A DNA stretch of 64,000 nucleotides from Agromyces protaetiae (lineage in GTDB: Bacteria > Actinomycetota > Actinomycetes > Actinomycetales > Microbacteriaceae), in contig NZ_CP133018.1 of assembly GCF_030866785.1 (NCBI RefSeq), forward strand, positions 1,054,001-1,118,000, given 5' to 3'. The position numbers and the translations under genes were made by a program. Shown one piece after another: positions 1-64,000 of the stretch. Numbering within the stretch: the stretch's first letter is position 1; each line of letters starts with the position of its first letter. The notes beneath the pieces are model-generated. The model saw only the letters and a program-made list of their open reading frames with translations. It made no database searches and was not told where the DNA came from.

Positions 1-2
1 CC

Positions 3-2735
3 GTGGGCGCGCTCGTCGCGCGCGACCGGCGGGTCCTCGTCGTCGGTTCGCGACGCGCGAGCCTCGACGGCATCGCGCACCGCCTCGGCCAGGTCGGTCT
101 CCCGGGCGCCGCGGTCACCACCGCCGGCATCCGACGGGAGCTCATCCAGTCCATCTCGCGCAACGAGAAAGCCGAGCGGCCGCGCGTCGCCGACGTCGAC
201 GACGCGCTCGTGCGCCTGCGCAAGGTGCTCCTCGACTACCGGGGCGGGCTCACCCGCCCCGATCCCGAACTCGGCGTCTCGGTGCTCGACGCGCTCGGCG
301 AGCTCTCGCGGCTCGCACTGAAGCGCCCGGCGCCGCAGACGACCGCCCGGCTGGATCACAGCTGCCTCGTGGCGATCGCCGGTCGGCGGCCCGAGGTCGC
401 CCATGACCTCGTGCGCGCCGCCGCGCTCGGCGAGTTCAAGTACGGGCCGGGCGACTCGCCCTGGTACGGCGCGACGTTCGAGTCGGCCGGCGAATCCGAA
501 GCGGCGCACGCGCTCGCGAAGCGGCTGCATCAGACCGGCGTGCCCCGGCTGCTCGAGCGCGGCCGCTCGCTCATCGCGCAGACGCGTCTGCGCCAGTTCG
601 AGTCGATCGCCGAGCTCGGCGTCTTCCTGCGGCTGCTGCTCGACGTGCGCGACACGCTCGACCGATTCCGCCCGACGGTCTTCGATCGCCCGCTCGGCGA
701 GCTCATCGCGGCGACCAGCTCGCGCCGCGACGAGCCCGGCATGACCGGCGCGAATCGGCGACGGCTTCGCCGGCTCGCGCTCGAATACGTCCGGCCGGGC
801 GTGCACGTGTCCGATCTCAACGCCGCGCTCCGGGGCATCCAGCAGCAGCGCACGCTGTGGCAGCGCTACTCCGACGCCGGCGCGACCCCCGGTGTGCCGG
901 TGGGCATCGACGACGTGCACGTCGCCTACCAGACCGTCGCGACCGATCTGCAGTCTCTCGACGCGCCGCTCGGCCTGCTCGGCACCGCCCGCCAGCTCGG
1001 CGCGCGCCCGATCCGCGAGCTCACGAGCATGCTCGCCGGGCTCGCCGCCGACTCCGAGGTGCTGCAGAACCTGCAGGAGCGCACCGCGCTGCTCGGCAAG
1101 CTCCGCGACCTCGGCCTCGACCCGCTGCTCGTCGATCTCACGGTGCGGCACGTCCCCGAGCATCAGGTCGCCGACGAGCTCGAGCTCGCGTGGTGGCAGT
1201 CGATGCTCGAGAGCGTGCTCGCGCACGACAAGGCGCTGCTCGGCGCCAACACGCAGGTGCTCGACCGGCTCGAGGCGGACTTCCGGCTCGTCGACGAGGC
1301 GCACGCCTCCGCCGGAGGCCCGATGCTCGCGTGGAAGCTCGCGGAGAACTGGAAGGTCGCGCTCGTCGACCACCCCGATGAGGCCGACCGGCTGAAGCGC
1401 ATGCTGCGTGCTGACCGCGTGCCGCCCGCCGCCCTCCAAGCGGGGGCGCCGCACCTGTTCCGGCTGCTCGCGCCCGTGTGGCTCGCATCGCCCTACGAGG
1501 TGTCCGCGATCGACGACGCCATCACGTTCGACGCGGTGATCCTCGTCGACGCCGGCGCGACGACCATCGCCGAGAACCTGGGCGCCATCCGCCGGGCCAA
1601 GCAGGTCGTCGCCTTCGGCGACCCCGTGACGCAGACGCCGACCGACTTCGAGACCGGCATCGACGACGGCGACGCCGGCTCGGCCCACGACGCCGAGCAC
1701 GGGGTCGACGCGATGCACGCCGACTCGGCGCTCGCGCGGCTCAGCGAGCTGCTGCCGACGATGACGCTCACGCGCAGCTACCGCGCGGGCGGCGAAGACC
1801 TCGCCGAGCTCGTCAACCGTCGCTTCTACGGCGGCCGCATCTCGTCGCTGCCGTGGGCGGGCAGCTTCCTCGGCCACGGCAGCCTGCGGCTGCACTATGT
1901 GAACGACAATGGCCTGCCCGACCCCATCACGGGCACCGTCGAGAGCCTCGACGCCGAGGTCGCGAAGGTCGTGGAGCTCGTCATGGACCACGCGGTCAAG
2001 CGGCCGCGCGAGTCGCTCATGGTGATCACCGCGAGTCCGCGCCATGCGGGCCGCGTGCACCAGGCGGTGCTCGCGGCGTTCGCGAAGCGGCGCGACCTGT
2101 CGGACTTCATCCTGAAAGACCGGGCTGAGCCGTTCACGGTGCTGACGCTCGAGCAGTCCGTCGCGCAGAGCCGCGACCGGGTCGTGTTCTCGGTCGGGTT
2201 CGGGCGCACCCCGCACGGCCGCCTGCTGTCGAACTTCGGCGCGCTGGGCGAGCCCGGCGGCGACCGGTTGCTCGCCGTCGGCATGACCCGTGCCCGGCGT
2301 TCGATGGACCTCGTGTCGGCGTTCCGGCCCGAGCACATCGACGCCGAGCGGCAGTCGAACGGCGTGCTCGCGCTCGCGCAGGTGCTGAGCCAGACCGAGG
2401 AGCGGCAGGCGCAGGACCCCGCGGGCAGTGCGCCCGACGTCATGCTCGCCGATCTCGCGGCCCGGCTCGAGCGACGAGGCATCCGCGTGAAGCTCGATTA
2501 CCGCGGGCGGCTCGCGCTCGCGGCCGCGCATGCCGGCAAGGCGGTCGTGATCGAGACGGATGCCTCCCTGGCGGGTCAGAGCCTGCGCGAATCGCTGCGG
2601 CTGCGACCGGACGTGCTGCGCCGGCTGGGCTGGCACTACCTGCGCGTGCACAGCTTCGAGCTGTTCGGCGACCCCGAGGCCGTGGCGAGCCGCGTCGCGA
2701 GCGTGCTCGGCAAGGTCGAGCGCTCGGCGGCGTGA
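3..2735 (+). CDS. Helicase-like protein (DUF4011/UvrD-like superfamily I), 3' part
   Basis: The window opens inside this gene; the first in-frame GTG need not be the true start, and the Walker A motif expected of the family lies outside the window. The visible 910 residues carry the layout of large DUF4011-type helicase-like proteins: a long alpha-helical region, a P-loop half with FDAVILVDAGATT (about 510-522) followed by GAIRRAKQVVAFGDP, a motif-VI-like VGMTRARRSMDLVSAF (about 759-774), and a C-terminal DUF559/Vsr-like nuclease-fold domain ending LGWHYLRVHSFELF. The place where DEASQ is expected reads VDAGA, so the catalytic Glu of motif II seems to be missing. Probably a nucleic-acid-dependent ATPase relative, possibly inactive as a helicase. 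Stop overlaps the next start. Confidence 0.8.
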   Translation: MGALVARDRRVLVVGSRRASLDGIAHRLGQVGLPGAAVTTAGIRRELIQSISRNEKAERPRVADVDDALVRLRKVLLDYRGGLTRPDPELGVSVLDALGELSRLALKRPAPQTTARLDHSCLVAIAGRRPEVAHDLVRAAALGEFKYGPGDSPWYGATFESAGESEAAHALAKRLHQTGVPRLLERGRSLIAQTRLRQFESIAELGVFLRLLLDVRDTLDRFRPTVFDRPLGELIAATSSRRDEPGMTGANRRRLRRLALEYVRPGVHVSDLNAALRGIQQQRTLWQRYSDAGATPGVPVGIDDVHVAYQTVATDLQSLDAPLGLLGTARQLGARPIRELTSMLAGLAADSEVLQNLQERTALLGKLRDLGLDPLLVDLTVRHVPEHQVADELELAWWQSMLESVLAHDKALLGANTQVLDRLEADFRLVDEAHASAGGPMLAWKLAENWKVALVDHPDEADRLKRMLRADRVPPAALQAGAPHLFRLLAPVWLASPYEVSAIDDAITFDAVILVDAGATTIAENLGAIRRAKQVVAFGDPVTQTPTDFETGIDDGDAGSAHDAEHGVDAMHADSALARLSELLPTMTLTRSYRAGGEDLAELVNRRFYGGRISSLPWAGSFLGHGSLRLHYVNDNGLPDPITGTVESLDAEVAKVVELVMDHAVKRPRESLMVITASPRHAGRVHQAVLAAFAKRRDLSDFILKDRAEPFTVLTLEQSVAQSRDRVVFSVGFGRTPHGRLLSNFGALGEPGGDRLLAVGMTRARRSMDLVSAFRPEHIDAERQSNGVLALAQVLSQTEERQAQDPAGSAPDVMLADLAARLERRGIRVKLDYRGRLALAAAHAGKAVVIETDASLAGQSLRESLRLRPDVLRRLGWHYLRVHSFELFGDPEAVASRVASVLGKVERSAA

Positions 2736-3022
2736 TCGCTGCGGCGGGCGGGCCGGGCGCGGGCGCGCCGGATGGGTCGGCCGGCCCGGGTGGGTCGGAT
2801 GCCTCGGGTGGGTCGGACGGTGCGGATGCCTCGGGCGAACGCCGTCCCGCACAGCGGCAGCCGGCGCGTCAGCGCGTGGAGCGCACGGGCCGCCGCCGCG
2901 CACGGCTGACGCCCGCTCCGGACACCGACACCTCGCCGGAGAAGGCCGAGCGCGACGAGCCCGCCCCGGGCGGCACCCCCGACGACGAGCGCATCACGCG
3001 CGAGCGCCCCCCACACTGGTGA
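2732..3022 (+). CDS. Small hypothetical protein, Gly/Arg/Asp-rich, C-terminus RPPHW
   Basis: A 96-residue reading frame starts at a GTG overlapping the helicase stop (GTGA), so it would be translationally coupled. The N-terminal half is low-complexity Gly/Ser/Asp, the middle is basic (ERTGRRRARL) and the end is acidic followed by ERITRERPPHW. The coupled start and the non-random C-terminus support a real gene, but I recognise no domain. It could be a small accessory protein of the helicase. Function unknown. Confidence 0.55.
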   Translation: MIAAAGGPGAGAPDGSAGPGGSDASGGSDGADASGERRPAQRQPARQRVERTGRRRARLTPAPDTDTSPEKAERDEPAPGGTPDDERITRERPPHW

Positions 3023-3033
3023 CGACTCCCGCG

Positions 3034-3090
3034 CGAACGGTCGCGGATGGTGGGTGTGTCACTGCGCGACCCGCCATCTGCGACCGTTCG
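3034..3090. repeat. Intergenic palindrome, family A, copy 1
   Basis: Two 22-bp arms (3034-3055 and 3069-3090) beginning CGAACGGTCGC are inverted repeats matching at 20 of 22 positions around a 13-nt loop. It lies 11 nt after the stop of the preceding + gene, in a convergent gap before mscL. No T-tract follows. A second copy is at 29903-29959. Confidence 0.85.
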
Positions 3091-3145
3091 GTGAGTCTGT
3101 GTGGCGGTGGGCCGGCCGGCTCGACCGGTGGAGGATGCTTCGGGG

Positions 3146-3652
3146 CTACTGGGCGTGCTTGCCGTGGCTGCCGTCGGGGCTCGGCGCGTCAGGGGCGGGT
3201 ACCGAGCCGCCGACCGTTCCGCTCGCGGGGGTGTGCGTCGTGCCACGTTCGGCCGCGAGCAGGTCGCGGATCTCGGTGAGCAGGGTGAGCTCGGTCTCGG
3301 GGTCGTCGGCGTCCGGCTCGCCGACCTTGCGGCGGGCCTCGGCGCGCTCCTTCACGGTGTTCATGGGCATCACGAACACGAAGTAGACGACGGCGGCGAC
3401 CACCAGGAAGGTGATGATGGCCCCGAGGACGGCGCCGAACCTGATCACGGCGTCCTCACCGCTGAGCGTGGGGATCGTCACCGCCAATGCGCTGTCGAGG
3501 CTGTCGGCCTGGAAGATCACGCCGATGAGCGGGTTGATCAGGTTGTTCACGATCGAGTTCACGACGGCCGTGAACGCGGCGCCGATGACGACCGCGACCG
3601 CGAGCTCGATCACATTGCCGCGGAGGATGAACTCTTTGAAACCCTTGAGCAC
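3146..3652 (-). CDS. mscL: Large-conductance mechanosensitive channel MscL
   Basis: Cytoplasmic-membrane channel that opens under high tension to release solutes during hypo-osmotic shock. The 168-residue product has the family N-terminus VLKGFKEFILRGNVIELAVAVVIGAAF (amphipathic helix then TM1), a periplasmic loop, TM2 (ITFLVVAAVVYFVFVMPMN) and a charged cytoplasmic helix. The GTG start is chosen because it matches the conserved MscL N-terminus and follows an AGGAG ribosome site; the upstream in-frame extension is Arg/Pro-rich shadow of the neighbouring gene. The C-terminal tail (about 40 residues, Pro/Ser/Gly) is longer than in E. coli. It follows the FmdB-type gene by 49 nt and may share its transcript. 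Confidence 0.95.
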   Translation of the reverse strand: MLKGFKEFILRGNVIELAVAVVIGAAFTAVVNSIVNNLINPLIGVIFQADSLDSALAVTIPTLSGEDAVIRFGAVLGAIITFLVVAAVVYFVFVMPMNTVKERAEARRKVGEPDADDPETELTLLTEIRDLLAAERGTTHTPASGTVGGSVPAPDAPSPDGSHGKHAQ

Positions 3653-3701
3653 GCTGCGCTCCTGTCGTCGGTAGGGGACGGATGGGGATGGTCTGCGAAT
3701 G

Positions 3702-4040
3702 TTACGAGGAACTGGATGAACCGGACGAACCGGATGAGCCCGACGAGCCGGACGAGCTCGACGAGCCGGCGGTGCTCGACGACGCGGCCGGCTTCGACTC
3801 CGAGGAGCCGCCGCTCTTCGAACCGCTGCCCGACGAGGCATCCGACCCGCCCGTGCCGGCGCCCGCGCGCGAGTCGGTGCGGTAGAAGCCCGACCCGTTG
3901 AACGTGACGCCGATGGTGTTGAAGAGCTTTCGCAGGCCGCCGCCGCAGACCTCGCAGGTGGTCAGCGAGTCGTCGGTGAACGCCTGGTGGATGTCGAAGG
4001 CGTTGCCGCACTCGGTGCAGCGGTAGGAATAGGTGGGCAT
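3702..4040 (-). CDS. FmdB-family zinc ribbon protein with poly-Ser tail
   Basis: Putative regulatory zinc ribbon of unknown target. Residues 1-50 are the FmdB/CxxC_CxxC_SSSS domain: MPTYSYRCTEC start, cysteine pairs C8/C11 and C29/C32, then GLRKLFNTIGVTFNGSGFYRTD. The rest (about 60 residues) is Ser/Gly/Lys low-complexity ending in a run of GSSGSS and poly-Ser, typical of the family. A GAAAGAG-like ribosome site precedes the ATG. Gene order 5-FCL - fmdB - mscL is commonly conserved in Micrococcales, which supports an operon. Confidence 0.92.
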   Translation of the reverse strand: MPTYSYRCTECGNAFDIHQAFTDDSLTTCEVCGGGLRKLFNTIGVTFNGSGFYRTDSRAGAGTGGSDASSGSGSKSGGSSESKPAASSSTAGSSSSSGSSGSSGSSGSSSSS

Positions 4041-4077
4041 GGTGCTCTTTCGGCTGGGTGCGGGCCGGAGGCCCGGC

Positions 4078-4659
4078 TCAGAAGGCGATGATGCGCGTCG
4101 GCGTCACGACGCCGTTCACGGGCTGGTCGTGCAGCTCGCGGGGCACGGACTCGACGAACTCGCGTTCGAAGACGACGGCGTACACCGGGGGACATTTTCC
4201 CATCGAACCGAGGGTCTTGTCGAAATACCCGCGACCCCAGCCCAGCCGCATGCCCGTGCGATCGATCGCGGCGGCCGGCACGATGATGAGGTCGACGTCG
4301 TTGATGGCCATCGGCCCGAGCAGCTCGCCCTCGGCCTCGGGCACGCCCGCGAGTCCCAAGCGCTCCGTCTCGTCCTCGCCGACGGTCCAGTCGAGCAGGC
4401 CGTCCTCACGGGTCACGGGGAACAGCACCCGGATGCCCGATGCCTCGGCCCAGTTCACGAACGGGCGCGTATCAGGCTCGGCGGGCATCGAGAGGTAGCA
4501 CGAGAGCGACGTGGCGCCGGTCTCGGCGACGAGCTCCCTCAAGCGCGCGGTGAGTCCCTCGCTCGCGAGCTCGCGCTCGTGGGCGGGCATGTTCTGGCGA
4601 CGCTCGCGGAGCTCGGCGCGGAGGATGCGCTTGACCACGTCCGGGTCCTCAGGGGGCAT
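4078..4659 (-). CDS. 5-formyltetrahydrofolate cyclo-ligase
   Basis: Converts 5-formyl-THF plus ATP to 5,10-methenyl-THF, recycling a folate storage form. The 193-residue product has the family features: N-terminal basic region (KRILRAELRERRQNM), a substrate-loop region VLFPVTRE, and the C-terminal ATP/Mg signature IVPAAAIDRTGMRLGWGRGYFDK (about 127-149). Length is normal. TAGGAT lies 6 nt before the ATG with no ribosome site, pointing to a leaderless mRNA, divergent from galU. First gene of the probable 5-FCL/fmdB/mscL unit. Confidence 0.95.
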   Translation of the reverse strand: MPPEDPDVVKRILRAELRERRQNMPAHERELASEGLTARLRELVAETGATSLSCYLSMPAEPDTRPFVNWAEASGIRVLFPVTREDGLLDWTVGEDETERLGLAGVPEAEGELLGPMAINDVDLIIVPAAAIDRTGMRLGWGRGYFDKTLGSMGKCPPVYAVVFEREFVESVPRELHDQPVNGVVTPTRIIAF

Positions 4660-4665
4660 GCCACG

Positions 4666-4707
4666 ATCCTAGGCGTCCCTCGTGTGCACACCGGTGTTCG
4701 CTACGCT
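4666..4707. promoter_or_regulatory. Divergent leaderless promoters for 5-FCL and galU
   Basis: On the minus strand TAGGAT (4671 to 4666) sits 6 nt before the 5-FCL ATG at 4659. On the plus strand TACGCT (4702-4707) sits 7 nt before the galU ATG at 4715. Neither start has a Shine-Dalgarno sequence. With a transcription start 6-8 nt after the -10 box, both mRNAs would begin at or next to the start codon. The -35 boxes are not obvious. Confidence 0.6.
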
Positions 4708-4714
4708 GAACCGC

Positions 4715-5617
4715 ATGACGACGAAGCGCATCACGAAGGCAGTCATCCCTGCGGCAGGACTCGGCACGCGATTCCTCCCAGCCACGAAAGCGATGCCGAA
4801 AGAGATGCTCCCCGTCGTGGACAAGCCCGCGATCCAGTACGTCGTGGAAGAGGCGGTCGCCGCGGGGCTCGACGACGTGCTCATGATCATCGGGCGGAAC
4901 AAGAACGCGCTCGCCAACCACTTCGACCGCGTGACCGAGCTCGAGCAGACCCTCGAGAACAAGGGCGACGAGTCCAAGCTCAAGCGGGTCACCGAGTCGA
5001 GCGACCTCGCCGACGTGCACTTCGTGCGGCAGGGCGACCCCAAGGGGCTCGGCCACGCGGTGCTGCGCGCCCGCAAGCACGTGAACCACGAGTCGTTCGC
5101 GGTGCTGCTCGGCGATGACCTCATCGACGCCCGGGACGTGCTGCTCACGCGCATGCTCGAGGAGCACGACAAGCGCGGGGCGACCGTCATCGCGCTGCTC
5201 GAGGTCGACCCCGACCAGATCCACATGTACGGCGCGGCCGAGGTCGAGGCCACCGACGACCCCGACGTCGTGCGCGTGACGGGCCTCGTCGAGAAGCCCG
5301 CGAAAGAGGTCGCGCCCTCCAACTACGCCGTCATCGGCCGGTACGTGCTGAAGCCCGACGTGTTCGACGTGCTCGAGCACACCAAGCCCGGCAAGGGCGG
5401 CGAGATCCAGCTCACCGACGCGCTCATGGAGATGGCCGCCGACGTCGAGGGCACCGGTGGCGTGTACGGCGTCGTGTTCCGCGGCCGGCGGTACGACACC
5501 GGCGACAAGCTCGACTACATCAAGGCCGTCGTGCAGCTCGCGGTCGACCGCGACGACATCGGCCCCGACCTTCGTGCGTGGCTCGCCGGCTTCGTCGCCG
5601 GCGACGGCGTCGCCTGA
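4715..5617 (+). CDS. galU: UTP--glucose-1-phosphate uridylyltransferase
   Basis: Makes UDP-glucose from UTP and glucose-1-phosphate for cell-wall and glycan precursors; cytoplasmic. The 300-residue protein has the nucleotidyltransferase signature at 12-30 (AAGLGTRFLPATKAMPKEM), GLGHAVLRAR in the middle, and C-terminal IQLTDALMEMA and YDTGDKLDYIKAVV, all diagnostic of GalU. The start at 4715 is chosen because it puts the conserved KAVIPAAG at the usual position and because of the -10 box just upstream; the ATG-like start 33 nt earlier would overlap that box. Confidence 0.97.
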   Translation: MTTKRITKAVIPAAGLGTRFLPATKAMPKEMLPVVDKPAIQYVVEEAVAAGLDDVLMIIGRNKNALANHFDRVTELEQTLENKGDESKLKRVTESSDLADVHFVRQGDPKGLGHAVLRARKHVNHESFAVLLGDDLIDARDVLLTRMLEEHDKRGATVIALLEVDPDQIHMYGAAEVEATDDPDVVRVTGLVEKPAKEVAPSNYAVIGRYVLKPDVFDVLEHTKPGKGGEIQLTDALMEMAADVEGTGGVYGVVFRGRRYDTGDKLDYIKAVVQLAVDRDDIGPDLRAWLAGFVAGDGVA

Positions 5618-5619
5618 CC

Positions 5620-6285
5620 ATGCCCGCCGCCGTCCTGCCGACGCTCCGCGACGGTGAGGTCACGCTCCGGCCCATTCGCGCGAAGGACGCGAGGCCGCTC
5701 GAGCGGGTGCTGCTCGACAATCGCACCTGGCTCAGGCGGTGGGAGGCGACCTATCCGGGCGGCGGCACGATCATCGACACCAGGGCGAGCATCCGGAGCC
5801 TGACCGCGCATGCGCGCGCCGGCAACGGACTGCCCTTCGTGATCGAGGTCGGCGGCGCGCTCGTCGGCCAGCTCAACGTCTCCTCGATCGCGTACGGCTC
5901 GCTGTCGTCCGCATCGATCGGGTACTGGGTGGCGCAGGGGTTCGCGGGTCGTGGTGTGACCCCGGCCGCGGTCGCGCTCGCGACCGACTACTGCTTCTCG
6001 ACGCTCCGGTTGCATCGCATGGAGATCTGCATCCGCCCCGAGAACGCGCCCTCGCTGCGGGTCGTCGAGAAGCTGGGGTTCCGGTACGAGGGGCTCAGGC
6101 GCCGGTTCATCCATATCGACGGCGACTGGCGCGATCACTTCGCGTTCGCGCTCGTCGCCGAAGAGGTGCCGGGCGGCGTGCTCGCCCGCTGGCGCGACGG
6201 CCGGGTGCCCGCCGACGCGGCGCGCGTGCCGCAGGCCGACCTCGACGCCGCGGCGCTGCCGCTGCAGCTGCCGCATCGGCGCTGA
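5620..6285 (+). CDS. GNAT N-acetyltransferase, RimJ/RimL type
   Basis: Likely transfers acetyl from acetyl-CoA to an amino terminus of a protein or another small amine. The 221-residue product shows the RimJ-like GNAT fold: early LRPIRAKDARPLERVL, central GQLNVSSIAYGSLSSASIGYWVAQGFAGRGVTPAAVALATDYCFSTL split here into motif A (G-rich CoA-binding loop QGFAGRG) and then LHRMEICIRPENAPSLRVVEKLGFRYEG (motif B). It begins two nucleotides after the galU stop, so the two are almost certainly cotranscribed. The actual acetyl acceptor cannot be read from the sequence. Confidence 0.92.
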   Translation: MPAAVLPTLRDGEVTLRPIRAKDARPLERVLLDNRTWLRRWEATYPGGGTIIDTRASIRSLTAHARAGNGLPFVIEVGGALVGQLNVSSIAYGSLSSASIGYWVAQGFAGRGVTPAAVALATDYCFSTLRLHRMEICIRPENAPSLRVVEKLGFRYEGLRRRFIHIDGDWRDHFAFALVAEEVPGGVLARWRDGRVPADAARVPQADLDAAALPLQLPHRR

Positions 6286-6397
6286 GCGCCGCTCGCCGGC
6301 CGGGATCCGGCCACGGAGCTGGGAACTCGCCGCCGGATCGCTGACACGCCCGCGGTGCGGGCGCCACCGGATGCCTCGCGTCCCCTAGCGTTGACGC

Positions 6398-7405
6398 ATG
6401 GACGCGATCGGCGGGGGAGTGCTCGTGGCCGTGGCCGCTGCGCTCTGGGTGGCCTACCTGCTGCCGACGTGGTTCCGTCGCGGCCAGTACCTCGCGACCG
6501 AGCGCAACGCCGTGCGGCTGCAGCAGACGCTCCGAATCCTCGCCGAGACCGCCGAGACTCCCGAAGAGGTGAGGGTCGAGGCGACCGCTCGCGACGTGGC
6601 CGCGCAGCAGCGCATCCTCGCCCAGCGCAGCGAGCAGGCGAGACTCGAGGCCGAGGCCGCCGAGCAGCTCGCGATCGCCGAGCGCGCCGCCGCCGAGCAG
6701 CGTGCTGCCGCAGCCCGCGAGAAGGCGGAGCGGGCACTGGCCGCGAAGCGGCGGGCCGAGGCCGAGGCATCCGTCGCCGCGAGGAGCTCGGACCCGGTCG
6801 TGTCGCGCCGCGCCCTGCGTCGTCGCCGCGCCGCATGCTCGCTCGGCATGCTCGTCTCGGTCATCGTCGTCGTCGTGGGTGCCGTCGGGCTGCCGTTTGG
6901 CCTCTCTCCATTCGTCGCCGCGGCCGGACTCGCGGGAGCCGTCGCCGGGTTCGCGGGCGTGGCCGTGCTCGCACGCCGTCGCGTGCCGGTCGCCGCCGCG
7001 CCCATCGTCGCCCCCGCCGCGCCCGCCGCGCGGTTCGAGCCGATCGACCTGCCCGAACCCGTCACGGCACCCGCGACCAGCTGGACGCCCCAGCCGCTGC
7101 CGAAGCCGCTGCATCTCTCCCGCGGTACGATCGCGGCCGCTGCGATGGCGTCGGTCGAGGCGGCCGAGGGGCTGCGGCGGGCCGCGGTCGACCAGGCCAT
7201 CGCCGAGCGGGCCGCGAAGCTCGAGCCCGAACTGCCGAAGCTCGCGCCGCGGGCCGTGCCGGCCGCGCCCGCCGCGTCGGCCTCGGCGTCGGCCGAGACA
7301 TCCGTGCCGGCCAATCCCTACGCGCGCATGGGCCTCGTGGGCGACGCCGAGCCCGGCTTCGAGGGCCTCGACGCCGTACTGCGCCGTCGCCGCGAGGCGG
7401 TCTGA
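6398..7405 (+). CDS. Membrane protein with coiled-coil, unknown function
   Basis: The 335-residue protein has an N-terminal membrane segment (about 4-22), a long Ala/Glu/Arg-rich predicted coiled coil (about 55-135), two more hydrophobic segments (about 148-170 and 173-195), and a Pro/Ala-rich cytoplasmic tail ending EGLDAVLRRRREAV. I recognise no catalytic motif. TAGCGT sits 6 nt before the ATG without a ribosome site, so it is probably leaderless. Position between galU/GNAT and tRNA-Ala is shared by many Microbacteriaceae, which supports a conserved lineage-specific gene, perhaps envelope related. Confidence 0.85.
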   Translation: MDAIGGGVLVAVAAALWVAYLLPTWFRRGQYLATERNAVRLQQTLRILAETAETPEEVRVEATARDVAAQQRILAQRSEQARLEAEAAEQLAIAERAAAEQRAAAAREKAERALAAKRRAEAEASVAARSSDPVVSRRALRRRRAACSLGMLVSVIVVVVGAVGLPFGLSPFVAAAGLAGAVAGFAGVAVLARRRVPVAAAPIVAPAAPAARFEPIDLPEPVTAPATSWTPQPLPKPLHLSRGTIAAAAMASVEAAEGLRRAAVDQAIAERAAKLEPELPKLAPRAVPAAPAASASASAETSVPANPYARMGLVGDAEPGFEGLDAVLRRRREAV

Positions 7406-7468
7406 GCCTTCCGCGGGCCAGCGTGGTCAAGATCACGCGGTACGGGATGATAGAGTCATTCACGGCTT

Positions 7469-7541
7469 GGGCCCATGGCGCAGTTGGTAGCGCGTCTCGT
7501 TCGCAATGAGAAGGTCGGGGGTTCGAATCCCCCTGGGTCCA
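7469..7541 (+). tRNA. tRNA-Ala (anticodon CGC)
   Basis: A 73-nt cloverleaf: acceptor GGGCCCA pairs with TGGGTCC and includes the G3-T70 wobble that identifies alanine tRNAs. The D arm is GCGC/GCGC, the anticodon arm TCTCG-TTCGCAA-TGAGA gives anticodon CGC (reads GCG), and the T arm is GGGGG-TTCGAAT-CCCCC. The discriminator is A and CCA is not encoded. GCG is a heavily used Ala codon here. Confidence 0.97.
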
Positions 7542-7565
7542 CAAATCGATACATAGGAATACAAG

Positions 7566-7604
7566 AACGGCTGATGCTCGCCCGCTGCGAGGTCAGCCGT
7601 TTGT
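7566..7604 (+). terminator. Rho-independent terminator after tRNA-Ala
   Basis: AACGGCTGA and TCAGCCGTT form a perfect 9-bp stem with an inner CTCGC/GCGAG stem, followed by TTTGT. It lies 24 nt after the tRNA. Confidence 0.8.
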
Positions 7605-7945
7605 CGTTTCCGGCGCGCGAGCGGCAGGGGAATCCCGGCTCAGGCGTGTCTCGGCAAGAACGGCCCGGGCGGGCGCTGCCGACGTAAACTCCGTGTTTCG
7701 CCGTGGTGGCAGCGCCGTGTCGCGCGCGCCCGCCGTTGCACGCGAGCCGAACGTATCTGTGCTCGAGCACAACGCCGCCGCGAACGGACTTGGTTCCAGG
7801 CCCGAGGCCGGGGTGACGCGGTTCGGGCAAGGTGTCCATACTGCGACGCCTCGGCACACGCGCGGCTGCTCCTCACCCGCGCAAGCTGCACGCCACGGCG
7901 TCCTGTGTCCGGCACCACTGTCTTGACACCCTGGAGGATCCGCCC
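7605..7945 (+). promoter_or_regulatory. Upstream region of the importer operon
   Basis: This gene-free stretch holds a perfect 14-bp palindrome, TGTGCTCGAGCACA (7758-7771), about 175 nt before the lipoprotein start, which is a candidate operator. No convincing -35/-10 pair is visible; TTGACA at 7924-7929 is too close to the ribosome site to be the -35 of this gene. Base composition is a little lower in GC than the flanks. I see no other feature. Confidence 0.4.
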
Positions 7946-9556
7946 GTGAAATCGCACCGTCTTCGGCGACGCCCTGCCGCCGCCGCCCTCGCCCTGACCG
8001 GCATCGTCGCGCTCGCCGGCTGCACCGCGGCCGGCCCCGCGGACGGCGGCACCGCCGACTCCGAGAAGCAGCCGCTCGTCATCAGCCTCGACAGCGCGGT
8101 CGACATCCTCGACCCGCAGCAGTGGCGTACGCCGGGCTCCATGGTCACCACGGGCGGACTGGTCGAACAGCTCATCGAGCAGACCTATGACGAGGACGGG
8201 ATCGTGCAGGTCGGCACGACCGAGTTCTCCAACGCGCTGGCGGACAGCTACGAGTACGACGAGACCGGCACCGTCCTCACCGCCACGCTCAAGGACGGCC
8301 TCACCTTCGCCGACGGCACCCCGCTGACCGCGGACGACGTCGTCTGGTCCTACCAGCGCGGGCTCGAGATGACCTCGGCGTACACGAAGACCCTGTACGC
8401 CATGGTCGGGCTCACCGCCGACAGCTTCGTCGCCGTCGACGACACGACGGTCCAGGTCACGGCCGCCTTCGCGAGCCCTCTGCTCGACAAGATGCTCGCC
8501 ATGCAGCCCTTCGGCATCTTCTCCAAGACGACCGGCGAGGCGAACGCCACCGCGGACGACGCCTGGGCGGGCGCCTGGTTCAAGGCGAACGCGAACTCGT
8601 CGGGTCCGTACAGCGTCGGACAGTTCGACCCCACGACGAGCATCACGCTCACGCCGAACGAGGCGTACTACGACCAGGACAAGATCGCGAACGCCGGGGT
8701 CACCATCCAGTTCGTCGCCGACGCGTCGCAGCGCGCACTGCTGCTGCAGAACGGCGAGATCGACCTCGCGGGCGGGCTGCAGCTCGACCAGGTCGCGGAG
8801 CTCGAGGACGTCGACGGCCTCAATGTCGTCTCGCTCGACTCGAACCGTCTCGAATACCTGGGCATCAACACCACCATGGCGCCCTTCGACGACCCACGCG
8901 TGCGTCAGGCCATCGCCCTCGCCCTGCCCTACGACACCTTCGTGGACGAGGTGATGTACGGCTACGCGAACGCGTCGACCGGCATCGTCCCCGCCGGGAT
9001 GGAGACCCACTCCGACGTCATCGCCTTCGAGGAGGACCTCGCCGCGGCGCAGGCGCTGCTGGACGAGGCCGGGGTCGGACCGTTCACCACGTCGCTGTCG
9101 TTCAAGCAGTCGTCGGCGGTCGAGAGCCGTGCAGCGGTCTACATCCAGTCCGCGCTCGCCGAGATCGGGATCGACGTTCAGATCAATGCGCTGCCCGACG
9201 CGGAGTTCACGCAGCGCACGACGGCCCGCGACCTCGAGCTCTACCTGAACAACTTCCTGGGCTGGGGAGCCGACCCGTTCTACCAGATGCGTTCGCTCGT
9301 CGGCACCGGTGCGGGCACCAACTTCAACAACTACTCCAACCCGGCGCTCGACGAGCTGATCCTCTCGGGCTTCGCGACGCAGGACGCCGACGAGCGTGCG
9401 GCGATCTCGGCCGAGGCACAGCAGATCATCTTCGACGAGATGCCGCTCGTGCCGATCTGGAACCCCGACTGGACGTACGTCGTGCGTGACGGCGTCTCGG
9501 GTGTGACCAAGGACAACACCGAGCAGCTGCGCCTGCAGTACCTCACCAAGGAGTGA
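7946..9556 (+). CDS. ABC transporter substrate-binding lipoprotein, family 5 (peptide/nickel type)
   Basis: Extracellular receptor that delivers a substrate to the permease pair downstream. The 536-residue protein starts with a lipoprotein signal (basic RRRP, hydrophobic stretch, lipobox LAGC with Cys26). The mature part has the SBP_bac_5 pattern: FADGTPLTADDVVWSYQRG (about 112-130), FNNYSNPALDELI near residue 460 and a C-terminal WTYVVRDGVSGV. GTG at 7946 is chosen because it gives the signal peptide and follows GGAGG at 7933-7937. Family members bind peptides, opines, glycosides or metals, so the ligand is open; the neighbours suggest an amino-acid-like or peptide-like compound. Confidence 0.93.
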   Translation: MKSHRLRRRPAAAALALTGIVALAGCTAAGPADGGTADSEKQPLVISLDSAVDILDPQQWRTPGSMVTTGGLVEQLIEQTYDEDGIVQVGTTEFSNALADSYEYDETGTVLTATLKDGLTFADGTPLTADDVVWSYQRGLEMTSAYTKTLYAMVGLTADSFVAVDDTTVQVTAAFASPLLDKMLAMQPFGIFSKTTGEANATADDAWAGAWFKANANSSGPYSVGQFDPTTSITLTPNEAYYDQDKIANAGVTIQFVADASQRALLLQNGEIDLAGGLQLDQVAELEDVDGLNVVSLDSNRLEYLGINTTMAPFDDPRVRQAIALALPYDTFVDEVMYGYANASTGIVPAGMETHSDVIAFEEDLAAAQALLDEAGVGPFTTSLSFKQSSAVESRAAVYIQSALAEIGIDVQINALPDAEFTQRTTARDLELYLNNFLGWGADPFYQMRSLVGTGAGTNFNNYSNPALDELILSGFATQDADERAAISAEAQQIIFDEMPLVPIWNPDWTYVVRDGVSGVTKDNTEQLRLQYLTKE

Positions 9557-9644
9557 GCGGAGCGGGGTGGGGACGCCGAGGCATCCCCACCCCGCCATCG
9601 CCTCCCGCCCCGTCTCACGCCCACGCATCGAAGGAGTCGCCCGC

Positions 9645-10667
9645 GTGATCGGTTACATCCTGCGCCGGCTCGCCATCTCGGCGGTCACCGTCTTCGGACT
9701 CGTCCTGACGGTCTTCTTCGTCGTCCGCATCCTGCCCGGCGATGCCGCCGCGGCACGCCTCGGCCCCGAGGCATCCGCCGAAGACGTCCAGGCCCTGCGC
9801 GAGCAGATGGGCCTCGACCAGCCGCTCTGGCGTCAGCTGTTCGACTACCTCGGCGGCCTCGTGCAGGGTGACATGGGCATGGCGATCTCCACCGGCCGGC
9901 CCGTGGCCGACGAGCTCTTCGCCCGGCTGCCCGCCACGATCGAGCTCGCCATCGCGGGGCTTGTCGTCGCCCTGGTCATCGGGTTCCCCCTGGGCATGCT
10001 GGCGGCCGCCAAGCGCGGCAAGGTGCCCGACGTGCTCGCCCGGATCTTCGCCGTGCTCGGCTCGAGCATGGCGCCGGTCTGGCTGGGCCTGCTGCTGATC
10101 TTCGCGCTCTACTCCACCGCGGGCCTCTTCCCCGGCCCGGTCGGGCGGCTCCCCATCGGGCAGACCCCGCCGCAGACCGTCACCGGCCTGTTCGTGCTCG
10201 ACGGGCTCTTCACGGGCGATCCGGCCGCGAGCTGGGACGCGCTCAGGGCGCTCGCGCTGCCCGCCCTCACGCTCGGCATCGGCGCCTCCGCCGCGGTGCT
10301 GAAGATGGTGCGCTCGGCCATGATCGCGACCGACGACTCGGGCTTCGTCCGCACCGCGCGGGCCTACGGCGTCCCCGGACGTGAGGTGCTGTGGCGCGAC
10401 CAGCTGCGCAACGCCATGCTGCAAGTCCTCACCGCGATCGGTCTCGTGTTCGGGTTCCTGCTCGGCGGCAACGTCATCGTCGAACGGCTCTTCAGCTGGC
10501 CCGGCATGGGACGCGTCGCATACGACGCCCTCGGCAGCAACGACCTCGGACTGCTGCAGGGCTACGCGCTCATCATCGGCGTCATCTACATCGCCTTGAA
10601 CTTCGCCGTCGACCTCGTCTACGGACTGGTCGATCCGCGGATCCGAATCGGAAGGAGGGCCGCATGA
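9645..10667 (+). CDS. ABC transporter permease, DppB family
   Basis: First membrane subunit of the importer, 340 residues, with an N-terminal segment MIGYILRRLAISAVTVFGLVLTV typical of DppB/OppB and about six membrane helices. The EAA-like loop that contacts the ATPases is seen at FVRTARAYGVPGREVLWRDQLRNAM (about 226-250). The GTG start follows GAAGGAG and removes a Pro/Arg-rich extension that is not family-like. The stop overlaps the next start as ATGA, so translation is coupled. Confidence 0.94.
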   Translation: MIGYILRRLAISAVTVFGLVLTVFFVVRILPGDAAAARLGPEASAEDVQALREQMGLDQPLWRQLFDYLGGLVQGDMGMAISTGRPVADELFARLPATIELAIAGLVVALVIGFPLGMLAAAKRGKVPDVLARIFAVLGSSMAPVWLGLLLIFALYSTAGLFPGPVGRLPIGQTPPQTVTGLFVLDGLFTGDPAASWDALRALALPALTLGIGASAAVLKMVRSAMIATDDSGFVRTARAYGVPGREVLWRDQLRNAMLQVLTAIGLVFGFLLGGNVIVERLFSWPGMGRVAYDALGSNDLGLLQGYALIIGVIYIALNFAVDLVYGLVDPRIRIGRRAA

Positions 10668-11548
10668 CCACCGCATCGACGGCGACCGGCGGCGCACTGC
10701 CGACGCCGACCTCGCCGGGAACGCCCGGCACGGCCGCCGGCCTGCGTGCGCGGACTCGCCGGCGTCGTCCGTTCCTCATCGCCGGGCTCATCATCATCGG
10801 TGCGCTCCTCGTCCTCGGCATCCTCGGCCCGCTCTTCGTGGCCGACCCCGCCGCACGGGTCGCCGCGCCGTTCCTGCCGCCGTCGGCCGAGTACTGGTTC
10901 GGTACCGACAGCTTCGGGCGCGACATCTTCGCGCGCTGCGTGCACGCCATCCGGCTCGACCTGGTGCTGGGCGTCAGCGTGGCGCTCATCGCCATGGTGG
11001 TCGGCTCAGGCATCGGCGTCATCTCCGGATACCTCGGCGGCCGGGTGGACGACGTCATCATGCGGGCCGTCGACATCCTGATGGCGTTCCCCGGCTTCAT
11101 CCTCGCCATGATCCTGCTGGTCTCACTCGGCGACTCGCTGCCGAACCTGATCATCGCGCTCGCCGTCGCGCAGGTCGCCCCGTTCGTGCGGCTGGTGCGT
11201 GCGAAGGCGCTGAGCGAGCGCGAGCTCGACTACGTCGCCGCGGCGCGCGTCTCCGGCGGGCGCTGGCCGCGCATCGCATTCCGGCACGTGCTGCCGAACT
11301 CGATCCGCCCGGGTGCCGTGCAGCTGACCCTCGTGTGCGGCTACTCCATCCTCAACGTCGCGGGCCTCGCCTACCTCGGCATCGGCATCCACCCGCCGAC
11401 CGCCGAATGGGGCGTCATGGTGGCCGAGGGAGCGCAGAACATGCTCACCGGTCAGTGGTGGACCGCGTTCTTCCCGGGCCTGATGATCGCGATCACCGTG
11501 ATGGCGCTGCACTTCATCGGCGACGACCTGGCGGGAGACCACGCATGA
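10664..11548 (+). CDS. ABC transporter permease, DppC family
   Basis: Second membrane subunit, 294 residues. After a Thr/Pro-rich cytosolic N-terminus and a basic RARTRRRR stretch come about six membrane helices; the DppC marker WFGTDSFGRDIFARCVHAIR (about 84-103) and the EAA loop ELDYVAAARVSGGRWPRIAFRHVLPN (about 187-212) are present. A strong GGAAGGAGG ribosome site precedes the ATG. Both ends overlap neighbouring genes by four bases (ATGA). Confidence 0.95.
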   Translation: MTTASTATGGALPTPTSPGTPGTAAGLRARTRRRRPFLIAGLIIIGALLVLGILGPLFVADPAARVAAPFLPPSAEYWFGTDSFGRDIFARCVHAIRLDLVLGVSVALIAMVVGSGIGVISGYLGGRVDDVIMRAVDILMAFPGFILAMILLVSLGDSLPNLIIALAVAQVAPFVRLVRAKALSERELDYVAAARVSGGRWPRIAFRHVLPNSIRPGAVQLTLVCGYSILNVAGLAYLGIGIHPPTAEWGVMVAEGAQNMLTGQWWTAFFPGLMIAITVMALHFIGDDLAGDHA

Positions 11549-12330
11549 GCCGGCTGACCATCGAGCGACTCGACGTCGAGGTGAAAGCGACCGGTGCCCC
11601 GTTGCTCCGCGGTGTGAGCCTCGACGTGCAGCCCGGCGAGATCGTCGGCCTCGTCGGCGAGTCCGGCTCAGGCAAGTCGATGACGGCGCTCGCGGCCATG
11701 GGCATCCTGCCGCGCGGCGTGGTGCAGACCGGCGGCCGCTTCCTCGTCGACGGCGTCGACGTCACCGCAGCACCGCACCGCTCGGTCTCCTCGCGCTTCG
11801 CGATGATCTTCCAGAACCCGCGCGACTCGCTCAACCCGCTGATGCGGGTGGGCGATCAGATCGCGCGCATGGTCTTGCTGCACCAGCGCACCGACCGCCG
11901 CGAGGCGCGCCGCCGCGCGATCGACCTGCTCGGCCGCGTGCACATCGCGAACCCCGAGGGCACCGCTCGTGCCTACCCGCACCAGCTCTCGGGCGGCATG
12001 TGCCAGCGCGTGATGATCGCGATGGCGCTCGCGTGCCGGCCCGCGCTGCTGCTCGCCGACGAGCCGACGACCGCGCTCGACGTCACCGTGCAGGCGCAGA
12101 TCCTCGACCTGATCGTCGAGCTCGCCGAGGAGACCGGGTGCGGGGTACTGCTCGTCACGCACGACCTCGGCGTCGTCGCCGAGACCTGCGACCGGGTGAA
12201 TGTGCTCTATCGCGGCGACCTCGTCGAGACGGCCGCCACCGCCGACCTGCTCGCCCGTCCGCAGCACGAGTACACCCGCTACCTGCTGGAGGCGGCCGAC
12301 GAGCTGGAGGTGCGCGATGGCGCTGCTTGA
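11545..12330 (+). CDS. ABC transporter ATPase, DppD/OppD type
   Basis: Powers substrate import with the next gene. 261 residues with Walker [10 protein letters not shown] (about 37-45), Q-loop in [14 protein letters not shown], signature [15 protein letters not shown] (about 149-163) and Walker [15 protein letters not shown]. The Leu-Ser-Gly-Gly signature carries M-C in place of the common Q-Q. The usual OppF/OppD C-terminal oligopeptide extension with iron-sulfur cysteines is short or absent. Coupled to the permease by ATGA. Confidence 0.95.
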
Positions 12331-13198
12331 GATCGACGGGCTCAGCAAGCAGTTCCGCAGCCGCGGGCACGTCGTCGACGCGCTCACCGGCGTCTCCGCC
12401 TCGCTGGACGCGGGTCGCACCCTCGCGATCGTCGGTGAGTCGGGCTCGGGCAAGTCGACGCTCGGCACGATCGTGGCCGGGCTGCAGCCCGCGACGGCCG
12501 GCTCGATCCGCTTCGACGGCGCGCCGCTCGACGAGCGGGCCTTCCGGGGCGCGCAGCGCCGCCGCATCCAGATGGTCTTCCAGTCTCCGCTGCAGTCCCT
12601 GAACGCCAAGTTCCGGGTCGAGACGACGCTGGCGGAGCCGCTCCGGCTGCTGGGCGGGCTCGGTCGCGAGGCCGCGTCGAGACGCGTCGACGAACTGCTC
12701 GACGCCGTGCACCTCCCGCGCGAGGTGCGGCGGCGCCGGCCATCCGAGCTCTCGGGCGGTCAGCAGCAGCGCGTCGCGATCGCGCGGGCCCTCGGGCCCG
12801 GTCCCGACCTCGTGGTGCTCGACGAGCCGACCAGCGGCCTCGACCAGTCCGTGCGCGGCAAGATCGTCGCGCTGCTCCGTGAGCTGCAGGCCGAGCGGAA
12901 CCTGACCTACATCTTCATCACCCACGACATCGACGTCGCGCAGGCGATCGCGCACGACGTGATCGTGATGCAGCGCGGCGCGATCGTCGAGCGCGGCGAC
13001 CGGAGCGTGCTGACCGATCCGCGCCACGCGTACACGCGCACGCTGCTGGCGGCGGTGCCGACCGCCGAGCCCGGGCGCCGTCGGCGACTGCTGCGTGAAC
13101 GCGGCGAGGCCGCCGTCGCCCCCGCAGCCGCCGAGCTCGTCACCCCCGACGTGATCGAACCCGACCCTTCCACGTTCACCACGAGCCAGGAGATCTGA
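12317..13198 (+). CDS. ABC transporter ATPase, DppF/OppF type
   Basis: Second ATPase of the importer, 293 residues, overlapping the first by 14 nt. Walker [10 protein letters not shown] (about 37-45), MVFQSPLQSLNAKF Q-loop, signature LSGGQQQRVAIARAL, Walker B LVVLDEPTSGLDQS and the H-loop ITHD are all intact. The C-terminal tail (DPRHAYTRTLLAAVPTAEPGR and onward) is the OppF-type extension. It ends two nucleotides before the LLM gene, so importer and enzymes are one transcript. Confidence 0.95.
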   Translation: MALLEIDGLSKQFRSRGHVVDALTGVSASLDAGRTLAIVGESGSGKSTLGTIVAGLQPATAGSIRFDGAPLDERAFRGAQRRRIQMVFQSPLQSLNAKFRVETTLAEPLRLLGGLGREAASRRVDELLDAVHLPREVRRRRPSELSGGQQQRVAIARALGPGPDLVVLDEPTSGLDQSVRGKIVALLRELQAERNLTYIFITHDIDVAQAIAHDVIVMQRGAIVERGDRSVLTDPRHAYTRTLLAAVPTAEPGRRRRLLRERGEAAVAPAAAELVTPDVIEPDPSTFTTSQEI

Positions 13199-13200
13199 CC

Positions 13201-14235
13201 ATGCGATTCGGACTGGGGGTCCCGACCGGGACCGAAGGCCTCATGTACCCCGTGCCCTACGCGGACCCCGAGCAGGCCGTGCGCCTCGCCGTCGAGGCCG
13301 AGCGCCTGGGCTTCGACGGCGTATGGGGCAACGACCATGTGACGACCCAGCGCTACGTGCGCGAAGAGTTCGCCGAGCCGCCCCGGTACTACGACCCCTA
13401 CCTCTATCTCGCGTACGTCGCCGCCGAGACGTCGACCCTGCACCTCGCCACCGCGATCACGGTGCTCGCGTTCCGCAATCCCGTGGTGCTCGCGAAGCAG
13501 GTCGCGACGCTCGACCAGCTCTCGGGCGGGCGCTTCAAGCTCGGCGTCGGCATCGGCGCGTACCGCGAGGAGGCGGAGGCCATGTGGCCCGGCGCGAAGA
13601 TCCACCGGGGCCGTCAGGCCGACGAGTACATGCAGGCGCTGCAGCTGCTCTTCACCGAGCGCAGCGCGACCTTCTCGGGCGAGTTCGTGAACTTCGTCGA
13701 CGTCGAGAGCTTCCCGAAGCCGCGCCAGGAGGTGCTGCCGATCCTCTCGGGCGGCAACTCCGAGGGCTCGCGCGACCGCGCGGCGAAGTACGGTCAGGGC
13801 TGGATCCCTGCGGTGCTCGCACCCGAGGAGCTCGCGGCCGGGCTCGCCGACATCCGCGCGCGCGCCGAAGCGTTCGGCCGCGAGCTGCCCGCCGACTTCG
13901 ACGTCGCGCCGCAGTTCTCGGTCTCGATCGGGCGAGACCAGGCCGACGCGATCGCGAACTTCGAGCAGTCGCAGCTCTACCAGCACATGCGTTCGCTGTC
14001 GAAGTCGACGCTGAAGGACCAGGACCCGGCCGACTTCGCGCGCCGCAACCTGATCGGCGGAGCCCAGCAGATGCTCGATCAGGTGCACGCCTACGCCGAG
14101 GCCGGCGTCACGACCATGTCGGCGCTGCTGTTCGCCCGCAACACCGTCGACGAGACGCTGGACGCGATGGCGTGGTTCGCCGAGCACGTGATCGCCCCGT
14201 ACCGCAAGTCCGCGGGGATCGAGGCGGGCAAGTGA
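13201..14235 (+). CDS. LLM-class (luciferase-like) flavin- or F420-dependent oxidoreductase 1
   Basis: A 344-residue bacterial-luciferase-fold enzyme: MRFGLGVPT start, AERLGFDGVWGNDHV (about 33-47), LHLATAITVLAFRNPVVLAKQVATLDQLSGGRFKLGVGIG split across beta-4 and beta-5, and ILSGGNSEGSRDRAAKYGQGWIP (about 180-202). The family includes FMN monooxygenases and F420-dependent dehydrogenases; the short VWGNDHV loop does not decide between them. Directly follows the importer and is coupled to the M24 gene by GTGA, so it most likely acts on the imported compound or a breakdown product. Confidence 0.9.
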   Translation: MRFGLGVPTGTEGLMYPVPYADPEQAVRLAVEAERLGFDGVWGNDHVTTQRYVREEFAEPPRYYDPYLYLAYVAAETSTLHLATAITVLAFRNPVVLAKQVATLDQLSGGRFKLGVGIGAYREEAEAMWPGAKIHRGRQADEYMQALQLLFTERSATFSGEFVNFVDVESFPKPRQEVLPILSGGNSEGSRDRAAKYGQGWIPAVLAPEELAAGLADIRARAEAFGRELPADFDVAPQFSVSIGRDQADAIANFEQSQLYQHMRSLSKSTLKDQDPADFARRNLIGGAQQMLDQVHAYAEAGVTTMSALLFARNTVDETLDAMAWFAEHVIAPYRKSAGIEAGK

Positions 14236-15422
14236 GCGCGCGACGCATTCCGGCCGCGCTCGTCGAGGCGCGCCGCGCGAATCTGCGTGCGGCACTCGAT
14301 CGCGCCGGCTTCGACGGCGTGCTCACCCTGAGCGCCGCCAACGTCGACTACGCCTCGGGCTACCGTTCGGTCGCCGCGGTCGTGCACGGCACGTCGCCGC
14401 TGGCGGCGCTCGTGACGGGGGACCGGCTCATCGTGGCCGGCCCGGTCTCGGACAGCGCGCCCGCGTTCGACTTCGGCCTCGAGCCGGACGACTACCTCGC
14501 CTACGGGCGGTTCTTCTTCGAGTCGGAGGGCGGTCTGGCCGCACCGACCCGTCTCGTCGACCAGCATGCCGACTACGCCAGCGCGATCGCCGCGGCCGTC
14601 GCACGCGTCCCGGCCGGCTCACGCCTCGCGATCGACGACGCGGCCTGCCCCGAGCCGCTTCGTCGCCGACTCGGCGAACTGCTGCCGGCCACCGAGTTCG
14701 TCGACGCGAGCGGATGGCTCGCCGAGGTGCGTGCGGTCAAGCTCGAGGGCGAGGTCGAGCTGCTCGAACGCTCGGCGCGCATCGTCGAGCACGCGATGCT
14801 CACCGCGATCGATGAGGCCGCGATCGGCATGACCGAGGCCGACATCGCGCGCATCGTCACGCGTGAGCTGGTCGCGGCGGACTTCGACCCGCGGTTCACG
14901 GTGGTCACGGCTGGTGAGCGGTCGGCGCTCGCCGACGCGTTCGCGACCGACCGCGTCGTGCGCGAGGGCGACCTCGTGCGGTTCGACATCGGCGGGATGT
15001 ACCAGGGCTACTGGGCGGACCTCGGCCGTACCGCGGTCGCCGGCGAGCCGACGGCGCGTCAGGCGTCGTTCTACCGGGCGATCCTGGCGGGCGAGGAGGC
15101 GCAGTTCGAGCTCGCCAAGCCGGGCGTGCCCGCCGAGGAGATCTTCCGCCGCGCGATCGAGGTGACCGAGGCGGAGGGGCTGCCGGCGCCGTATCGCCGC
15201 CAGCACTGCGGGCACGGCATCGGGCTCGAGGTGTACGAGGCTCCCATCATCCGCCCGGACGCCCCGACGCCGCTGGTCCCCGGCATGACGTTCTGCTTCG
15301 AGACGCCGTACTACGAGCTCGGCTGGGGCGGGATGATGGTCGAGGACGCGCTGGTCGTGACCGAGACCGGCATCCGTCTGCTCAGCGACCGCCGCCGCGA
15401 GCTGCAGGTGATCTCGGCATGA
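14232..15422 (+). CDS. M24-family metallo-hydrolase (Xaa-Pro peptidase/creatinase/ectoine-hydrolase superfamily)
   Basis: The 396-residue protein has a creatinase-type N-terminal domain (about 1-140) and a pita-bread catalytic domain. All five metal ligands are visible: D252 and D263 (FDIGG...WADLGR), H328 (CGHGIG), E357 and E371. The family covers aminopeptidase P, prolidase, creatinase, DMSP lyase DddP and ectoine hydrolase, so a peptide or other amide bond is the likely target. GTG start overlaps the LLM stop; the end overlaps the next start by four bases. Its place beside a PLP enzyme recalls ectoine-degradation clusters, but the other ectoine genes are absent. Confidence 0.88.
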   Translation: MSARRIPAALVEARRANLRAALDRAGFDGVLTLSAANVDYASGYRSVAAVVHGTSPLAALVTGDRLIVAGPVSDSAPAFDFGLEPDDYLAYGRFFFESEGGLAAPTRLVDQHADYASAIAAAVARVPAGSRLAIDDAACPEPLRRRLGELLPATEFVDASGWLAEVRAVKLEGEVELLERSARIVEHAMLTAIDEAAIGMTEADIARIVTRELVAADFDPRFTVVTAGERSALADAFATDRVVREGDLVRFDIGGMYQGYWADLGRTAVAGEPTARQASFYRAILAGEEAQFELAKPGVPAEEIFRRAIEVTEAEGLPAPYRRQHCGHGIGLEVYEAPIIRPDAPTPLVPGMTFCFETPYYELGWGGMMVEDALVVTETGIRLLSDRRRELQVISA

Positions 15423-16678
15423 GCGCCTACCTCGGCCATCTGATCCACCCGATCACGGGCGCGCGCGTCGACGAGACCGACGCGTACCTGCCGTCGGCCG
15501 TCGACGGCGGGCACGTCTACGCGCAGCCGGCCTACGACCTCGAACGGCTGCGCGGGCTCGAGACGACGGACGATCCCGGACTGTTCCGGTACCGCAAGCT
15601 GCTGCCGGTCTCCGACGCTCCCGTCGTCAGCCTGCACGAGGGCGGCACGCCCCTCGTGCCGATCGTGCGGACGGGCGACCGGCTCGGCGTGCCGCAGCTG
15701 TACGTCAAGGACGAGTCGCGCAATCCCACCTGGTCGTACAAGGACCGGCTCGCCGCCGTGGCCGTGACGCAGGCCGTGCAGGCCGGGCGCGACACGGTCG
15801 TCGTCTCGAGCACGGGGAACCACGGCGCGGCGGTCGCGGCGTACGCGGCGCGTGCCGGCATCCGCTGCGTGGTGCTCACGCTGGCGTCGGTGCCGCTCGC
15901 CATGACGACGCTGATGCAGTCGTACGGCGCGATCACGATCGCGGTCGAGCGGCCGACCGATCGCTGGGTGCTCATGCGGCGCATGGTCGACGAACGCGGA
16001 TGGGTGCCGATGTCGGGCTTCGTCGGACCGCCCTCGGGGTCCAACCCGTTCGGCACCGACGGGTACAAGACGATCGCGTACGAGCTGCACGCCCAGCTGG
16101 GCGAGGTGCCCGACGCCGTCGTCACCCCGGTCGCTTACGGCGACGCGCTCGCGGGCCTCGCACGCGGGTTCGAGGACCTGGTCGCGCTCGGCATCGCCTC
16201 GCACGTGCCGCGGCTGGTGGCGGCCGAGCCGTTCGGTCCGTATGAGCATGCGCTCCGCGAGGGCTTCCGGGCGGATGCCTCGGTCGAGGCCGGGTCGACG
16301 GTGGCGTTCTCCATCGGCACGCCCTACGCGACCTGGCAGGGCTGGGACGCGCTGCGTCGCACGGGAGGCGCGGCTGCGGCCGCGGGCGGCGACGACGCGA
16401 TCATGGCCGCCCAGCAGCTGCTCGCCGCACAGGAGGGCCTCTTCCTCGAGGCCTCGTCGGCCACGACGGTCGCGGTGCTGCCGACCCTGCTCGACCGAGG
16501 TGACCTCTTCGCGGACGATCGTGTCGTGCTCATCGGCACCTCGACCGGGCTCAAGGACGTGCCGACGACGGCGTCCCGGCTGCCGGCCACGCCGGTCATC
16601 GAGCCAACGGTCGCCGCGCTCGACCGCGCGCTCGACGCCGCGGCCGATCGCCTTCCGACGGCGGAGGGGGTCGCGTGA
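15419..16678 (+). CDS. Threonine-synthase-like PLP-dependent lyase
   Basis: Fold-type II PLP enzyme of 419 residues. Schiff-base lysine is K108 in NPTWSYKDR, the cofactor loop is STGNHGA (131-137), and GTSTGLKD near residue 366 matches the TG-GLKD motif of threonine synthases. The N-terminal region replaces the classical zinc-ribbon or threonine-synthase cap. The catabolic setting argues against a housekeeping threonine synthase; beta-elimination or beta-replacement on an amino acid released by the M24 enzyme is the inference. Coupled to both neighbours by ATGA/GTGA overlaps. Confidence 0.87.
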   Translation: MSAYLGHLIHPITGARVDETDAYLPSAVDGGHVYAQPAYDLERLRGLETTDDPGLFRYRKLLPVSDAPVVSLHEGGTPLVPIVRTGDRLGVPQLYVKDESRNPTWSYKDRLAAVAVTQAVQAGRDTVVVSSTGNHGAAVAAYAARAGIRCVVLTLASVPLAMTTLMQSYGAITIAVERPTDRWVLMRRMVDERGWVPMSGFVGPPSGSNPFGTDGYKTIAYELHAQLGEVPDAVVTPVAYGDALAGLARGFEDLVALGIASHVPRLVAAEPFGPYEHALREGFRADASVEAGSTVAFSIGTPYATWQGWDALRRTGGAAAAAGGDDAIMAAQQLLAAQEGLFLEASSATTVAVLPTLLDRGDLFADDRVVLIGTSTGLKDVPTTASRLPATPVIEPTVAALDRALDAAADRLPTAEGVA

Positions 16679-17634
16679 GGCTGGGCGTCGCGCCGTCGGG
16701 CCGGCGGAGCGCCGCCGACGCGGTCGAGGTCGCCCGGCTCGCGGAGCAGGCCGGTCTCGACGAGGTCTGGGTGAGCGAGGACTACCTTGAGCGCGGCGCG
16801 TTCGCGGTCGCCGGCGCGATGGCCGCCGTGACCGAGCGCATCCGGGTCGGGCTCGGCGTGATCAATCCGTGGACGCGGCACGTGGCGCTCACCGCGATGG
16901 AGGCGCACGCTCTCGACGAGATCGCGGGCGGTCGTGCGGTCGTCGGGCTCGGCGCCAGCAACGCCGGGTGGATGACCGGTCGCCTCGGCATCCCGTTCGA
17001 GCGGCCGATCTCGGTACTCGCCGAGTACACGGGCGCGCTGCGCCGGCTGCTGGCCGGGGAGCGCGTCGCGGAGCGTGTGCAGGGCCTGGACCTGGATGCC
17101 GCGCTCGACGCGCAGCCGCCGCGCGACATCCCGATCATCTGGGGCGTCAAGGGGCCGCGCGCATTCGAGCTCTCGCGCGAGCACGCGGACGGCGTGATGC
17201 TCTCGGTGCTGTCATCGCCCGAGTACGTCGCGTGGGTCAAGCGCACCTACGCGCCCGCGGAGGTCACGGCGTACGCGTCGTTCGCCGTCGGGGAGTCCCG
17301 AGCGGGCGCCCGCGAGCAGCTCCGCGCGCACACCGCCAGGTTCCTCGGCATGCACGGCGCATCGCCGATCACCGCGCACGCCGGCATCGATCAGGCGCTC
17401 GCCGCCGAGTTGCGCACCCGGCTCCTCGCGGGTGCGCCGGGGACGGAGCTCGTGGACGACGACACCGTGGGCGCGGTGACGGTCTCGGGCACGCGCGACG
17501 ATGCGGCCGCCGCACTGCTCGCGCACCGCGATGCCGGCGTCGACGCCCTCGTCGTCATCGACGACGGCACGGCCGAGCCGGCCGGGCTGGTCGATGCCCT
17601 CGTCGAGGTGGCGATCCGAGCCGGGCTCCGCTGA
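16675..17634 (+). CDS. LLM-class flavin- or F420-dependent oxidoreductase 2
   Basis: 319 residues, shorter than oxidoreductase 1 and only distantly related to it. Visible are LAEQAGLDEVWVSEDYLERGAF (about 22-43), IRVGLGVINPWTRHVALTAMEAHALDEIAGGRAVVGLGASN broken by normal family loops, and IIWGVKGPRAFELSREHADGVML. The pattern is close to the Mer-like (methylene-tetrahydromethanopterin reductase) branch, which is often F420-dependent; that assignment is inference. Last gene of the importer operon; 23 nt separate its stop from the convergent regulator. Confidence 0.88.
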   Translation: MRLGVAPSGRRSAADAVEVARLAEQAGLDEVWVSEDYLERGAFAVAGAMAAVTERIRVGLGVINPWTRHVALTAMEAHALDEIAGGRAVVGLGASNAGWMTGRLGIPFERPISVLAEYTGALRRLLAGERVAERVQGLDLDAALDAQPPRDIPIIWGVKGPRAFELSREHADGVMLSVLSSPEYVAWVKRTYAPAEVTAYASFAVGESRAGAREQLRAHTARFLGMHGASPITAHAGIDQALAAELRTRLLAGAPGTELVDDDTVGAVTVSGTRDDAAAALLAHRDAGVDALVVIDDGTAEPAGLVDALVEVAIRAGLR

Positions 17635-17657
17635 CGCCGGTGGCACGGCACCCGGGC

Positions 17658-18968
17658 TCACTCCTGCACGCGCGCGCCGTCGAGTGCGACGACCAGACGT
17701 GCGACATCGCGCGGCCGGCGCAGGTCGAGCCCGGTCAGTTCCGCGATCCGGTGCAGCCGGTACAGCACGGTGTTCTTGTGCACGCCCAGCGCCTCCGCGG
17801 TCGCCGAGGGCGACAGGTGCTGGTCGACGTGCGTGCGCAGCGTCGTGAGCAGTTCCGGGTGGCCCGCGAGCGGGTCGAGGTACCGGTCGGCGAGCTGGCG
17901 CGCGATGAGCGGGTCGCGGTGGACGAGCACCTCGAGCAGCGCGTCGGCGTAGATCATCGTCTCGGCCGCGCCGCCGCGCCCGGCCACGCCCGCCGCCGCG
18001 GTGGCCTCGAGCGCGGCCATGGCCTGATCGCTCGACGTGCGCAGCGCGGCGAGTCCCTGACTGGCGTCGCCGACCGCAGCGCGCAGGGCGCCCGCACCGA
18101 CGCGGTCGAGCACCCGATCGATGTCGCGCACGATCGCCTCGGGCGCGTCGCTCCAGGGCAGCGCGAGCAGGACGATCGGCCCGCCCGGGCGGTCGACGGT
18201 GCCCGACAGCACCGTCGTGCCCGCCACATCCGACAGCGCGGCCGCGAGCCGCAGCCGGTGCTGCTCGATCGAGGTGCGGTCGATCGACTCGGTCGTGCGG
18301 GGTTCGCCCACGCGTGGGCCGACCGCGACGGCGAGGAATCCCGTGCGGTCGGGGTCGGCGATGCCGACCGCGATCGCGAGCCGTTCGATGTCGGCGGGTT
18401 CGATGCGCTCGCCCGCCGCCAGCCGCCGGAACAGCGTGAGCTCGCTGAGTCGGTCGTCGGCCTCGACCTGCGCCTGGATCTCGCTGTACGCGTCGAGCGT
18501 GGCCCGTTCGAGCCGATCGAGGTGCGAGATGAGTGCGGCCCGCCCCGCCCGGGCACTCGCGGGGCGCACCTGCATGCGGGCGCACCAGCCCTGGAACTCC
18601 TCGCCGAGGATGCGCTCGGCCGTTCGATAGGACTGGATGAGGGCCATTGGCGCCACACCCTGCAGTGCACGGCGCTCGCCGTTGCGCGCGGACCGGGCGA
18701 GCTCGGCAGGCGAGGGTTCGCGCCCCTCGAGCAGGCACGTGATGATGTTGCGGACGCTGTCGCCGATGCGGTCCCGCAGGTCGCTCTGCTCGAGCACGTA
18801 CTGCGAGTACGCGGGCACCGTCCGCCAGACCTGCTCGGCGATGGCGTCGAGCAGCTCGTCGTACTCGCCGAGCATCGCCCGGGCCACGCGCGCGAGGTCC
18901 GCACGCGCGCCGGCACTCGCCGAGGCATCCCTCTGAGTCCGCGAGGCGCTTCGCGAGCCGGCTTCCAT
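17658..18968 (-). CDS. PucR-family transcriptional regulator
   Basis: A 436-residue regulator with a helical sensor-like N-terminus (about 20-170, RsbT/PucR-like), a GGDEF-like degenerate middle domain, and the C-terminal PucR helix-turn-helix: HLSPSATAEALGVHKNTVLYRLHRI (about 385-410). PucR proteins control purine or amino-acid-derived catabolism, often acting next to their targets. It is convergent with the catabolic operon and divergent from fgd. TAGCGT 7 nt before the ATG suggests a leaderless mRNA. The 16-bp palindrome at 18986-19001 is a candidate binding site. Confidence 0.9.
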   Translation of the reverse strand: MEAGSRSASRTQRDASASAGARADLARVARAMLGEYDELLDAIAEQVWRTVPAYSQYVLEQSDLRDRIGDSVRNIITCLLEGREPSPAELARSARNGERRALQGVAPMALIQSYRTAERILGEEFQGWCARMQVRPASARAGRAALISHLDRLERATLDAYSEIQAQVEADDRLSELTLFRRLAAGERIEPADIERLAIAVGIADPDRTGFLAVAVGPRVGEPRTTESIDRTSIEQHRLRLAAALSDVAGTTVLSGTVDRPGGPIVLLALPWSDAPEAIVRDIDRVLDRVGAGALRAAVGDASQGLAALRTSSDQAMAALEATAAAGVAGRGGAAETMIYADALLEVLVHRDPLIARQLADRYLDPLAGHPELLTTLRTHVDQHLSPSATAEALGVHKNTVLYRLHRIAELTGLDLRRPRDVARLVVALDGARVQE

Positions 18969-18975
18969 GACGTCA

Positions 18976-19001
18976 ACGCTACGTCGTCGCGGACCCGCGA
19001 C
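18976..19001. promoter_or_regulatory. pucR -10 box and 16-bp palindrome between pucR and fgd
   Basis: Minus-strand TAGCGT lies at 18981 to 18976, 7 nt before the regulator start. Immediately upstream is a perfect palindrome, GTCGCGG-AC-CCGCGAC (18986-19001). Its place next to the -10 box in a 67-bp divergent gap fits an autoregulatory operator. I did not find the same sequence before the importer operon. Confidence 0.5.
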
Positions 19002-19035
19002 CTGACCACCCCACGACCATGAATCGGAGCCCCGC

Positions 19036-20067
19036 ATGACCCTCACCCTCGGATACAAGGCCTCGGCCGAGCAGTTCGGCCCCCGCGAGCTCGTCGAGCT
19101 CGCGGTGCTCGCCGAACGGCATGGCATGGAGTCGGTCGCGGTGTCCGACCACTTCCAGCCGTGGCGGCACGCCGGCGGCCACGCGCCGTTCTCGTTGGCG
19201 TGGATGGCGGCGGTCGGCGAGCGCACCTCGACGATCCGCATGGGCACATCGGTGATGACCCCGACCTTCCGCTACAACCCGGCCGTGATCGCGCAGGCGT
19301 TCGCGACCCTCGGCATGCTGGCGCCGGACCGGGTGTTCCTCGGCGTCGGGTCGGGCGAGGCGCTCAATGAGATCGCGACCGGTTTCCGCGGCGCCGGCGA
19401 TCAGCAGTGGCCCGAGTTCAAGGAACGCTTCGCGCGGCTGCGCGAAGCGGTCGCGCTCATGCGCGCCCTGTGGTCGGGCGACCGGGTGTCGTTCGACGGC
19501 GAGTACTACTCCACCCACGACGCGTCGATCTACGACGTGCCCGAGGGTGGCGTGCCGGTGTACATCGCGGCCGGTGGTCCGCTCGTCGCACGCTACGCGG
19601 GCCGCGCGGGCGACGGGTTCATCTGCACGTCCGGCAAGGGCGCCGAGCTGTACGTCGACCAGCTGCTGCCGGCGGTCGCCACGGGTGCCGAGCAGGCCGG
19701 ACGCGACGCGACGTCCATCGACCGGATGATCGAGATCAAGCTCTCGTACGACACCGACGCCGAGCTCGCCCTCGAGAACACCCGCTTCTGGTCGCCGCTC
19801 TCGCTCAGTAAGGAGCAGAAGCACGACATCACCGACCCTGTCGAGATGGAGCGCGCGGCTGACGCCCTGCCGATCGAGCAGATCGCGAAGCGCTGGATCG
19901 TCGGCTCCGACCCCGACGCGGTGGTGCGCGCGGTCGCGCAGTACGTCGACTGGGGCTTCACGCACCTCGTGTTCCACGCCCCCGGACACGATCAGCGCCG
20001 CTTCCTCGAGCTCTTCGAGCGCGACCTCGCGCCGCGCCTGCGTGCATTGCCCGGCGCGGCCGGCTGA
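19036..20067 (+). CDS. fgd: F420-dependent glucose-6-phosphate dehydrogenase
   Basis: Oxidises glucose-6-phosphate to 6-phosphogluconolactone while reducing coenzyme F420, and is the usual source of F420H2 in actinobacteria. The 343-residue product matches mycobacterial FGD1 almost throughout: [10 protein letters not shown] near the start, [51 protein letters not shown]. The catalytic residues known from M. tuberculosis FGD1 (His40, Trp44, Glu109) are present as H39, W43 and E108. A small insertion (DQQ) precedes WPEFKERF. It shows that the organism uses F420 and suggests that the adjacent LLM enzymes may too. Confidence 0.97.
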
Positions 20068-20122
20068 GACGCGCGAGCACGATTCGAAGGACGGTCGTCC
20101 CCGCTCAGGGTGCGAGTCACTG

Positions 20123-20157
20123 GACACGAATACTGATATAATTCTGACGTTCGTGTC
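20123..20157 (+). promoter_or_regulatory. Extended -10 promoter inside an inverted repeat, upstream of the RHS gene
   Basis: TGATATAAT (20134-20142) is a consensus extended -10 element in an unusually AT-rich patch. It is enclosed by perfect 8-bp inverted arms, GACACGAA (20123-20130) and TTCGTGTC (20150-20157). A dimeric repressor bound to the arms would cover the promoter. No ordinary -35 box is seen at the right distance, as expected for an extended -10 promoter. Confidence 0.7.
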
Positions 20158-20184
20158 ATCGCGTGACCAGCGGAGGGTGCCCAG

Positions 20185-23100
20185 GTGGACTCATCCGGTG
20201 CTCGCCTCCATTCACGATCTCGGCGTTGGCGTGTGGTGCTGGGCGGTGTGGTGTGCGCAGTCCTCGTGGCGGGCGTCGCCGCTCCGTCGTGGGCGGCGAC
20301 TGACGAAGGTGGTCGGGCCGGGTCGGCGGTCGTCGGCCCCTTCATGCTCGGTGCCGGGGTGCAGGGCGTGGTGGATGAGCGTTCGGGGGCCTTCTCGTTC
20401 GAGGTGCCGCTGGGTGGGGTGAGCCTGAAGTGGGATTCGCGTGGCCCCGGCGAGGGCCGGTTCGGGTTGGGGCCGCGGTGGGCGGTCGCCGGCATCGGGT
20501 TCGTGGATGTCGCGGGCGGGGTGCGGGTGGTGCCGTCCGGTGGCGTGCAGGCGGTGTTCGAGGCCGATGACTCGGTGCCGTCGGGCCTGGCCGGGTACCC
20601 GGGCGACGACGTGCGGTTCACGCAGACGCCAGGGCGGTTGCCGGCACGGGCCGATGGGGTGGTGGGTGAGCGCGAGTATACGTTCGTGTTGCGTGAGCTG
20701 GGCGGTCTGGTGTCGTACTTCGACGCCGCGGGCGACCCGGTCGCGAAGCTGGATGCGCACGGTGGTCGGGTGGATTGGGCGTGGCAGCCGGGACACCGGC
20801 TGACCCGGGTGGTGACCGAGACGGGTGTGGTGACCGAGCTGGACTGGTCGGACCCTGCGCGGGTCGAGATCCAGGCCCGGGCGGGTATGGCTGGTTCCGT
20901 TCGACCGGTGGGCGTGATCGAGCTGGATGCGGGTCTGGTGGACGCGATCGTGGATGCCACGGGTGCGCGCACGACCGTGAGCTACGCGCCGACGGGGTTG
21001 GTGTCCCGCATCGCGGCGCCGAGTGGGGCGGTCACTGCGGTGGTCTGGCAGCCGTTGTCCGATGGCACGGCCGCAATCGAGCGGGTCGCGGTGACCGACT
21101 CGGCCACCGGTGAGCTGGTCACCGCGCGACGCTGGGAAGCCGCCCACGGGCTCGCCTCGGGATGGCCGGTGACCACCGATCCCTCGAGGGTCTCCCGCAC
21201 CGCGGTGACCGACGGGCTGACCCGCGTGGAGTCGGAGTACAACGGCCGGCAGTCGATGACCGCCCGCGAGACGTCGGTGACGTCCGCATCGGGTGAGCGG
21301 GTGCTGCAGCGGCAGGCCTTCACCTATCCCGATCAGGATGGCGGGGCGCCGGGCCGGGTGGACCGGCCGAACGGCATGGACCTGACGCAGACGAATGCGG
21401 CGGGGGAGACGAAGACGGTGTCCGAGGCGTACCTCGTCGATGTGTACGGGCGGGTGATCGAGCGGACTGCGGTGGACGGCACGGTCACCACGACCGAGTA
21501 CGACCCCGAGTCGCCCGTTGACCCGGAGTTCCCCGAGGACATGGGAGTGCCGGTGGGGTTGCCGATCTCACAGCGCACCGAGGCGCCGGACGGTGCCGTG
21601 ACGGAGACCCGGTACACGTTGAACGAGGCCCGCACCGCGGTCACCGTCGAGGAGACGTTCGCGGGCACTCGCGGCAGCACGTTGACGCGCACAGGTCGGT
21701 CGGAGTTCGTCGTCGAACCTGACGGGTTCGTCAGCGTGGAGCGGGTGTACCCGCAGGGTGGGGCCGGCGAGCCGCTGGTGACCGAGCACGCCAAGACGAT
21801 CGACCTGGCCGCCGGCACGGTGACGACGACGGAGACGATCGCGGCCGGCACTGAGCTTGCGACGACGACGAGCACCGAGGCGGATCTGGTGCACGGGCAG
21901 CCGACGACGGTCGCGGACGTGCTCGGCAACACCACCACGCTGAGCTATGACGCGGTGGGCCGGCCGGCCCTGGCCGCGGACGGCACCCGATACGTGTACA
22001 ACGCGCTGAACCAGCCCGTGCGCGAAACCAGCCTGGGAGGGGCGGTCACCCGCACCGACTATTGGGCCACCGGCGACCGCGCCACCCTCACTTCCGCCGA
22101 CCAGACGACCGGGTTCTACTGGGACGACGGCACTCTCCTGAACGACACCCACACCCACACCGACGCCGGCGCCACGAAGACTGCGAGCTATCTGACCGGG
22201 ATCGCCCGCGAGTCCCGCAGCCTCACGGGCGACACCACGCACTACGCCGTCCGTGACCGGCACGGCAACACCACCGAACTCACCGACCCCGCCGGCAGCC
22301 GGACCGCCCGGTACGCCTATACCGACTACGGCACCACCACGACGCACGTCACCCGTGAACCCGGTGTCGACGAGGCATCCCGATACCCGTTCCTCTACTC
22401 GGGTGAGTACACCGATCCCAACGGAACCCAGCACCTCGCCGTGCGCACCTATGCCCCCGAGCGCATGTCCTTCACGACGCAAGACACCCTTCCCCTGCAG
22501 AACCGCTACGGCTACGCCAACGCCAACCCGATCACCAACATCGATCCGTCAGGCCACTTCGCCGTTCAAGACGTCGTCCACGGGCTGTCCACCGGCCTGA
22601 GCGTCGTGTTCGCGGTGCTCCTGGGGGTCTCGATCTACGCGACCGGTGGCCTCGCAGCCATGTCGGTGCCGAGCATCGTCGCGGCAACCGGCTTCTTCCT
22701 CGCCGACGCGGCGGCCGCCGTGATCGGAACGATCGGACTCGTCCACACCTACGGGCCGAAGTTCCTTCAGCCCGAAGATAAGGAGCCGCTGAAGCACGCA
22801 GAATACGGACTGCTCGCGGCTGGAGCCGCCGGCATGCTCCTCCGCGTGGCGCCGAAGGTCGTCGCCAAGGTCAGCGAGGCGTGGAATACACGGCAGGCGG
22901 CGCAGCGGGCGCAGGAGGAACAGCACCTCCTCAACGCCGGGAATGAGATCGCCAAGTTCCATCGCGGGCGCCAGAAGCTGGTCACCGACGTGAGCAACAC
23001 CGACATCGTCACGAACCTGCACGAGTCGACATCGCAGATCCGCCCGCTCCTGAATGGAGCTCAGGAGAGTCTGGACCGCATCAAGACGGCATATCTTGAC

Positions 23101-23349
23101 ACCGCCAGGGGGTGGCGGCACGGCACTCCGACCAACCTCGAACTCGATTCCTTCGTGCTCAAGCACAGCGCCGACTTCCGTGCGGTCGACAACAGCCTGA
23201 TTCGTGCCCAGTGGCGGGTGAGGAGCGAGCTTCCGGACGCGACGGATGCTCAGTGGACGGAGTACGCGAAGGCGCTCGAACTCAATGAATACCTGCACAC
23301 TCCCCGCATCAACAGCCTGCTGGAGAGCACGAGGTTCGCGTCGACCTGA
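20185..23349 (+). CDS. Secreted RHS/YD-repeat protein with unassigned C-terminal domain
   Basis: A 1054-residue exported protein. Residues 1-38 form a signal peptide (basic SRSRRWR, hydrophobic core, AWA site). About 40-770 is a beta-rich region with scattered YD-type repeats (YDAVGRPALAADGTRYVYNALNQP, RYAYTDYG), and residues 773-792 are the conserved RHS end signature RYGYANANPITNIDPSGHF. The remaining 260 residues contain two or three hydrophobic segments (about 800-860) and a helical tail, and match no toxin I know. No small immunity-like gene follows; the next gene is convergent surE. GTG start follows GGAGGG. Base usage is richer in T/G wobble than its neighbours, suggesting transfer. 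Confidence 0.88.
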   Translation: MDSSGARLHSRSRRWRVVLGGVVCAVLVAGVAAPSWAATDEGGRAGSAVVGPFMLGAGVQGVVDERSGAFSFEVPLGGVSLKWDSRGPGEGRFGLGPRWAVAGIGFVDVAGGVRVVPSGGVQAVFEADDSVPSGLAGYPGDDVRFTQTPGRLPARADGVVGEREYTFVLRELGGLVSYFDAAGDPVAKLDAHGGRVDWAWQPGHRLTRVVTETGVVTELDWSDPARVEIQARAGMAGSVRPVGVIELDAGLVDAIVDATGARTTVSYAPTGLVSRIAAPSGAVTAVVWQPLSDGTAAIERVAVTDSATGELVTARRWEAAHGLASGWPVTTDPSRVSRTAVTDGLTRVESEYNGRQSMTARETSVTSASGERVLQRQAFTYPDQDGGAPGRVDRPNGMDLTQTNAAGETKTVSEAYLVDVYGRVIERTAVDGTVTTTEYDPESPVDPEFPEDMGVPVGLPISQRTEAPDGAVTETRYTLNEARTAVTVEETFAGTRGSTLTRTGRSEFVVEPDGFVSVERVYPQGGAGEPLVTEHAKTIDLAAGTVTTTETIAAGTELATTTSTEADLVHGQPTTVADVLGNTTTLSYDAVGRPALAADGTRYVYNALNQPVRETSLGGAVTRTDYWATGDRATLTSADQTTGFYWDDGTLLNDTHTHTDAGATKTASYLTGIARESRSLTGDTTHYAVRDRHGNTTELTDPAGSRTARYAYTDYGTTTTHVTREPGVDEASRYPFLYSGEYTDPNGTQHLAVRTYAPERMSFTTQDTLPLQNRYGYANANPITNIDPSGHFAVQDVVHGLSTGLSVVFAVLLGVSIYATGGLAAMSVPSIVAATGFFLADAAAAVIGTIGLVHTYGPKFLQPEDKEPLKHAEYGLLAAGAAGMLLRVAPKVVAKVSEAWNTRQAAQRAQEEQHLLNAGNEIAKFHRGRQKLVTDVSNTDIVTNLHESTSQIRPLLNGAQESLDRIKTAYLDTARGWRHGTPTNLELDSFVLKHSADFRAVDNSLIRAQWRVRSELPDATDAQWTEYAKALELNEYLHTPRINSLLESTRFAST

Positions 23350-23371
23350 TACTCGGCGCGCGGCGGCCAGA

Positions 23372-24145
23372 TCACCGCGAGCTGGAGACGGTCGCACATG
23401 CCGACGGCAGCGCCGCCTCGCCCACCCCCGACAATGCGGTGAGCGTCGCATGCCCCGCCTGCAGCAGCACCGCATCGCTCTCGGGGTCGAACTCGCCTGA
23501 GAGGTCGGCCACGGTGAGGCGCACCTCGCCCTCACCGGGCACCGCGGCTGTCGTCTGCACGACGCCGAACTCGGCCAGGCGCGCGGAGCGCGGCTCCACA
23601 CCGTCGAGGGCTGCTCGGTTCGGCACGTTCACGTTCAGCACGGTGCCGGCCGGGCTCTCGAGCAGCGGGCCGATGAGCGGGGCGACGACGGCCGCCGCAG
23701 TCTCCCAGTGATGCGCGTCGGGGTCGTGACCCACGTCGAGCGACACCGCGAGCCCGCTTGTCCCGCTCGCGCCCGCCGTCAGCGCTGCGCCGACCGTGCC
23801 CGAGTGCAGCACCACGTGGCCGATGTTCGCCCCGCGGTTGATGCCCGAGAGCACCACGTCGGGCGTCGCGCCGAACGCGCCGTGCGCAGCGAGCAGCGCG
23901 ATCATGGCGGGTGCGGCCTGCACCGCGAAGACCGTGGCGCCGTCGAGCCCCTCGATCTCGCGACGCTCCATGCGCACCCGGCCGTCGGCGTCGGCGCCCG
24001 TGATCGCGGCGCTGCTGCCGCTCGCCTCCGACCACGGTGCGGCGACGATCACCTGCAGCCCGGCGTCGATCGCGGTGCGTGCGAGTGCGTGCAGCCCGCG
24101 CGAGTCGATGCCGTCGTCGTTCGTGACGAGCGCGACCCGGCTCAC
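23372..24145 (-). CDS. surE: 5'/3'-nucleotidase SurE
   Basis: Metal-dependent nucleoside monophosphate phosphatase. The 257-residue protein has the SurE N-terminus VALVTNDDGIDSRG with metal ligands D10 and D11, the Ser of SEASGSSAAIT, and the Asn of SGINRGANIGHVVLHSGTVGAA (about 98-119). Usual family sequence here has DD or DV after the GANxG motif; HVV is a small change. Its start overlaps the stop of the PfkB kinase by four bases, so the kinase and SurE are coupled. Confidence 0.94.
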   Translation of the reverse strand: MSRVALVTNDDGIDSRGLHALARTAIDAGLQVIVAAPWSEASGSSAAITGADADGRVRMERREIEGLDGATVFAVQAAPAMIALLAAHGAFGATPDVVLSGINRGANIGHVVLHSGTVGAALTAGASGTSGLAVSLDVGHDPDAHHWETAAAVVAPLIGPLLESPAGTVLNVNVPNRAALDGVEPRSARLAEFGVVQTTAAVPGEGEVRLTVADLSGEFDPESDAVLLQAGHATLTALSGVGEAALPSACATVSSSR

Positions 24146-25119
24146 GAGGCGATCTCCTCGACCCGGCCGGCCAACTCGGTCGGCGAGACCTGCTCCGCGC
24201 CGTCGCCGCGCACCGGCTCGATGCGGACCTCTTCGCGCAGCCGGCGGATCGCCTCGGCATCGCCCGACCCGAGCCCGTGCCGCGTCACGTTCAGCGCGGC
24301 GGCCGCCGCGCCCAGCTCCACCGCCGCCACCGGCTCCTCGCCGTCGAGGAGAGCCGCGGTGACCGCGGCCGTGAACGAGTCCCCGGCGCCGCGTGCGTCG
24401 ACGGCCTCCATGCGCGGCACGTGGATGCTGAACGCGCCGTCGCCGGTGATGAGCAGGCTCGGATGGTCGGCCCGCGTCACGAGCACGTGCTCCGCGCCCG
24501 CGTCGCGGAGCCGGCGCGCCGCAGCGATGAAGCCGTCGACCGACTCCGCCTCGGTGTGCCCCGACGCGAGCAGCTCCTCGTCACTCACCTTGGCGAGCAG
24601 CACCCCGCCCTCGACCGCGGCGTCGAGCCGCGAGCCGGCGAGGTCCACGATCACCCGGCCGCCCGCCGCCCGCACGTCGGAGGCGAGCCGGCGGTACACG
24701 TCATCAGGCAGCGTCGCATCGTCGGCCGGCCCGCTCAACAACACCAGATCGGCGGCCATCGCCTCGCGCAGGGTGAGCGCGTACAACTCGTCGAGATCGT
24801 GGCGCGACAGCGCGTCGCCGTCCTGTTCGATGAGGCTGGTGCGCTCGCCCGAGCGCCGATCGTGCACGTACCCGGCGCCGCGTCCCTCGCGGCGGATCGC
24901 GGCGACACGGATGCCGTCGTCCTCGAGGATGTGCCCGGCGATCTCGCCGAGCTCGCCGGTGAGCGTCGCGCACATGGTCACATCGGCGCCGAGTGTCAGC
25001 AGCATGCGGGCCTGCCACACACCCTGCCCGCCGGCGTGGATGTGCAGGTCGGCGCCATCGGCGTCCTCGATGGTGACGGTGACGAGTGGTGAGGGCGCGA
25101 AGATCACGACATGTCCCAT
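24142..25119 (-). CDS. PfkB-family carbohydrate kinase
   Basis: ATP-dependent sugar or nucleoside kinase of 325 residues. The PfkB ATP/anion-hole signature is DARGAGDSFTAAV (about 241-253, catalytic Asp in GAGD) and the N-terminal substrate region reads HIHAGGQGVWQARMLLTLGADVTMC, close to 1-phosphofructokinase/tagatose-6-phosphate kinase type. Start at 25119 is preceded by GAAGGAG. Coupling to surE suggests a role in nucleoside or sugar-phosphate salvage, but the substrate is not fixed by sequence. Confidence 0.9.
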   Translation of the reverse strand: MGHVVIFAPSPLVTVTIEDADGADLHIHAGGQGVWQARMLLTLGADVTMCATLTGELGEIAGHILEDDGIRVAAIRREGRGAGYVHDRRSGERTSLIEQDGDALSRHDLDELYALTLREAMAADLVLLSGPADDATLPDDVYRRLASDVRAAGGRVIVDLAGSRLDAAVEGGVLLAKVSDEELLASGHTEAESVDGFIAAARRLRDAGAEHVLVTRADHPSLLITGDGAFSIHVPRMEAVDARGAGDSFTAAVTAALLDGEEPVAAVELGAAAAALNVTRHGLGSGDAEAIRRLREEVRIEPVRGDGAEQVSPTELAGRVEEIAS

Positions 25120-25243
25120 GGGGCTCCTTCGTCGGCGATTCGAGGGCTTCGTCGGCGGTGCACTCTCGACCGTACGTCGCACCGGGAGCGGGCGTCACCC
25201 CGTTGCATTCCGTCAAGCCCGCCTCCAGAATGGTCGCCGCCAA

Positions 25244-25249
25244 TACAGT
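25244..25249 (+). promoter_or_regulatory. -10 box of the DHA2 transporter
   Basis: TACAGT lies 7 nt before the ATG at 25257, with no ribosome site between them. This fits a leaderless transcript. Confidence 0.5.
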
Positions 25250-25256
25250 GGGACCA

Positions 25257-26735
25257 ATGTCCGAGCCGCCAGCTGACACCTCCTCGATCCCGCTGAACCC
25301 CGGGCAGCGGTGGCGCGCCTATTGGGTCTGCGTTGCGGTCGCCGCACTCACCATCCTCGACCTCAGCAAGGTCAACGTCGCGCTGCCGTCCATCGAGCAG
25401 GCGTTCGACGTCGGCTCGACCGAGCTGCAGCTCATCGTCTCGGGCTTCGTGCTGGCGTTCGGGCTCACGCTCGTGCCCGCCGGCCGCATCGGCGACCAGC
25501 GCTCGCGCAAGGCGCTGTTCATCATCGGCCTCAGCGCGTTCCTGGTGACGAGCGCGATCTGTGCCCTCGCCCCGAACGTGACGATCCTGCTCATCGGCCG
25601 ACTGCTGCAGGGCATCGCCGCGGGCATCCAGATGCCCCAGGTGCTCGGGCTCGTGCAGCAGCTGTTCCAGGGCGACGAGCGCGGGCGCGCCTTCGGCCTG
25701 TTCGGCGCGACGATCGGCATCGCGACCGCATTCGGCCCGACGCTCGGCGGCCTGCTCATCGCCGTCGGCGGCGCGACCGACGGCTGGCGCTGGATCTTCT
25801 GGATGAACGTGCCGCTCGCCGCCATCGCGATCGTGTTCGCCGCGCGCCTGCTGCCAGGCCCGCCCGACCGGCCGGCCCGCAAGCTCGCGCTCGACCCGAT
25901 CGGGCTCGTGCTCTTCGGTATCACCGTCGTCGCGCTCATGTGGCCGTTCCTGTTCACGACCGGCTCGCCCGACGACAATCCCGCGCGCTGGTGGACGCTC
26001 GTCGTGTTCGTGCTCGGCCTCACGGCGTTCATCGCGTGGGAGCGCCGGTACGCGGCGTCGGGGAGGCATCCGCTCGTGCCGCTCTCGCTGTTCAGCGTGA
26101 GCTCGTATCGCAACGGCACCGCCCTCGCGACCGCGTTCTTCTCCGCGATGCCCGCCACGTTCCTGCTGACCACGCTGTACCTGCAGCAGGGGCTCGGCCT
26201 TGAGCCCGTGTTCGCGGGCATGGTCACGATCGGCTTCGCGCTCACGAGCGCGGTCGCGTCGTGGCTGGGCGGCAACCTCGTGAACCGGCTCGGCCGGCCG
26301 CTCGTGGTGTGGGGCCTCGTCCTGCTGCTCGCCGGATTCGGCGCGCTCGTGCTCGTCGCCCTGTTCCTGCCGCCCGAGTTCGCGCCGTGGGCGATGGCCG
26401 GGGCGCTGACGATCGCCGGATTCGGCGGTGGCTTCGTGATCTCGCCCAATCAGACGCTCACCCTCGCCGACATCCCGGTGAAGCAGGGCGGCCTCGCCGG
26501 CTCGGTCGGCCAGCTCGGCCAGCGCATCGGCACCGCGGTCGGCACGGCCGTCGGGCTCTCACTGTTCTACGCGACCATCTGGCGCGAGTCGAACGGCAAC
26601 GGCCCCGACCTCGAGGTGTACCAGCACGCGTACGGCTACGGCATGCTCGCGGTCGCGCTGTTCCTCGCGGTCGCGCTCGCGCTGGGCCTCGCCGATCTCG
26701 GCGAGCGCCGCCGGCAGCGCCGCGGGCTCGGCTGA
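25257..26735 (+). CDS. MFS drug/proton antiporter, DHA2 (EmrB/QacA) family
   Basis: 492-residue transporter with about 14 membrane segments. DHA2 markers are LDLSKVNVALPSIEQAF in TM1 (about 25-41), GRIGDQRSRKALFIIG (loop 2-3 motif A), and IGRLLQGIAAGIQMPQVLGLVQQLF with TM5 motif C GATIGIATAFGPTLGGLL. It probably expels a hydrophobic or cationic toxic compound. It is divergent from the PfkB kinase and convergent with the next MFS gene. No regulator is adjacent. Confidence 0.92.
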   Translation: MSEPPADTSSIPLNPGQRWRAYWVCVAVAALTILDLSKVNVALPSIEQAFDVGSTELQLIVSGFVLAFGLTLVPAGRIGDQRSRKALFIIGLSAFLVTSAICALAPNVTILLIGRLLQGIAAGIQMPQVLGLVQQLFQGDERGRAFGLFGATIGIATAFGPTLGGLLIAVGGATDGWRWIFWMNVPLAAIAIVFAARLLPGPPDRPARKLALDPIGLVLFGITVVALMWPFLFTTGSPDDNPARWWTLVVFVLGLTAFIAWERRYAASGRHPLVPLSLFSVSSYRNGTALATAFFSAMPATFLLTTLYLQQGLGLEPVFAGMVTIGFALTSAVASWLGGNLVNRLGRPLVVWGLVLLLAGFGALVLVALFLPPEFAPWAMAGALTIAGFGGGFVISPNQTLTLADIPVKQGGLAGSVGQLGQRIGTAVGTAVGLSLFYATIWRESNGNGPDLEVYQHAYGYGMLAVALFLAVALALGLADLGERRRQRRGLG

Positions 26736-26747
26736 GCCGGCGGCCGG

Positions 26748-26826
26748 CGCGCCACCTCGTCACGCGTTGCGCCAGTGGTGCACGGTCGCGCCGGCTGTGC
26801 TGGCGCAACCGTGCAGAAGTGGCGCG
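26748..26826. repeat. Intergenic palindrome, family B, copy 1
   Basis: A 79-bp element in the convergent gap between two MFS genes. It has outer CGCGCCAC/GTGGCGCG ends and two interleaved inverted pairs: TTGCGCCAG (26767-26775) with CTGGCGCAA (26800-26808), and TGCACGGT (26779-26786) with ACCGTGCA (26808-26815). Because the pairs overlap in order, only one can form at a time or they form a pseudoknot. A related copy in the opposite orientation is at 31966-32024. Confidence 0.75.
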
Positions 26827-26829
26827 GGC

Positions 26830-26870
26830 GATCAGCGCTGGGTGATCAGCGCTGGGTGATCAGCGCTGGG
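26830..26870. repeat. 14-bp tandem repeat, three copies, at a gene 3' end
   Basis: GATCAGCGCTGGGT is repeated at 26830, 26844 and 26858 with exact period 14. The third copy contains the stop codon (26860-26862) of the minus-strand MFS gene, so the 3' end of that gene was copied outward. Confidence 0.9.
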
Positions 26871-28332
26871 CGGCCGGGGCCGCCGCCGGGGCATCCGTGA
26901 ACGCCTGACGCGGGACGAAGGCCAGCAGCACCGTCGCGAGCACCGCCGTGAGCCCGCAGACGAGCCACACCGTGACGTAGCCCGCGAACGACCCCGCCGT
27001 GCTCTCGGCGCCTCCGGCGCCGCCCGTGCCCACGACGTGTGAGGCGAGGGCGATGCCGAACACGCACGACGCGACCGCGCCGCCGACGGTCTTCACCGAG
27101 TTCGTGAGCCCGGTCGCGACGCCCGTCTGGTGGTGCGGTGCGGCGGCCGCGGCCGCGGCGGGCAGCGCGGCGACGAGGGCACCCGAGCCCAGTCCCGCGA
27201 TCACCATGTTCGTCACGACCTGCCCGTACGTGTCGTGCAGGGGCAGGAACATGAGGTACCCGACCGCGACCAGTGACGAGGCGATCATGAGCGCGATCCG
27301 CGGGGTGAGCCGGCGCGCGACCACGGGGTAGAGCAGCGCTCCCGCGATCATCGCGATGAGGTAGATCCCGATGATGAGGCTCGTCGCGAAGCCCGCCGTG
27401 CCGAGCCCGTATCCGACCTCGTCAGGGTCGGTGCGGGCGAATGTCGAGAGCGGCGCCTGCGCGCCGAGCACGCTCACGCCGAAGAGCCCGGCCGTGACGA
27501 AGACCGGCCAGAGCGCCGCAGAGCGGAACATGCGCACGTCGATGATCGGGTCGGGGTGCCGCAGCTCCCACCTGACGAACGGGATCACGAGCAGCACGCC
27601 CGCGAGCACGAGCGCCCACGACAGCGGGTCGCCCACGCCGTTCAGGCGCAGGAAGCTGAGCCCGCCCGTGAGCGCGAGGAGCGCGAACGAGATGAGCACG
27701 AGCCCGACCGTGTCGAGCCGGCCGCCCGCGAGATCGGGCGGCTCGCGCACCCCGAACCAGATGACCGCGAAACACACGACGACCGCGAGCGCCGGGATCA
27801 GCAGCACGACCGTCAGCGGCAGCGTGTCGATGAGTGCACCACCGACCAGTGCGCCCGTGATCGCGCCGAGCTCCAGCGCCGCGACCAGCAGCCCTGCGGC
27901 CTTCGCCGTGAGCGCGGCCGAGTGCCCGGCCGCCCGTGAGCGCGACCAGATCAGCGCGATCTCGAGCGGCAGCCACACGACGTAGAAGCCCTGCAGCGCC
28001 CACGCCACGAGGAACACCGCGAACGAGTCGGTGAACGGCAGCACGAGCGACGCCGCTGCGGTGATCGCCGTCGACCAGAGCAGGATGCGCTTGTGCCCGA
28101 CCATGTCGCCGAGCTTCGCGAGCGCCGGAACGACGAGCGCCGAGAGCGCGAGCTGCGAGCCCTCGAGCCAGTTCACGTCGGCGTCGTTGATGCCGAGGTG
28201 CCGCGCGATGTCGGTGAGCATGGGCGTGTAGTAGCCCTGCAGGATGCCGCTCGTGAACTCGACGAAGGCGAGGAAGCCGACGATCGTGGCGAGCGGGCCG
28301 AGGCGCAGGCGCGCGGCGGTGGCACGGGGCAT
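26860..28332 (-). CDS. MFS transporter, 14-helix type
   Basis: 490-residue major facilitator with about 14 membrane segments. TM1 reads ATIVGFLAFVEFTSGILQGYYTPML; loop 2-3 motif A is KLGDMVGHKRILLWS. Central Glu/Asp-poor helices and a C-terminal Ala/Pro tail follow. It resembles multidrug or metabolite exporters of the DHA2-like group, but is divergent from the + strand copy. GCAAGGAG precedes the ATG. Substrate unknown. Confidence 0.9.
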   Translation of the reverse strand: MPRATAARLRLGPLATIVGFLAFVEFTSGILQGYYTPMLTDIARHLGINDADVNWLEGSQLALSALVVPALAKLGDMVGHKRILLWSTAITAAASLVLPFTDSFAVFLVAWALQGFYVVWLPLEIALIWSRSRAAGHSAALTAKAAGLLVAALELGAITGALVGGALIDTLPLTVVLLIPALAVVVCFAVIWFGVREPPDLAGGRLDTVGLVLISFALLALTGGLSFLRLNGVGDPLSWALVLAGVLLVIPFVRWELRHPDPIIDVRMFRSAALWPVFVTAGLFGVSVLGAQAPLSTFARTDPDEVGYGLGTAGFATSLIIGIYLIAMIAGALLYPVVARRLTPRIALMIASSLVAVGYLMFLPLHDTYGQVVTNMVIAGLGSGALVAALPAAAAAAAPHHQTGVATGLTNSVKTVGGAVASCVFGIALASHVVGTGGAGGAESTAGSFAGYVTVWLVCGLTAVLATVLLAFVPRQAFTDAPAAAPAAQR

Positions 28333-28381
28333 CTTCGCTCCTTGCGGGATCGGGTGATCACACCTTAGTGCGCGGTTCGTG

Positions 28382-28456
28382 CGCCGAGTGATGACGAAAC
28401 GTCCTCGATGGGCGCGCCTTTCGTCATCACTCGGGCCGTTTCGTCATCACTCGGCG
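28382..28456. repeat. Intergenic palindrome, family D
   Basis: Perfect 20-bp inverted arms CGCCGAGTGATGACGAAACG (28382-28401) and its complement (28437-28456). A third partial copy of the right arm, TTTCGTCATCACTCGGG, lies inside the loop at 28419-28435, allowing two alternative hairpins. It sits about 53 nt after the M20 stop and 50 nt before the MFS start, so it could end one transcript and regulate the next. Confidence 0.85.
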
Positions 28457-28510
28457 AGGGTGGGGTGGGACGGGGCGGGATGGGACGGGGTGGGACGGGG
28501 TGGGTGGGGT
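28457..28510 (+). repeat. G-rich tract with GGGGTGGGAC repeats
   Basis: Between the palindrome and the M20 stop the plus strand is a run of G3-G4 blocks separated by T, A or C (GGGTGGGGTGGGACGGGGC and related). At least eight G-runs occur in about 50 nt, so G-quadruplexes could form on the non-template side of the minus-strand gene 3' end. Confidence 0.7.
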
Positions 28511-29871
28511 CAGTGGGGCAGGGAGGTGAGCAGGGTCCGGTGGAAGCGCTCGCCGCGTACGAGGCTGTCGATCGTGACGTGCTCGTCGACGCCGTGGATG
28601 CTCGCGCGCTGCGCGGCCGTCATCGCGAGCGGGGCGAATCGGTACACGGCCGGCGCGAACCGGTGGAACCACCGGGAATCGGTCGCGGCCATCATCAGGT
28701 ACGGCGCGGTGATCGCCTCCGGGTACGACGCCGCGACCGCATCGCCGATCGCGCGGAACCGGGCATCGTCCACGGGGGACTCGGGCGACGGGTCGCTGCC
28801 CTCGATGATCTCGACCGCGACCGACGGGTCGCCGATGGCGCGGCGCAGACGTGTGACGGTGGTCGCCACGGTCTCGCCGATCGCGATGCGCAGGTTCACG
28901 ATGGCGGATGCCTCGGACGGGAGCACGTTGTGCGCGGTGCCGCCCTCCAGCATGGTCGGGGCGACCGTCGTGCGCACGAGCGCGGCGGGCTCGCCGCCGA
29001 GCCGGGAGAAGACGCGTGCGGTCAGCCACGGCACCGCCGTCAGCACGCGCAGCAGGAGGCGCGCGGCACCGCGCGTGTGCGGGGTGAAGGCGCGGAGCAT
29101 CGCGCGCGTCGACGAGGGTGTGCGAGCGGCGAAGGTCGATGGCGTGAGCTTCGCGACGGCGCGGCCGACGCGGGCCGCGGCGGTGAGCTTCGGCGGCGCG
29201 GACGCGTGCCCACCGTCGCTCACGGCGCGCAACCGCACCGTGAGCACGCCCTTCTCGCCGACGCCGACCATGGCGGCCGGCACCTTGACGAACGGCAGCG
29301 GCGCGTCGACGACCGCGCCGCCCTCGTCGATCACGAGCCACGGCGTGATGCGCCGCTCCCGGAACAGGTCTGAGATCGCACGGGCCGCCTTGCCGTAGCT
29401 CTCCTCGTCGCCGCCGAACGAGAGGTAGACGTCGCGCGCCGGGATGACGTCGACGGCGAGCAGGTTCTCGACCGCCTCGAGCACGACGAGGAGCGGACCC
29501 TTGTCGTCGAGCGTCCCGCGTCCCCAGACCGCGCCGTCTGCGATGCGGCCCTCGAACGGTGGGATTCGCCAGCCGTCGCGCGAGGCGGCCGGCACGACGT
29601 CGAAGTGCGCCATGAGCACGACCGGGTCGCCGGGGCCGCTGCCGCGCCAGCGATAGAGGAGCCCGAGGTCACCGACCCGCTCGAGCTCGAGCTGTGCGCT
29701 GACGAGCGGGTAGAGCTCGTCGATGAGCTCGCGGAACCGTTCGAAGTCGTCGAGCCCGCGCGTCTCGAGCTCTGCGGAGACGGTGGGCAGTTGCACCATG
29801 CGGGAGAGCCGCTCCGCGGCTCCGGGCCGAACCGGGACGGCGTCGACCCGCTCGCGCTCATGATCGCTCAT
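28510..29871 (-). CDS. M20-family metallopeptidase (dipeptidase-like)
   Basis: 453-residue zinc peptidase. Metal-site motifs are VLMAHFDVVPA (His, about 84), GRGTLDDKG (bridging Asp, about 117) and FGGDEESYGK (catalytic and ligand Glu, about 151-152). The lid domain follows (about 185-330). The set resembles carboxypeptidase/dipeptidase PepV-CPG2 relatives. TAGGCT lies 7 nt before the chosen ATG, implying a leaderless mRNA; an upstream in-frame extension is rejected because it covers that box. Confidence 0.92.
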   Translation of the reverse strand: MSDHERERVDAVPVRPGAAERLSRMVQLPTVSAELETRGLDDFERFRELIDELYPLVSAQLELERVGDLGLLYRWRGSGPGDPVVLMAHFDVVPAASRDGWRIPPFEGRIADGAVWGRGTLDDKGPLLVVLEAVENLLAVDVIPARDVYLSFGGDEESYGKAARAISDLFRERRITPWLVIDEGGAVVDAPLPFVKVPAAMVGVGEKGVLTVRLRAVSDGGHASAPPKLTAAARVGRAVAKLTPSTFAARTPSSTRAMLRAFTPHTRGAARLLLRVLTAVPWLTARVFSRLGGEPAALVRTTVAPTMLEGGTAHNVLPSEASAIVNLRIAIGETVATTVTRLRRAIGDPSVAVEIIEGSDPSPESPVDDARFRAIGDAVAASYPEAITAPYLMMAATDSRWFHRFAPAVYRFAPLAMTAAQRASIHGVDEHVTIDSLVRGERFHRTLLTSLPH

Positions 29872-29902
29872 GCCCGTCAGCCTAGAGGTGAGCCGCTCAC
29901 GC

Positions 29903-29959
29903 CGACCGGTCGCAGATGGTGGGTTCGGTCGTGGCACACCCGCCATCCTCGACCGTTCG
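29903..29959. repeat. Intergenic palindrome, family A, copy 2
   Basis: Arms 29903-29924 and 29938-29959 are imperfect inverted repeats and share the core GGTCGCAGATGGTGGGT with the element at 3034-3090. It lies 53 nt downstream of the F420-reductase-like stop on the minus strand. Confidence 0.8.
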
Positions 29960-30012
29960 ATGAGGTTCGTGCGGGTTGCCCGGGGAGCGCGGGTCGCCCG
30001 GGGCGCGAGCCC

Positions 30013-30666
30013 TTAGGCGGCGCGGGTCGCGGCCGGGGTGAGCAGCACGCCGAGCTCGGCTGCCGAGAGCTCGCGGCCGAAGGCCGGGTGGCCGGGCTCG
30101 AGCTCCCGGCCGTGTGCGAGCGCGCCCCCGTCGACCGGGTCGAACCCGAGATCGTCGATGACGCGGGCGATGACCGCACGCGCATCGGCGTCGTCGCCGA
30201 CGACCGCGAGCGCTCGCCGCAGCGCGGCGCCGGGCGGCAGGCTGTCGTCCTCCATCTCGTGATACCCGAGATGGTTGAGGCTCTTCACGAGCCGCGCGGC
30301 GGGGTTCCTGGCCTGGTTCAACTCGCTGGTCGACCGCGAGTCGGCTTCGACCTCGGCGATGCGCCCGTCGATCGGCGGCCAGTAGTTCATCGCGTCGACG
30401 ACGATCTTGCCGTCGAACCGCGGCCACGGCACGGTCGGCCCCTTGCCGAACGGCACTGCGACGATGATGACGTCGGCGGCGGCGACGAGTTCCTCGGGTG
30501 AGGTGACGATCGCGCCGGGGGCGACGACGCTCACGAGCAGGTCGAGCGCGGTCTGCCGCGGCGAGCCCGCGATGCGCACCTCGTACCCGGCGGCGACGAG
30601 GAGTCGCGCGAGCGCGGTGCCGACCTTGCCTGCACCGAAGATCCCGATCACCGGTCGATCCGTCAC
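30013..30666 (-). CDS. NADPH:F420 reductase-like Rossmann protein
   Basis: 217-residue NAD(P)-binding protein with the Rossmann loop GIFGAGKVGTALARLL (about 7-22) and the NADPH-dependent F420 reductase pattern AADVIIVAVPFGKGP and VVDAMNYWPP. Such proteins pass electrons between NADPH and F420. Start is the GTG at 30666 because the Rossmann strand then begins at residue 6, as usual. It is divergent from an LLM oxidoreductase with a shared 217-bp regulatory gap, so the pair may work together. A broader NADP oxidoreductase role cannot be excluded. Confidence 0.82.
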   Translation of the reverse strand: MTDRPVIGIFGAGKVGTALARLLVAAGYEVRIAGSPRQTALDLLVSVVAPGAIVTSPEELVAAADVIIVAVPFGKGPTVPWPRFDGKIVVDAMNYWPPIDGRIAEVEADSRSTSELNQARNPAARLVKSLNHLGYHEMEDDSLPPGAALRRALAVVGDDADARAVIARVIDDLGFDPVDGGALAHGRELEPGHPAFGRELSAAELGVLLTPAATRAA

Positions 30667-30823
30667 GTTCGCTCCCGAGCCCCCTCTGCCGTGGCATCCG
30701 TTCTGGCGTCGCATCCGTGGCATCCGGAGTGATGCCACTACCGGCATAACACGCGCGCGTGTCTGCCGCATTCCCTTGCGCCTCGCCGGGAATAGGGTCG
30801 AGGCAGCCACCGTTCGAGATTTT

Positions 30824-30837
30824 GATGCGAACGCATC
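30824..30837. promoter_or_regulatory. 14-bp palindromic operator candidate before the LLM gene
   Basis: GATGCG-AA-CGCATC is a perfect palindrome, followed by the related half GATACGAATGC. It lies 46 nt before the LLM start, in the divergent gap with the reductase. The rest of the gap (30667-30823) has several copies of the core GGCATCC/GGATGCC but no clear -35 box. Confidence 0.5.
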
Positions 30838-30883
30838 GATACGAATGCCTCGGCCCGACGCCGAGCAGAACAGGAGAGCGGGC

Positions 30884-31948
30884 ATGACTCAGGAGCTCGA
30901 ATTCGGACTCGACACCTTCGGCGACGTCACGCTCGGGCCCGACGGCGAACCGCTGCCGCACGCGCAGGTCCTGCGCAACCTGGTGGACCAGGCGGTGCTG
31001 GCCGACCGCCTCGGCCTCGACTTCTTCGGCGTCGGCGAACACCACCGGCACGAGTTCGCGGTCTCGGCACCCGAGGTGGTGCTCGCCGCGATCGCCGCGC
31101 GCACGGAGCGCATCCATCTCGGGTCGGCCGTGACCGTGCTGAGCTCCGACGACCCGGTGCGGGTCTTCCAGCGGTTCGCGACGCTCGACGGCCTCTCGAA
31201 CGGCCGCGCCGAGGTGATCCTCGGGCGCGGATCCTTCATCGAGTCCTTCCCGCTGTTCGGGTACGACCTCAGCCAGTACCAGGAGCTGTTCGAGCAGAAG
31301 CTCGAGCTGTTCGCGGCGCTGCTGCCGCAGGAGCCGGTGACCTGGCAGGGCACCCTGCGGCCCGCGCTCATCGACCAGCTCGTCTACCCGCCCGTCGAGC
31401 ACGGGCGGCTGAAGACCTGGGTCGGCGTCGGTGGCAGCCCCGAGTCCGTGGTGCGTGCGGCGAAGTACGGGCTGCCGCTCGTGCTCGCCATCATCGGCGG
31501 CTCCGCCGCGCGCTTCGCGCCCCTTGCGAACCTCTACCGCAAGGCCCTCGAGCAGTTCGGACACCCCGAGCAGCCGATCGCCATGCACTCGCCCGGCTTC
31601 GTCGCGGCCACCGACGACGAGGCACTCGACACGCTCTGGCCGCACTACCGGTCGATCATGGACCGGATCGGCCGCGAGCGCGGCTGGGGCCCGATCACGC
31701 GCGAGCACTTCGAGCAGGAGGCGGCGCAGGGTGCGCTCTACGCCGGCTCGCCCGAGACGGTGGCGCAGAAGATCGCGAGCGCGGTGCAGGCGGTCGGCGC
31801 GAGCCGCTTCGACCTGAAGTACTCGAACGGCACGTTGCCGCACGAGGCGATGACCGCGAGCATCGAACGGTATGCGACCGAGGTCGTCCCGCGGGTCCGC
31901 GAACTGCTCGCCGAGGCCGAGGAGCCGCCGTCCGAGGCATCCGCCTGA
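30884..31948 (+). CDS. LLM-class flavin-dependent oxidoreductase 3
   Basis: 354-residue luciferase-like enzyme. Motifs: LADRLGLDFFGVGEHHRHEFAVSAP (about 40-64), IHLGSAVTVLSSDDPVRVFQRFATLDGLSNGRAEVILGRGSF split over beta strands, and WVGVGGSPESVVRAAKYGLPLVLAIIGG (about 178-205). The HHRHEFAVS loop is typical of the FMN-dependent branch often annotated as oxidoreductase YwcH-like. ATG follows CAGGAGAG. Divergent from a flavin/F420 electron-transfer protein. Confidence 0.9.
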   Translation: MTQELEFGLDTFGDVTLGPDGEPLPHAQVLRNLVDQAVLADRLGLDFFGVGEHHRHEFAVSAPEVVLAAIAARTERIHLGSAVTVLSSDDPVRVFQRFATLDGLSNGRAEVILGRGSFIESFPLFGYDLSQYQELFEQKLELFAALLPQEPVTWQGTLRPALIDQLVYPPVEHGRLKTWVGVGGSPESVVRAAKYGLPLVLAIIGGSAARFAPLANLYRKALEQFGHPEQPIAMHSPGFVAATDDEALDTLWPHYRSIMDRIGRERGWGPITREHFEQEAAQGALYAGSPETVAQKIASAVQAVGASRFDLKYSNGTLPHEAMTASIERYATEVVPRVRELLAEAEEPPSEASA

Positions 31949-31965
31949 CCGGCCGCCTCACGCCC

Positions 31966-32024
31966 CGCGCCACTTCTGCCGGTGCGCGCCCGCAGTGCTG
32001 GCGCGGTCGTGCACAGGTGGCGCG
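31966..32024. repeat. Intergenic palindrome, family B, copy 2
   Basis: Begins CGCGCCACTTCTGC and ends GGTGGCGCG; in reverse orientation it aligns with 26748-26826. It is again in a convergent gap, 17 nt after an LLM stop and before the antiporter stop. Confidence 0.75.
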
Positions 32025-32074
32025 CAGCACGTGGACACGGCGCCGAGGCGACTGCGCGCGGCCGGGGCATCCGC

Positions 32075-33256
32075 TCATCCCGCCTGGGTGGCCCGGCGCC
32101 GCTTGACCGCCGCGCGGAACCAGCGCGCGTCGGGCACCCGCGCGAGGAACGTGCCGGCGATGATCGTGATGAGCACGTAGGCCGTCGCGAGCGGGGCGAG
32201 CTGCGGGTTCACGCCCGCCCCGACCGCGAGCCCCGCGATCACGATCGAGAACTCGCCCCGTGGCGCGAGCGCGAAGCCCGCCCGCCACTGGCCGAGCGTG
32301 CCCACGCCGGCCCGCCGCGCCGCATACACGCCGGTCGCGAGCTTCGTGAGGATCGTGACGAGCGCGAGGGCGAGTGCCGGCAACACCATGGAGGCGAGCT
32401 TCGACGAATCGGTCGTGAGCCCGAAGAACAGGAAGAAGATCGCGGCGAACAGGTCGCGCAGCGGGGTGAGCACCTGACTGGCGTTCTCGGCGACCCGCCC
32501 GGAGAGCGCGATGCCGACGAGGAAGGCACCGACCGCGGACGACACGTTCACCTCGGCGGCGAGCCCCGCGACGAGCATCGTGAGCCCGAGGACTCCGAGG
32601 AGCAGCGGCTCGTACTGGTCGGCCGTGAACAGCCGCGACACGAGCGACCCGTGGCGCAGCGCGACGAACAGGATGAGACTCACGACGGCGACCGCGACCG
32701 CGACCGACACCGCGCCCTGCACGAGGCTCACCCCGACGACGAGCGCCGAGAGGATCGGCAGGTAGAACGCCATGGCGAGGTCCTCGATGACGAGCACCGC
32801 GAGGATGCCTGGCGTCTCCCGGTTCGACAGCCGGCCGAGGTCGCGGAGGAGCTTGGCGACGACACCCGACGACGACACCCAGGTCACGCCGGCCAGCGCG
32901 ACCGCCGCCACCGGACCCCAGCCGAGTGCGAGGGCGAGCAGCGCACCGGGCACCGCGTTCAGCAGCGCGTCGACGAGCCCCGCCGCCCGCGCCGACTTGA
33001 GGCTGCCGAACAACTCGGACGCGGTGTACTCCAGCCCGAGCAGCGCCAGCAGCAGGATGACCCCGATCTCGGACCCCGTCTGGAAGAACTCCTCGCTCGC
33101 GTCGAACGGGAAGATGCCGCCGTTGCCGAAGGCGAGGCCGATCACCAGGTAGAAGGGGATCGGCGAGATGCCGATCAGGTGCGCGAGCCGGCCCGCGAGA
33201 CTCATGCCGAGAAGGAGCGCGCCGGCTTCGATGAGGAGCAGCGTGGTCTCGTGCAT
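32075..33256 (-). CDS. Cation:proton antiporter, CPA2/KefB family (KhtU-like)
   Basis: 393-residue membrane antiporter with about 12 helices. CPA2 features: LIGISPIPFYLVIGLAFG (TM2), LLLALLGLEYTASEL, and VIEDLAMAFYLPIL with the ion-site acidic pair. No C-terminal TrkA-N domain is fused; instead a separate TrkA-C protein precedes it. That matches the two-gene KhtTU K+/H+ antiporter. It exchanges K+ (or another monovalent cation) for H+ at the cytoplasmic membrane. Confidence 0.92.
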   Translation of the reverse strand: MHETTLLLIEAGALLLGMSLAGRLAHLIGISPIPFYLVIGLAFGNGGIFPFDASEEFFQTGSEIGVILLLALLGLEYTASELFGSLKSARAAGLVDALLNAVPGALLALALGWGPVAAVALAGVTWVSSSGVVAKLLRDLGRLSNRETPGILAVLVIEDLAMAFYLPILSALVVGVSLVQGAVSVAVAVAVVSLILFVALRHGSLVSRLFTADQYEPLLLGVLGLTMLVAGLAAEVNVSSAVGAFLVGIALSGRVAENASQVLTPLRDLFAAIFFLFFGLTTDSSKLASMVLPALALALVTILTKLATGVYAARRAGVGTLGQWRAGFALAPRGEFSIVIAGLAVGAGVNPQLAPLATAYVLITIIAGTFLARVPDARWFRAAVKRRRATQAG

Positions 33257-33274
33257 GCCGCCGCCCCCCTCGCG

Positions 33275-33778
33275 TCAGTTGGGGCCGTTGGCGAGCAGAC
33301 GTGCGACCGCGTCGAGCCCCTCGCGCGTGCCGACGACCACGAGGACATCGCCCGCACGGAGGTGCTCGGCGGGGGTGGGGGAGGGGATGACGGCGCCGTC
33401 GCGAACGATCGCGACGATCGAAGCGCGCGTCCTCGTGCGCGTCCTGGTGTCGCCGAGCGGGCGGTTCAGGTACGGCGAGTCGGTGGGCAGCGCGATCTGC
33501 TCCGTGTAGAGCCCCGCGGTCCCCTCGGAGAGGTTCGTGAGCCGCGAAAGCATCACGGAGACCCCCAGCACGTCGGCGAGCGCGGCGGCCTCATCGTCGG
33601 TCAGGGCGACGGGGTCGCGGCTGGCGTCGGGGTCGTCGGCGTCGAACACGGCCAGGTCGCGCTCGCCGTCGCGGTGCGAGACGACGCTGATACGGCGACC
33701 GTGCTCGGTGACGAGATCGTGCCGATGGCCGATGCCCGGCAGGTCGACCTTCTCGATGCGTGCTCCCACGCACGACAT
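33275..33778 (-). CDS. KhtT-like TrkA-C regulatory subunit
   Basis: 167-residue cytosolic protein. An N-terminal KhtT-type domain (VDLPGIGHRHDLVTEHGRRISVVSHRDGERDLAVFD, split here at about residue 10-45) is followed by a TrkA-C/RCK-C domain (about 85-162: GDTRTRTRTRASIVAIVRDGAVIPSPTPAEHLRAGDVLVVVGTREGL). In Bacillus such a subunit gates the partner antiporter through a bound nucleotide. It is 18 nt upstream of the antiporter. A TACCAT box could drive a leaderless start at the GTG three codons in, so the exact start is uncertain. Confidence 0.9.
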   Translation of the reverse strand: MSCVGARIEKVDLPGIGHRHDLVTEHGRRISVVSHRDGERDLAVFDADDPDASRDPVALTDDEAAALADVLGVSVMLSRLTNLSEGTAGLYTEQIALPTDSPYLNRPLGDTRTRTRTRASIVAIVRDGAVIPSPTPAEHLRAGDVLVVVGTREGLDAVARLLANGPN

Positions 33779-33839
33779 GGTAGACCTGCACCGGTGTCGC
33801 GGCGTGCTCTGTCTGGCGCCCGCCGGCCGGGTGGCCGGG

Positions 33840-34016
33840 TCAGGCGCCGTTGCCGCGGCCGAGCAGGCTCGTCGGGATGGCGAGGGCGATCGCGACGCAG
33901 AGGATGCCCGCGATGAACACGATCGACTCGATGCCCAGCATGTGCGACGCGTTGCCCATGAGCCACATGCCGAAGAGGAAGATCCCCATGGCGATGACGA
34001 ACAGAATGCCGTTCAC
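33840..34016 (-). CDS. 58-aa integral membrane protein
   Basis: Short gene with GTG start at 34016 and strong AGGAGG site 7 nt upstream. The product is nearly all membrane: two helices (about 3-20 and 30-50) with a turn GNASHMLGIE, ending SLLGRGNGA. It lies 61 nt before the KhtT-like gene on the same strand, so it could be a small partner of the antiporter. No family recognised. Confidence 0.7.
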   Translation of the reverse strand: MNGILFVIAMGIFLFGMWLMGNASHMLGIESIVFIAGILCVAIALAIPTSLLGRGNGA

Positions 34017-34095
34017 GAATACCTCCTGCGGCGCGTGCGTGTCTGGCCGCGATGCGGCGGCGCGATCCATCCGCAGTCTATCGGTGCGGTGATCG

Positions 34096-34162
34096 GGCAC
34101 GACTCGGGGGTCGGCGTGACTCGGGCGTCGGCGCCTCGGCCGTTGGCACGACTCAGGCGTCG
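34096..34162. repeat. 18-bp repeat, three copies, at the acyl-CoA dehydrogenase 3' end
   Basis: Copies at 34096-34113, 34113-34130 and 34145-34162 follow GGCACGACTC(A/G)GGCGTCG with one to three differences. The third spans the stop codon (34153-34155) of the minus-strand dehydrogenase, so this is another outward duplication of a gene end. Confidence 0.8.
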
Positions 34163-35310
34163 GCCGGCCCGATCCACGCGTTCGCGATCGTCGCGTGCGC
34201 GGACTCGTCGTCGGACGGGTGGAAGATCCCGGCGAGCACGTCGCGGTACAGCCGGCCGAGCTCACTGCCCGTGAAGTAGCTCGAGCCACCCGAGACGCGC
34301 ACCGCCTGGTCCACGACATGTTTGGCGGTCTCGGTCGCGCGGACCTTGGCGCCGGAGAGCTTGGCGAACCAGAACACGCCGTGATCGACCTGCGCGTCGA
34401 CGTCGCGCGCGAGACCGACGAGCTGCGGCTCGATGGCGTCATGTGCGAGCGCCGCGTCGGCGATGCGCCACCGCACGTCGGGGTCGGCGGCGAGGGGGCG
34501 GCCGTCGTGCTTCATCGAGGTGCGCCGGCGTGCGGCGGCGATCGCGAGCTCGAGCGCCCGGCCGCCGATGCCGGTGTAGACGGCGCCGAGCAGCAGCTCG
34601 AAGCAGGCGAAGATGCCGAAGACGAGCGGGTCGGGGTTGGGCCCGGGGTCGAGCCGGCGCACGATGCGGTCGGGGGCCGCGAACGCACCGTCGAGCACGG
34701 TCGTGCGGCTCTGGCTCGCGCGCATGCCGATGGTGTCCCAGTCGTCGAGCACGCGGATGTCGGGGTCTTCACGGTCGATGAACCCGTACACGAGCTTCGG
34801 TGCGTCGTCGGAGGCGGTGTCGAGGCCCATGGTGCCGAGCCGGGTCCAGGCGGGAGATAGCGAGGTGAAGATCTTGCGGCCCGTGTAGCGGTAGCCGCCA
34901 CCGGGCAGCGGCTCGGCCACCGTGCGCGACCCGAACAGCATGAGGTCGTTGCCGGCCTCGCTGATGCCGAAGCCGAAGACCTCGCCCGCTGCGGCCTCGC
35001 GCAGCAGGAACTCCAGCGAGTCGTCTCCGCGATCGCGGAGCACCTTCGCCACCCCCGTCCACACAAGGTGCATGTTGACGGCGAGCGCCGTCGCGGGTGC
35101 CGCGCCGCCGAGCCGGATCTGTGCGCGCACCGCGTCGTCGAGCGACCAGCCGAGGCCGCCGAGCTCTGCGGGCACGAGCGCCCGCAGGTAGCCGGCCGCG
35201 GTGAGTTCGGCCAGGTCTTCGTCGAAGAACGCGTTGTGCTCGTCGTAGCCCGCGGCGCGCTCGCGGATCCGCTCGATGAGGTCGTCGGTGAGCAGCGTCT
35301 CTGGAGTCAC
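34153..35310 (-). CDS. Acyl-CoA dehydrogenase family protein
   Basis: 385-residue flavoprotein of the acyl-CoA dehydrogenase fold. Seen: N-terminal helical domain (to about 105), FGFGISEAGNDLMLFGSRTVAEPLPGGGYRYTGRKIFTSLSP split around the FAD-binding beta domain (about 112-150), and C-terminal helices with VVDQAVRVSGGSSYFTGSELGRLYRDV. The residue at the catalytic Glu position is not clear, and the close pattern is that of DszC/hydroxylase-type relatives, so substrate may be an aromatic or other small molecule. Single gene. Confidence 0.9.
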   Translation of the reverse strand: MTPETLLTDDLIERIRERAAGYDEHNAFFDEDLAELTAAGYLRALVPAELGGLGWSLDDAVRAQIRLGGAAPATALAVNMHLVWTGVAKVLRDRGDDSLEFLLREAAAGEVFGFGISEAGNDLMLFGSRTVAEPLPGGGYRYTGRKIFTSLSPAWTRLGTMGLDTASDDAPKLVYGFIDREDPDIRVLDDWDTIGMRASQSRTTVLDGAFAAPDRIVRRLDPGPNPDPLVFGIFACFELLLGAVYTGIGGRALELAIAAARRRTSMKHDGRPLAADPDVRWRIADAALAHDAIEPQLVGLARDVDAQVDHGVFWFAKLSGAKVRATETAKHVVDQAVRVSGGSSYFTGSELGRLYRDVLAGIFHPSDDESAHATIANAWIGPADA

Positions 35311-35333
35311 GGCGCCAGCCTACGCCTCGGGGC

Positions 35334-35384
35334 GGGGACGCGAATGGTCGCTCACGCGGGAGCGGAGCGACCATTCGCGTCCCC
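35334..35384. repeat. Intergenic palindrome, family C, copy 1
   Basis: Perfect 20-bp arms GGGGACGCGAATGGTCGCTC (35334-35353) and complement (35365-35384), 11-nt loop. It lies 40 nt after the DUF4349 stop (minus strand) and 23 nt before the dehydrogenase start. A diverged copy is at 63784-63834. Confidence 0.88.
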
Positions 35385-35424
35385 GCGCTGCGATGCCGGG
35401 GGGTGGGGAGGTGGGGAGCAGGAC

Positions 35425-36411
35425 CTACTCGGGGGAGTCGGGTGAAGGGGGTGCGGGCTTCGCGGCCCGACGGCGTGCCCCGCGGGTCGCCAGGAGCACC
35501 ACGACGAGCACGATCGCCGCGATCACGGCGAGTGCAACGATCCACGGCACCGCCACCCCGAGCGCGACGACGAGCCCCGAGAGGAACGCGAGCAGGGCGT
35601 TCCAGCCCGCGACGATGCCGCTCCAGAAATCGCCCGGCCGGGCGTCGGGCGCGGTGGCCTCGGTGCCGAGGTCGACGGTGAGCGTCGAGAAGTCGACCTG
35701 ATCGACGAGCCAGTCGCGCTGCTGCGTGAGGCTGTCGAGCTCGGCCTGCCGTGTCGTCAGCTCCGACTCGATCGCGATGAGGTCGGTGGTCGTGGTCGCC
35801 TGCGCGAGGAGCTCGGTCAGCCGGTCGATCGAGGCGGTCAGCACGTCGATGCGCGCGTCGAGGTCTTGGCGCTGCTGCGTGACATCCGATGCGTTGAGCG
35901 ACACGGAGGTGACCGTCCCGAGCTCACGCAGATCCTCGATCACGGCGTCGAGCTCGTCGGCGGGCACGCGCACCATGAGCTGTGCGGTCGCCGGTTGGGT
36001 GTCGGTGCCCGGGGTCTCGGTGCGGTTGTCGACGCGGCCGCCGGCCTGCGTCGCGAGTCGTGCGACGTCCTCGGCGGTCGCGATCGGGTCGTCGACGGTC
36101 ACGGCGACCCACCCGGTCGTGATCACGCTGCGATCGGATGCCTCGACGCCCGCCATGTCCCGGCTCAGCTCGCCGCCCGCGGCGTCGCCCGGCATGACCT
36201 GGCCGGGCAGCATCTCGCCCGGAAGCATCTCGACTGGCCCGTCGGGCGTCGCGATCTCCGGCGACATGGGAGCCGAGGCGCCGGTGTAGGTGCCGCCCGC
36301 CGTGCAGCCGGCGAGCAGCAGTGCGGCGAGGGCGGCCGTGCCAGAGACGGCGGCGAACCGGCTCAGCCGGCGGTGCGGGCGGGGGGAGCGGGAACGTGAC
36401 GGTCGGAGCAT
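35425..36411 (-). CDS. DUF4349 lipoprotein
   Basis: 328 residues: lipoprotein signal with lipobox LLAGC (Cys36), a MLPGEMLPGQ-containing linker, a DUF4349 domain (about 95-250) that includes a coiled coil (LDARIDVLTASIDRLTELLAQA), and one C-terminal membrane helix (about 275-308) with a basic cytosolic end. Such proteins sit in the envelope; function is unknown. TAGCCT 6 nt before the ATG fits a leaderless mRNA. Confidence 0.9.
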   Translation of the reverse strand: MLRPSRSRSPRPHRRLSRFAAVSGTAALAALLLAGCTAGGTYTGASAPMSPEIATPDGPVEMLPGEMLPGQVMPGDAAGGELSRDMAGVEASDRSVITTGWVAVTVDDPIATAEDVARLATQAGGRVDNRTETPGTDTQPATAQLMVRVPADELDAVIEDLRELGTVTSVSLNASDVTQQRQDLDARIDVLTASIDRLTELLAQATTTTDLIAIESELTTRQAELDSLTQQRDWLVDQVDFSTLTVDLGTEATAPDARPGDFWSGIVAGWNALLAFLSGLVVALGVAVPWIVALAVIAAIVLVVVLLATRGARRRAAKPAPPSPDSPE

Positions 36412-36698
36412 GCGCTCAGGCTAGAGCGGAGGATGCTCCCCATGTCTGGACGCTCGCTGGGAGTCGGATCACGATCGAATTGCGGTTTGCTGGGAGTCGC
36501 TTCGCGGCCACAACCGAATGCCGGACCCGTTCGTTGGGGACCTTCACTCCTTCACTGCGCCGTTCGTCTGGTGGACCCTCGCTGCACGGTGTCGCGCACC
36601 TGGTTCGAACTCGAGGGCGGGTGGGTGCGCGTGCGCGACTCAGCCACGCGGTGTCGCGCGTTTCGTGGCTACCGGCGTCGATGTGGCGTGCATTCCCG
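36412..36698. other. Gene-free stretch
   Basis: About 290 nt between the DUF4349 start and the aldo/keto reductase stop. It contains two loosely similar GCTGGGAGTCG segments (36448 and 36491) and no convincing coding potential. It may hold the upstream control of the lipoprotein gene, apart from the -10 box at its edge. Confidence 0.4.
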
Positions 36699-36721
36699 CG
36701 ACACCGCGGCCCGGGGTGTCA
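36699..36721 (-). terminator. Hairpin at the aldo/keto reductase 3' end
   Basis: GACACC and GGTGTC pair across a GC-rich loop; the hairpin overlaps the stop codon. There is no T-run, so its role as terminator is inference. Confidence 0.35.
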
Positions 36722-37546
36722 GTCGAGATCGGGGTCGCGACCGGTGCGCTCGCCGGACTCGAGGGCCGCGATCGCGGCCAGGTCGTCGGCGTCGAGCGCG
36801 AAGCCGAACACGTCGAGGTTCTCACGGATGCGCTCGGGCGATGAGGCCTTCGGGATGACGACGTTGCCCAGCTGGACGTGCCAGCGCAGCACCACCTGCG
36901 CCGGCGTGCGAGCGTGCTTGGCACCGATCGCGGCGAGCGTCTGGTCGCCGAGCACCCGCCCGCGCGCGAGCGGCGACCACGCCTCCGTGCGGATCTCGTG
37001 CTGGTCGTCGAACTCGCGCAACGGCGTCTGCGGCAGCCACGGGTGCAGCTCGACCTGATTGACCACGGGCCACACCCCGGTCTCGTCGACGAGCCGTTCG
37101 ATGTGGTGGGCGTGGAAGTTGGCGACGCCGATGGACCGCACCCGACCCTCCTGCTGCAGCCGGATCAGCGCGCGCCAGGTCTCGACATAGCGGTCGGTCG
37201 ACGGCACGGGCCAGTGGATGAGGTAGAGATCGAGCCGCTCGAGCGCGAACCGGGCCATCGACGCGTCGAACGCGCGAAGCGTCTCGTCGAAGCCGTTGTC
37301 GTCTTTCCAGACCTTGCTCGTGACGAACAGCTCGTCGCGCGGCACCTCGGAATCACGGACGGCTTCGCCGACCTCGCGCTCATTGCCGTAGAACGCCGCG
37401 GTGTCGAGGTGCCGGTACCCCACGTCGATCGCGTCGAGCGTGAGCCGCCGGGTGTCGGCCCTCGGGACCTTGTACAGCCCGTAGCCGAGCTGCGGGATGG
37501 CCGCGCCGTCGGTGAGCGGGAGGCGGGGGGCGGTGAGCTCGGACAT
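36719..37546 (-). CDS. Aldo/keto reductase 1
   Basis: 275-residue NADPH-dependent carbonyl reductase (2,5-diketo-gluconate reductase-like). The AKR tetrad is intact: D48, Y53 (HLDTAAFYGNE), K78 (VTSKVW) and H111 (LYLIHWP). The C-terminal cofactor motif IPKASSPERIRENL is present. Start at 37546 is preceded by GAAAGG. It follows the MFS gene on the same strand by 29 nt, so the two may be cotranscribed. Confidence 0.94.
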   Translation of the reverse strand: MSELTAPRLPLTDGAAIPQLGYGLYKVPRADTRRLTLDAIDVGYRHLDTAAFYGNEREVGEAVRDSEVPRDELFVTSKVWKDDNGFDETLRAFDASMARFALERLDLYLIHWPVPSTDRYVETWRALIRLQQEGRVRSIGVANFHAHHIERLVDETGVWPVVNQVELHPWLPQTPLREFDDQHEIRTEAWSPLARGRVLGDQTLAAIGAKHARTPAQVVLRWHVQLGNVVIPKASSPERIRENLDVFGFALDADDLAAIAALESGERTGRDPDLD

Positions 37547-37575
37547 GAGACCTTTCGAGGGACGTCGGCGCCGCG

Positions 37576-38784
37576 TCAGCTCGGCGTGATGGGCACGGGT
37601 TCGGTGTCGGGGATCGGGCTCGCGTCCCGCCCGCGCAGATCGGGATGCCACCGGCTCGCGAACGCCGGCACGAGCACGCCGATCAGGGCGAGCGCCCCGG
37701 CCGCCCAGAACGCGCCCTGCGCGCCGACCCCGTCGATGAGGAACCCGGCCAGCGCGGACCCCATCGCGGCGCCGATGAGCTGGCCGGTGCCGACCCAGCC
37801 GTACGCCTCGGCGGTGTCGGAGAACTTCACGCTCGCCGACACGATCGCGAAGAGCACCGCGAGCGCGGGTGCGATGCCGATGCCGGCGATGAAGAGGGTC
37901 GCGGCCAGCCACCAGAACTCCATGGCGAGCGCCGCCAGCGCGGTGCCGACGAACACGATGAGCATGCGGCGCGCGGTCGACCAGGGCCCGATAGGCACGT
38001 GACCGAGGCCGAGACCACCGGCGAGCGAGCCGAGGGCGAAGATCGCGAGCACGATCCCGGCCTCGGCGCCGTCGTGGCCGAACACCGCGACGACACCGGC
38101 CTCGATCGCCGCGCACGCGCCGACCAGCAGGAAGCCGACCACGGTCGCGAGCAGCACCGGCGGCCGGCCGAGCACGACCCCGAACCGTCGCTTCGAGCGT
38201 GGGATGCGGACGCGGCCCAGCTCGGGCGAAGAGATGAACCAGACGCCGCCGACGACCATGAGCGCGGCGGCGAGCAGGATGCCCCACACGGTGCCGATCT
38301 GCGTCGACACGAAGGTCGTGACGACGGGCCCGACGACCCAGATGATCTCCTGCGCCGACGCGTCGAGCGAGAACAGCGGGGTGAGCTGCCGCGAGTTGAC
38401 CATCTTGGGGTAGATGGTGCGCACGGCGGGTTGCACGGGCGGGGTGGCGAGCCCTGCGACGAGCCCGACGATCATGTACAGCGGCACGGTCAGCGGCAGC
38501 ACGCCGACCGCGATCACGGCGGTCGCGCAGATGACGAGGGTGGTGATCAGGACGGGGCGCATGCCGAACCGGCCCATGAGCCGGCTCGTCATCGGCCCCG
38601 CGACGGCCTGGCCGATGGAGGTCGCCGCGAGCACCAGGCCCGCGGCACCGTACGAGCCGGTCTCACGCTCGACGTGCAGCAGGAAGGCCAGGGAGAGCAT
38701 GCCCGACGGGAAGCGCGCGGTGAGCTGCGCCGCGATGATGCGCGCGACGCCCGGCGTCTTCAGGAGATCGGAGTAGCTGGCCAC
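37576..38784 (-). CDS. MFS transporter, 12-helix type
   Basis: 402-residue major facilitator with about 12 membrane segments: VARIIAAQLTARFPSGMLSLAFLLHV in TM1, RLMGRFGMRPVLITTL loop (motif A), GLVAGLATPPVQPAVRTIYPKM in TM4. GTG at 38784 is preferred over a TTG three codons upstream because TAGCAT lies 8 nt before the GTG and would overlap the TTG start; both are possible. Likely an exporter; substrate unknown. Confidence 0.88.
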   Translation of the reverse strand: MASYSDLLKTPGVARIIAAQLTARFPSGMLSLAFLLHVERETGSYGAAGLVLAATSIGQAVAGPMTSRLMGRFGMRPVLITTLVICATAVIAVGVLPLTVPLYMIVGLVAGLATPPVQPAVRTIYPKMVNSRQLTPLFSLDASAQEIIWVVGPVVTTFVSTQIGTVWGILLAAALMVVGGVWFISSPELGRVRIPRSKRRFGVVLGRPPVLLATVVGFLLVGACAAIEAGVVAVFGHDGAEAGIVLAIFALGSLAGGLGLGHVPIGPWSTARRMLIVFVGTALAALAMEFWWLAATLFIAGIGIAPALAVLFAIVSASVKFSDTAEAYGWVGTGQLIGAAMGSALAGFLIDGVGAQGAFWAAGALALIGVLVPAFASRWHPDLRGRDASPIPDTEPVPITPS

Positions 38785-38889
38785 GGAGGCCAATGCTACT
38801 GGCGGTCGTGGCCCCTGCGGCCGCCGGGGCGGCCACGATCCGGGCGCCGCTTCGCCGTCGCGTCCAGGCCCGGCGACGCCGCGCGGAGG

Positions 38890-43812
<4,923 letters not shown>

Positions 43813-44087
43813 CCGGATGACTCGGTGCGGTGCGGTGCGGTGCGGGACAAGACCATCGCGCCGAAACGACCGGCGATCAGGGCCTTCGGCGTCAGCCGGG
43901 GGCCCTTCTTCGTGGATGGACAGGGCGCGACACGCCCGGGATGCGAACAGGATTTGGCCCCGGCCCGCGTGGCCACGTACATTCATACATGTCGCCGCGG
44001 CGGGCCGGAAAGCGAAAGCGAGACGGGCCGACGGGAATGACGATCTTAGCCAAATAACCTCGAAGGCGCAGAGCTCGAATGAGCGCA
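43813..44087 (+). other. Gene-free stretch between AKR2 and rrn promoter
   Basis: Just after the AKR2 stop is a (GGTGC)-type pentanucleotide repeat, four units (about 43823-43846). The remainder has falling GC content towards the rrn promoter and no supported gene. Confidence 0.5.
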
Positions 44088-44116
44088 TTGCGACTCGGTG
44101 ATTTCAAGCCTAAGAT
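44088..44116 (+). promoter_or_regulatory. rrn promoter candidate
   Basis: TTGCGA (44088-44093) and TAAGAT (44111-44116) are separated by exactly 17 nt. The leader that follows (to 44459) is gene-free and contains TTCTTGAGAACTCAACAG (44292-44309), a sequence type common in actinobacterial pre-rRNA leaders. A further weak -10, TACGGT, lies at 44234. Confidence 0.65.
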
Positions 44117-44459
44117 GGAAAATCCACCTCACCAGTGAACACGGTCTTCGGACGGTGTTTCGACGTGGCTCGTGTCCTTTGATGCGACCGGTCGGTTCAG
44201 GCCTCTGCAGGTCTGATCTTCACCGAAGTGTGGTACGGTAGATAGGTTGCCCTGAGGGCAGGCCGCAAGGCTGAATCTCGGGTGCGTCCGTTTCTTGAGA
44301 ACTCAACAGCGTGCACTATGTTCAATGCCAATTTTTGAACCCTGGCCCTGTCTTTGGATGGGGTGGGATTCCTTTGGATTGATGGACAGTCAGCAATGAT
44401 TGTTTCTCAGTCAGAGATCAAATTTCTGATGCCTGCTTTGGTGGGTGTTGGAGCCATTT

Positions 44460-49559
<5,100 letters not shown>

Positions 49560-49769
49560 TCACTACACCCAACACCGTTTTCAAAGGCTGGTGTGGGTGG
49601 CCCCAAACAGATTGCTCGCGTCCACTCTGTGGTTCTGGACAGACGAACCAACAACTCAACACTTGAACACCCCAACCCCCTGACACCCGCACACGGTGCC
49701 ACAGGGTTGGGCCACGAGACCACACACCCCAACCCGCACCCAAAGGTGCGACCCGTGGGTGTGGCCAGA

Positions 49770-49888
49770 GTTTCGGCGGCCATAGCGCGAGGGAAACGCC
49801 CGGACACATTCCGAACCCGGAAGCTAAGACTCGCAGCGCCGATGGTACTGCAGGGGGGACCCTGTGGGAGAGTAGGACACCGCCGGAC
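49770..49888 (+). rRNA. rrf: 5S ribosomal RNA
   Basis: About 119 nt. The 5' end GTTTCGGCGGCC pairs with the 3' end ACACCGCCGGAC; the conserved CCGAACCCGGAAGCTAAG is present. Ends are good to a few nucleotides. The 23S-5S spacer (49560-49769) has only inverted repeats likely used for processing. Confidence 0.95.
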
Positions 49889-49897
49889 ATTCTTTGA

Positions 49898-49931
49898 ACG
49901 AAGAGCCACCCAAAGCTGGGTGGCTCTTCGT
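49898..49931 (+). terminator. rrn terminator
   Basis: Perfect 15-bp stem ACGAAGAGCCACCCA / TGGGTGGCTCTTCGT with a 4-nt loop, followed by GTTTC. It begins 9 nt after 5S. Confidence 0.92.
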
Positions 49932-50103
49932 GTTTCACCGCACCGAAGCGCCACGCAGTATCATCGCGATGCTGGGTGGCTCTTCGTGTTTCACCGCACC
50001 GGAGAGCCACGCGGCGTCATCGCGATGCTGGGTGGCTCTTCGTGTTTCACCGCACCGGAGAGCCACGCGGCATCATCGCGATGCTGGGTGGCTCTTCGTG
50101 TTT
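49915..50103 (+). repeat. 56-bp tandem repeat built on the rrn terminator
   Basis: Units start GCTGGGTGGCTCTTCGTGTT at 49915, 49971, 50027 and 50083, exact period 56; the fourth is cut after about 21 nt. Units 2 and 3 are nearly identical; unit 1 differs at several positions. Within units 2 and 3 GTGGCTCT can pair with AGAGCCAC, and AGAGCCAC of one unit can pair with the next GTGGCTCT, giving competing hairpins. The period is not a multiple of three, so it is not coding. Confidence 0.95.
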
Positions 50104-50113
50104 GACTACCTCT

Positions 50114-52018
50114 ATGGCCGAGCGACTCGCGGAGGCGGTGAGCCCGTACCTCCGGGCGCACGCCGACAATCCCGTGGACTGGTACCCGTGGGGACCCGAG
50201 GCGTTCCAGGCGGCCGTCGAACGAGACGTGCCCGTGCTCATCTCCGTCGGCTACGCGACGTGTCATTGGTGCCACGTCATGGCGCGCGAGAGCTTCAGCG
50301 ACCCCGAGATCGCTCAGCTCCTGAACGAGCGATTCGTCGCGATCAAGGTGGATCGCGAGGAACACCCGGGCGTCGACGGCAGCTACCTCGCCGCCGCGAG
50401 CGCCTTCACCCGGCAACTCGGCTGGCCGCTCACCGTGTTCGCCGACCCCAAGGGGCGCACGTTCTACGCCGGCACCTACTTCCCACCACGGCCGGTGCAG
50501 GGCGTGCCGTCCTTTCGAGAGGTGCTCGCCGCGGTCTCGGAAGCCTGGCGCGACCGTCGCGGGGAGCTCGAGCGCACGGCCGACGCGGTCGCCGAGGCAC
50601 TGGCCGCAGCCGCCCTCGTCCCTGAGGGCACCGGGGTGCCTGACCAGGCGGCGATCGCGGATGCCGTTCGGCGCCTCGCCGACGACGAGGACCTCGAGCA
50701 CGGCGGGTTCGGCGGCGCACCCAAGTTCCCCGTGGCGCCCGTGCTCGCCTTCCTGACCGCGGCGAGCCCCGAGGGCCAGGAACTCGCGACCCGCACGATG
50801 CGGCGGATGGGCGCCTCGGCGCTCCGGGACCCGGTCGAGGGCGGCTTCTTCCGCTATGCGACCCGCGCCGACTGGACCGAGCCGCATTACGAACGCATGC
50901 TCTCAGACAACGCGTTGCTGCTCGGCGTCGCCGCCGACCTGAGGCGTTCGGGCCGGAGCGAACACTGGCTGTCAGACCTGGCGAACGGGCTCATCCGGTT
51001 CCTCACGACCGTCATGCGGCTCCCATCCGGCATGTTCGCGAGCGCACAGGACTCCGAAAGCGTCATCGACGGCCGACGCGACGAAGGCGGGTACTACCGG
51101 CGCGATGCCGTCGCACGTGCCGAGCTCGCGCCGCCCGCCCTCGACGAGAAGGTGCTCACGGGCTGGAACGGCCTCGCGATCGGCGCACTCGCCCGCGCGG
51201 GGGCCGCATTCGGCGACCCGGCCGTGATCCAGACGGCCCGGCGCGCGGCAGAAAGCCTGACCGCGGCGCACCTCCGCGCCGACGGGACGCTCGTCCGTGC
51301 GTCCCGTGACGGCCGGGCGTCCGAAGCGCGGCCGGCGCTCGAAGACACCGGCATGCTCGCCGAGGGCCTGCTCGAGCTGTCGCTCGCGACCGGTGAGGTG
51401 CGGTGGGCGCGGATCGCGCGTGAGCTGGTCGACGCGGCGCTCGATGCAGCTCGCGACGGGCTCCCGTTCGGCGTCCCTGGGGGCGCCGATCCGGTCCTCG
51501 ACGCGCACGGGCTCGCGCTGCCGCCCGACCCGGCCGAGGGCGCGACTCCGTCGGGCGTGACGTCGACCGCGCGTGCCGCCTGGCTGCTCTCCGCGCTCGG
51601 CGCGGGCGACCGGTACCTCGAGGCCGCGACCGCGGCGATGGCCGGCGTGGCGGCCGTCGCGGTCGAGCGGCCCATGGCGTTCGGCGGCGCGCTCGCGCTC
51701 ATGTCCGAGCTGACCGCCCCGCTCGTGCAGGTCGTCACGGTGCTCCCGGACCCTGCGCCATCCGACCCTGCGCCATCCACCGGCCGCGACTCGGCGGATC
51801 GCCGGATCACGGAGCTCGTCGCGGCGACGCGGCACCACGAGGCATCCGTCGCGGTCGTGGTGACCGATGCGCAGGCGCGCGCGTTCGCCGCCGCCGGATT
51901 CGAGCTGTTCGCCGCCCGGACCGCCGGTGAACGCGGCCGGGCCTACCGGTGCGAGGCGTTCGTCTGCGCGCTGCCCGTCGAGGACGCCGCCGCGCTCGAG
52001 AAGCTCGCGGCCGGATGA
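50114..52018 (+). CDS. DUF255 thioredoxin-domain protein (YyaL/SSP411 family)
   Basis: 634-residue protein: N-terminal thioredoxin-like domain with CHWC (C50, C53) in GYATCHWCHVMARESF, then a large (alpha/alpha)6-barrel-like domain typical of N-acylglucosamine-epimerase folds (about 180-560). Homologues occur in all domains but their function is uncertain; redox or sugar-related roles have been proposed. ATG at 50114 is chosen because the MAERLAEAVSPYLRAHADNPVDW start is family-like and the upstream in-frame codons are repeat DNA. Coupled to pnuC by ATGA. Confidence 0.92.
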   Translation: MAERLAEAVSPYLRAHADNPVDWYPWGPEAFQAAVERDVPVLISVGYATCHWCHVMARESFSDPEIAQLLNERFVAIKVDREEHPGVDGSYLAAASAFTRQLGWPLTVFADPKGRTFYAGTYFPPRPVQGVPSFREVLAAVSEAWRDRRGELERTADAVAEALAAAALVPEGTGVPDQAAIADAVRRLADDEDLEHGGFGGAPKFPVAPVLAFLTAASPEGQELATRTMRRMGASALRDPVEGGFFRYATRADWTEPHYERMLSDNALLLGVAADLRRSGRSEHWLSDLANGLIRFLTTVMRLPSGMFASAQDSESVIDGRRDEGGYYRRDAVARAELAPPALDEKVLTGWNGLAIGALARAGAAFGDPAVIQTARRAAESLTAAHLRADGTLVRASRDGRASEARPALEDTGMLAEGLLELSLATGEVRWARIARELVDAALDAARDGLPFGVPGGADPVLDAHGLALPPDPAEGATPSGVTSTARAAWLLSALGAGDRYLEAATAAMAGVAAVAVERPMAFGGALALMSELTAPLVQVVTVLPDPAPSDPAPSTGRDSADRRITELVAATRHHEASVAVVVTDAQARAFAAAGFELFAARTAGERGRAYRCEAFVCALPVEDAAALEKLAAG

Positions 52019-52683
52019 ACCCGTTCGAGTGGCTCTTCGATGCGACGCTCACGATCGGCGATCAGCAGATCCTGTGGCGTGAGATCGTCGGCAACGGGTT
52101 CGGACTGGCGAGCGCGCTCGGCGGGCTGCGCCGAAAAGTGTGGGCCTGGCCCGTCGGCATCGTCGGCAACGCGCTGCTGTTCACGGTGTTCCTCGGTGCG
52201 GTCTTCCACACGCCGAACCCCGTGAACCTGCTCGGCCAGGCCGGGCGGCAGCTGCTGTTCATCGCCGTATCGATCTATGGCTGGATCGAGTGGGCCCGAC
52301 ACCGTCATGCGAGCGCGGACCACGTGGCCGTCGAGCCGCGCTGGGCGAGCTGGAAGGTGCGCGTCGCGCTCGGCCTCGGCATGGTCGGTGGAACGCTCGC
52401 GCTCACGCCGGTGTTCCAAGCGCTCGGATCCTTCGAACCGGTCTGGGCTGATGCCTGGATCTTCGTGGGCTCGTTCCTGGCGACCTGGGGCATGGCGAAG
52501 GGCTGGACCGAGTTCTGGCTGATCTGGATCGCGGTCGACATCGTGGGTGTGCCGTTGCTCGTGAGCGCCGGCTACTACGCCTCGGCGCTGCTCTACGGGT
52601 TCTACGGCGTGTTCACGCTCGTCGGGTTCATCACGTGGTCGCGTATTCAGCGCAGGTCGCGCGGGGTCACCACGGTGCCGTGA
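52015..52683 (+). CDS. pnuC: Nicotinamide riboside transporter PnuC
   Basis: 222-residue membrane carrier for nicotinamide riboside uptake in NAD salvage. It has about seven helices with the family pattern WPVGIVGNALLFTVFLGAVF (about 43-62) and the C-terminal WTEFWLIWIAVDIVGVPLLV (about 163-182). Kinase trapping by NadR is expected but no such gene is nearby. Coupled to the DUF255 gene; its 3' end overlaps the convergent small gene by 17 nt. Confidence 0.93.
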   Translation: MNPFEWLFDATLTIGDQQILWREIVGNGFGLASALGGLRRKVWAWPVGIVGNALLFTVFLGAVFHTPNPVNLLGQAGRQLLFIAVSIYGWIEWARHRHASADHVAVEPRWASWKVRVALGLGMVGGTLALTPVFQALGSFEPVWADAWIFVGSFLATWGMAKGWTEFWLIWIAVDIVGVPLLVSAGYYASALLYGFYGVFTLVGFITWSRIQRRSRGVTTVP

Positions 52684-52999
52684 TGCGGTCGAGCAGGGCC
52701 CAGACGGCGGTCGACAGCTCGGGGTGGTCCATGGCGATGTCGCGGAGGATGTCGAACTCGAAACGTTCGGCGTCGCCGGAGCGTGCCGCCGGGTGGTGCG
52801 CGCGAGCGCGCGCGAGACTCCAGCGCTCGGAGTGCAGACGGTCTTCGCGGAGCGTCGCGACCACCTGCTCGTCGACCGACGGCAGCTCGGGCAGGAACGA
52901 CCACGGATCCTCGCCGAGCCGGCACCGCAGCTCGATGAGCGCCGCGAGTTCGTCGCGGGCGTCTTGACGCAGTCGGTCGAGCGTCGTCGCCTCGGTCAT
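52667..52999 (-). CDS. Hypothetical 110-aa protein
   Basis: Soluble acidic protein rich in helices: MTEATTLDRLRQDARDELAALIELRCRLGEDPWSFLPELPSVDEQ and FDILRDIAMDHPELSTAVWALLDRI are shown in two parts. GGGAGGT precedes the ATG. GC3 is high, which supports coding. I recognise no domain. Convergent overlap with pnuC. Confidence 0.8.
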   Translation of the reverse strand: MTEATTLDRLRQDARDELAALIELRCRLGEDPWSFLPELPSVDEQVVATLREDRLHSERWSLARARAHHPAARSGDAERFEFDILRDIAMDHPELSTAVWALLDRITAPW

Positions 53000-53135
53000 G
53001 CGAGACCTCCCTCGATGGTGGTGTCGATGCTACCCAACGTACGGGCGACGTATGACGGCGCGGTTACAGCGCACGTCCCAGCGTGACCGTCAGATGACGA
53101 ACGGATGTCCCGCGGCGCGCTGATTGAATGGACGG

Positions 53136-54839
53136 ATGCAGCTGCCTGAGCCGGACCGCACGACGTTCCCTGCCCGTTGGGAGCGGGATGACCCGTCCGC
53201 CGAGACCGTCGCCCTCGTCGACGCGCTGCGCGCCGACCTCGGATCGGCCGGCTACTCGGTCGCCGGGGTCGAGGCGCTATGGCGCCGATACGGTGGCGAG
53301 CTCGACCCCGGCGAGGCGCTGCGCCGTGGGCACCGCGTGCCCGCGTTTCGAGCGCTCGCATCGGTCTCCGGCGCGGATGCCCCATGCGCCACGCTGACCC
53401 GGCTGTTCCTGCTGGGCCTGCCGCAGCCGGCGGACGAGGTCGCGGCGGCGCTGCCGCGCCTCGGCCTCGCGGGTGCGGTCGAACTCGGGCTCGTGGCATC
53501 CGCCGCCGGGGCCGATCCCGCCGTACCCGCCCGCGTCGCTGCGCTCGTGGACGTTCGCCCCTACGCCTTCGCCGACGCGGTCGGCGAAGGGGAGTGGTGG
53601 ATCGCGTCCGACCCGGGTGAGCTCGCGACCGGTGGCGCGCTTCCCGAGGATCACGTGCTGGGGGTCGGCGGTGCCACGACGACGCTCAGCGGCCTGCTCC
53701 TGCAGCGCCCGGCGGCGGTCACCCTCGACCTCGGCACGGGCAGCGGCATCCAGGCGATGCACGCGGCCAGGTTCAGCGAGCGGGTCGTCGCGACGGATGT
53801 CTCGGCGCGCGCGCTGGCGTTCGCGCGGTTCACCGCGCGGCTGAACGGCGTCTCCTCGATCGAGTTCCGGCTCGGCAGTCTGTACGAGCCGGTCGCCGGC
53901 GAGACGTTCGACCGGATCGTGTCGAACCCGCCGTTCGTGATCACGCCGCGCCGCGAGGGTGTGCCGGCCTACGAATACCGCGACGGCGGACTCGTGGGCG
54001 ATGCGCTCGTCGAGGCGGTGCTGCGCGGCGCGGCCGACCGGCTCGCCCCCGGTGGCATCGCCCAGTTCCTGGCCAACTGGGAGCGTCGGCCGGGCGTCGA
54101 CGGGCTCGAACGCGTCGCGTCCTGGCTCGACGAGGCTGGGCTCGAATACTGGGTGATCGAGCGCGAGGTGCTCGACCCGACCCGGTACGCCGAGACCTGG
54201 ATCCGCGACGGCGGCACGCGCGTCGGCACCACCGCGTTCGAGGCGTTGCACGAGGCCTGGCTCACGGACTTCGCCGAGCGCGGGGTCGTGGGCGTCGGGT
54301 TCGGGTACGTGCTGCTGCGGAAGCCCGCGCCGGGGGAGGTGCCGCGGATGCGGCGCACGGAACGGCTGCACGGCGCGGCCGGAGAGAATCCCGGCGGCCT
54401 CGGCGCGCACCTCGCAGCGGTGCTCGACGCCGACGACGAGCTGGCTCGTGTCGACGACCGGGGCCTTCGTGCGTTCGCTGTCGAGGTCGCACCCGATGTG
54501 ACGGAGGAGCGGCACCACTGGCCGGGCGCCGAGTCGCCGACGGTGATCCTGCTGCGCCAGGGCGGCGGATTCGGCCGGGTGATCGACGTCGGCACCGCGG
54601 TCGCGGCGCTCGTGGGCGCCGCGGACGGCACGCTCCCGCTCGGTGTGCTCGCCGACGCCATCGCCGACCTGCTCGAGGTGGACCCCACCGCGCTGTGGGA
54701 CGAGCTCGCGCCGCAGGTGCGTGACCTCGTGCACGCGGGCATCCTGCGTCCGGCGGTGGCGGCGTCGTCGGCGGTGGTGGCGGCGTCGGCGGTGGCGGCT
54801 TCGGCCGTGCCTTCGGTCGCCGCACCGCCCGTGCCCTGA
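53136..54839 (+). CDS. SAM-dependent methyltransferase with NPPF motif
   Basis: 567-residue protein with three parts: N-terminal winged-helix-like region (about 1-165), class-I methyltransferase with LDLGTGSGIQAM (about 197-208) and the NPPF motif (264-267) used by N-methyltransferases on amide or adenine amino groups, and a C-terminal extension with a DUF-type helix bundle plus a low-complexity Ala/Val tail. It is like HemK/PrmC or rRNA m2G/m6A enzymes but not one of the well-known ones. TTGAAT 6 nt before the ATG suggests a leaderless start. Confidence 0.88.
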   Translation: MQLPEPDRTTFPARWERDDPSAETVALVDALRADLGSAGYSVAGVEALWRRYGGELDPGEALRRGHRVPAFRALASVSGADAPCATLTRLFLLGLPQPADEVAAALPRLGLAGAVELGLVASAAGADPAVPARVAALVDVRPYAFADAVGEGEWWIASDPGELATGGALPEDHVLGVGGATTTLSGLLLQRPAAVTLDLGTGSGIQAMHAARFSERVVATDVSARALAFARFTARLNGVSSIEFRLGSLYEPVAGETFDRIVSNPPFVITPRREGVPAYEYRDGGLVGDALVEAVLRGAADRLAPGGIAQFLANWERRPGVDGLERVASWLDEAGLEYWVIEREVLDPTRYAETWIRDGGTRVGTTAFEALHEAWLTDFAERGVVGVGFGYVLLRKPAPGEVPRMRRTERLHGAAGENPGGLGAHLAAVLDADDELARVDDRGLRAFAVEVAPDVTEERHHWPGAESPTVILLRQGGGFGRVIDVGTAVAALVGAADGTLPLGVLADAIADLLEVDPTALWDELAPQVRDLVHAGILRPAVAASSAVVAASAVAASAVPSVAAPPVP

Positions 54840-54857
54840 CCGGGGCGCCGCGAGCGC

Positions 54858-55286
54858 TCAGACGGTGCCCGCGGGCGGCCAGACGCCGATGATGAGCGCC
54901 ATGACGATCACGGTGACGAGCTCGTGCGAGATGTTGAGCAGCGTGAGGGCGGCGGGGCGCCGCTCGAAGGCGTCATGGGTGATGAACCTCGCCGCCGTGA
55001 ATCCGGCCCAGAGCATGGTGCCGACGGCGACCGCGGTGCCGAGGTACCCGCCGTCGAACGCGAGCCACGCGGTCTGCGTGGCGAGCGCGAGCACCCACGC
55101 GCTGATGAAGCTCACGATCACCGTGGTGATGATCGCCCCGACCGCGCCGCTCGTCGAGTCGAGGTCGACCTTCGCGAGCTCCGCCCAGCGCGTGCCGAAC
55201 ACCCGAGGGGTGTACCAGACGGACCCGATGACGAGGGTGGAGAGGGTGGCGACGATGACCGCCCAGTAGTTGACATCGACGAACAT
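54858..55286 (-). CDS. DUF1761 membrane protein
   Basis: 142 residues with four membrane helices; the family N-terminus VNYWAVIVATLSTLVIGSVWYTPRVFGTRW is shown up to the conserved WY-P and F..W positions (about 5-35). GCGGAGGTC precedes the ATG. Function of the family is unknown. Convergent with the methyltransferase, 18 nt apart. Confidence 0.9.
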   Translation of the reverse strand: MFVDVNYWAVIVATLSTLVIGSVWYTPRVFGTRWAELAKVDLDSTSGAVGAIITTVIVSFISAWVLALATQTAWLAFDGGYLGTAVAVGTMLWAGFTAARFITHDAFERRPAALTLLNISHELVTVIVMALIIGVWPPAGTV

Positions 55287-55487
55287 GGCAGACCTCCGCA
55301 GGACCGGCCGCGGCAGCGGCCTCGTGCCCGGAGTCTAGCGGCGAGGCATCCTCGATTTCGCGAGCTGTGCACACTTCGTGAACTCAGTACACAATGAAGT
55401 GGGTTCAGGGCGCCGATGGATGCTGTTCAGGCGCGGGCTCAGCCGGCGCGGGTATCCTCGTGAGGCATCCCGCGCGAAAGCGAGCCC

Positions 55488-56420
55488 ATGGCCACAAGTC
55501 CGTTGTCCGACTCCCCGTACGAGGTGCTCGGCGTGCCCGCCGACGCCGACGCGACGGCGCTGCGCGCCGCCTACCGGAAGGCGCTTCGCCAGGCGCACCC
55601 AGACACCGGCGGCGATCCCGCGGCCTTCCATGCGGTGCAACGGGCCTGGGAGCTCGTCGGCACGCCCGAGGCGCGCGCCGCGTTCGACCGCGGCCGCGGC
55701 ACCGCAGGCACGCCGGTGCGCGAGGCATGGGCGCCGACCGCGCCGAAGGCGCGCCGGGACTCGCGGCCCCTCGCGCGCGCGTACGGCCACCCGGGCGGGT
55801 TCTCGCGCGAGCGGTATCTCGTGCTCGTCCGCGAGTGGGCGGGGCGCGGCGTCGAACTCGAGGATCCGTACGATCCGGCGCTCGTGCGCTCCGCACCGCG
55901 CGAGCTGCGGCACATCCTCGCGGACGCGATCGCCGAGGAGGCGACGGCGCGCGCACTGCCCTCGCTCGGCATCGCGTACACGATCTGGCATGACCTGGCG
56001 ACGGAGGCCGCAGGTCCCGGGCTCCCGCCGAAGCTCGACCACCTCGTGCTGGGTCCGTCCGGCCTGTTCGCCATCCAGTCGGAGGACTGGGGCGGCGAGG
56101 TGTCGATGCACCGCGGCGAGATCGTCGGCGAGGCGCTCGACGGCGAGCGGCCGATCCGGGCGCTCGCCGCACGGGCGAAGGCGATCGGCCGAGCCGCGCG
56201 TGTGAAGCCGACGGCGCTCATGGTCGTCGTGCCCGACGAGCACCTCGCCGAGCCGATGGAGCTCGGCGGCACCGTGCGTGGCGCCGGGGTCGCGCTCGTC
56301 CGCCGGTCGCGGCTGCTCAGCGCCGTGCGCGAGGGGTTGCCGGGGTCGGCGCACCTCGGCGGCACCGAGGTCATGGAGGTGCGCTCGCGGCTGCAGGCTG
56401 CGGTGCGGTTCGCCGAGTAG
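55488..56420 (+). CDS. J-domain protein fused to a NERD-like domain
   Basis: 310 residues. Residues 8-66 are a J-domain with the HPD motif at 37-39 (stimulates DnaK/Hsp70 ATPase). Residues about 150-260 hold a NERD (nuclease-related domain)-like segment, PPKLDHLVLGPSGLFAIQSEDWGG, with the D..V..P.G typical of that fold; a catalytic Glu-x-Lys is replaced by QSED. The pairing suggests a chaperone adaptor acting on a nucleic-acid or signalling partner. No dnaK gene is close. Confidence 0.85.
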   Translation: MATSPLSDSPYEVLGVPADADATALRAAYRKALRQAHPDTGGDPAAFHAVQRAWELVGTPEARAAFDRGRGTAGTPVREAWAPTAPKARRDSRPLARAYGHPGGFSRERYLVLVREWAGRGVELEDPYDPALVRSAPRELRHILADAIAEEATARALPSLGIAYTIWHDLATEAAGPGLPPKLDHLVLGPSGLFAIQSEDWGGEVSMHRGEIVGEALDGERPIRALAARAKAIGRAARVKPTALMVVVPDEHLAEPMELGGTVRGAGVALVRRSRLLSAVREGLPGSAHLGGTEVMEVRSRLQAAVRFAE

Positions 56421-56459
56421 ACGCCTGGCATCGGCGGGCCTCGGTAGGCTGGTCGCACC

Positions 56460-57746
56460 ATGGCTGTTGCGACCGACGCGTACGTTTCCGATTTCGCCGA
56501 GTTCATCAAGGCCTCGCCTTCGTCTTACCACGCTGCGGCCGAGGTGGCCCGCCGACTCGAGGCCGTGGGGTTCGCGCGGCTCGACGAACGCGACGCCTGG
56601 CCGACGGGTGCCGGCGGCCGCGTCGTGGTGCGCGACGGCGCGGTGATCGCGTGGGTGCAGCCCGAGTCCGTCGACGCGTCGTCGCCGTTCCGCATCCTCG
56701 GCGCGCACACCGACTCGCCCGGCTTCAAGCTCAAGCCGAACCCGTCGAGCGAGGCGGCCGGCCTCAGCCAGGCGAACGTCGAGGTCTACGGCGGCCCGCT
56801 GCTGAACTCGTGGCTCGACCGCGAGCTCGAGCTGGCCGGCCGGCTGGTGACGGTCGACGGCGCCGAGCACCTCGTGCGCACGGGCCCGATGCTGCGCATC
56901 CCGCAGCTCGCCATCCACCTCGACCGTGAGGCGAACAAGGGGCTCACGCTCGACCGGCAGCGGCACGTGCAGCCGATCTGGGCCGCGGGCGAGCCCGGGG
57001 ACATCCTCGCCCTCCTCGCCGAGCGCGCGGGAGTCACGCGCGCCGACGTCGCCGGGCACGACGTGCTCACCGCGGCGACCACCGCGCCCGAGCGTTTCGG
57101 CCGCGACGACGTGTTCTTCGCCGCGGGCCGCATGGACAACCTCACGTCGGTCTACGCGGGTCTGGCCGGCCTGCTGGCCGCGCACGAGGGCGGGACGGAT
57201 GCCTCGGCGCCGGCGCATCTCCCGGTGCTGGCCGCGTTCGATCACGAGGAGCTCGGATCGGAGTCGCGCTCGGGCGCGGCCGGCCCGTTCCTCGAGGATG
57301 TGCTCTCGCGCATCGCGGTGGGGCTGGGCGCGAGCGACGACGAACGTCGTCGTGCGTTCGCCGACTCGTGGCTGCTCTCCTCCGACGCGGGACACGCCGT
57401 GCACCCGAACTACCCCGAGAAGCACGACCCGGTGAACCGGCCGGTGCTCGGCGGCGGTCCGTTGCTGAAGCTCAACGCCAACCAGCGCTACGCGACCGAC
57501 GCGGTGGGCTCGGCCCTGTGGGAGCGGGTGTGCCGTGCTTCGGGAGTCACGACGCAGCCGTTCGTGTCGAACAATGCGATCCCGTGCGGCTCGACGATCG
57601 GCCCGATCTCCGCGACGCGACTCGGGATCCGCACGGTCGATGTCGGCGTACCGCTGCTCTCGATGCACTCGGCGCGCGAGCTCGCGCACGTCGACGACCT
57701 CGCCGCGCTCGGCCGCGCGGTCGAGTCCTTCTTCGCGGGCGCCTGA
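56460..57746 (+). CDS. M18-family aminopeptidase
   Basis: 428-residue zinc aminopeptidase (aspartyl/leucyl type). Metal-site motifs: ILGAHTDSPGFKLKPNP (His-Asp, about 79-95), FDHEELGSESRSGAAGPFL (Glu-Glu, about 260-278) and LSMHSARE (His, about 401). The dodecameric lid region is present. TAGGCT lies 9 nt before the ATG. Releases N-terminal residues from peptides in the cytoplasm. Confidence 0.95.
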   Translation: MAVATDAYVSDFAEFIKASPSSYHAAAEVARRLEAVGFARLDERDAWPTGAGGRVVVRDGAVIAWVQPESVDASSPFRILGAHTDSPGFKLKPNPSSEAAGLSQANVEVYGGPLLNSWLDRELELAGRLVTVDGAEHLVRTGPMLRIPQLAIHLDREANKGLTLDRQRHVQPIWAAGEPGDILALLAERAGVTRADVAGHDVLTAATTAPERFGRDDVFFAAGRMDNLTSVYAGLAGLLAAHEGGTDASAPAHLPVLAAFDHEELGSESRSGAAGPFLEDVLSRIAVGLGASDDERRRAFADSWLLSSDAGHAVHPNYPEKHDPVNRPVLGGGPLLKLNANQRYATDAVGSALWERVCRASGVTTQPFVSNNAIPCGSTIGPISATRLGIRTVDVGVPLLSMHSARELAHVDDLAALGRAVESFFAGA

Positions 57747-57858
57747 CGGCGACACACGTGTCGAGCGCCGAGGCGCGTGCGGGAGGATGGCGGGAAGTCA
57801 TCGAATCCGGTCGGGATCTGACGGGCGCGCGTGCGATCGCGGCTGCCAGGCTCGGCGC

Positions 57859-58344
57859 ATGACCGATTCCGCCGTACGTACCAGCGCCCTCTTCGAGCAC
57901 GTCGCGACCTCTGCGGACGCCGTGCGTCATTTCCGGGGCCGGCTCGACTTCGAGACGGATGTCTCGGACGTGCGCGCCGCGCTCGCCGCCGATCAGGGTT
58001 TCGTGCTCATCGACTCGCGCAGTGACGAGGCCTGGGCGCAGGGGCACGTGCCGGGTGCCGTGCACCTGCCGACGCGATGGATCCGCGAGCGTGCGGCCAC
58101 GCTCATCGCGCCCGGCACGCCGGTCGTGGTCTACTGCTGGGGGCCCGGCTGCAACGGTGCGACGCGCGCCGCGCTCGAGTTCGCGCTGCTCGGCCATCCC
58201 GTGAAAGAGATGCTCGGCGGCTTCGAGTACTGGGCGCGCGAGGGTTTCGAGATCGAGACGGCCGAGGGGCTCACGCATCCGACACCCGACCCGCTCACCA
58301 ATGTGGTGCCGACCGGCGGTCCGGTCTTCGCCTGCGCCTGCTGA
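57859..58344 (+). CDS. Rhodanese-like sulfurtransferase domain protein
   Basis: 161-residue single rhodanese domain. The signatures are LIDSRSDEAWAQGHVPGAVHLP (about 51-72) and the active-site loop VVYCWGPGCNGATRAA, where the second Cys is at the catalytic position. C-terminal residues GPVFACAC carry two more cysteines. Start at 57859 gives a family-like length. Sulfur donor/acceptor unknown. Confidence 0.9.
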   Translation: MTDSAVRTSALFEHVATSADAVRHFRGRLDFETDVSDVRAALAADQGFVLIDSRSDEAWAQGHVPGAVHLPTRWIRERAATLIAPGTPVVVYCWGPGCNGATRAALEFALLGHPVKEMLGGFEYWAREGFEIETAEGLTHPTPDPLTNVVPTGGPVFACAC

Positions 58345-58352
58345 CACGACAC

Positions 58353-58394
58353 GGGACCCGGCGGGCCGCTCCGTGGAGCCGCCCACCGGGTCTC
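58353..58394. terminator. Bidirectional hairpin between rhodanese and ABC permease
   Basis: GGGACCCGGCGGGC and the complementary GCCCACCGGGTCTC form a long GC stem with a small inner CTCC/GGAG stem. It is centred between two convergent stops (58344 and 58421). Confidence 0.65.
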
Positions 58395-58420
58395 GCCGTA
58401 TGCGTCGGCGCGTCGACCCG

Positions 58421-59239
58421 TCAGCTGATCTTCTTCCGGTAGATCGCGACCGCGAACCCGTAGGCGACGACGAGGATGCCGACGAGCCACGCGAGCGCGA
58501 TCCAGATGTCGCCGCCGACGGGCTGGCCCGCGAACAGCGCGCGGATGGTGTCCACGATCGAGGTCACGGGCTGGTGCTCCGCGAACCACGCGACCGGCGC
58601 CGGCATCGAGTCGGTCGGCACGAACGCCGAGCTGATGAACGGCAGGAAGATCAGCGGGTAGCTGAACGCGCTCGCGCCGTCGACGGTCTTCGCCGAGAGC
58701 CCCGCGATGACCGCGAGCCAGGTCAGCGCGAGCGTGAACAGCACGAGGATGCCGACGACCGCGAGCCACGCGAGCACCGAGGCGCCCGTGCGGAACCCCA
58801 TCAGCAGGGCCACGCCGACGACGATCGCCATGGACGCGAGGTTCGCGACCAGCGACGTGAGGACGTGCGCCCAGAGCACGCTCGATCTCGCGATCGGCAT
58901 GGACTGGAACCGTTCGAAGATGCCGCCCTGCAGATCGAGGAACAGCCGGTACGCGGTGTACGCGACACCCGACGCGACCGTGATGAGCAGGATGCCGGGC
59001 AGCATGTAGTCGACGTACGACTCGCCCGATCCCGTGTTGATCGCCCCGCCGAGCACGTAGGTGAACAGCAGCATCAGCGCGATCGGCGTGACCGCGGTGG
59101 TGATGATGGTGTCGGGGCTGCGCAGGATGTGCCGGAGCGAGCGGGCGGTGAGGATACCGGTGTCGCCGAGGACGTGCGTGGTCATCGAGGTCTCCTTCTT
59201 CGAGGTGGGTTCGGTCGCAGCGGGGAGGGTGGTGGTCAT
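58421..59239 (-). CDS. ABC-2 type exporter permease (DrrB-like)
   Basis: 272-residue membrane subunit with six helices; the ABC-2 signature region is GGIFERFQSMPIARSSVLWAHVL (about 106-128). Start overlaps the ATPase stop by four bases. With its ATPase it probably exports a small hydrophobic molecule or antibiotic. A second Met (MTTHVLGD) 18 codons in is an alternative start. Confidence 0.93.
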   Translation of the reverse strand: MTTTLPAATEPTSKKETSMTTHVLGDTGILTARSLRHILRSPDTIITTAVTPIALMLLFTYVLGGAINTGSGESYVDYMLPGILLITVASGVAYTAYRLFLDLQGGIFERFQSMPIARSSVLWAHVLTSLVANLASMAIVVGVALLMGFRTGASVLAWLAVVGILVLFTLALTWLAVIAGLSAKTVDGASAFSYPLIFLPFISSAFVPTDSMPAPVAWFAEHQPVTSIVDTIRALFAGQPVGGDIWIALAWLVGILVVAYGFAVAIYRKKIS

Positions 59240-60066
59240 CGGTCTGCTCCTTCACGTGCGTCGTCGAGCCCGGGCTCGACGGGTGTCTCGGCCGGCTCGG
59301 CCTCGCCCACGAGCGCGAGGAACACATCCTCGAGCGAGGGCTGCTTCTCGACGTACTCGACCTTGGCGGGCGGCAGCAGCTGCTTCAGCTCGGCGAGTGT
59401 GCCGTTCTGAACGATCGTGCCGCGGTGCAGGATCGCGATGCGGTCGGCGAGATGCTCGGCCTCGTCGAGGTACTGCGTGGTGAGCAGCACGGTCGTGCCG
59501 CCCTCCGCAAGCTGCTTCACGGTCTGCCAGACCTCGAGACGAGCCTGCGGGTCGAGCCCGGTCGTCGGTTCGTCGAGGAAGATCACCGATGGGTTTCCGA
59601 TCAGGCTCATGGCGATGTCGAGCCGTCGGCGCATGCCGCCGGAGTACGTCGCCGCGCGCCGGCCGCCGGCGTCGGTGAGGGCGAATCGTGCGAGGAGCTC
59701 GTCGGCGATCGCCTCCGGGCGCTTCACGTGCCGGAGCTTCGCGACCAGCACGAGATTCTCGCGGCCGGTGAGCACCTCGTCCACGGCCGCGAACTGGCCG
59801 GTGAGGCTGATGGCGTTGCGGACCCGGCCGCCCTGGGTCGCGACGTCGAGGCCGTCGACGGTGGCGGTGCCGGCGTCGGCCTTCAGCAGCGTCGAGAGGA
59901 TGCGCACGACGGTGGTCTTGCCGGCGCCGTTCGAGCCGAGCAGGGCGAAGATGCTGCCGCGCTCGACGTCGAAGTCGACGCCGCGCAGCACGTGCAGCGT
60001 CTCCTTCTTCTGCGGGTAGGACTTCTCGAGGCCGCGGACGCGGATGGATGGGGCTGATATGGTCAT
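59236..60066 (-). CDS. ABC exporter ATPase (DrrA-like)
   Basis: 276-residue ATPase with the drug-resistance layout: Walker A GSNGAGKTT (about 43-51), signature YSGGMRRRLDIAMSL (about 141-155), Walker B VIFLDEPTTGLDP and a C-terminal DrrA-type tail (LPPAKVEYVEKQPSLEDVFLALVG). It is 168 nt downstream of the DUF4097 gene on the same strand. Confidence 0.95.
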   Translation of the reverse strand: MTISAPSIRVRGLEKSYPQKKETLHVLRGVDFDVERGSIFALLGSNGAGKTTVVRILSTLLKADAGTATVDGLDVATQGGRVRNAISLTGQFAAVDEVLTGRENLVLVAKLRHVKRPEAIADELLARFALTDAGGRRAATYSGGMRRRLDIAMSLIGNPSVIFLDEPTTGLDPQARLEVWQTVKQLAEGGTTVLLTTQYLDEAEHLADRIAILHRGTIVQNGTLAELKQLLPPAKVEYVEKQPSLEDVFLALVGEAEPAETPVEPGLDDAREGADR

Positions 60067-60234
60067 GATTTCGTCCAGTTCTCTGATGGCTGATGGAACG
60101 TGGTGGGTGAGGTGGGCGGTGCGCGAGGGCGCACTCGGCGGTCCCGCCTGCGGACGTGCTTGGTCCGGCGGGTCGAGCCTCGAAGGGCGGTGGTGCCGCT
60201 GGTGCGCTCGCGCAGCGCGGCCGGCGGAGAGCGG

Positions 60235-61101
60235 CTAGCGCGTGGGCGCTCGGTCGGGTCGGCGGATCAGGATGTCTCCCCAGTTGGATCGGGCGCGGAG
60301 CTCGACGGTGCTCTCGTCGGCGCCCGGTGCATCCGATGGCGTCAGCATGTTTCGCACCGAGCCGTGCTCGCTCGAGACGTCGAGCCACGCGGCGGTGGCT
60401 TCGCCGATGCCGACCTCGATCGTGCCGTAGCCGGTCTCGAGCTGCGCTTCGCCGCCGTCGATGCGTTCGACGACGATCGCGCCGTAGGCGCTCTTGGCGG
60501 TGACCCGGCCGCGGGCGTTCTGGATCATGATGTCGGCGTGCGCGCCATGCACGGTGAGCGCGCCGGTCACCTCGCCGATGGTCGTGGTGCCGTTCGGGTT
60601 CTTGATGACGGCCTCGCCCGCGAGCTCGCGGATGCGGATGCTGCCGGCCGGCGTGTTGATCTCGACCGCGCCGGTCGCCCGACCGATCGTGACCCCGCCC
60701 GCGGGGGTGCGCACCGTGACCCGCTCGGCCTCGTCGATGCGCACATCACCCGAGCCCGTGCGATAGCTCACGGCGCCGAGGGCGCCTTCCGTGAGAAGCC
60801 GGCCCGAGCCCGAACTGCCGTGCAGGTCCGACCCCTCGGGCACCTCGATGGTGACGTCGACGGCGCCGGAGTTGCCGAACGGGGCGAGCATCCGCCAGCT
60901 CTTGGCCGTGTGCACCGTGAGCACGTCGCCGACCAGCTCGATCTGCGCCTCGGCCGCGGCCTTGACGTCACCGGCCTTCTCGGGGCGCAGCGGCACGATC
61001 GTGACGACGGTGTCGGTGCGTTCGCTCGCGACGACGCGCAGGTCGCTCCAGGCGAGGTCGACGTCGAGGGCGATGGGTCGGGGAGTGTCGAACGTGGGCA
61101 T
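60235..61101 (-). CDS. DUF4097 beta-repeat protein
   Basis: 288-residue protein made of parallel beta-helix-type repeats (DUF4097/DUF4098): repeated VTI/V..G..GAV..NTPAG units through about 60-250. No signal peptide is visible, so it is probably cytosolic or associated with the exporter. GAAGGAGG precedes the ATG. Members of this family are often encoded next to RHH regulators and ABC exporters, as here. Confidence 0.9.
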   Translation of the reverse strand: MPTFDTPRPIALDVDLAWSDLRVVASERTDTVVTIVPLRPEKAGDVKAAAEAQIELVGDVLTVHTAKSWRMLAPFGNSGAVDVTIEVPEGSDLHGSSGSGRLLTEGALGAVSYRTGSGDVRIDEAERVTVRTPAGGVTIGRATGAVEINTPAGSIRIRELAGEAVIKNPNGTTTIGEVTGALTVHGAHADIMIQNARGRVTAKSAYGAIVVERIDGGEAQLETGYGTIEVGIGEATAAWLDVSSEHGSVRNMLTPSDAPGADESTVELRARSNWGDILIRRPDRAPTR

Positions 61102-61126
61102 GAGTGCCTCCTTCGAGGAGTGACGG

Positions 61127-61654
61127 TCAGCGCACCCAGCCGGTGACGCGGTTCGCGTCGCCGCCGGCGGGTGTCGAGGATTCGGGGCGCCGCGCGGGGG
61201 CGGGCTCGACGGCGGCGGCGATCGCGCGCACGAGCCAGGTGTTGACGGAGACGCCGTCGCGCGACGCGGCCAGCTCGACCTGGGTCTTGAGCTGGTCGGG
61301 CAGACGGAGCGTGGTGCGGCTCGTCGACGTCTCGTCGAACGCGATCGAAGCGGATGCCTCGGGCCGGGCCTCGGCCGGCACGACTTCGTCCGCGGCGCGG
61401 AACGCGGGCGGCACCGCTGCGGTCACGATGAACTCCGGGTCGCGCCCGCGGAGTCGGACGTCGACCGAACCCGGCGCGAGTTCGGCGGTGATCTCCGCGG
61501 CGGCCGCGGTGAGGGCCTCGAGGAGCATGAGGCGAGCGGATGCATCGAGCGGGGCCGTGAGGCGCTGCGCGAGCTCGGTCGCCTGCTCGCCGCCGGCCTC
61601 GGCCGCGATCGAGAGTTGGCGCTGGAGTTCGTCGACGTATCCCGTGAGGTCCAT
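61127..61654 (-). CDS. Ribbon-helix-helix regulator with N-terminal helical domain (HicB/DUF-type)
   Basis: 175-residue protein. The C-terminal RHH domain reads SRTTLRLPDQLKTQVELAASRDGVSVNTWLVRAIAAA (about 118-154, given in two parts in nature: beta strand TTLRLP, then helices). The N-terminus is helical. Start at 61654 follows a TTGACA/CACCAT promoter without ribosome site. RHH proteins bind direct or inverted short repeats; six TGGTGTCA octamers overlap its own start. It is the first gene of the DUF4097-ABC exporter operon, so it likely autoregulates it. Confidence 0.88.
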   Translation of the reverse strand: MDLTGYVDELQRQLSIAAEAGGEQATELAQRLTAPLDASARLMLLEALTAAAAEITAELAPGSVDVRLRGRDPEFIVTAAVPPAFRAADEVVPAEARPEASASIAFDETSTSRTTLRLPDQLKTQVELAASRDGVSVNTWLVRAIAAAVEPAPARRPESSTPAGGDANRVTGWVR

Positions 61655-61737
61655 GACACCATGGTGACACCACCATGGTGTCATGTCAAGAGAAGTGGTG
61701 TCAGAAAATCAGAAAAATGGTGTCACGAGTGGTGTCA
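61654..61737. promoter_or_regulatory. Six-site octamer operator array with promoter of the RHH-DUF4097-ABC operon
   Basis: Octamers TGACACCA at 61654 and 61665 and TGGTGTCA at 61676, 61696, 61718 and 61730. Start spacings are 11, 11, 20, 22 and 12, near one or two helical turns, so all sites face roughly the same side. Minus-strand TTGACA (61689-61684) and CACCAT (61666-61661), 17 nt apart, place the promoter inside the array; transcription would start at or next to the ATG at 61654. Confidence 0.85.
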
Positions 61738-61771
61738 CTGCGTCGACGGGCTTAGCGCAGCGTCGACGGGT

Positions 61772-62407
61772 TCAGCGCAGCGTGCGACGCGCCGAGATCT
61801 GGCCGGTGTCGAAGCCGAGCAGGTGCAGGCCGCCGTGGAAGCGGGCGTGCTCGACCTTGATGCAGCGGTCCATGACCACGGTGAGCCCCTGCTCCTCGCC
61901 GTAGTACGCGGCCTCCTCGTTCCAGATGCCGAGCTGCACCCAGATCGTCTTGGCGCCCGCCGCGACGACGTCGTCGACGACGCTCGGGATGTCGCTCGCG
62001 CGGCGGAAGACCACGACGATGTCGGGCACCTCGGGCAGATCCGCGAGGCTCGCGTATGCGGGCTCGCCGAGGATCTCGGTCGCGTTCGGGTTCACGAAGA
62101 ACAGGCGGAAGTCGCTCGACTGCTGCAGGTACGTGCCCACGAAGTAGCTCGACCGGGTCGGGTTCGGCGACGCGCCGACGATCGCGACCGACTTCGCGGC
62201 GCGCAGGATCGCGAGCCGCTGCTTCGCGTCGGGCCCGGCCCACGTGCGCTGGCTCTTCAGCAGCTTCGCGAGCGGCGAGCTCGCGGGCAGCGAGCACGAG
62301 AGCCCGTTCACGAGCCTGATGGTCTCGGTCTCCTCCGAGGCCGTCGTGCCCGGGTCATCCGTCACCTGGTCCGTGAGGACCGCCGCCGAAGCATCCGTCG
62401 TGGTCAT
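61772..62407 (-). CDS. CoA-binding protein (YccU family)
   Basis: 211-residue protein with a Rossmann-like CoA-binding domain: VAIVGASPNPTRSSYFVGTYLQ (about 73-94) and VVFRRASDIPSVVDDVVAAGAKTIWVQLGIWNEEA. The N-terminal 55 residues are variable and low in conservation. The start overlaps the metY stop by four bases, so the two are coupled; a role linking CoA or acyl-CoA levels to sulfur amino-acid synthesis is inference. Confidence 0.92.
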   Translation of the reverse strand: MTTTDASAAVLTDQVTDDPGTTASEETETIRLVNGLSCSLPASSPLAKLLKSQRTWAGPDAKQRLAILRAAKSVAIVGASPNPTRSSYFVGTYLQQSSDFRLFFVNPNATEILGEPAYASLADLPEVPDIVVVFRRASDIPSVVDDVVAAGAKTIWVQLGIWNEEAAYYGEEQGLTVVMDRCIKVEHARFHGGLHLLGFDTGQISARRTLR

Positions 62408-63699
62408 CGTGCGCCTCCCGTCGCGATCGTGAGCGCCTGGTCGAGATCGTAGATGATGTCCTCGGCGTCTTCGATGCCGACCGAGAGCCGAACGACGCCC
62501 GGGCCGACGCCCGCGTCCACGAGCTGCTGTTCGGTGAGCTGCGCGTGCGTGGTCGACGCCGGGTGGATGATGAGCGTCTTCGCGTCGCCGATGTTCGCGA
62601 GGTGGCTCGCGAGGTTCGCCGACTCGATCAGCGCCTGCCCGACGGCACGCCCGCCCTTGACCTCGAAGCTGAACACCGAGCCCGGTCCCTTCGGCAGGTA
62701 CTTCTGCGCCCGGCCGTGGTGCGGGTGGTTCGCGAGCCCCGCCCACCACACGTGCTCGATGCGCGGGTCGGCCTCGAGCCACTCGGCGACCGTGCGTGCG
62801 TTGTCGACGTGCGCCTGGATGCGGTACGGCAGGGTCTCGACGCCCTGGGCGAGCAGGAACGCGGAGTGCGGCGCGAGCGCCGGGCCGATGTCGCGCAGCT
62901 GCTCGGCGCGGAGGCGCGTGAGGAACGCGTACTCGCCGAAGTTGCCCGACCACTCGAGGCCGCCGTAGCTCGGCACCGGCTGGCCGAACAGCGGGAACGT
63001 GTCGGAATGCCAGTCGAACCGGCCCGACTCGACGACCACGCCGCCGAGCGTCGTGCCGTGCCCGCCGAGGAACTTCGTCGCCGAGTGCGTCACGATGTCG
63101 GCGCCCCACTCGATCGGACGGTTCAGATAGGGCGTCGCGATCGTCGAGTCGACGATGAACGGGATGCCGTGCGCGTGTGCGACGTCCGCGAGCGCCTCGA
63201 GGTCGGCGATCTCGCCCGACGGGTTCGCGATGGTCTCGACGAACAGCGCCTTGGTCTGCGGGGTGATGGCGGCCGCGTAGTCGGCGGCGTCGGCGCTGCG
63301 CACGAACGTCGTCTCGACGCCGAAGCGGCGGAGCGTGACATCCAGCTGCGTGATCGACCCGCCGTAGAGGTTCGCCGACGCGACGATGTGGTCGCCCGAC
63401 CCGGCGAGCGACGCGAACGTGATGTACTGCGCCGAGAGGCCGCTCGCGGTCGCGACCGCGCCGAGCCCGCCCTCGAGGCTCGCGACGCGCTCCTCGAAGC
63501 TCGCGACCGTCGGGTTCTCGAGCCGCGAGTAGATGTTGCCGTACTTCTGCAGCGCGAACCGCGCGGCGGCGTCGGCCGTGTCGTCGAACACGAACGCGCT
63601 CGACTGGTAGATCGGGAGTGCGCGGGCGCCCGTCGCCGCATCCGGGATGTTCCCGGCGTGGATCGCACGCGTCTTGAAGCCGTATTCGCGGTCTGCCAT
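62404..63699 (-). CDS. metY: O-acetylhomoserine sulfhydrylase / aminocarboxypropyltransferase MetY
   Basis: 431-residue PLP enzyme of the Cys/Met metabolism family that makes homocysteine from O-acetylhomoserine and sulfide. Markers: [11 protein letters not shown] at the start, [22 protein letters not shown] (about 59-80), and the PLP lysine in [16 protein letters not shown]. The chosen ATG is preceded at 7 nt by TAGCGT (leaderless). Coupled downstream to the CoA-binding protein. Confidence 0.95.
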
Positions 63700-63706
63700 G
63701 CCTCTC

Positions 63707-63712
63707 ACGCTA
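63707..63712 (-). promoter_or_regulatory. metY -10 box
   Basis: TAGCGT on the minus strand, 7 nt before the metY ATG; no ribosome site. Confidence 0.5.
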
Positions 63713-63783
63713 CCGTTCGTGACGCGCCCGCCCGCGCGCGTGACGTCACGTGAGGCAACGGATGCCCCGCCCCCACCAGGAGC

Positions 63784-63834
63784 GAGGACGCGAATCGTCG
63801 CTCGGCGTCCCGCGAAGCGACCATTCGCGACCCC
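63784..63834. repeat. Intergenic palindrome, family C, copy 2
   Basis: Starts GAGGACGCGAATCGTCGCTC and ends AAGCGACCATTCGCGACCCC. It is an imperfect version of 35334-35384, about 36 nt after the minus-strand stop at 63871. Confidence 0.8.
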
Positions 63835-63870
63835 GCTCGGGGTGGGGTGAGGGGTGCGGGTGCGTGGGGT

Positions 63871-64000
63871 TCACGGAAGGAGGTCGGAGGTCGTCACGAC
63901 CTCGGCGAAGCCGCCGCCCGCGAGATTCACCGCGGTCGCGCGCGAGAGCTCGGCCGCACTGAGCCGCAGGCCGCCCGGGCCTTCGAGGTCGAACGTGTGC
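63871..64000 (-). CDS. C-terminal fragment of an unidentified protein
   Basis: Minus-strand frame entering from the right edge. The visible 42 residues read HTFDLEGPGGLRLSAAELSR, then ATAVNLAGGGFAEVVTTSD, then LLP before the stop. Codons end strongly in G/C, which supports coding. Too short to assign. Confidence 0.6.
   Translation of the reverse strand, partial: HTFDLEGPGGLRLSAAELSRATAVNLAGGGFAEVVTTSDLLP

Follow-up and report, generated by a model that had tools for sequence, protein, structure and literature searches.

MetJ, an RHH regulator, binds 8-bp self-complementary met boxes, one RHH dimer to each, which are arranged in tandem arrays through which it also regulates itself; an arrangement of this kind is proposed here. 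The omega (ParB) protein of pSM19035 likewise binds as RHH dimers, one per WATCACW heptad, and is described as binding single sites weakly and two repeats strongly (PMC9499535). An operon encoding an RHH transcription factor, a Toastrack protein, an ABC ATPase and a permease was reported in Actinobacteria by Ravi et al. 2024 on the basis of gene neighbourhood (PMC11237479). The operon type is therefore already published; neither "operator site" nor "binding site" occurs in the main text of that article, and no report of the operator of an RHH-Toastrack-ABC operon was found in the literature searched.

Such an operon lies in a 64-kb stretch of Agromyces protaetiae DNA, which was analysed as a whole and is referred to here as the window. 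Six exact copies of TGGTGTCA occur between positions 61654 and 61737 (Table), and no further exact copy is present in the 64 kb. The original prediction described six octamers with start spacings of 11, 11, 20, 22 and 12, and an exact search of the window returned the same coordinates and spacings. By a first-order Markov estimate at 70% G+C, 0.9 exact copies of TGGTGTCA would be expected in 64 kb, whereas clusters as dense as the array would be expected about 1e-17 times per window, in agreement with the earlier claim that the chance expectation is far below one. This figure makes an accidental or low-complexity repeat barely conceivable, and the conservation of the sites in the relatives sampled refutes it. 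Pattern searches of the organism's own 4.18 Mb genome found same-direction TGGTGTCA pairs with at most 30 bp between them inside the array only, and no converging pair within that distance. The diverging arrangement TGACACCA-N3-TGGTGTCA, searched with an N3 gap and at most one mismatch, occurred once in the genome, and that occurrence is the array. It was also claimed that the array extends over the promoter and start of an RHH gene; it does span both, down to the start codon. The array is very probably a docking array for the adjacent, little-studied RHH regulator, because many other actinobacteria show this layout in front of their related regulator gene.

Table. Features of the octamer array, the promoter and the operon. 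Positions are those of the window; numbers with a sign take the A of the RHH gene ATG as +1.
Feature	Position	Strand	Remarks
Octamer 1 (TGGTGTCA)	61654..61661	-	-7..+1; ends on the A of the start codon
Octamer 2	61665..61672	-	-18..-11; terminal CA forms -12 and -11 of the -10 element
Octamer 3	61676..61683	+	-29..-22; with octamer 2 forms the core palindrome TGACACCA-N3-TGGTGTCA in the -35/-10 spacer
Upstream octamer	61696..61703	+	starts at -49 in gene direction; class -49..-52 holds 37/79 upstream sites
Upstream octamer	61718..61725	+	starts at -71; class -71..-73 holds 10/79 upstream sites
Upstream octamer	61730..61737	+	starts at -83; class -81..-84 holds 6/79 upstream sites
-35 element TTGACA	61684..61689	-	abuts octamer 3; TTG at -37..-34 in 147/160 promoters
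-10 element CACCAT	61661..61666	-	17 bp from -35; A-11 and T-7 in 149/160 promoters
Start codon ATG	61652..61654	-	residue 1 in 19/19 aligned orthologues; putative transcription start
RHH regulator gene, 175 aa	61127..61654	-	PF05534 (HicB), 21.3 bits, cut-off 21
N-terminal domain, residues 1-82	61409..61654	-	two helices and a beta hairpin in the AlphaFold2 model, mean pLDDT 90.5
C-terminal RHH domain, about residues 111-150	61205..61324	-	from profile, alignment and model
Predicted DNA-reading strand RTTLRL, residues 113-118	61301-61318	-	within the RHH domain
Toastrack (DUF4097) protein	60235..61101	-	PF13349, 41.4 bits, cut-off 22.9
ABC ATPase, DrrA-like	59236..60066	-	PF00005; best NCBIfam match TIGR01188, 275.6, below cut-off 312.45
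ABC-2 permease, DrrB-like	58421..59239	-	PF01061; 4-bp overlap with the ATPase gene

A scan upstream of orthologous operons, which the original prediction had named as a check, found the octamers there and so did not refute it. In 133 of 160 RHH-family promoters, three TGRYRYCA octamers are present at about -29, -18 and -7, each with at most one mismatch. These promoters were drawn from two sets. The first comprises 100 promoters, 20 from related genomes and the best 80 of at least 594 relatives in named genomes. A sequence search had found the RHH gene in 21 of 120 related genomes, own included; from its matches L025 was dropped as a probable non-orthologue (E 4e-4) and L024 as a second piece of the L026 gene, which gave the 20 promoters. 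The second comprises 60 loci of the class, chosen by hand from 137 genomes with a match, and omits all of family f21, whose sequences resemble those of Streptomyces relatives, as well as some others. The start of L017 was shifted to the ATG beside the match, and L152, which belongs to the second set, was taken with GTG. No pair of promoters across the two sets came within 10 of 100 bases of each other, and no protein was identical.

In the first set, slots 1, 2 and 3 held an exact TGRYRYCA in 81, 85 and 89 of 100 promoters, respectively (a 1-nt shift being allowed in slot 3). All three slots were exact in 64 promoters and within one mismatch in 84, and the remaining 16 had a slot with two or more mismatches. 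The corresponding numbers for the second set were 45, 50 and 46 of 60 (1-nt shifts in slots 2 and 3), with 25 promoters exact throughout, 49 within one mismatch and 11 with a slot at two or more. Seven rearranged control motifs of equal composition never filled the unshifted slots of the second set, and the three slots stand out by their high information across the 100 promoters of the first set. A phylum search added 30 loci from the best of 56 genomes, one of them (L005) the window's own. Three (L143, L145, L149) were excluded as partial or broken and 26 were read, two of which (L125, L129) duplicate the promoters of L059 and L092; the trees omit L141, L142, L146 and L147, whose starts are uncertain or which have no octamer. 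Octamers are present at the start in most of these 26 more distant loci, L138, L140, L144, L148 and L150 among them, and in 5 of 26 no octamer was found near the assumed start, in part because start codons are uncertain. Within the genus itself a match was found in 7 of the 59 other genomes searched, one of them weak, and the operon is therefore patchy even among close relatives. Five genomes (G714, G717, G733, G746, G851) have two RHH-family matches each.

The promoter elements are interlocked with the octamers. CACCAT, which starts with the CA of octamer 2, runs through the 3-nt spacer and closes with the first T of octamer 1, is a poor -10 element; the commonest hexamers at -12..-7 among the 160 promoters are CATAGT (35) and CATGAT (31). 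The distance from TTG to this hexamer, in the 147 promoters that have the TTG, is 17 bp in 66, 18 bp in 78 and 19 bp in 3. ATG is the start codon in all 100 promoters of the first set. An in-frame ATG at 61684 lies upstream of the conserved RHH start. An SD-like word was present between -20 and -4 in just 1 of 160 promoters, and this together with the position of the -35 and -10 elements indicates that the RHH gene is probably leaderless, with transcription beginning at about the A of the ATG. The gene that follows in the window, encoding the DUF4097 protein, has an SD-like AAGGAGG. Leaderless transcripts are described as common in mycobacteria (PMC4633059).

The position of the start also bears on whether the repeats might act in RNA, as a hairpin for translational control or attenuation, as the inverted repeat of the core could suggest. 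Transcription from the ATG, as the promoter spacing implies, would include just one base of octamer 1. Adjacent sites in relatives are, by reading, often non-complementary, and the phasing of the sites matches the DNA helix, so that a role in RNA is hardly credible.

The protein encoded behind this promoter combines two domains. The PF05534 match has no stretch that passes the cut-off alone. The beta-strand, helix, helix fold of the RHH domain is present, and the model aligns with the RHH domains of PutA, Arc, CopG and AtaR. For the model of residues 1-82 no convincing match was found. At least 7273 proteins match the RHH family at E of 0.001 or below; the names among the matches listed disagree and include histidine kinase, HicB antitoxin, YlcI/YnfO, CopG, transposase-like and hypothetical, with others. 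The RHH gene has the DUF4097 gene on one side and, by ORF reading, a gene for a CoA-binding-like protein on the other. Compared with the LiaG equivalog profile, the Toastrack protein scored 25.2 bits, below the cut-off of 285, and the drrA and drrB subfamily cut-offs were not reached by the exporter proteins (TIGR01188, see Table; TIGR01247, 51.2 vs 223.05). A 168-bp gap (60067-60234) separates the DUF4097 and ATPase genes, and the operon is tightly spaced elsewhere. The linkage is conserved: a tblastn search with the window's proteins, to which diverged exporters would be invisible, covered the 70 loci having more than 4.2 kb of downstream sequence and detected DUF4097 in 69 of them, the ATPase in 59 and the permease in 58.

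The predicted DNA-reading strand of the RHH domain has the pattern R-x-[T/S/N]-x-R, and R113, T115 and R117 are invariant in an alignment of 19 orthologues. The middle residue is associated with the third base of the half-site. Proteins with Thr or Ser have at least 45% TGA half-sites in 107 of 111 distinct promoters (107/111 also with duplicates), and those with Asn have mostly TGG half-sites (less than 45% TGA) in 58 of 64 (60/66 with duplicates). Residue type and half-site base thus agree in 165 of 175 distinct promoters, counting those with at least two sites and with the 45% cut set after the values had been seen. A tree places 7 inferred residue changes and 10 operator-class changes, and these include one well-supported independent pair; the relationship is for this reason called an association and not a proven co-change. 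Shared ancestry or genome base composition could also be its cause. If the recoding is true, changing T115 to Asn should shift preference from TGGTGTCA to TGGTGCCA, which has the TGG half-site.

As a class, TGRYRYCA is self-complementary, and octamers are often fully symmetric (TGACGTCA, TGGCGCCA); for these reasons each octamer would probably serve a single RHH dimer as a complete site. Where asymmetric octamers occur in 105 promoters of Thr/Ser proteins from the two sets, slot 3 points one way in 49 of 55 and slot 2 the opposite way in 53 of 64. The inverted-plus-direct pattern is therefore a real bias, since asymmetric forms favour one direction per slot. Even so, the description of the array as two inverted and four direct sites says less than it appears to, the class being self-complementary.

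The core palindrome is found almost solely at the RHH gene. Gene-blind searches, covering the TGGTGTCA form, looked for TGACACCA-N3-TGGTGTCA: with at most one mismatch allowed, 15 of 120 genomes had it, at 15 places, and with none allowed, 19 of the 396 genomes searched in the order had it, at 19 places. Four places are common to both searches, which gives a total of 30. At 28 of these 30 places the palindrome adjoins the start of an RHH orthologue, which lies exactly 29 bases on in 23. One exception (L212) is within a large reading frame that resembles a nonribosomal peptide synthetase, a label taken from ORF reading, and the other (L223) is within an RHH gene whose own promoter has a palindrome with one mismatch.

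The tie of the RHH protein to the octamers rests on sequence comparison, and a different regulator, encoded elsewhere, might bind them, with the RHH gene as just its target. The near-restriction of the palindrome to the RHH gene would be odd under such an arrangement; strand residue and half-site base also agree across promoters, and multiple phased short sites are what RHH dimers would be expected to occupy. Binding by another regulator is accordingly considered very unlikely.

Octamers continue upstream of the core in register with the helix. In the first set, 79 octamers lie upstream of -42, and besides the classes given in the Table, 19 of them are at -60..-63 and 7 are elsewhere, down to -110; shuffled sequence gave a mean of 1.3 upstream sites. 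Their phasing has R=0.79 at 10.5 bp (n=79), whereas 2000 random draws reached at most 0.34, with related promoters treated as independent. Upstream sites of the second set gave R=0.82 at 10.7 bp (n=53) and a random maximum of 0.42 in 5000 draws, again with related promoters as independent. The helical phasing proposed for the array of the window itself holds for the first five sites (offsets 0, 11, 22, 42 and 64), but not for the sixth, whose offset of 76 misses a strict 10.5 bp lattice by a quarter turn. That octamer still lies within the -81..-85 class of the relatives. The phasing is compatible with cooperative binding, which the original prediction pictured as filament-like.

Further octamers are found at a distance. 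Of the 78 loci whose upstream DNA was long enough, 21 (L063, L071, L119 and 18 others) carry at least three between -320 and -112, in distal arrays of three to five octamers each. The carriers all belong to Streptomyces, Kitasatospora or Actinacidiphila, genera of the Streptomycetaceae. In the distal region 107 octamers were counted in the 78 loci vs 0 to 4 for seven control motifs, and the commonest step from site to site is 10 bp (32 of 68 spacings over all loci). That the distal array loops to the proximal one is a guess. A word resembling GCAGGTCA recurs at about -90 in Streptomyces, between the distal and proximal arrays (L068, L072, L103, L108 and others).

The phased octamers upstream of the -35 element and the distal arrays would also suit a protein that binds the array and mainly activates transcription, or one that organises DNA or acts in partition. 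Precedents exist in that AmrZ, an RHH protein, is described as activating as well as repressing, and omega as partitioning plasmids (PMC9499535). Nevertheless, the three best-conserved sites are on the spacer, the -10 element and the start codon, where a bound protein blocks polymerase, and the palindrome searches found one place in each matching genome, nearly always beside the RHH gene. A mainly activating or partition-like role is therefore very unlikely.

The original prediction of an operator array serving the neighbouring RHH regulator is well supported by comparative genomics through the register of the sites, their phasing, the near-exclusivity of the palindrome and the residue-base association. 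With good confidence, the protein can be viewed as a cooperative autorepressor acting on its own leaderless promoter at the head of a Toastrack/ABC-exporter operon. It would repress the regulator, the Toastrack protein and the DrrAB-like ABC exporter together. One RHH dimer would occupy each TGRYRYCA octamer through its beta ribbon, and at the three core octamers, which follow in 11-bp steps, dimers would cover the region from the -35/-10 spacer across the -10 element to the first base of the start codon. These core dimers would share one face of the helix and so block RNA polymerase at the leaderless promoter, and cooperativity would increase with additional dimers bound at turns farther upstream. 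A signal, received through the N-terminal helix-helix-hairpin domain or relayed by the Toastrack protein, may then release the dimers and turn on export. Binding by the RHH protein, repression over activation, the leaderless start and cooperativity are what we infer as the best reading of the locus, as are the signal and the exported cargo.

A broader proposal can be offered tentatively. The RHH family would be phylum-wide in actinobacteria, and almost the whole of its leaderless promoter would be its own operator: octamers of the palindromic class in 11-bp steps would fill the spacer, contribute most of the -10 element and reach the start codon, whose first base they would supply, and more octamers would lie in helical register. 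In Streptomycetaceae a second array, mostly of 10-bp repeats and 120-200 bp upstream, would be joined to the first by looping or bridging. Thr/Ser or Asn would recode the third half-site base, giving a natural specificity series.

A conserved operator gives a testable function to a large and variously named family as well as a way to find its operons. The natural residue-base pairs are material for learning how RHH strands read DNA, and the array also flags an exporter/Toastrack envelope system.

To our knowledge, omega is without an N-terminal domain like that of the window's RHH protein. The met boxes of MetJ abut at 8 bp, whereas the octamers described here follow at 11-bp steps that would place dimers on one face, and MetJ has a regulon and an S-adenosylmethionine corepressor, unlike the window's system. 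A feature common to omega and MetJ operators is present here: at least two short, regularly spaced sites at the target promoter. HicB and YlcI/YnfO proteins have a similar C-terminal RHH domain, and the window's protein is just above the PF05534 cut-off, but it differs from them in its extra N-terminal domain, its place at the head of an exporter operon and its score below the cut-off of NF041551. The array resembles that of omega, which is described as binding many short sites, direct or inverted, over target promoters including its own (PMC9499535). However, the omega sites are contiguous, non-palindromic 7-bp repeats, and those found here are TGRYRYCA octamers of a palindromic class in 10-11 bp steps; omega is described with a ParA partition partner and no exporter operon, in contrast to the exporter operon here (PMC9499535). 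In gene content, the operon of the window is of the same kind as that described by Ravi et al. 2024 (PMC11237479).
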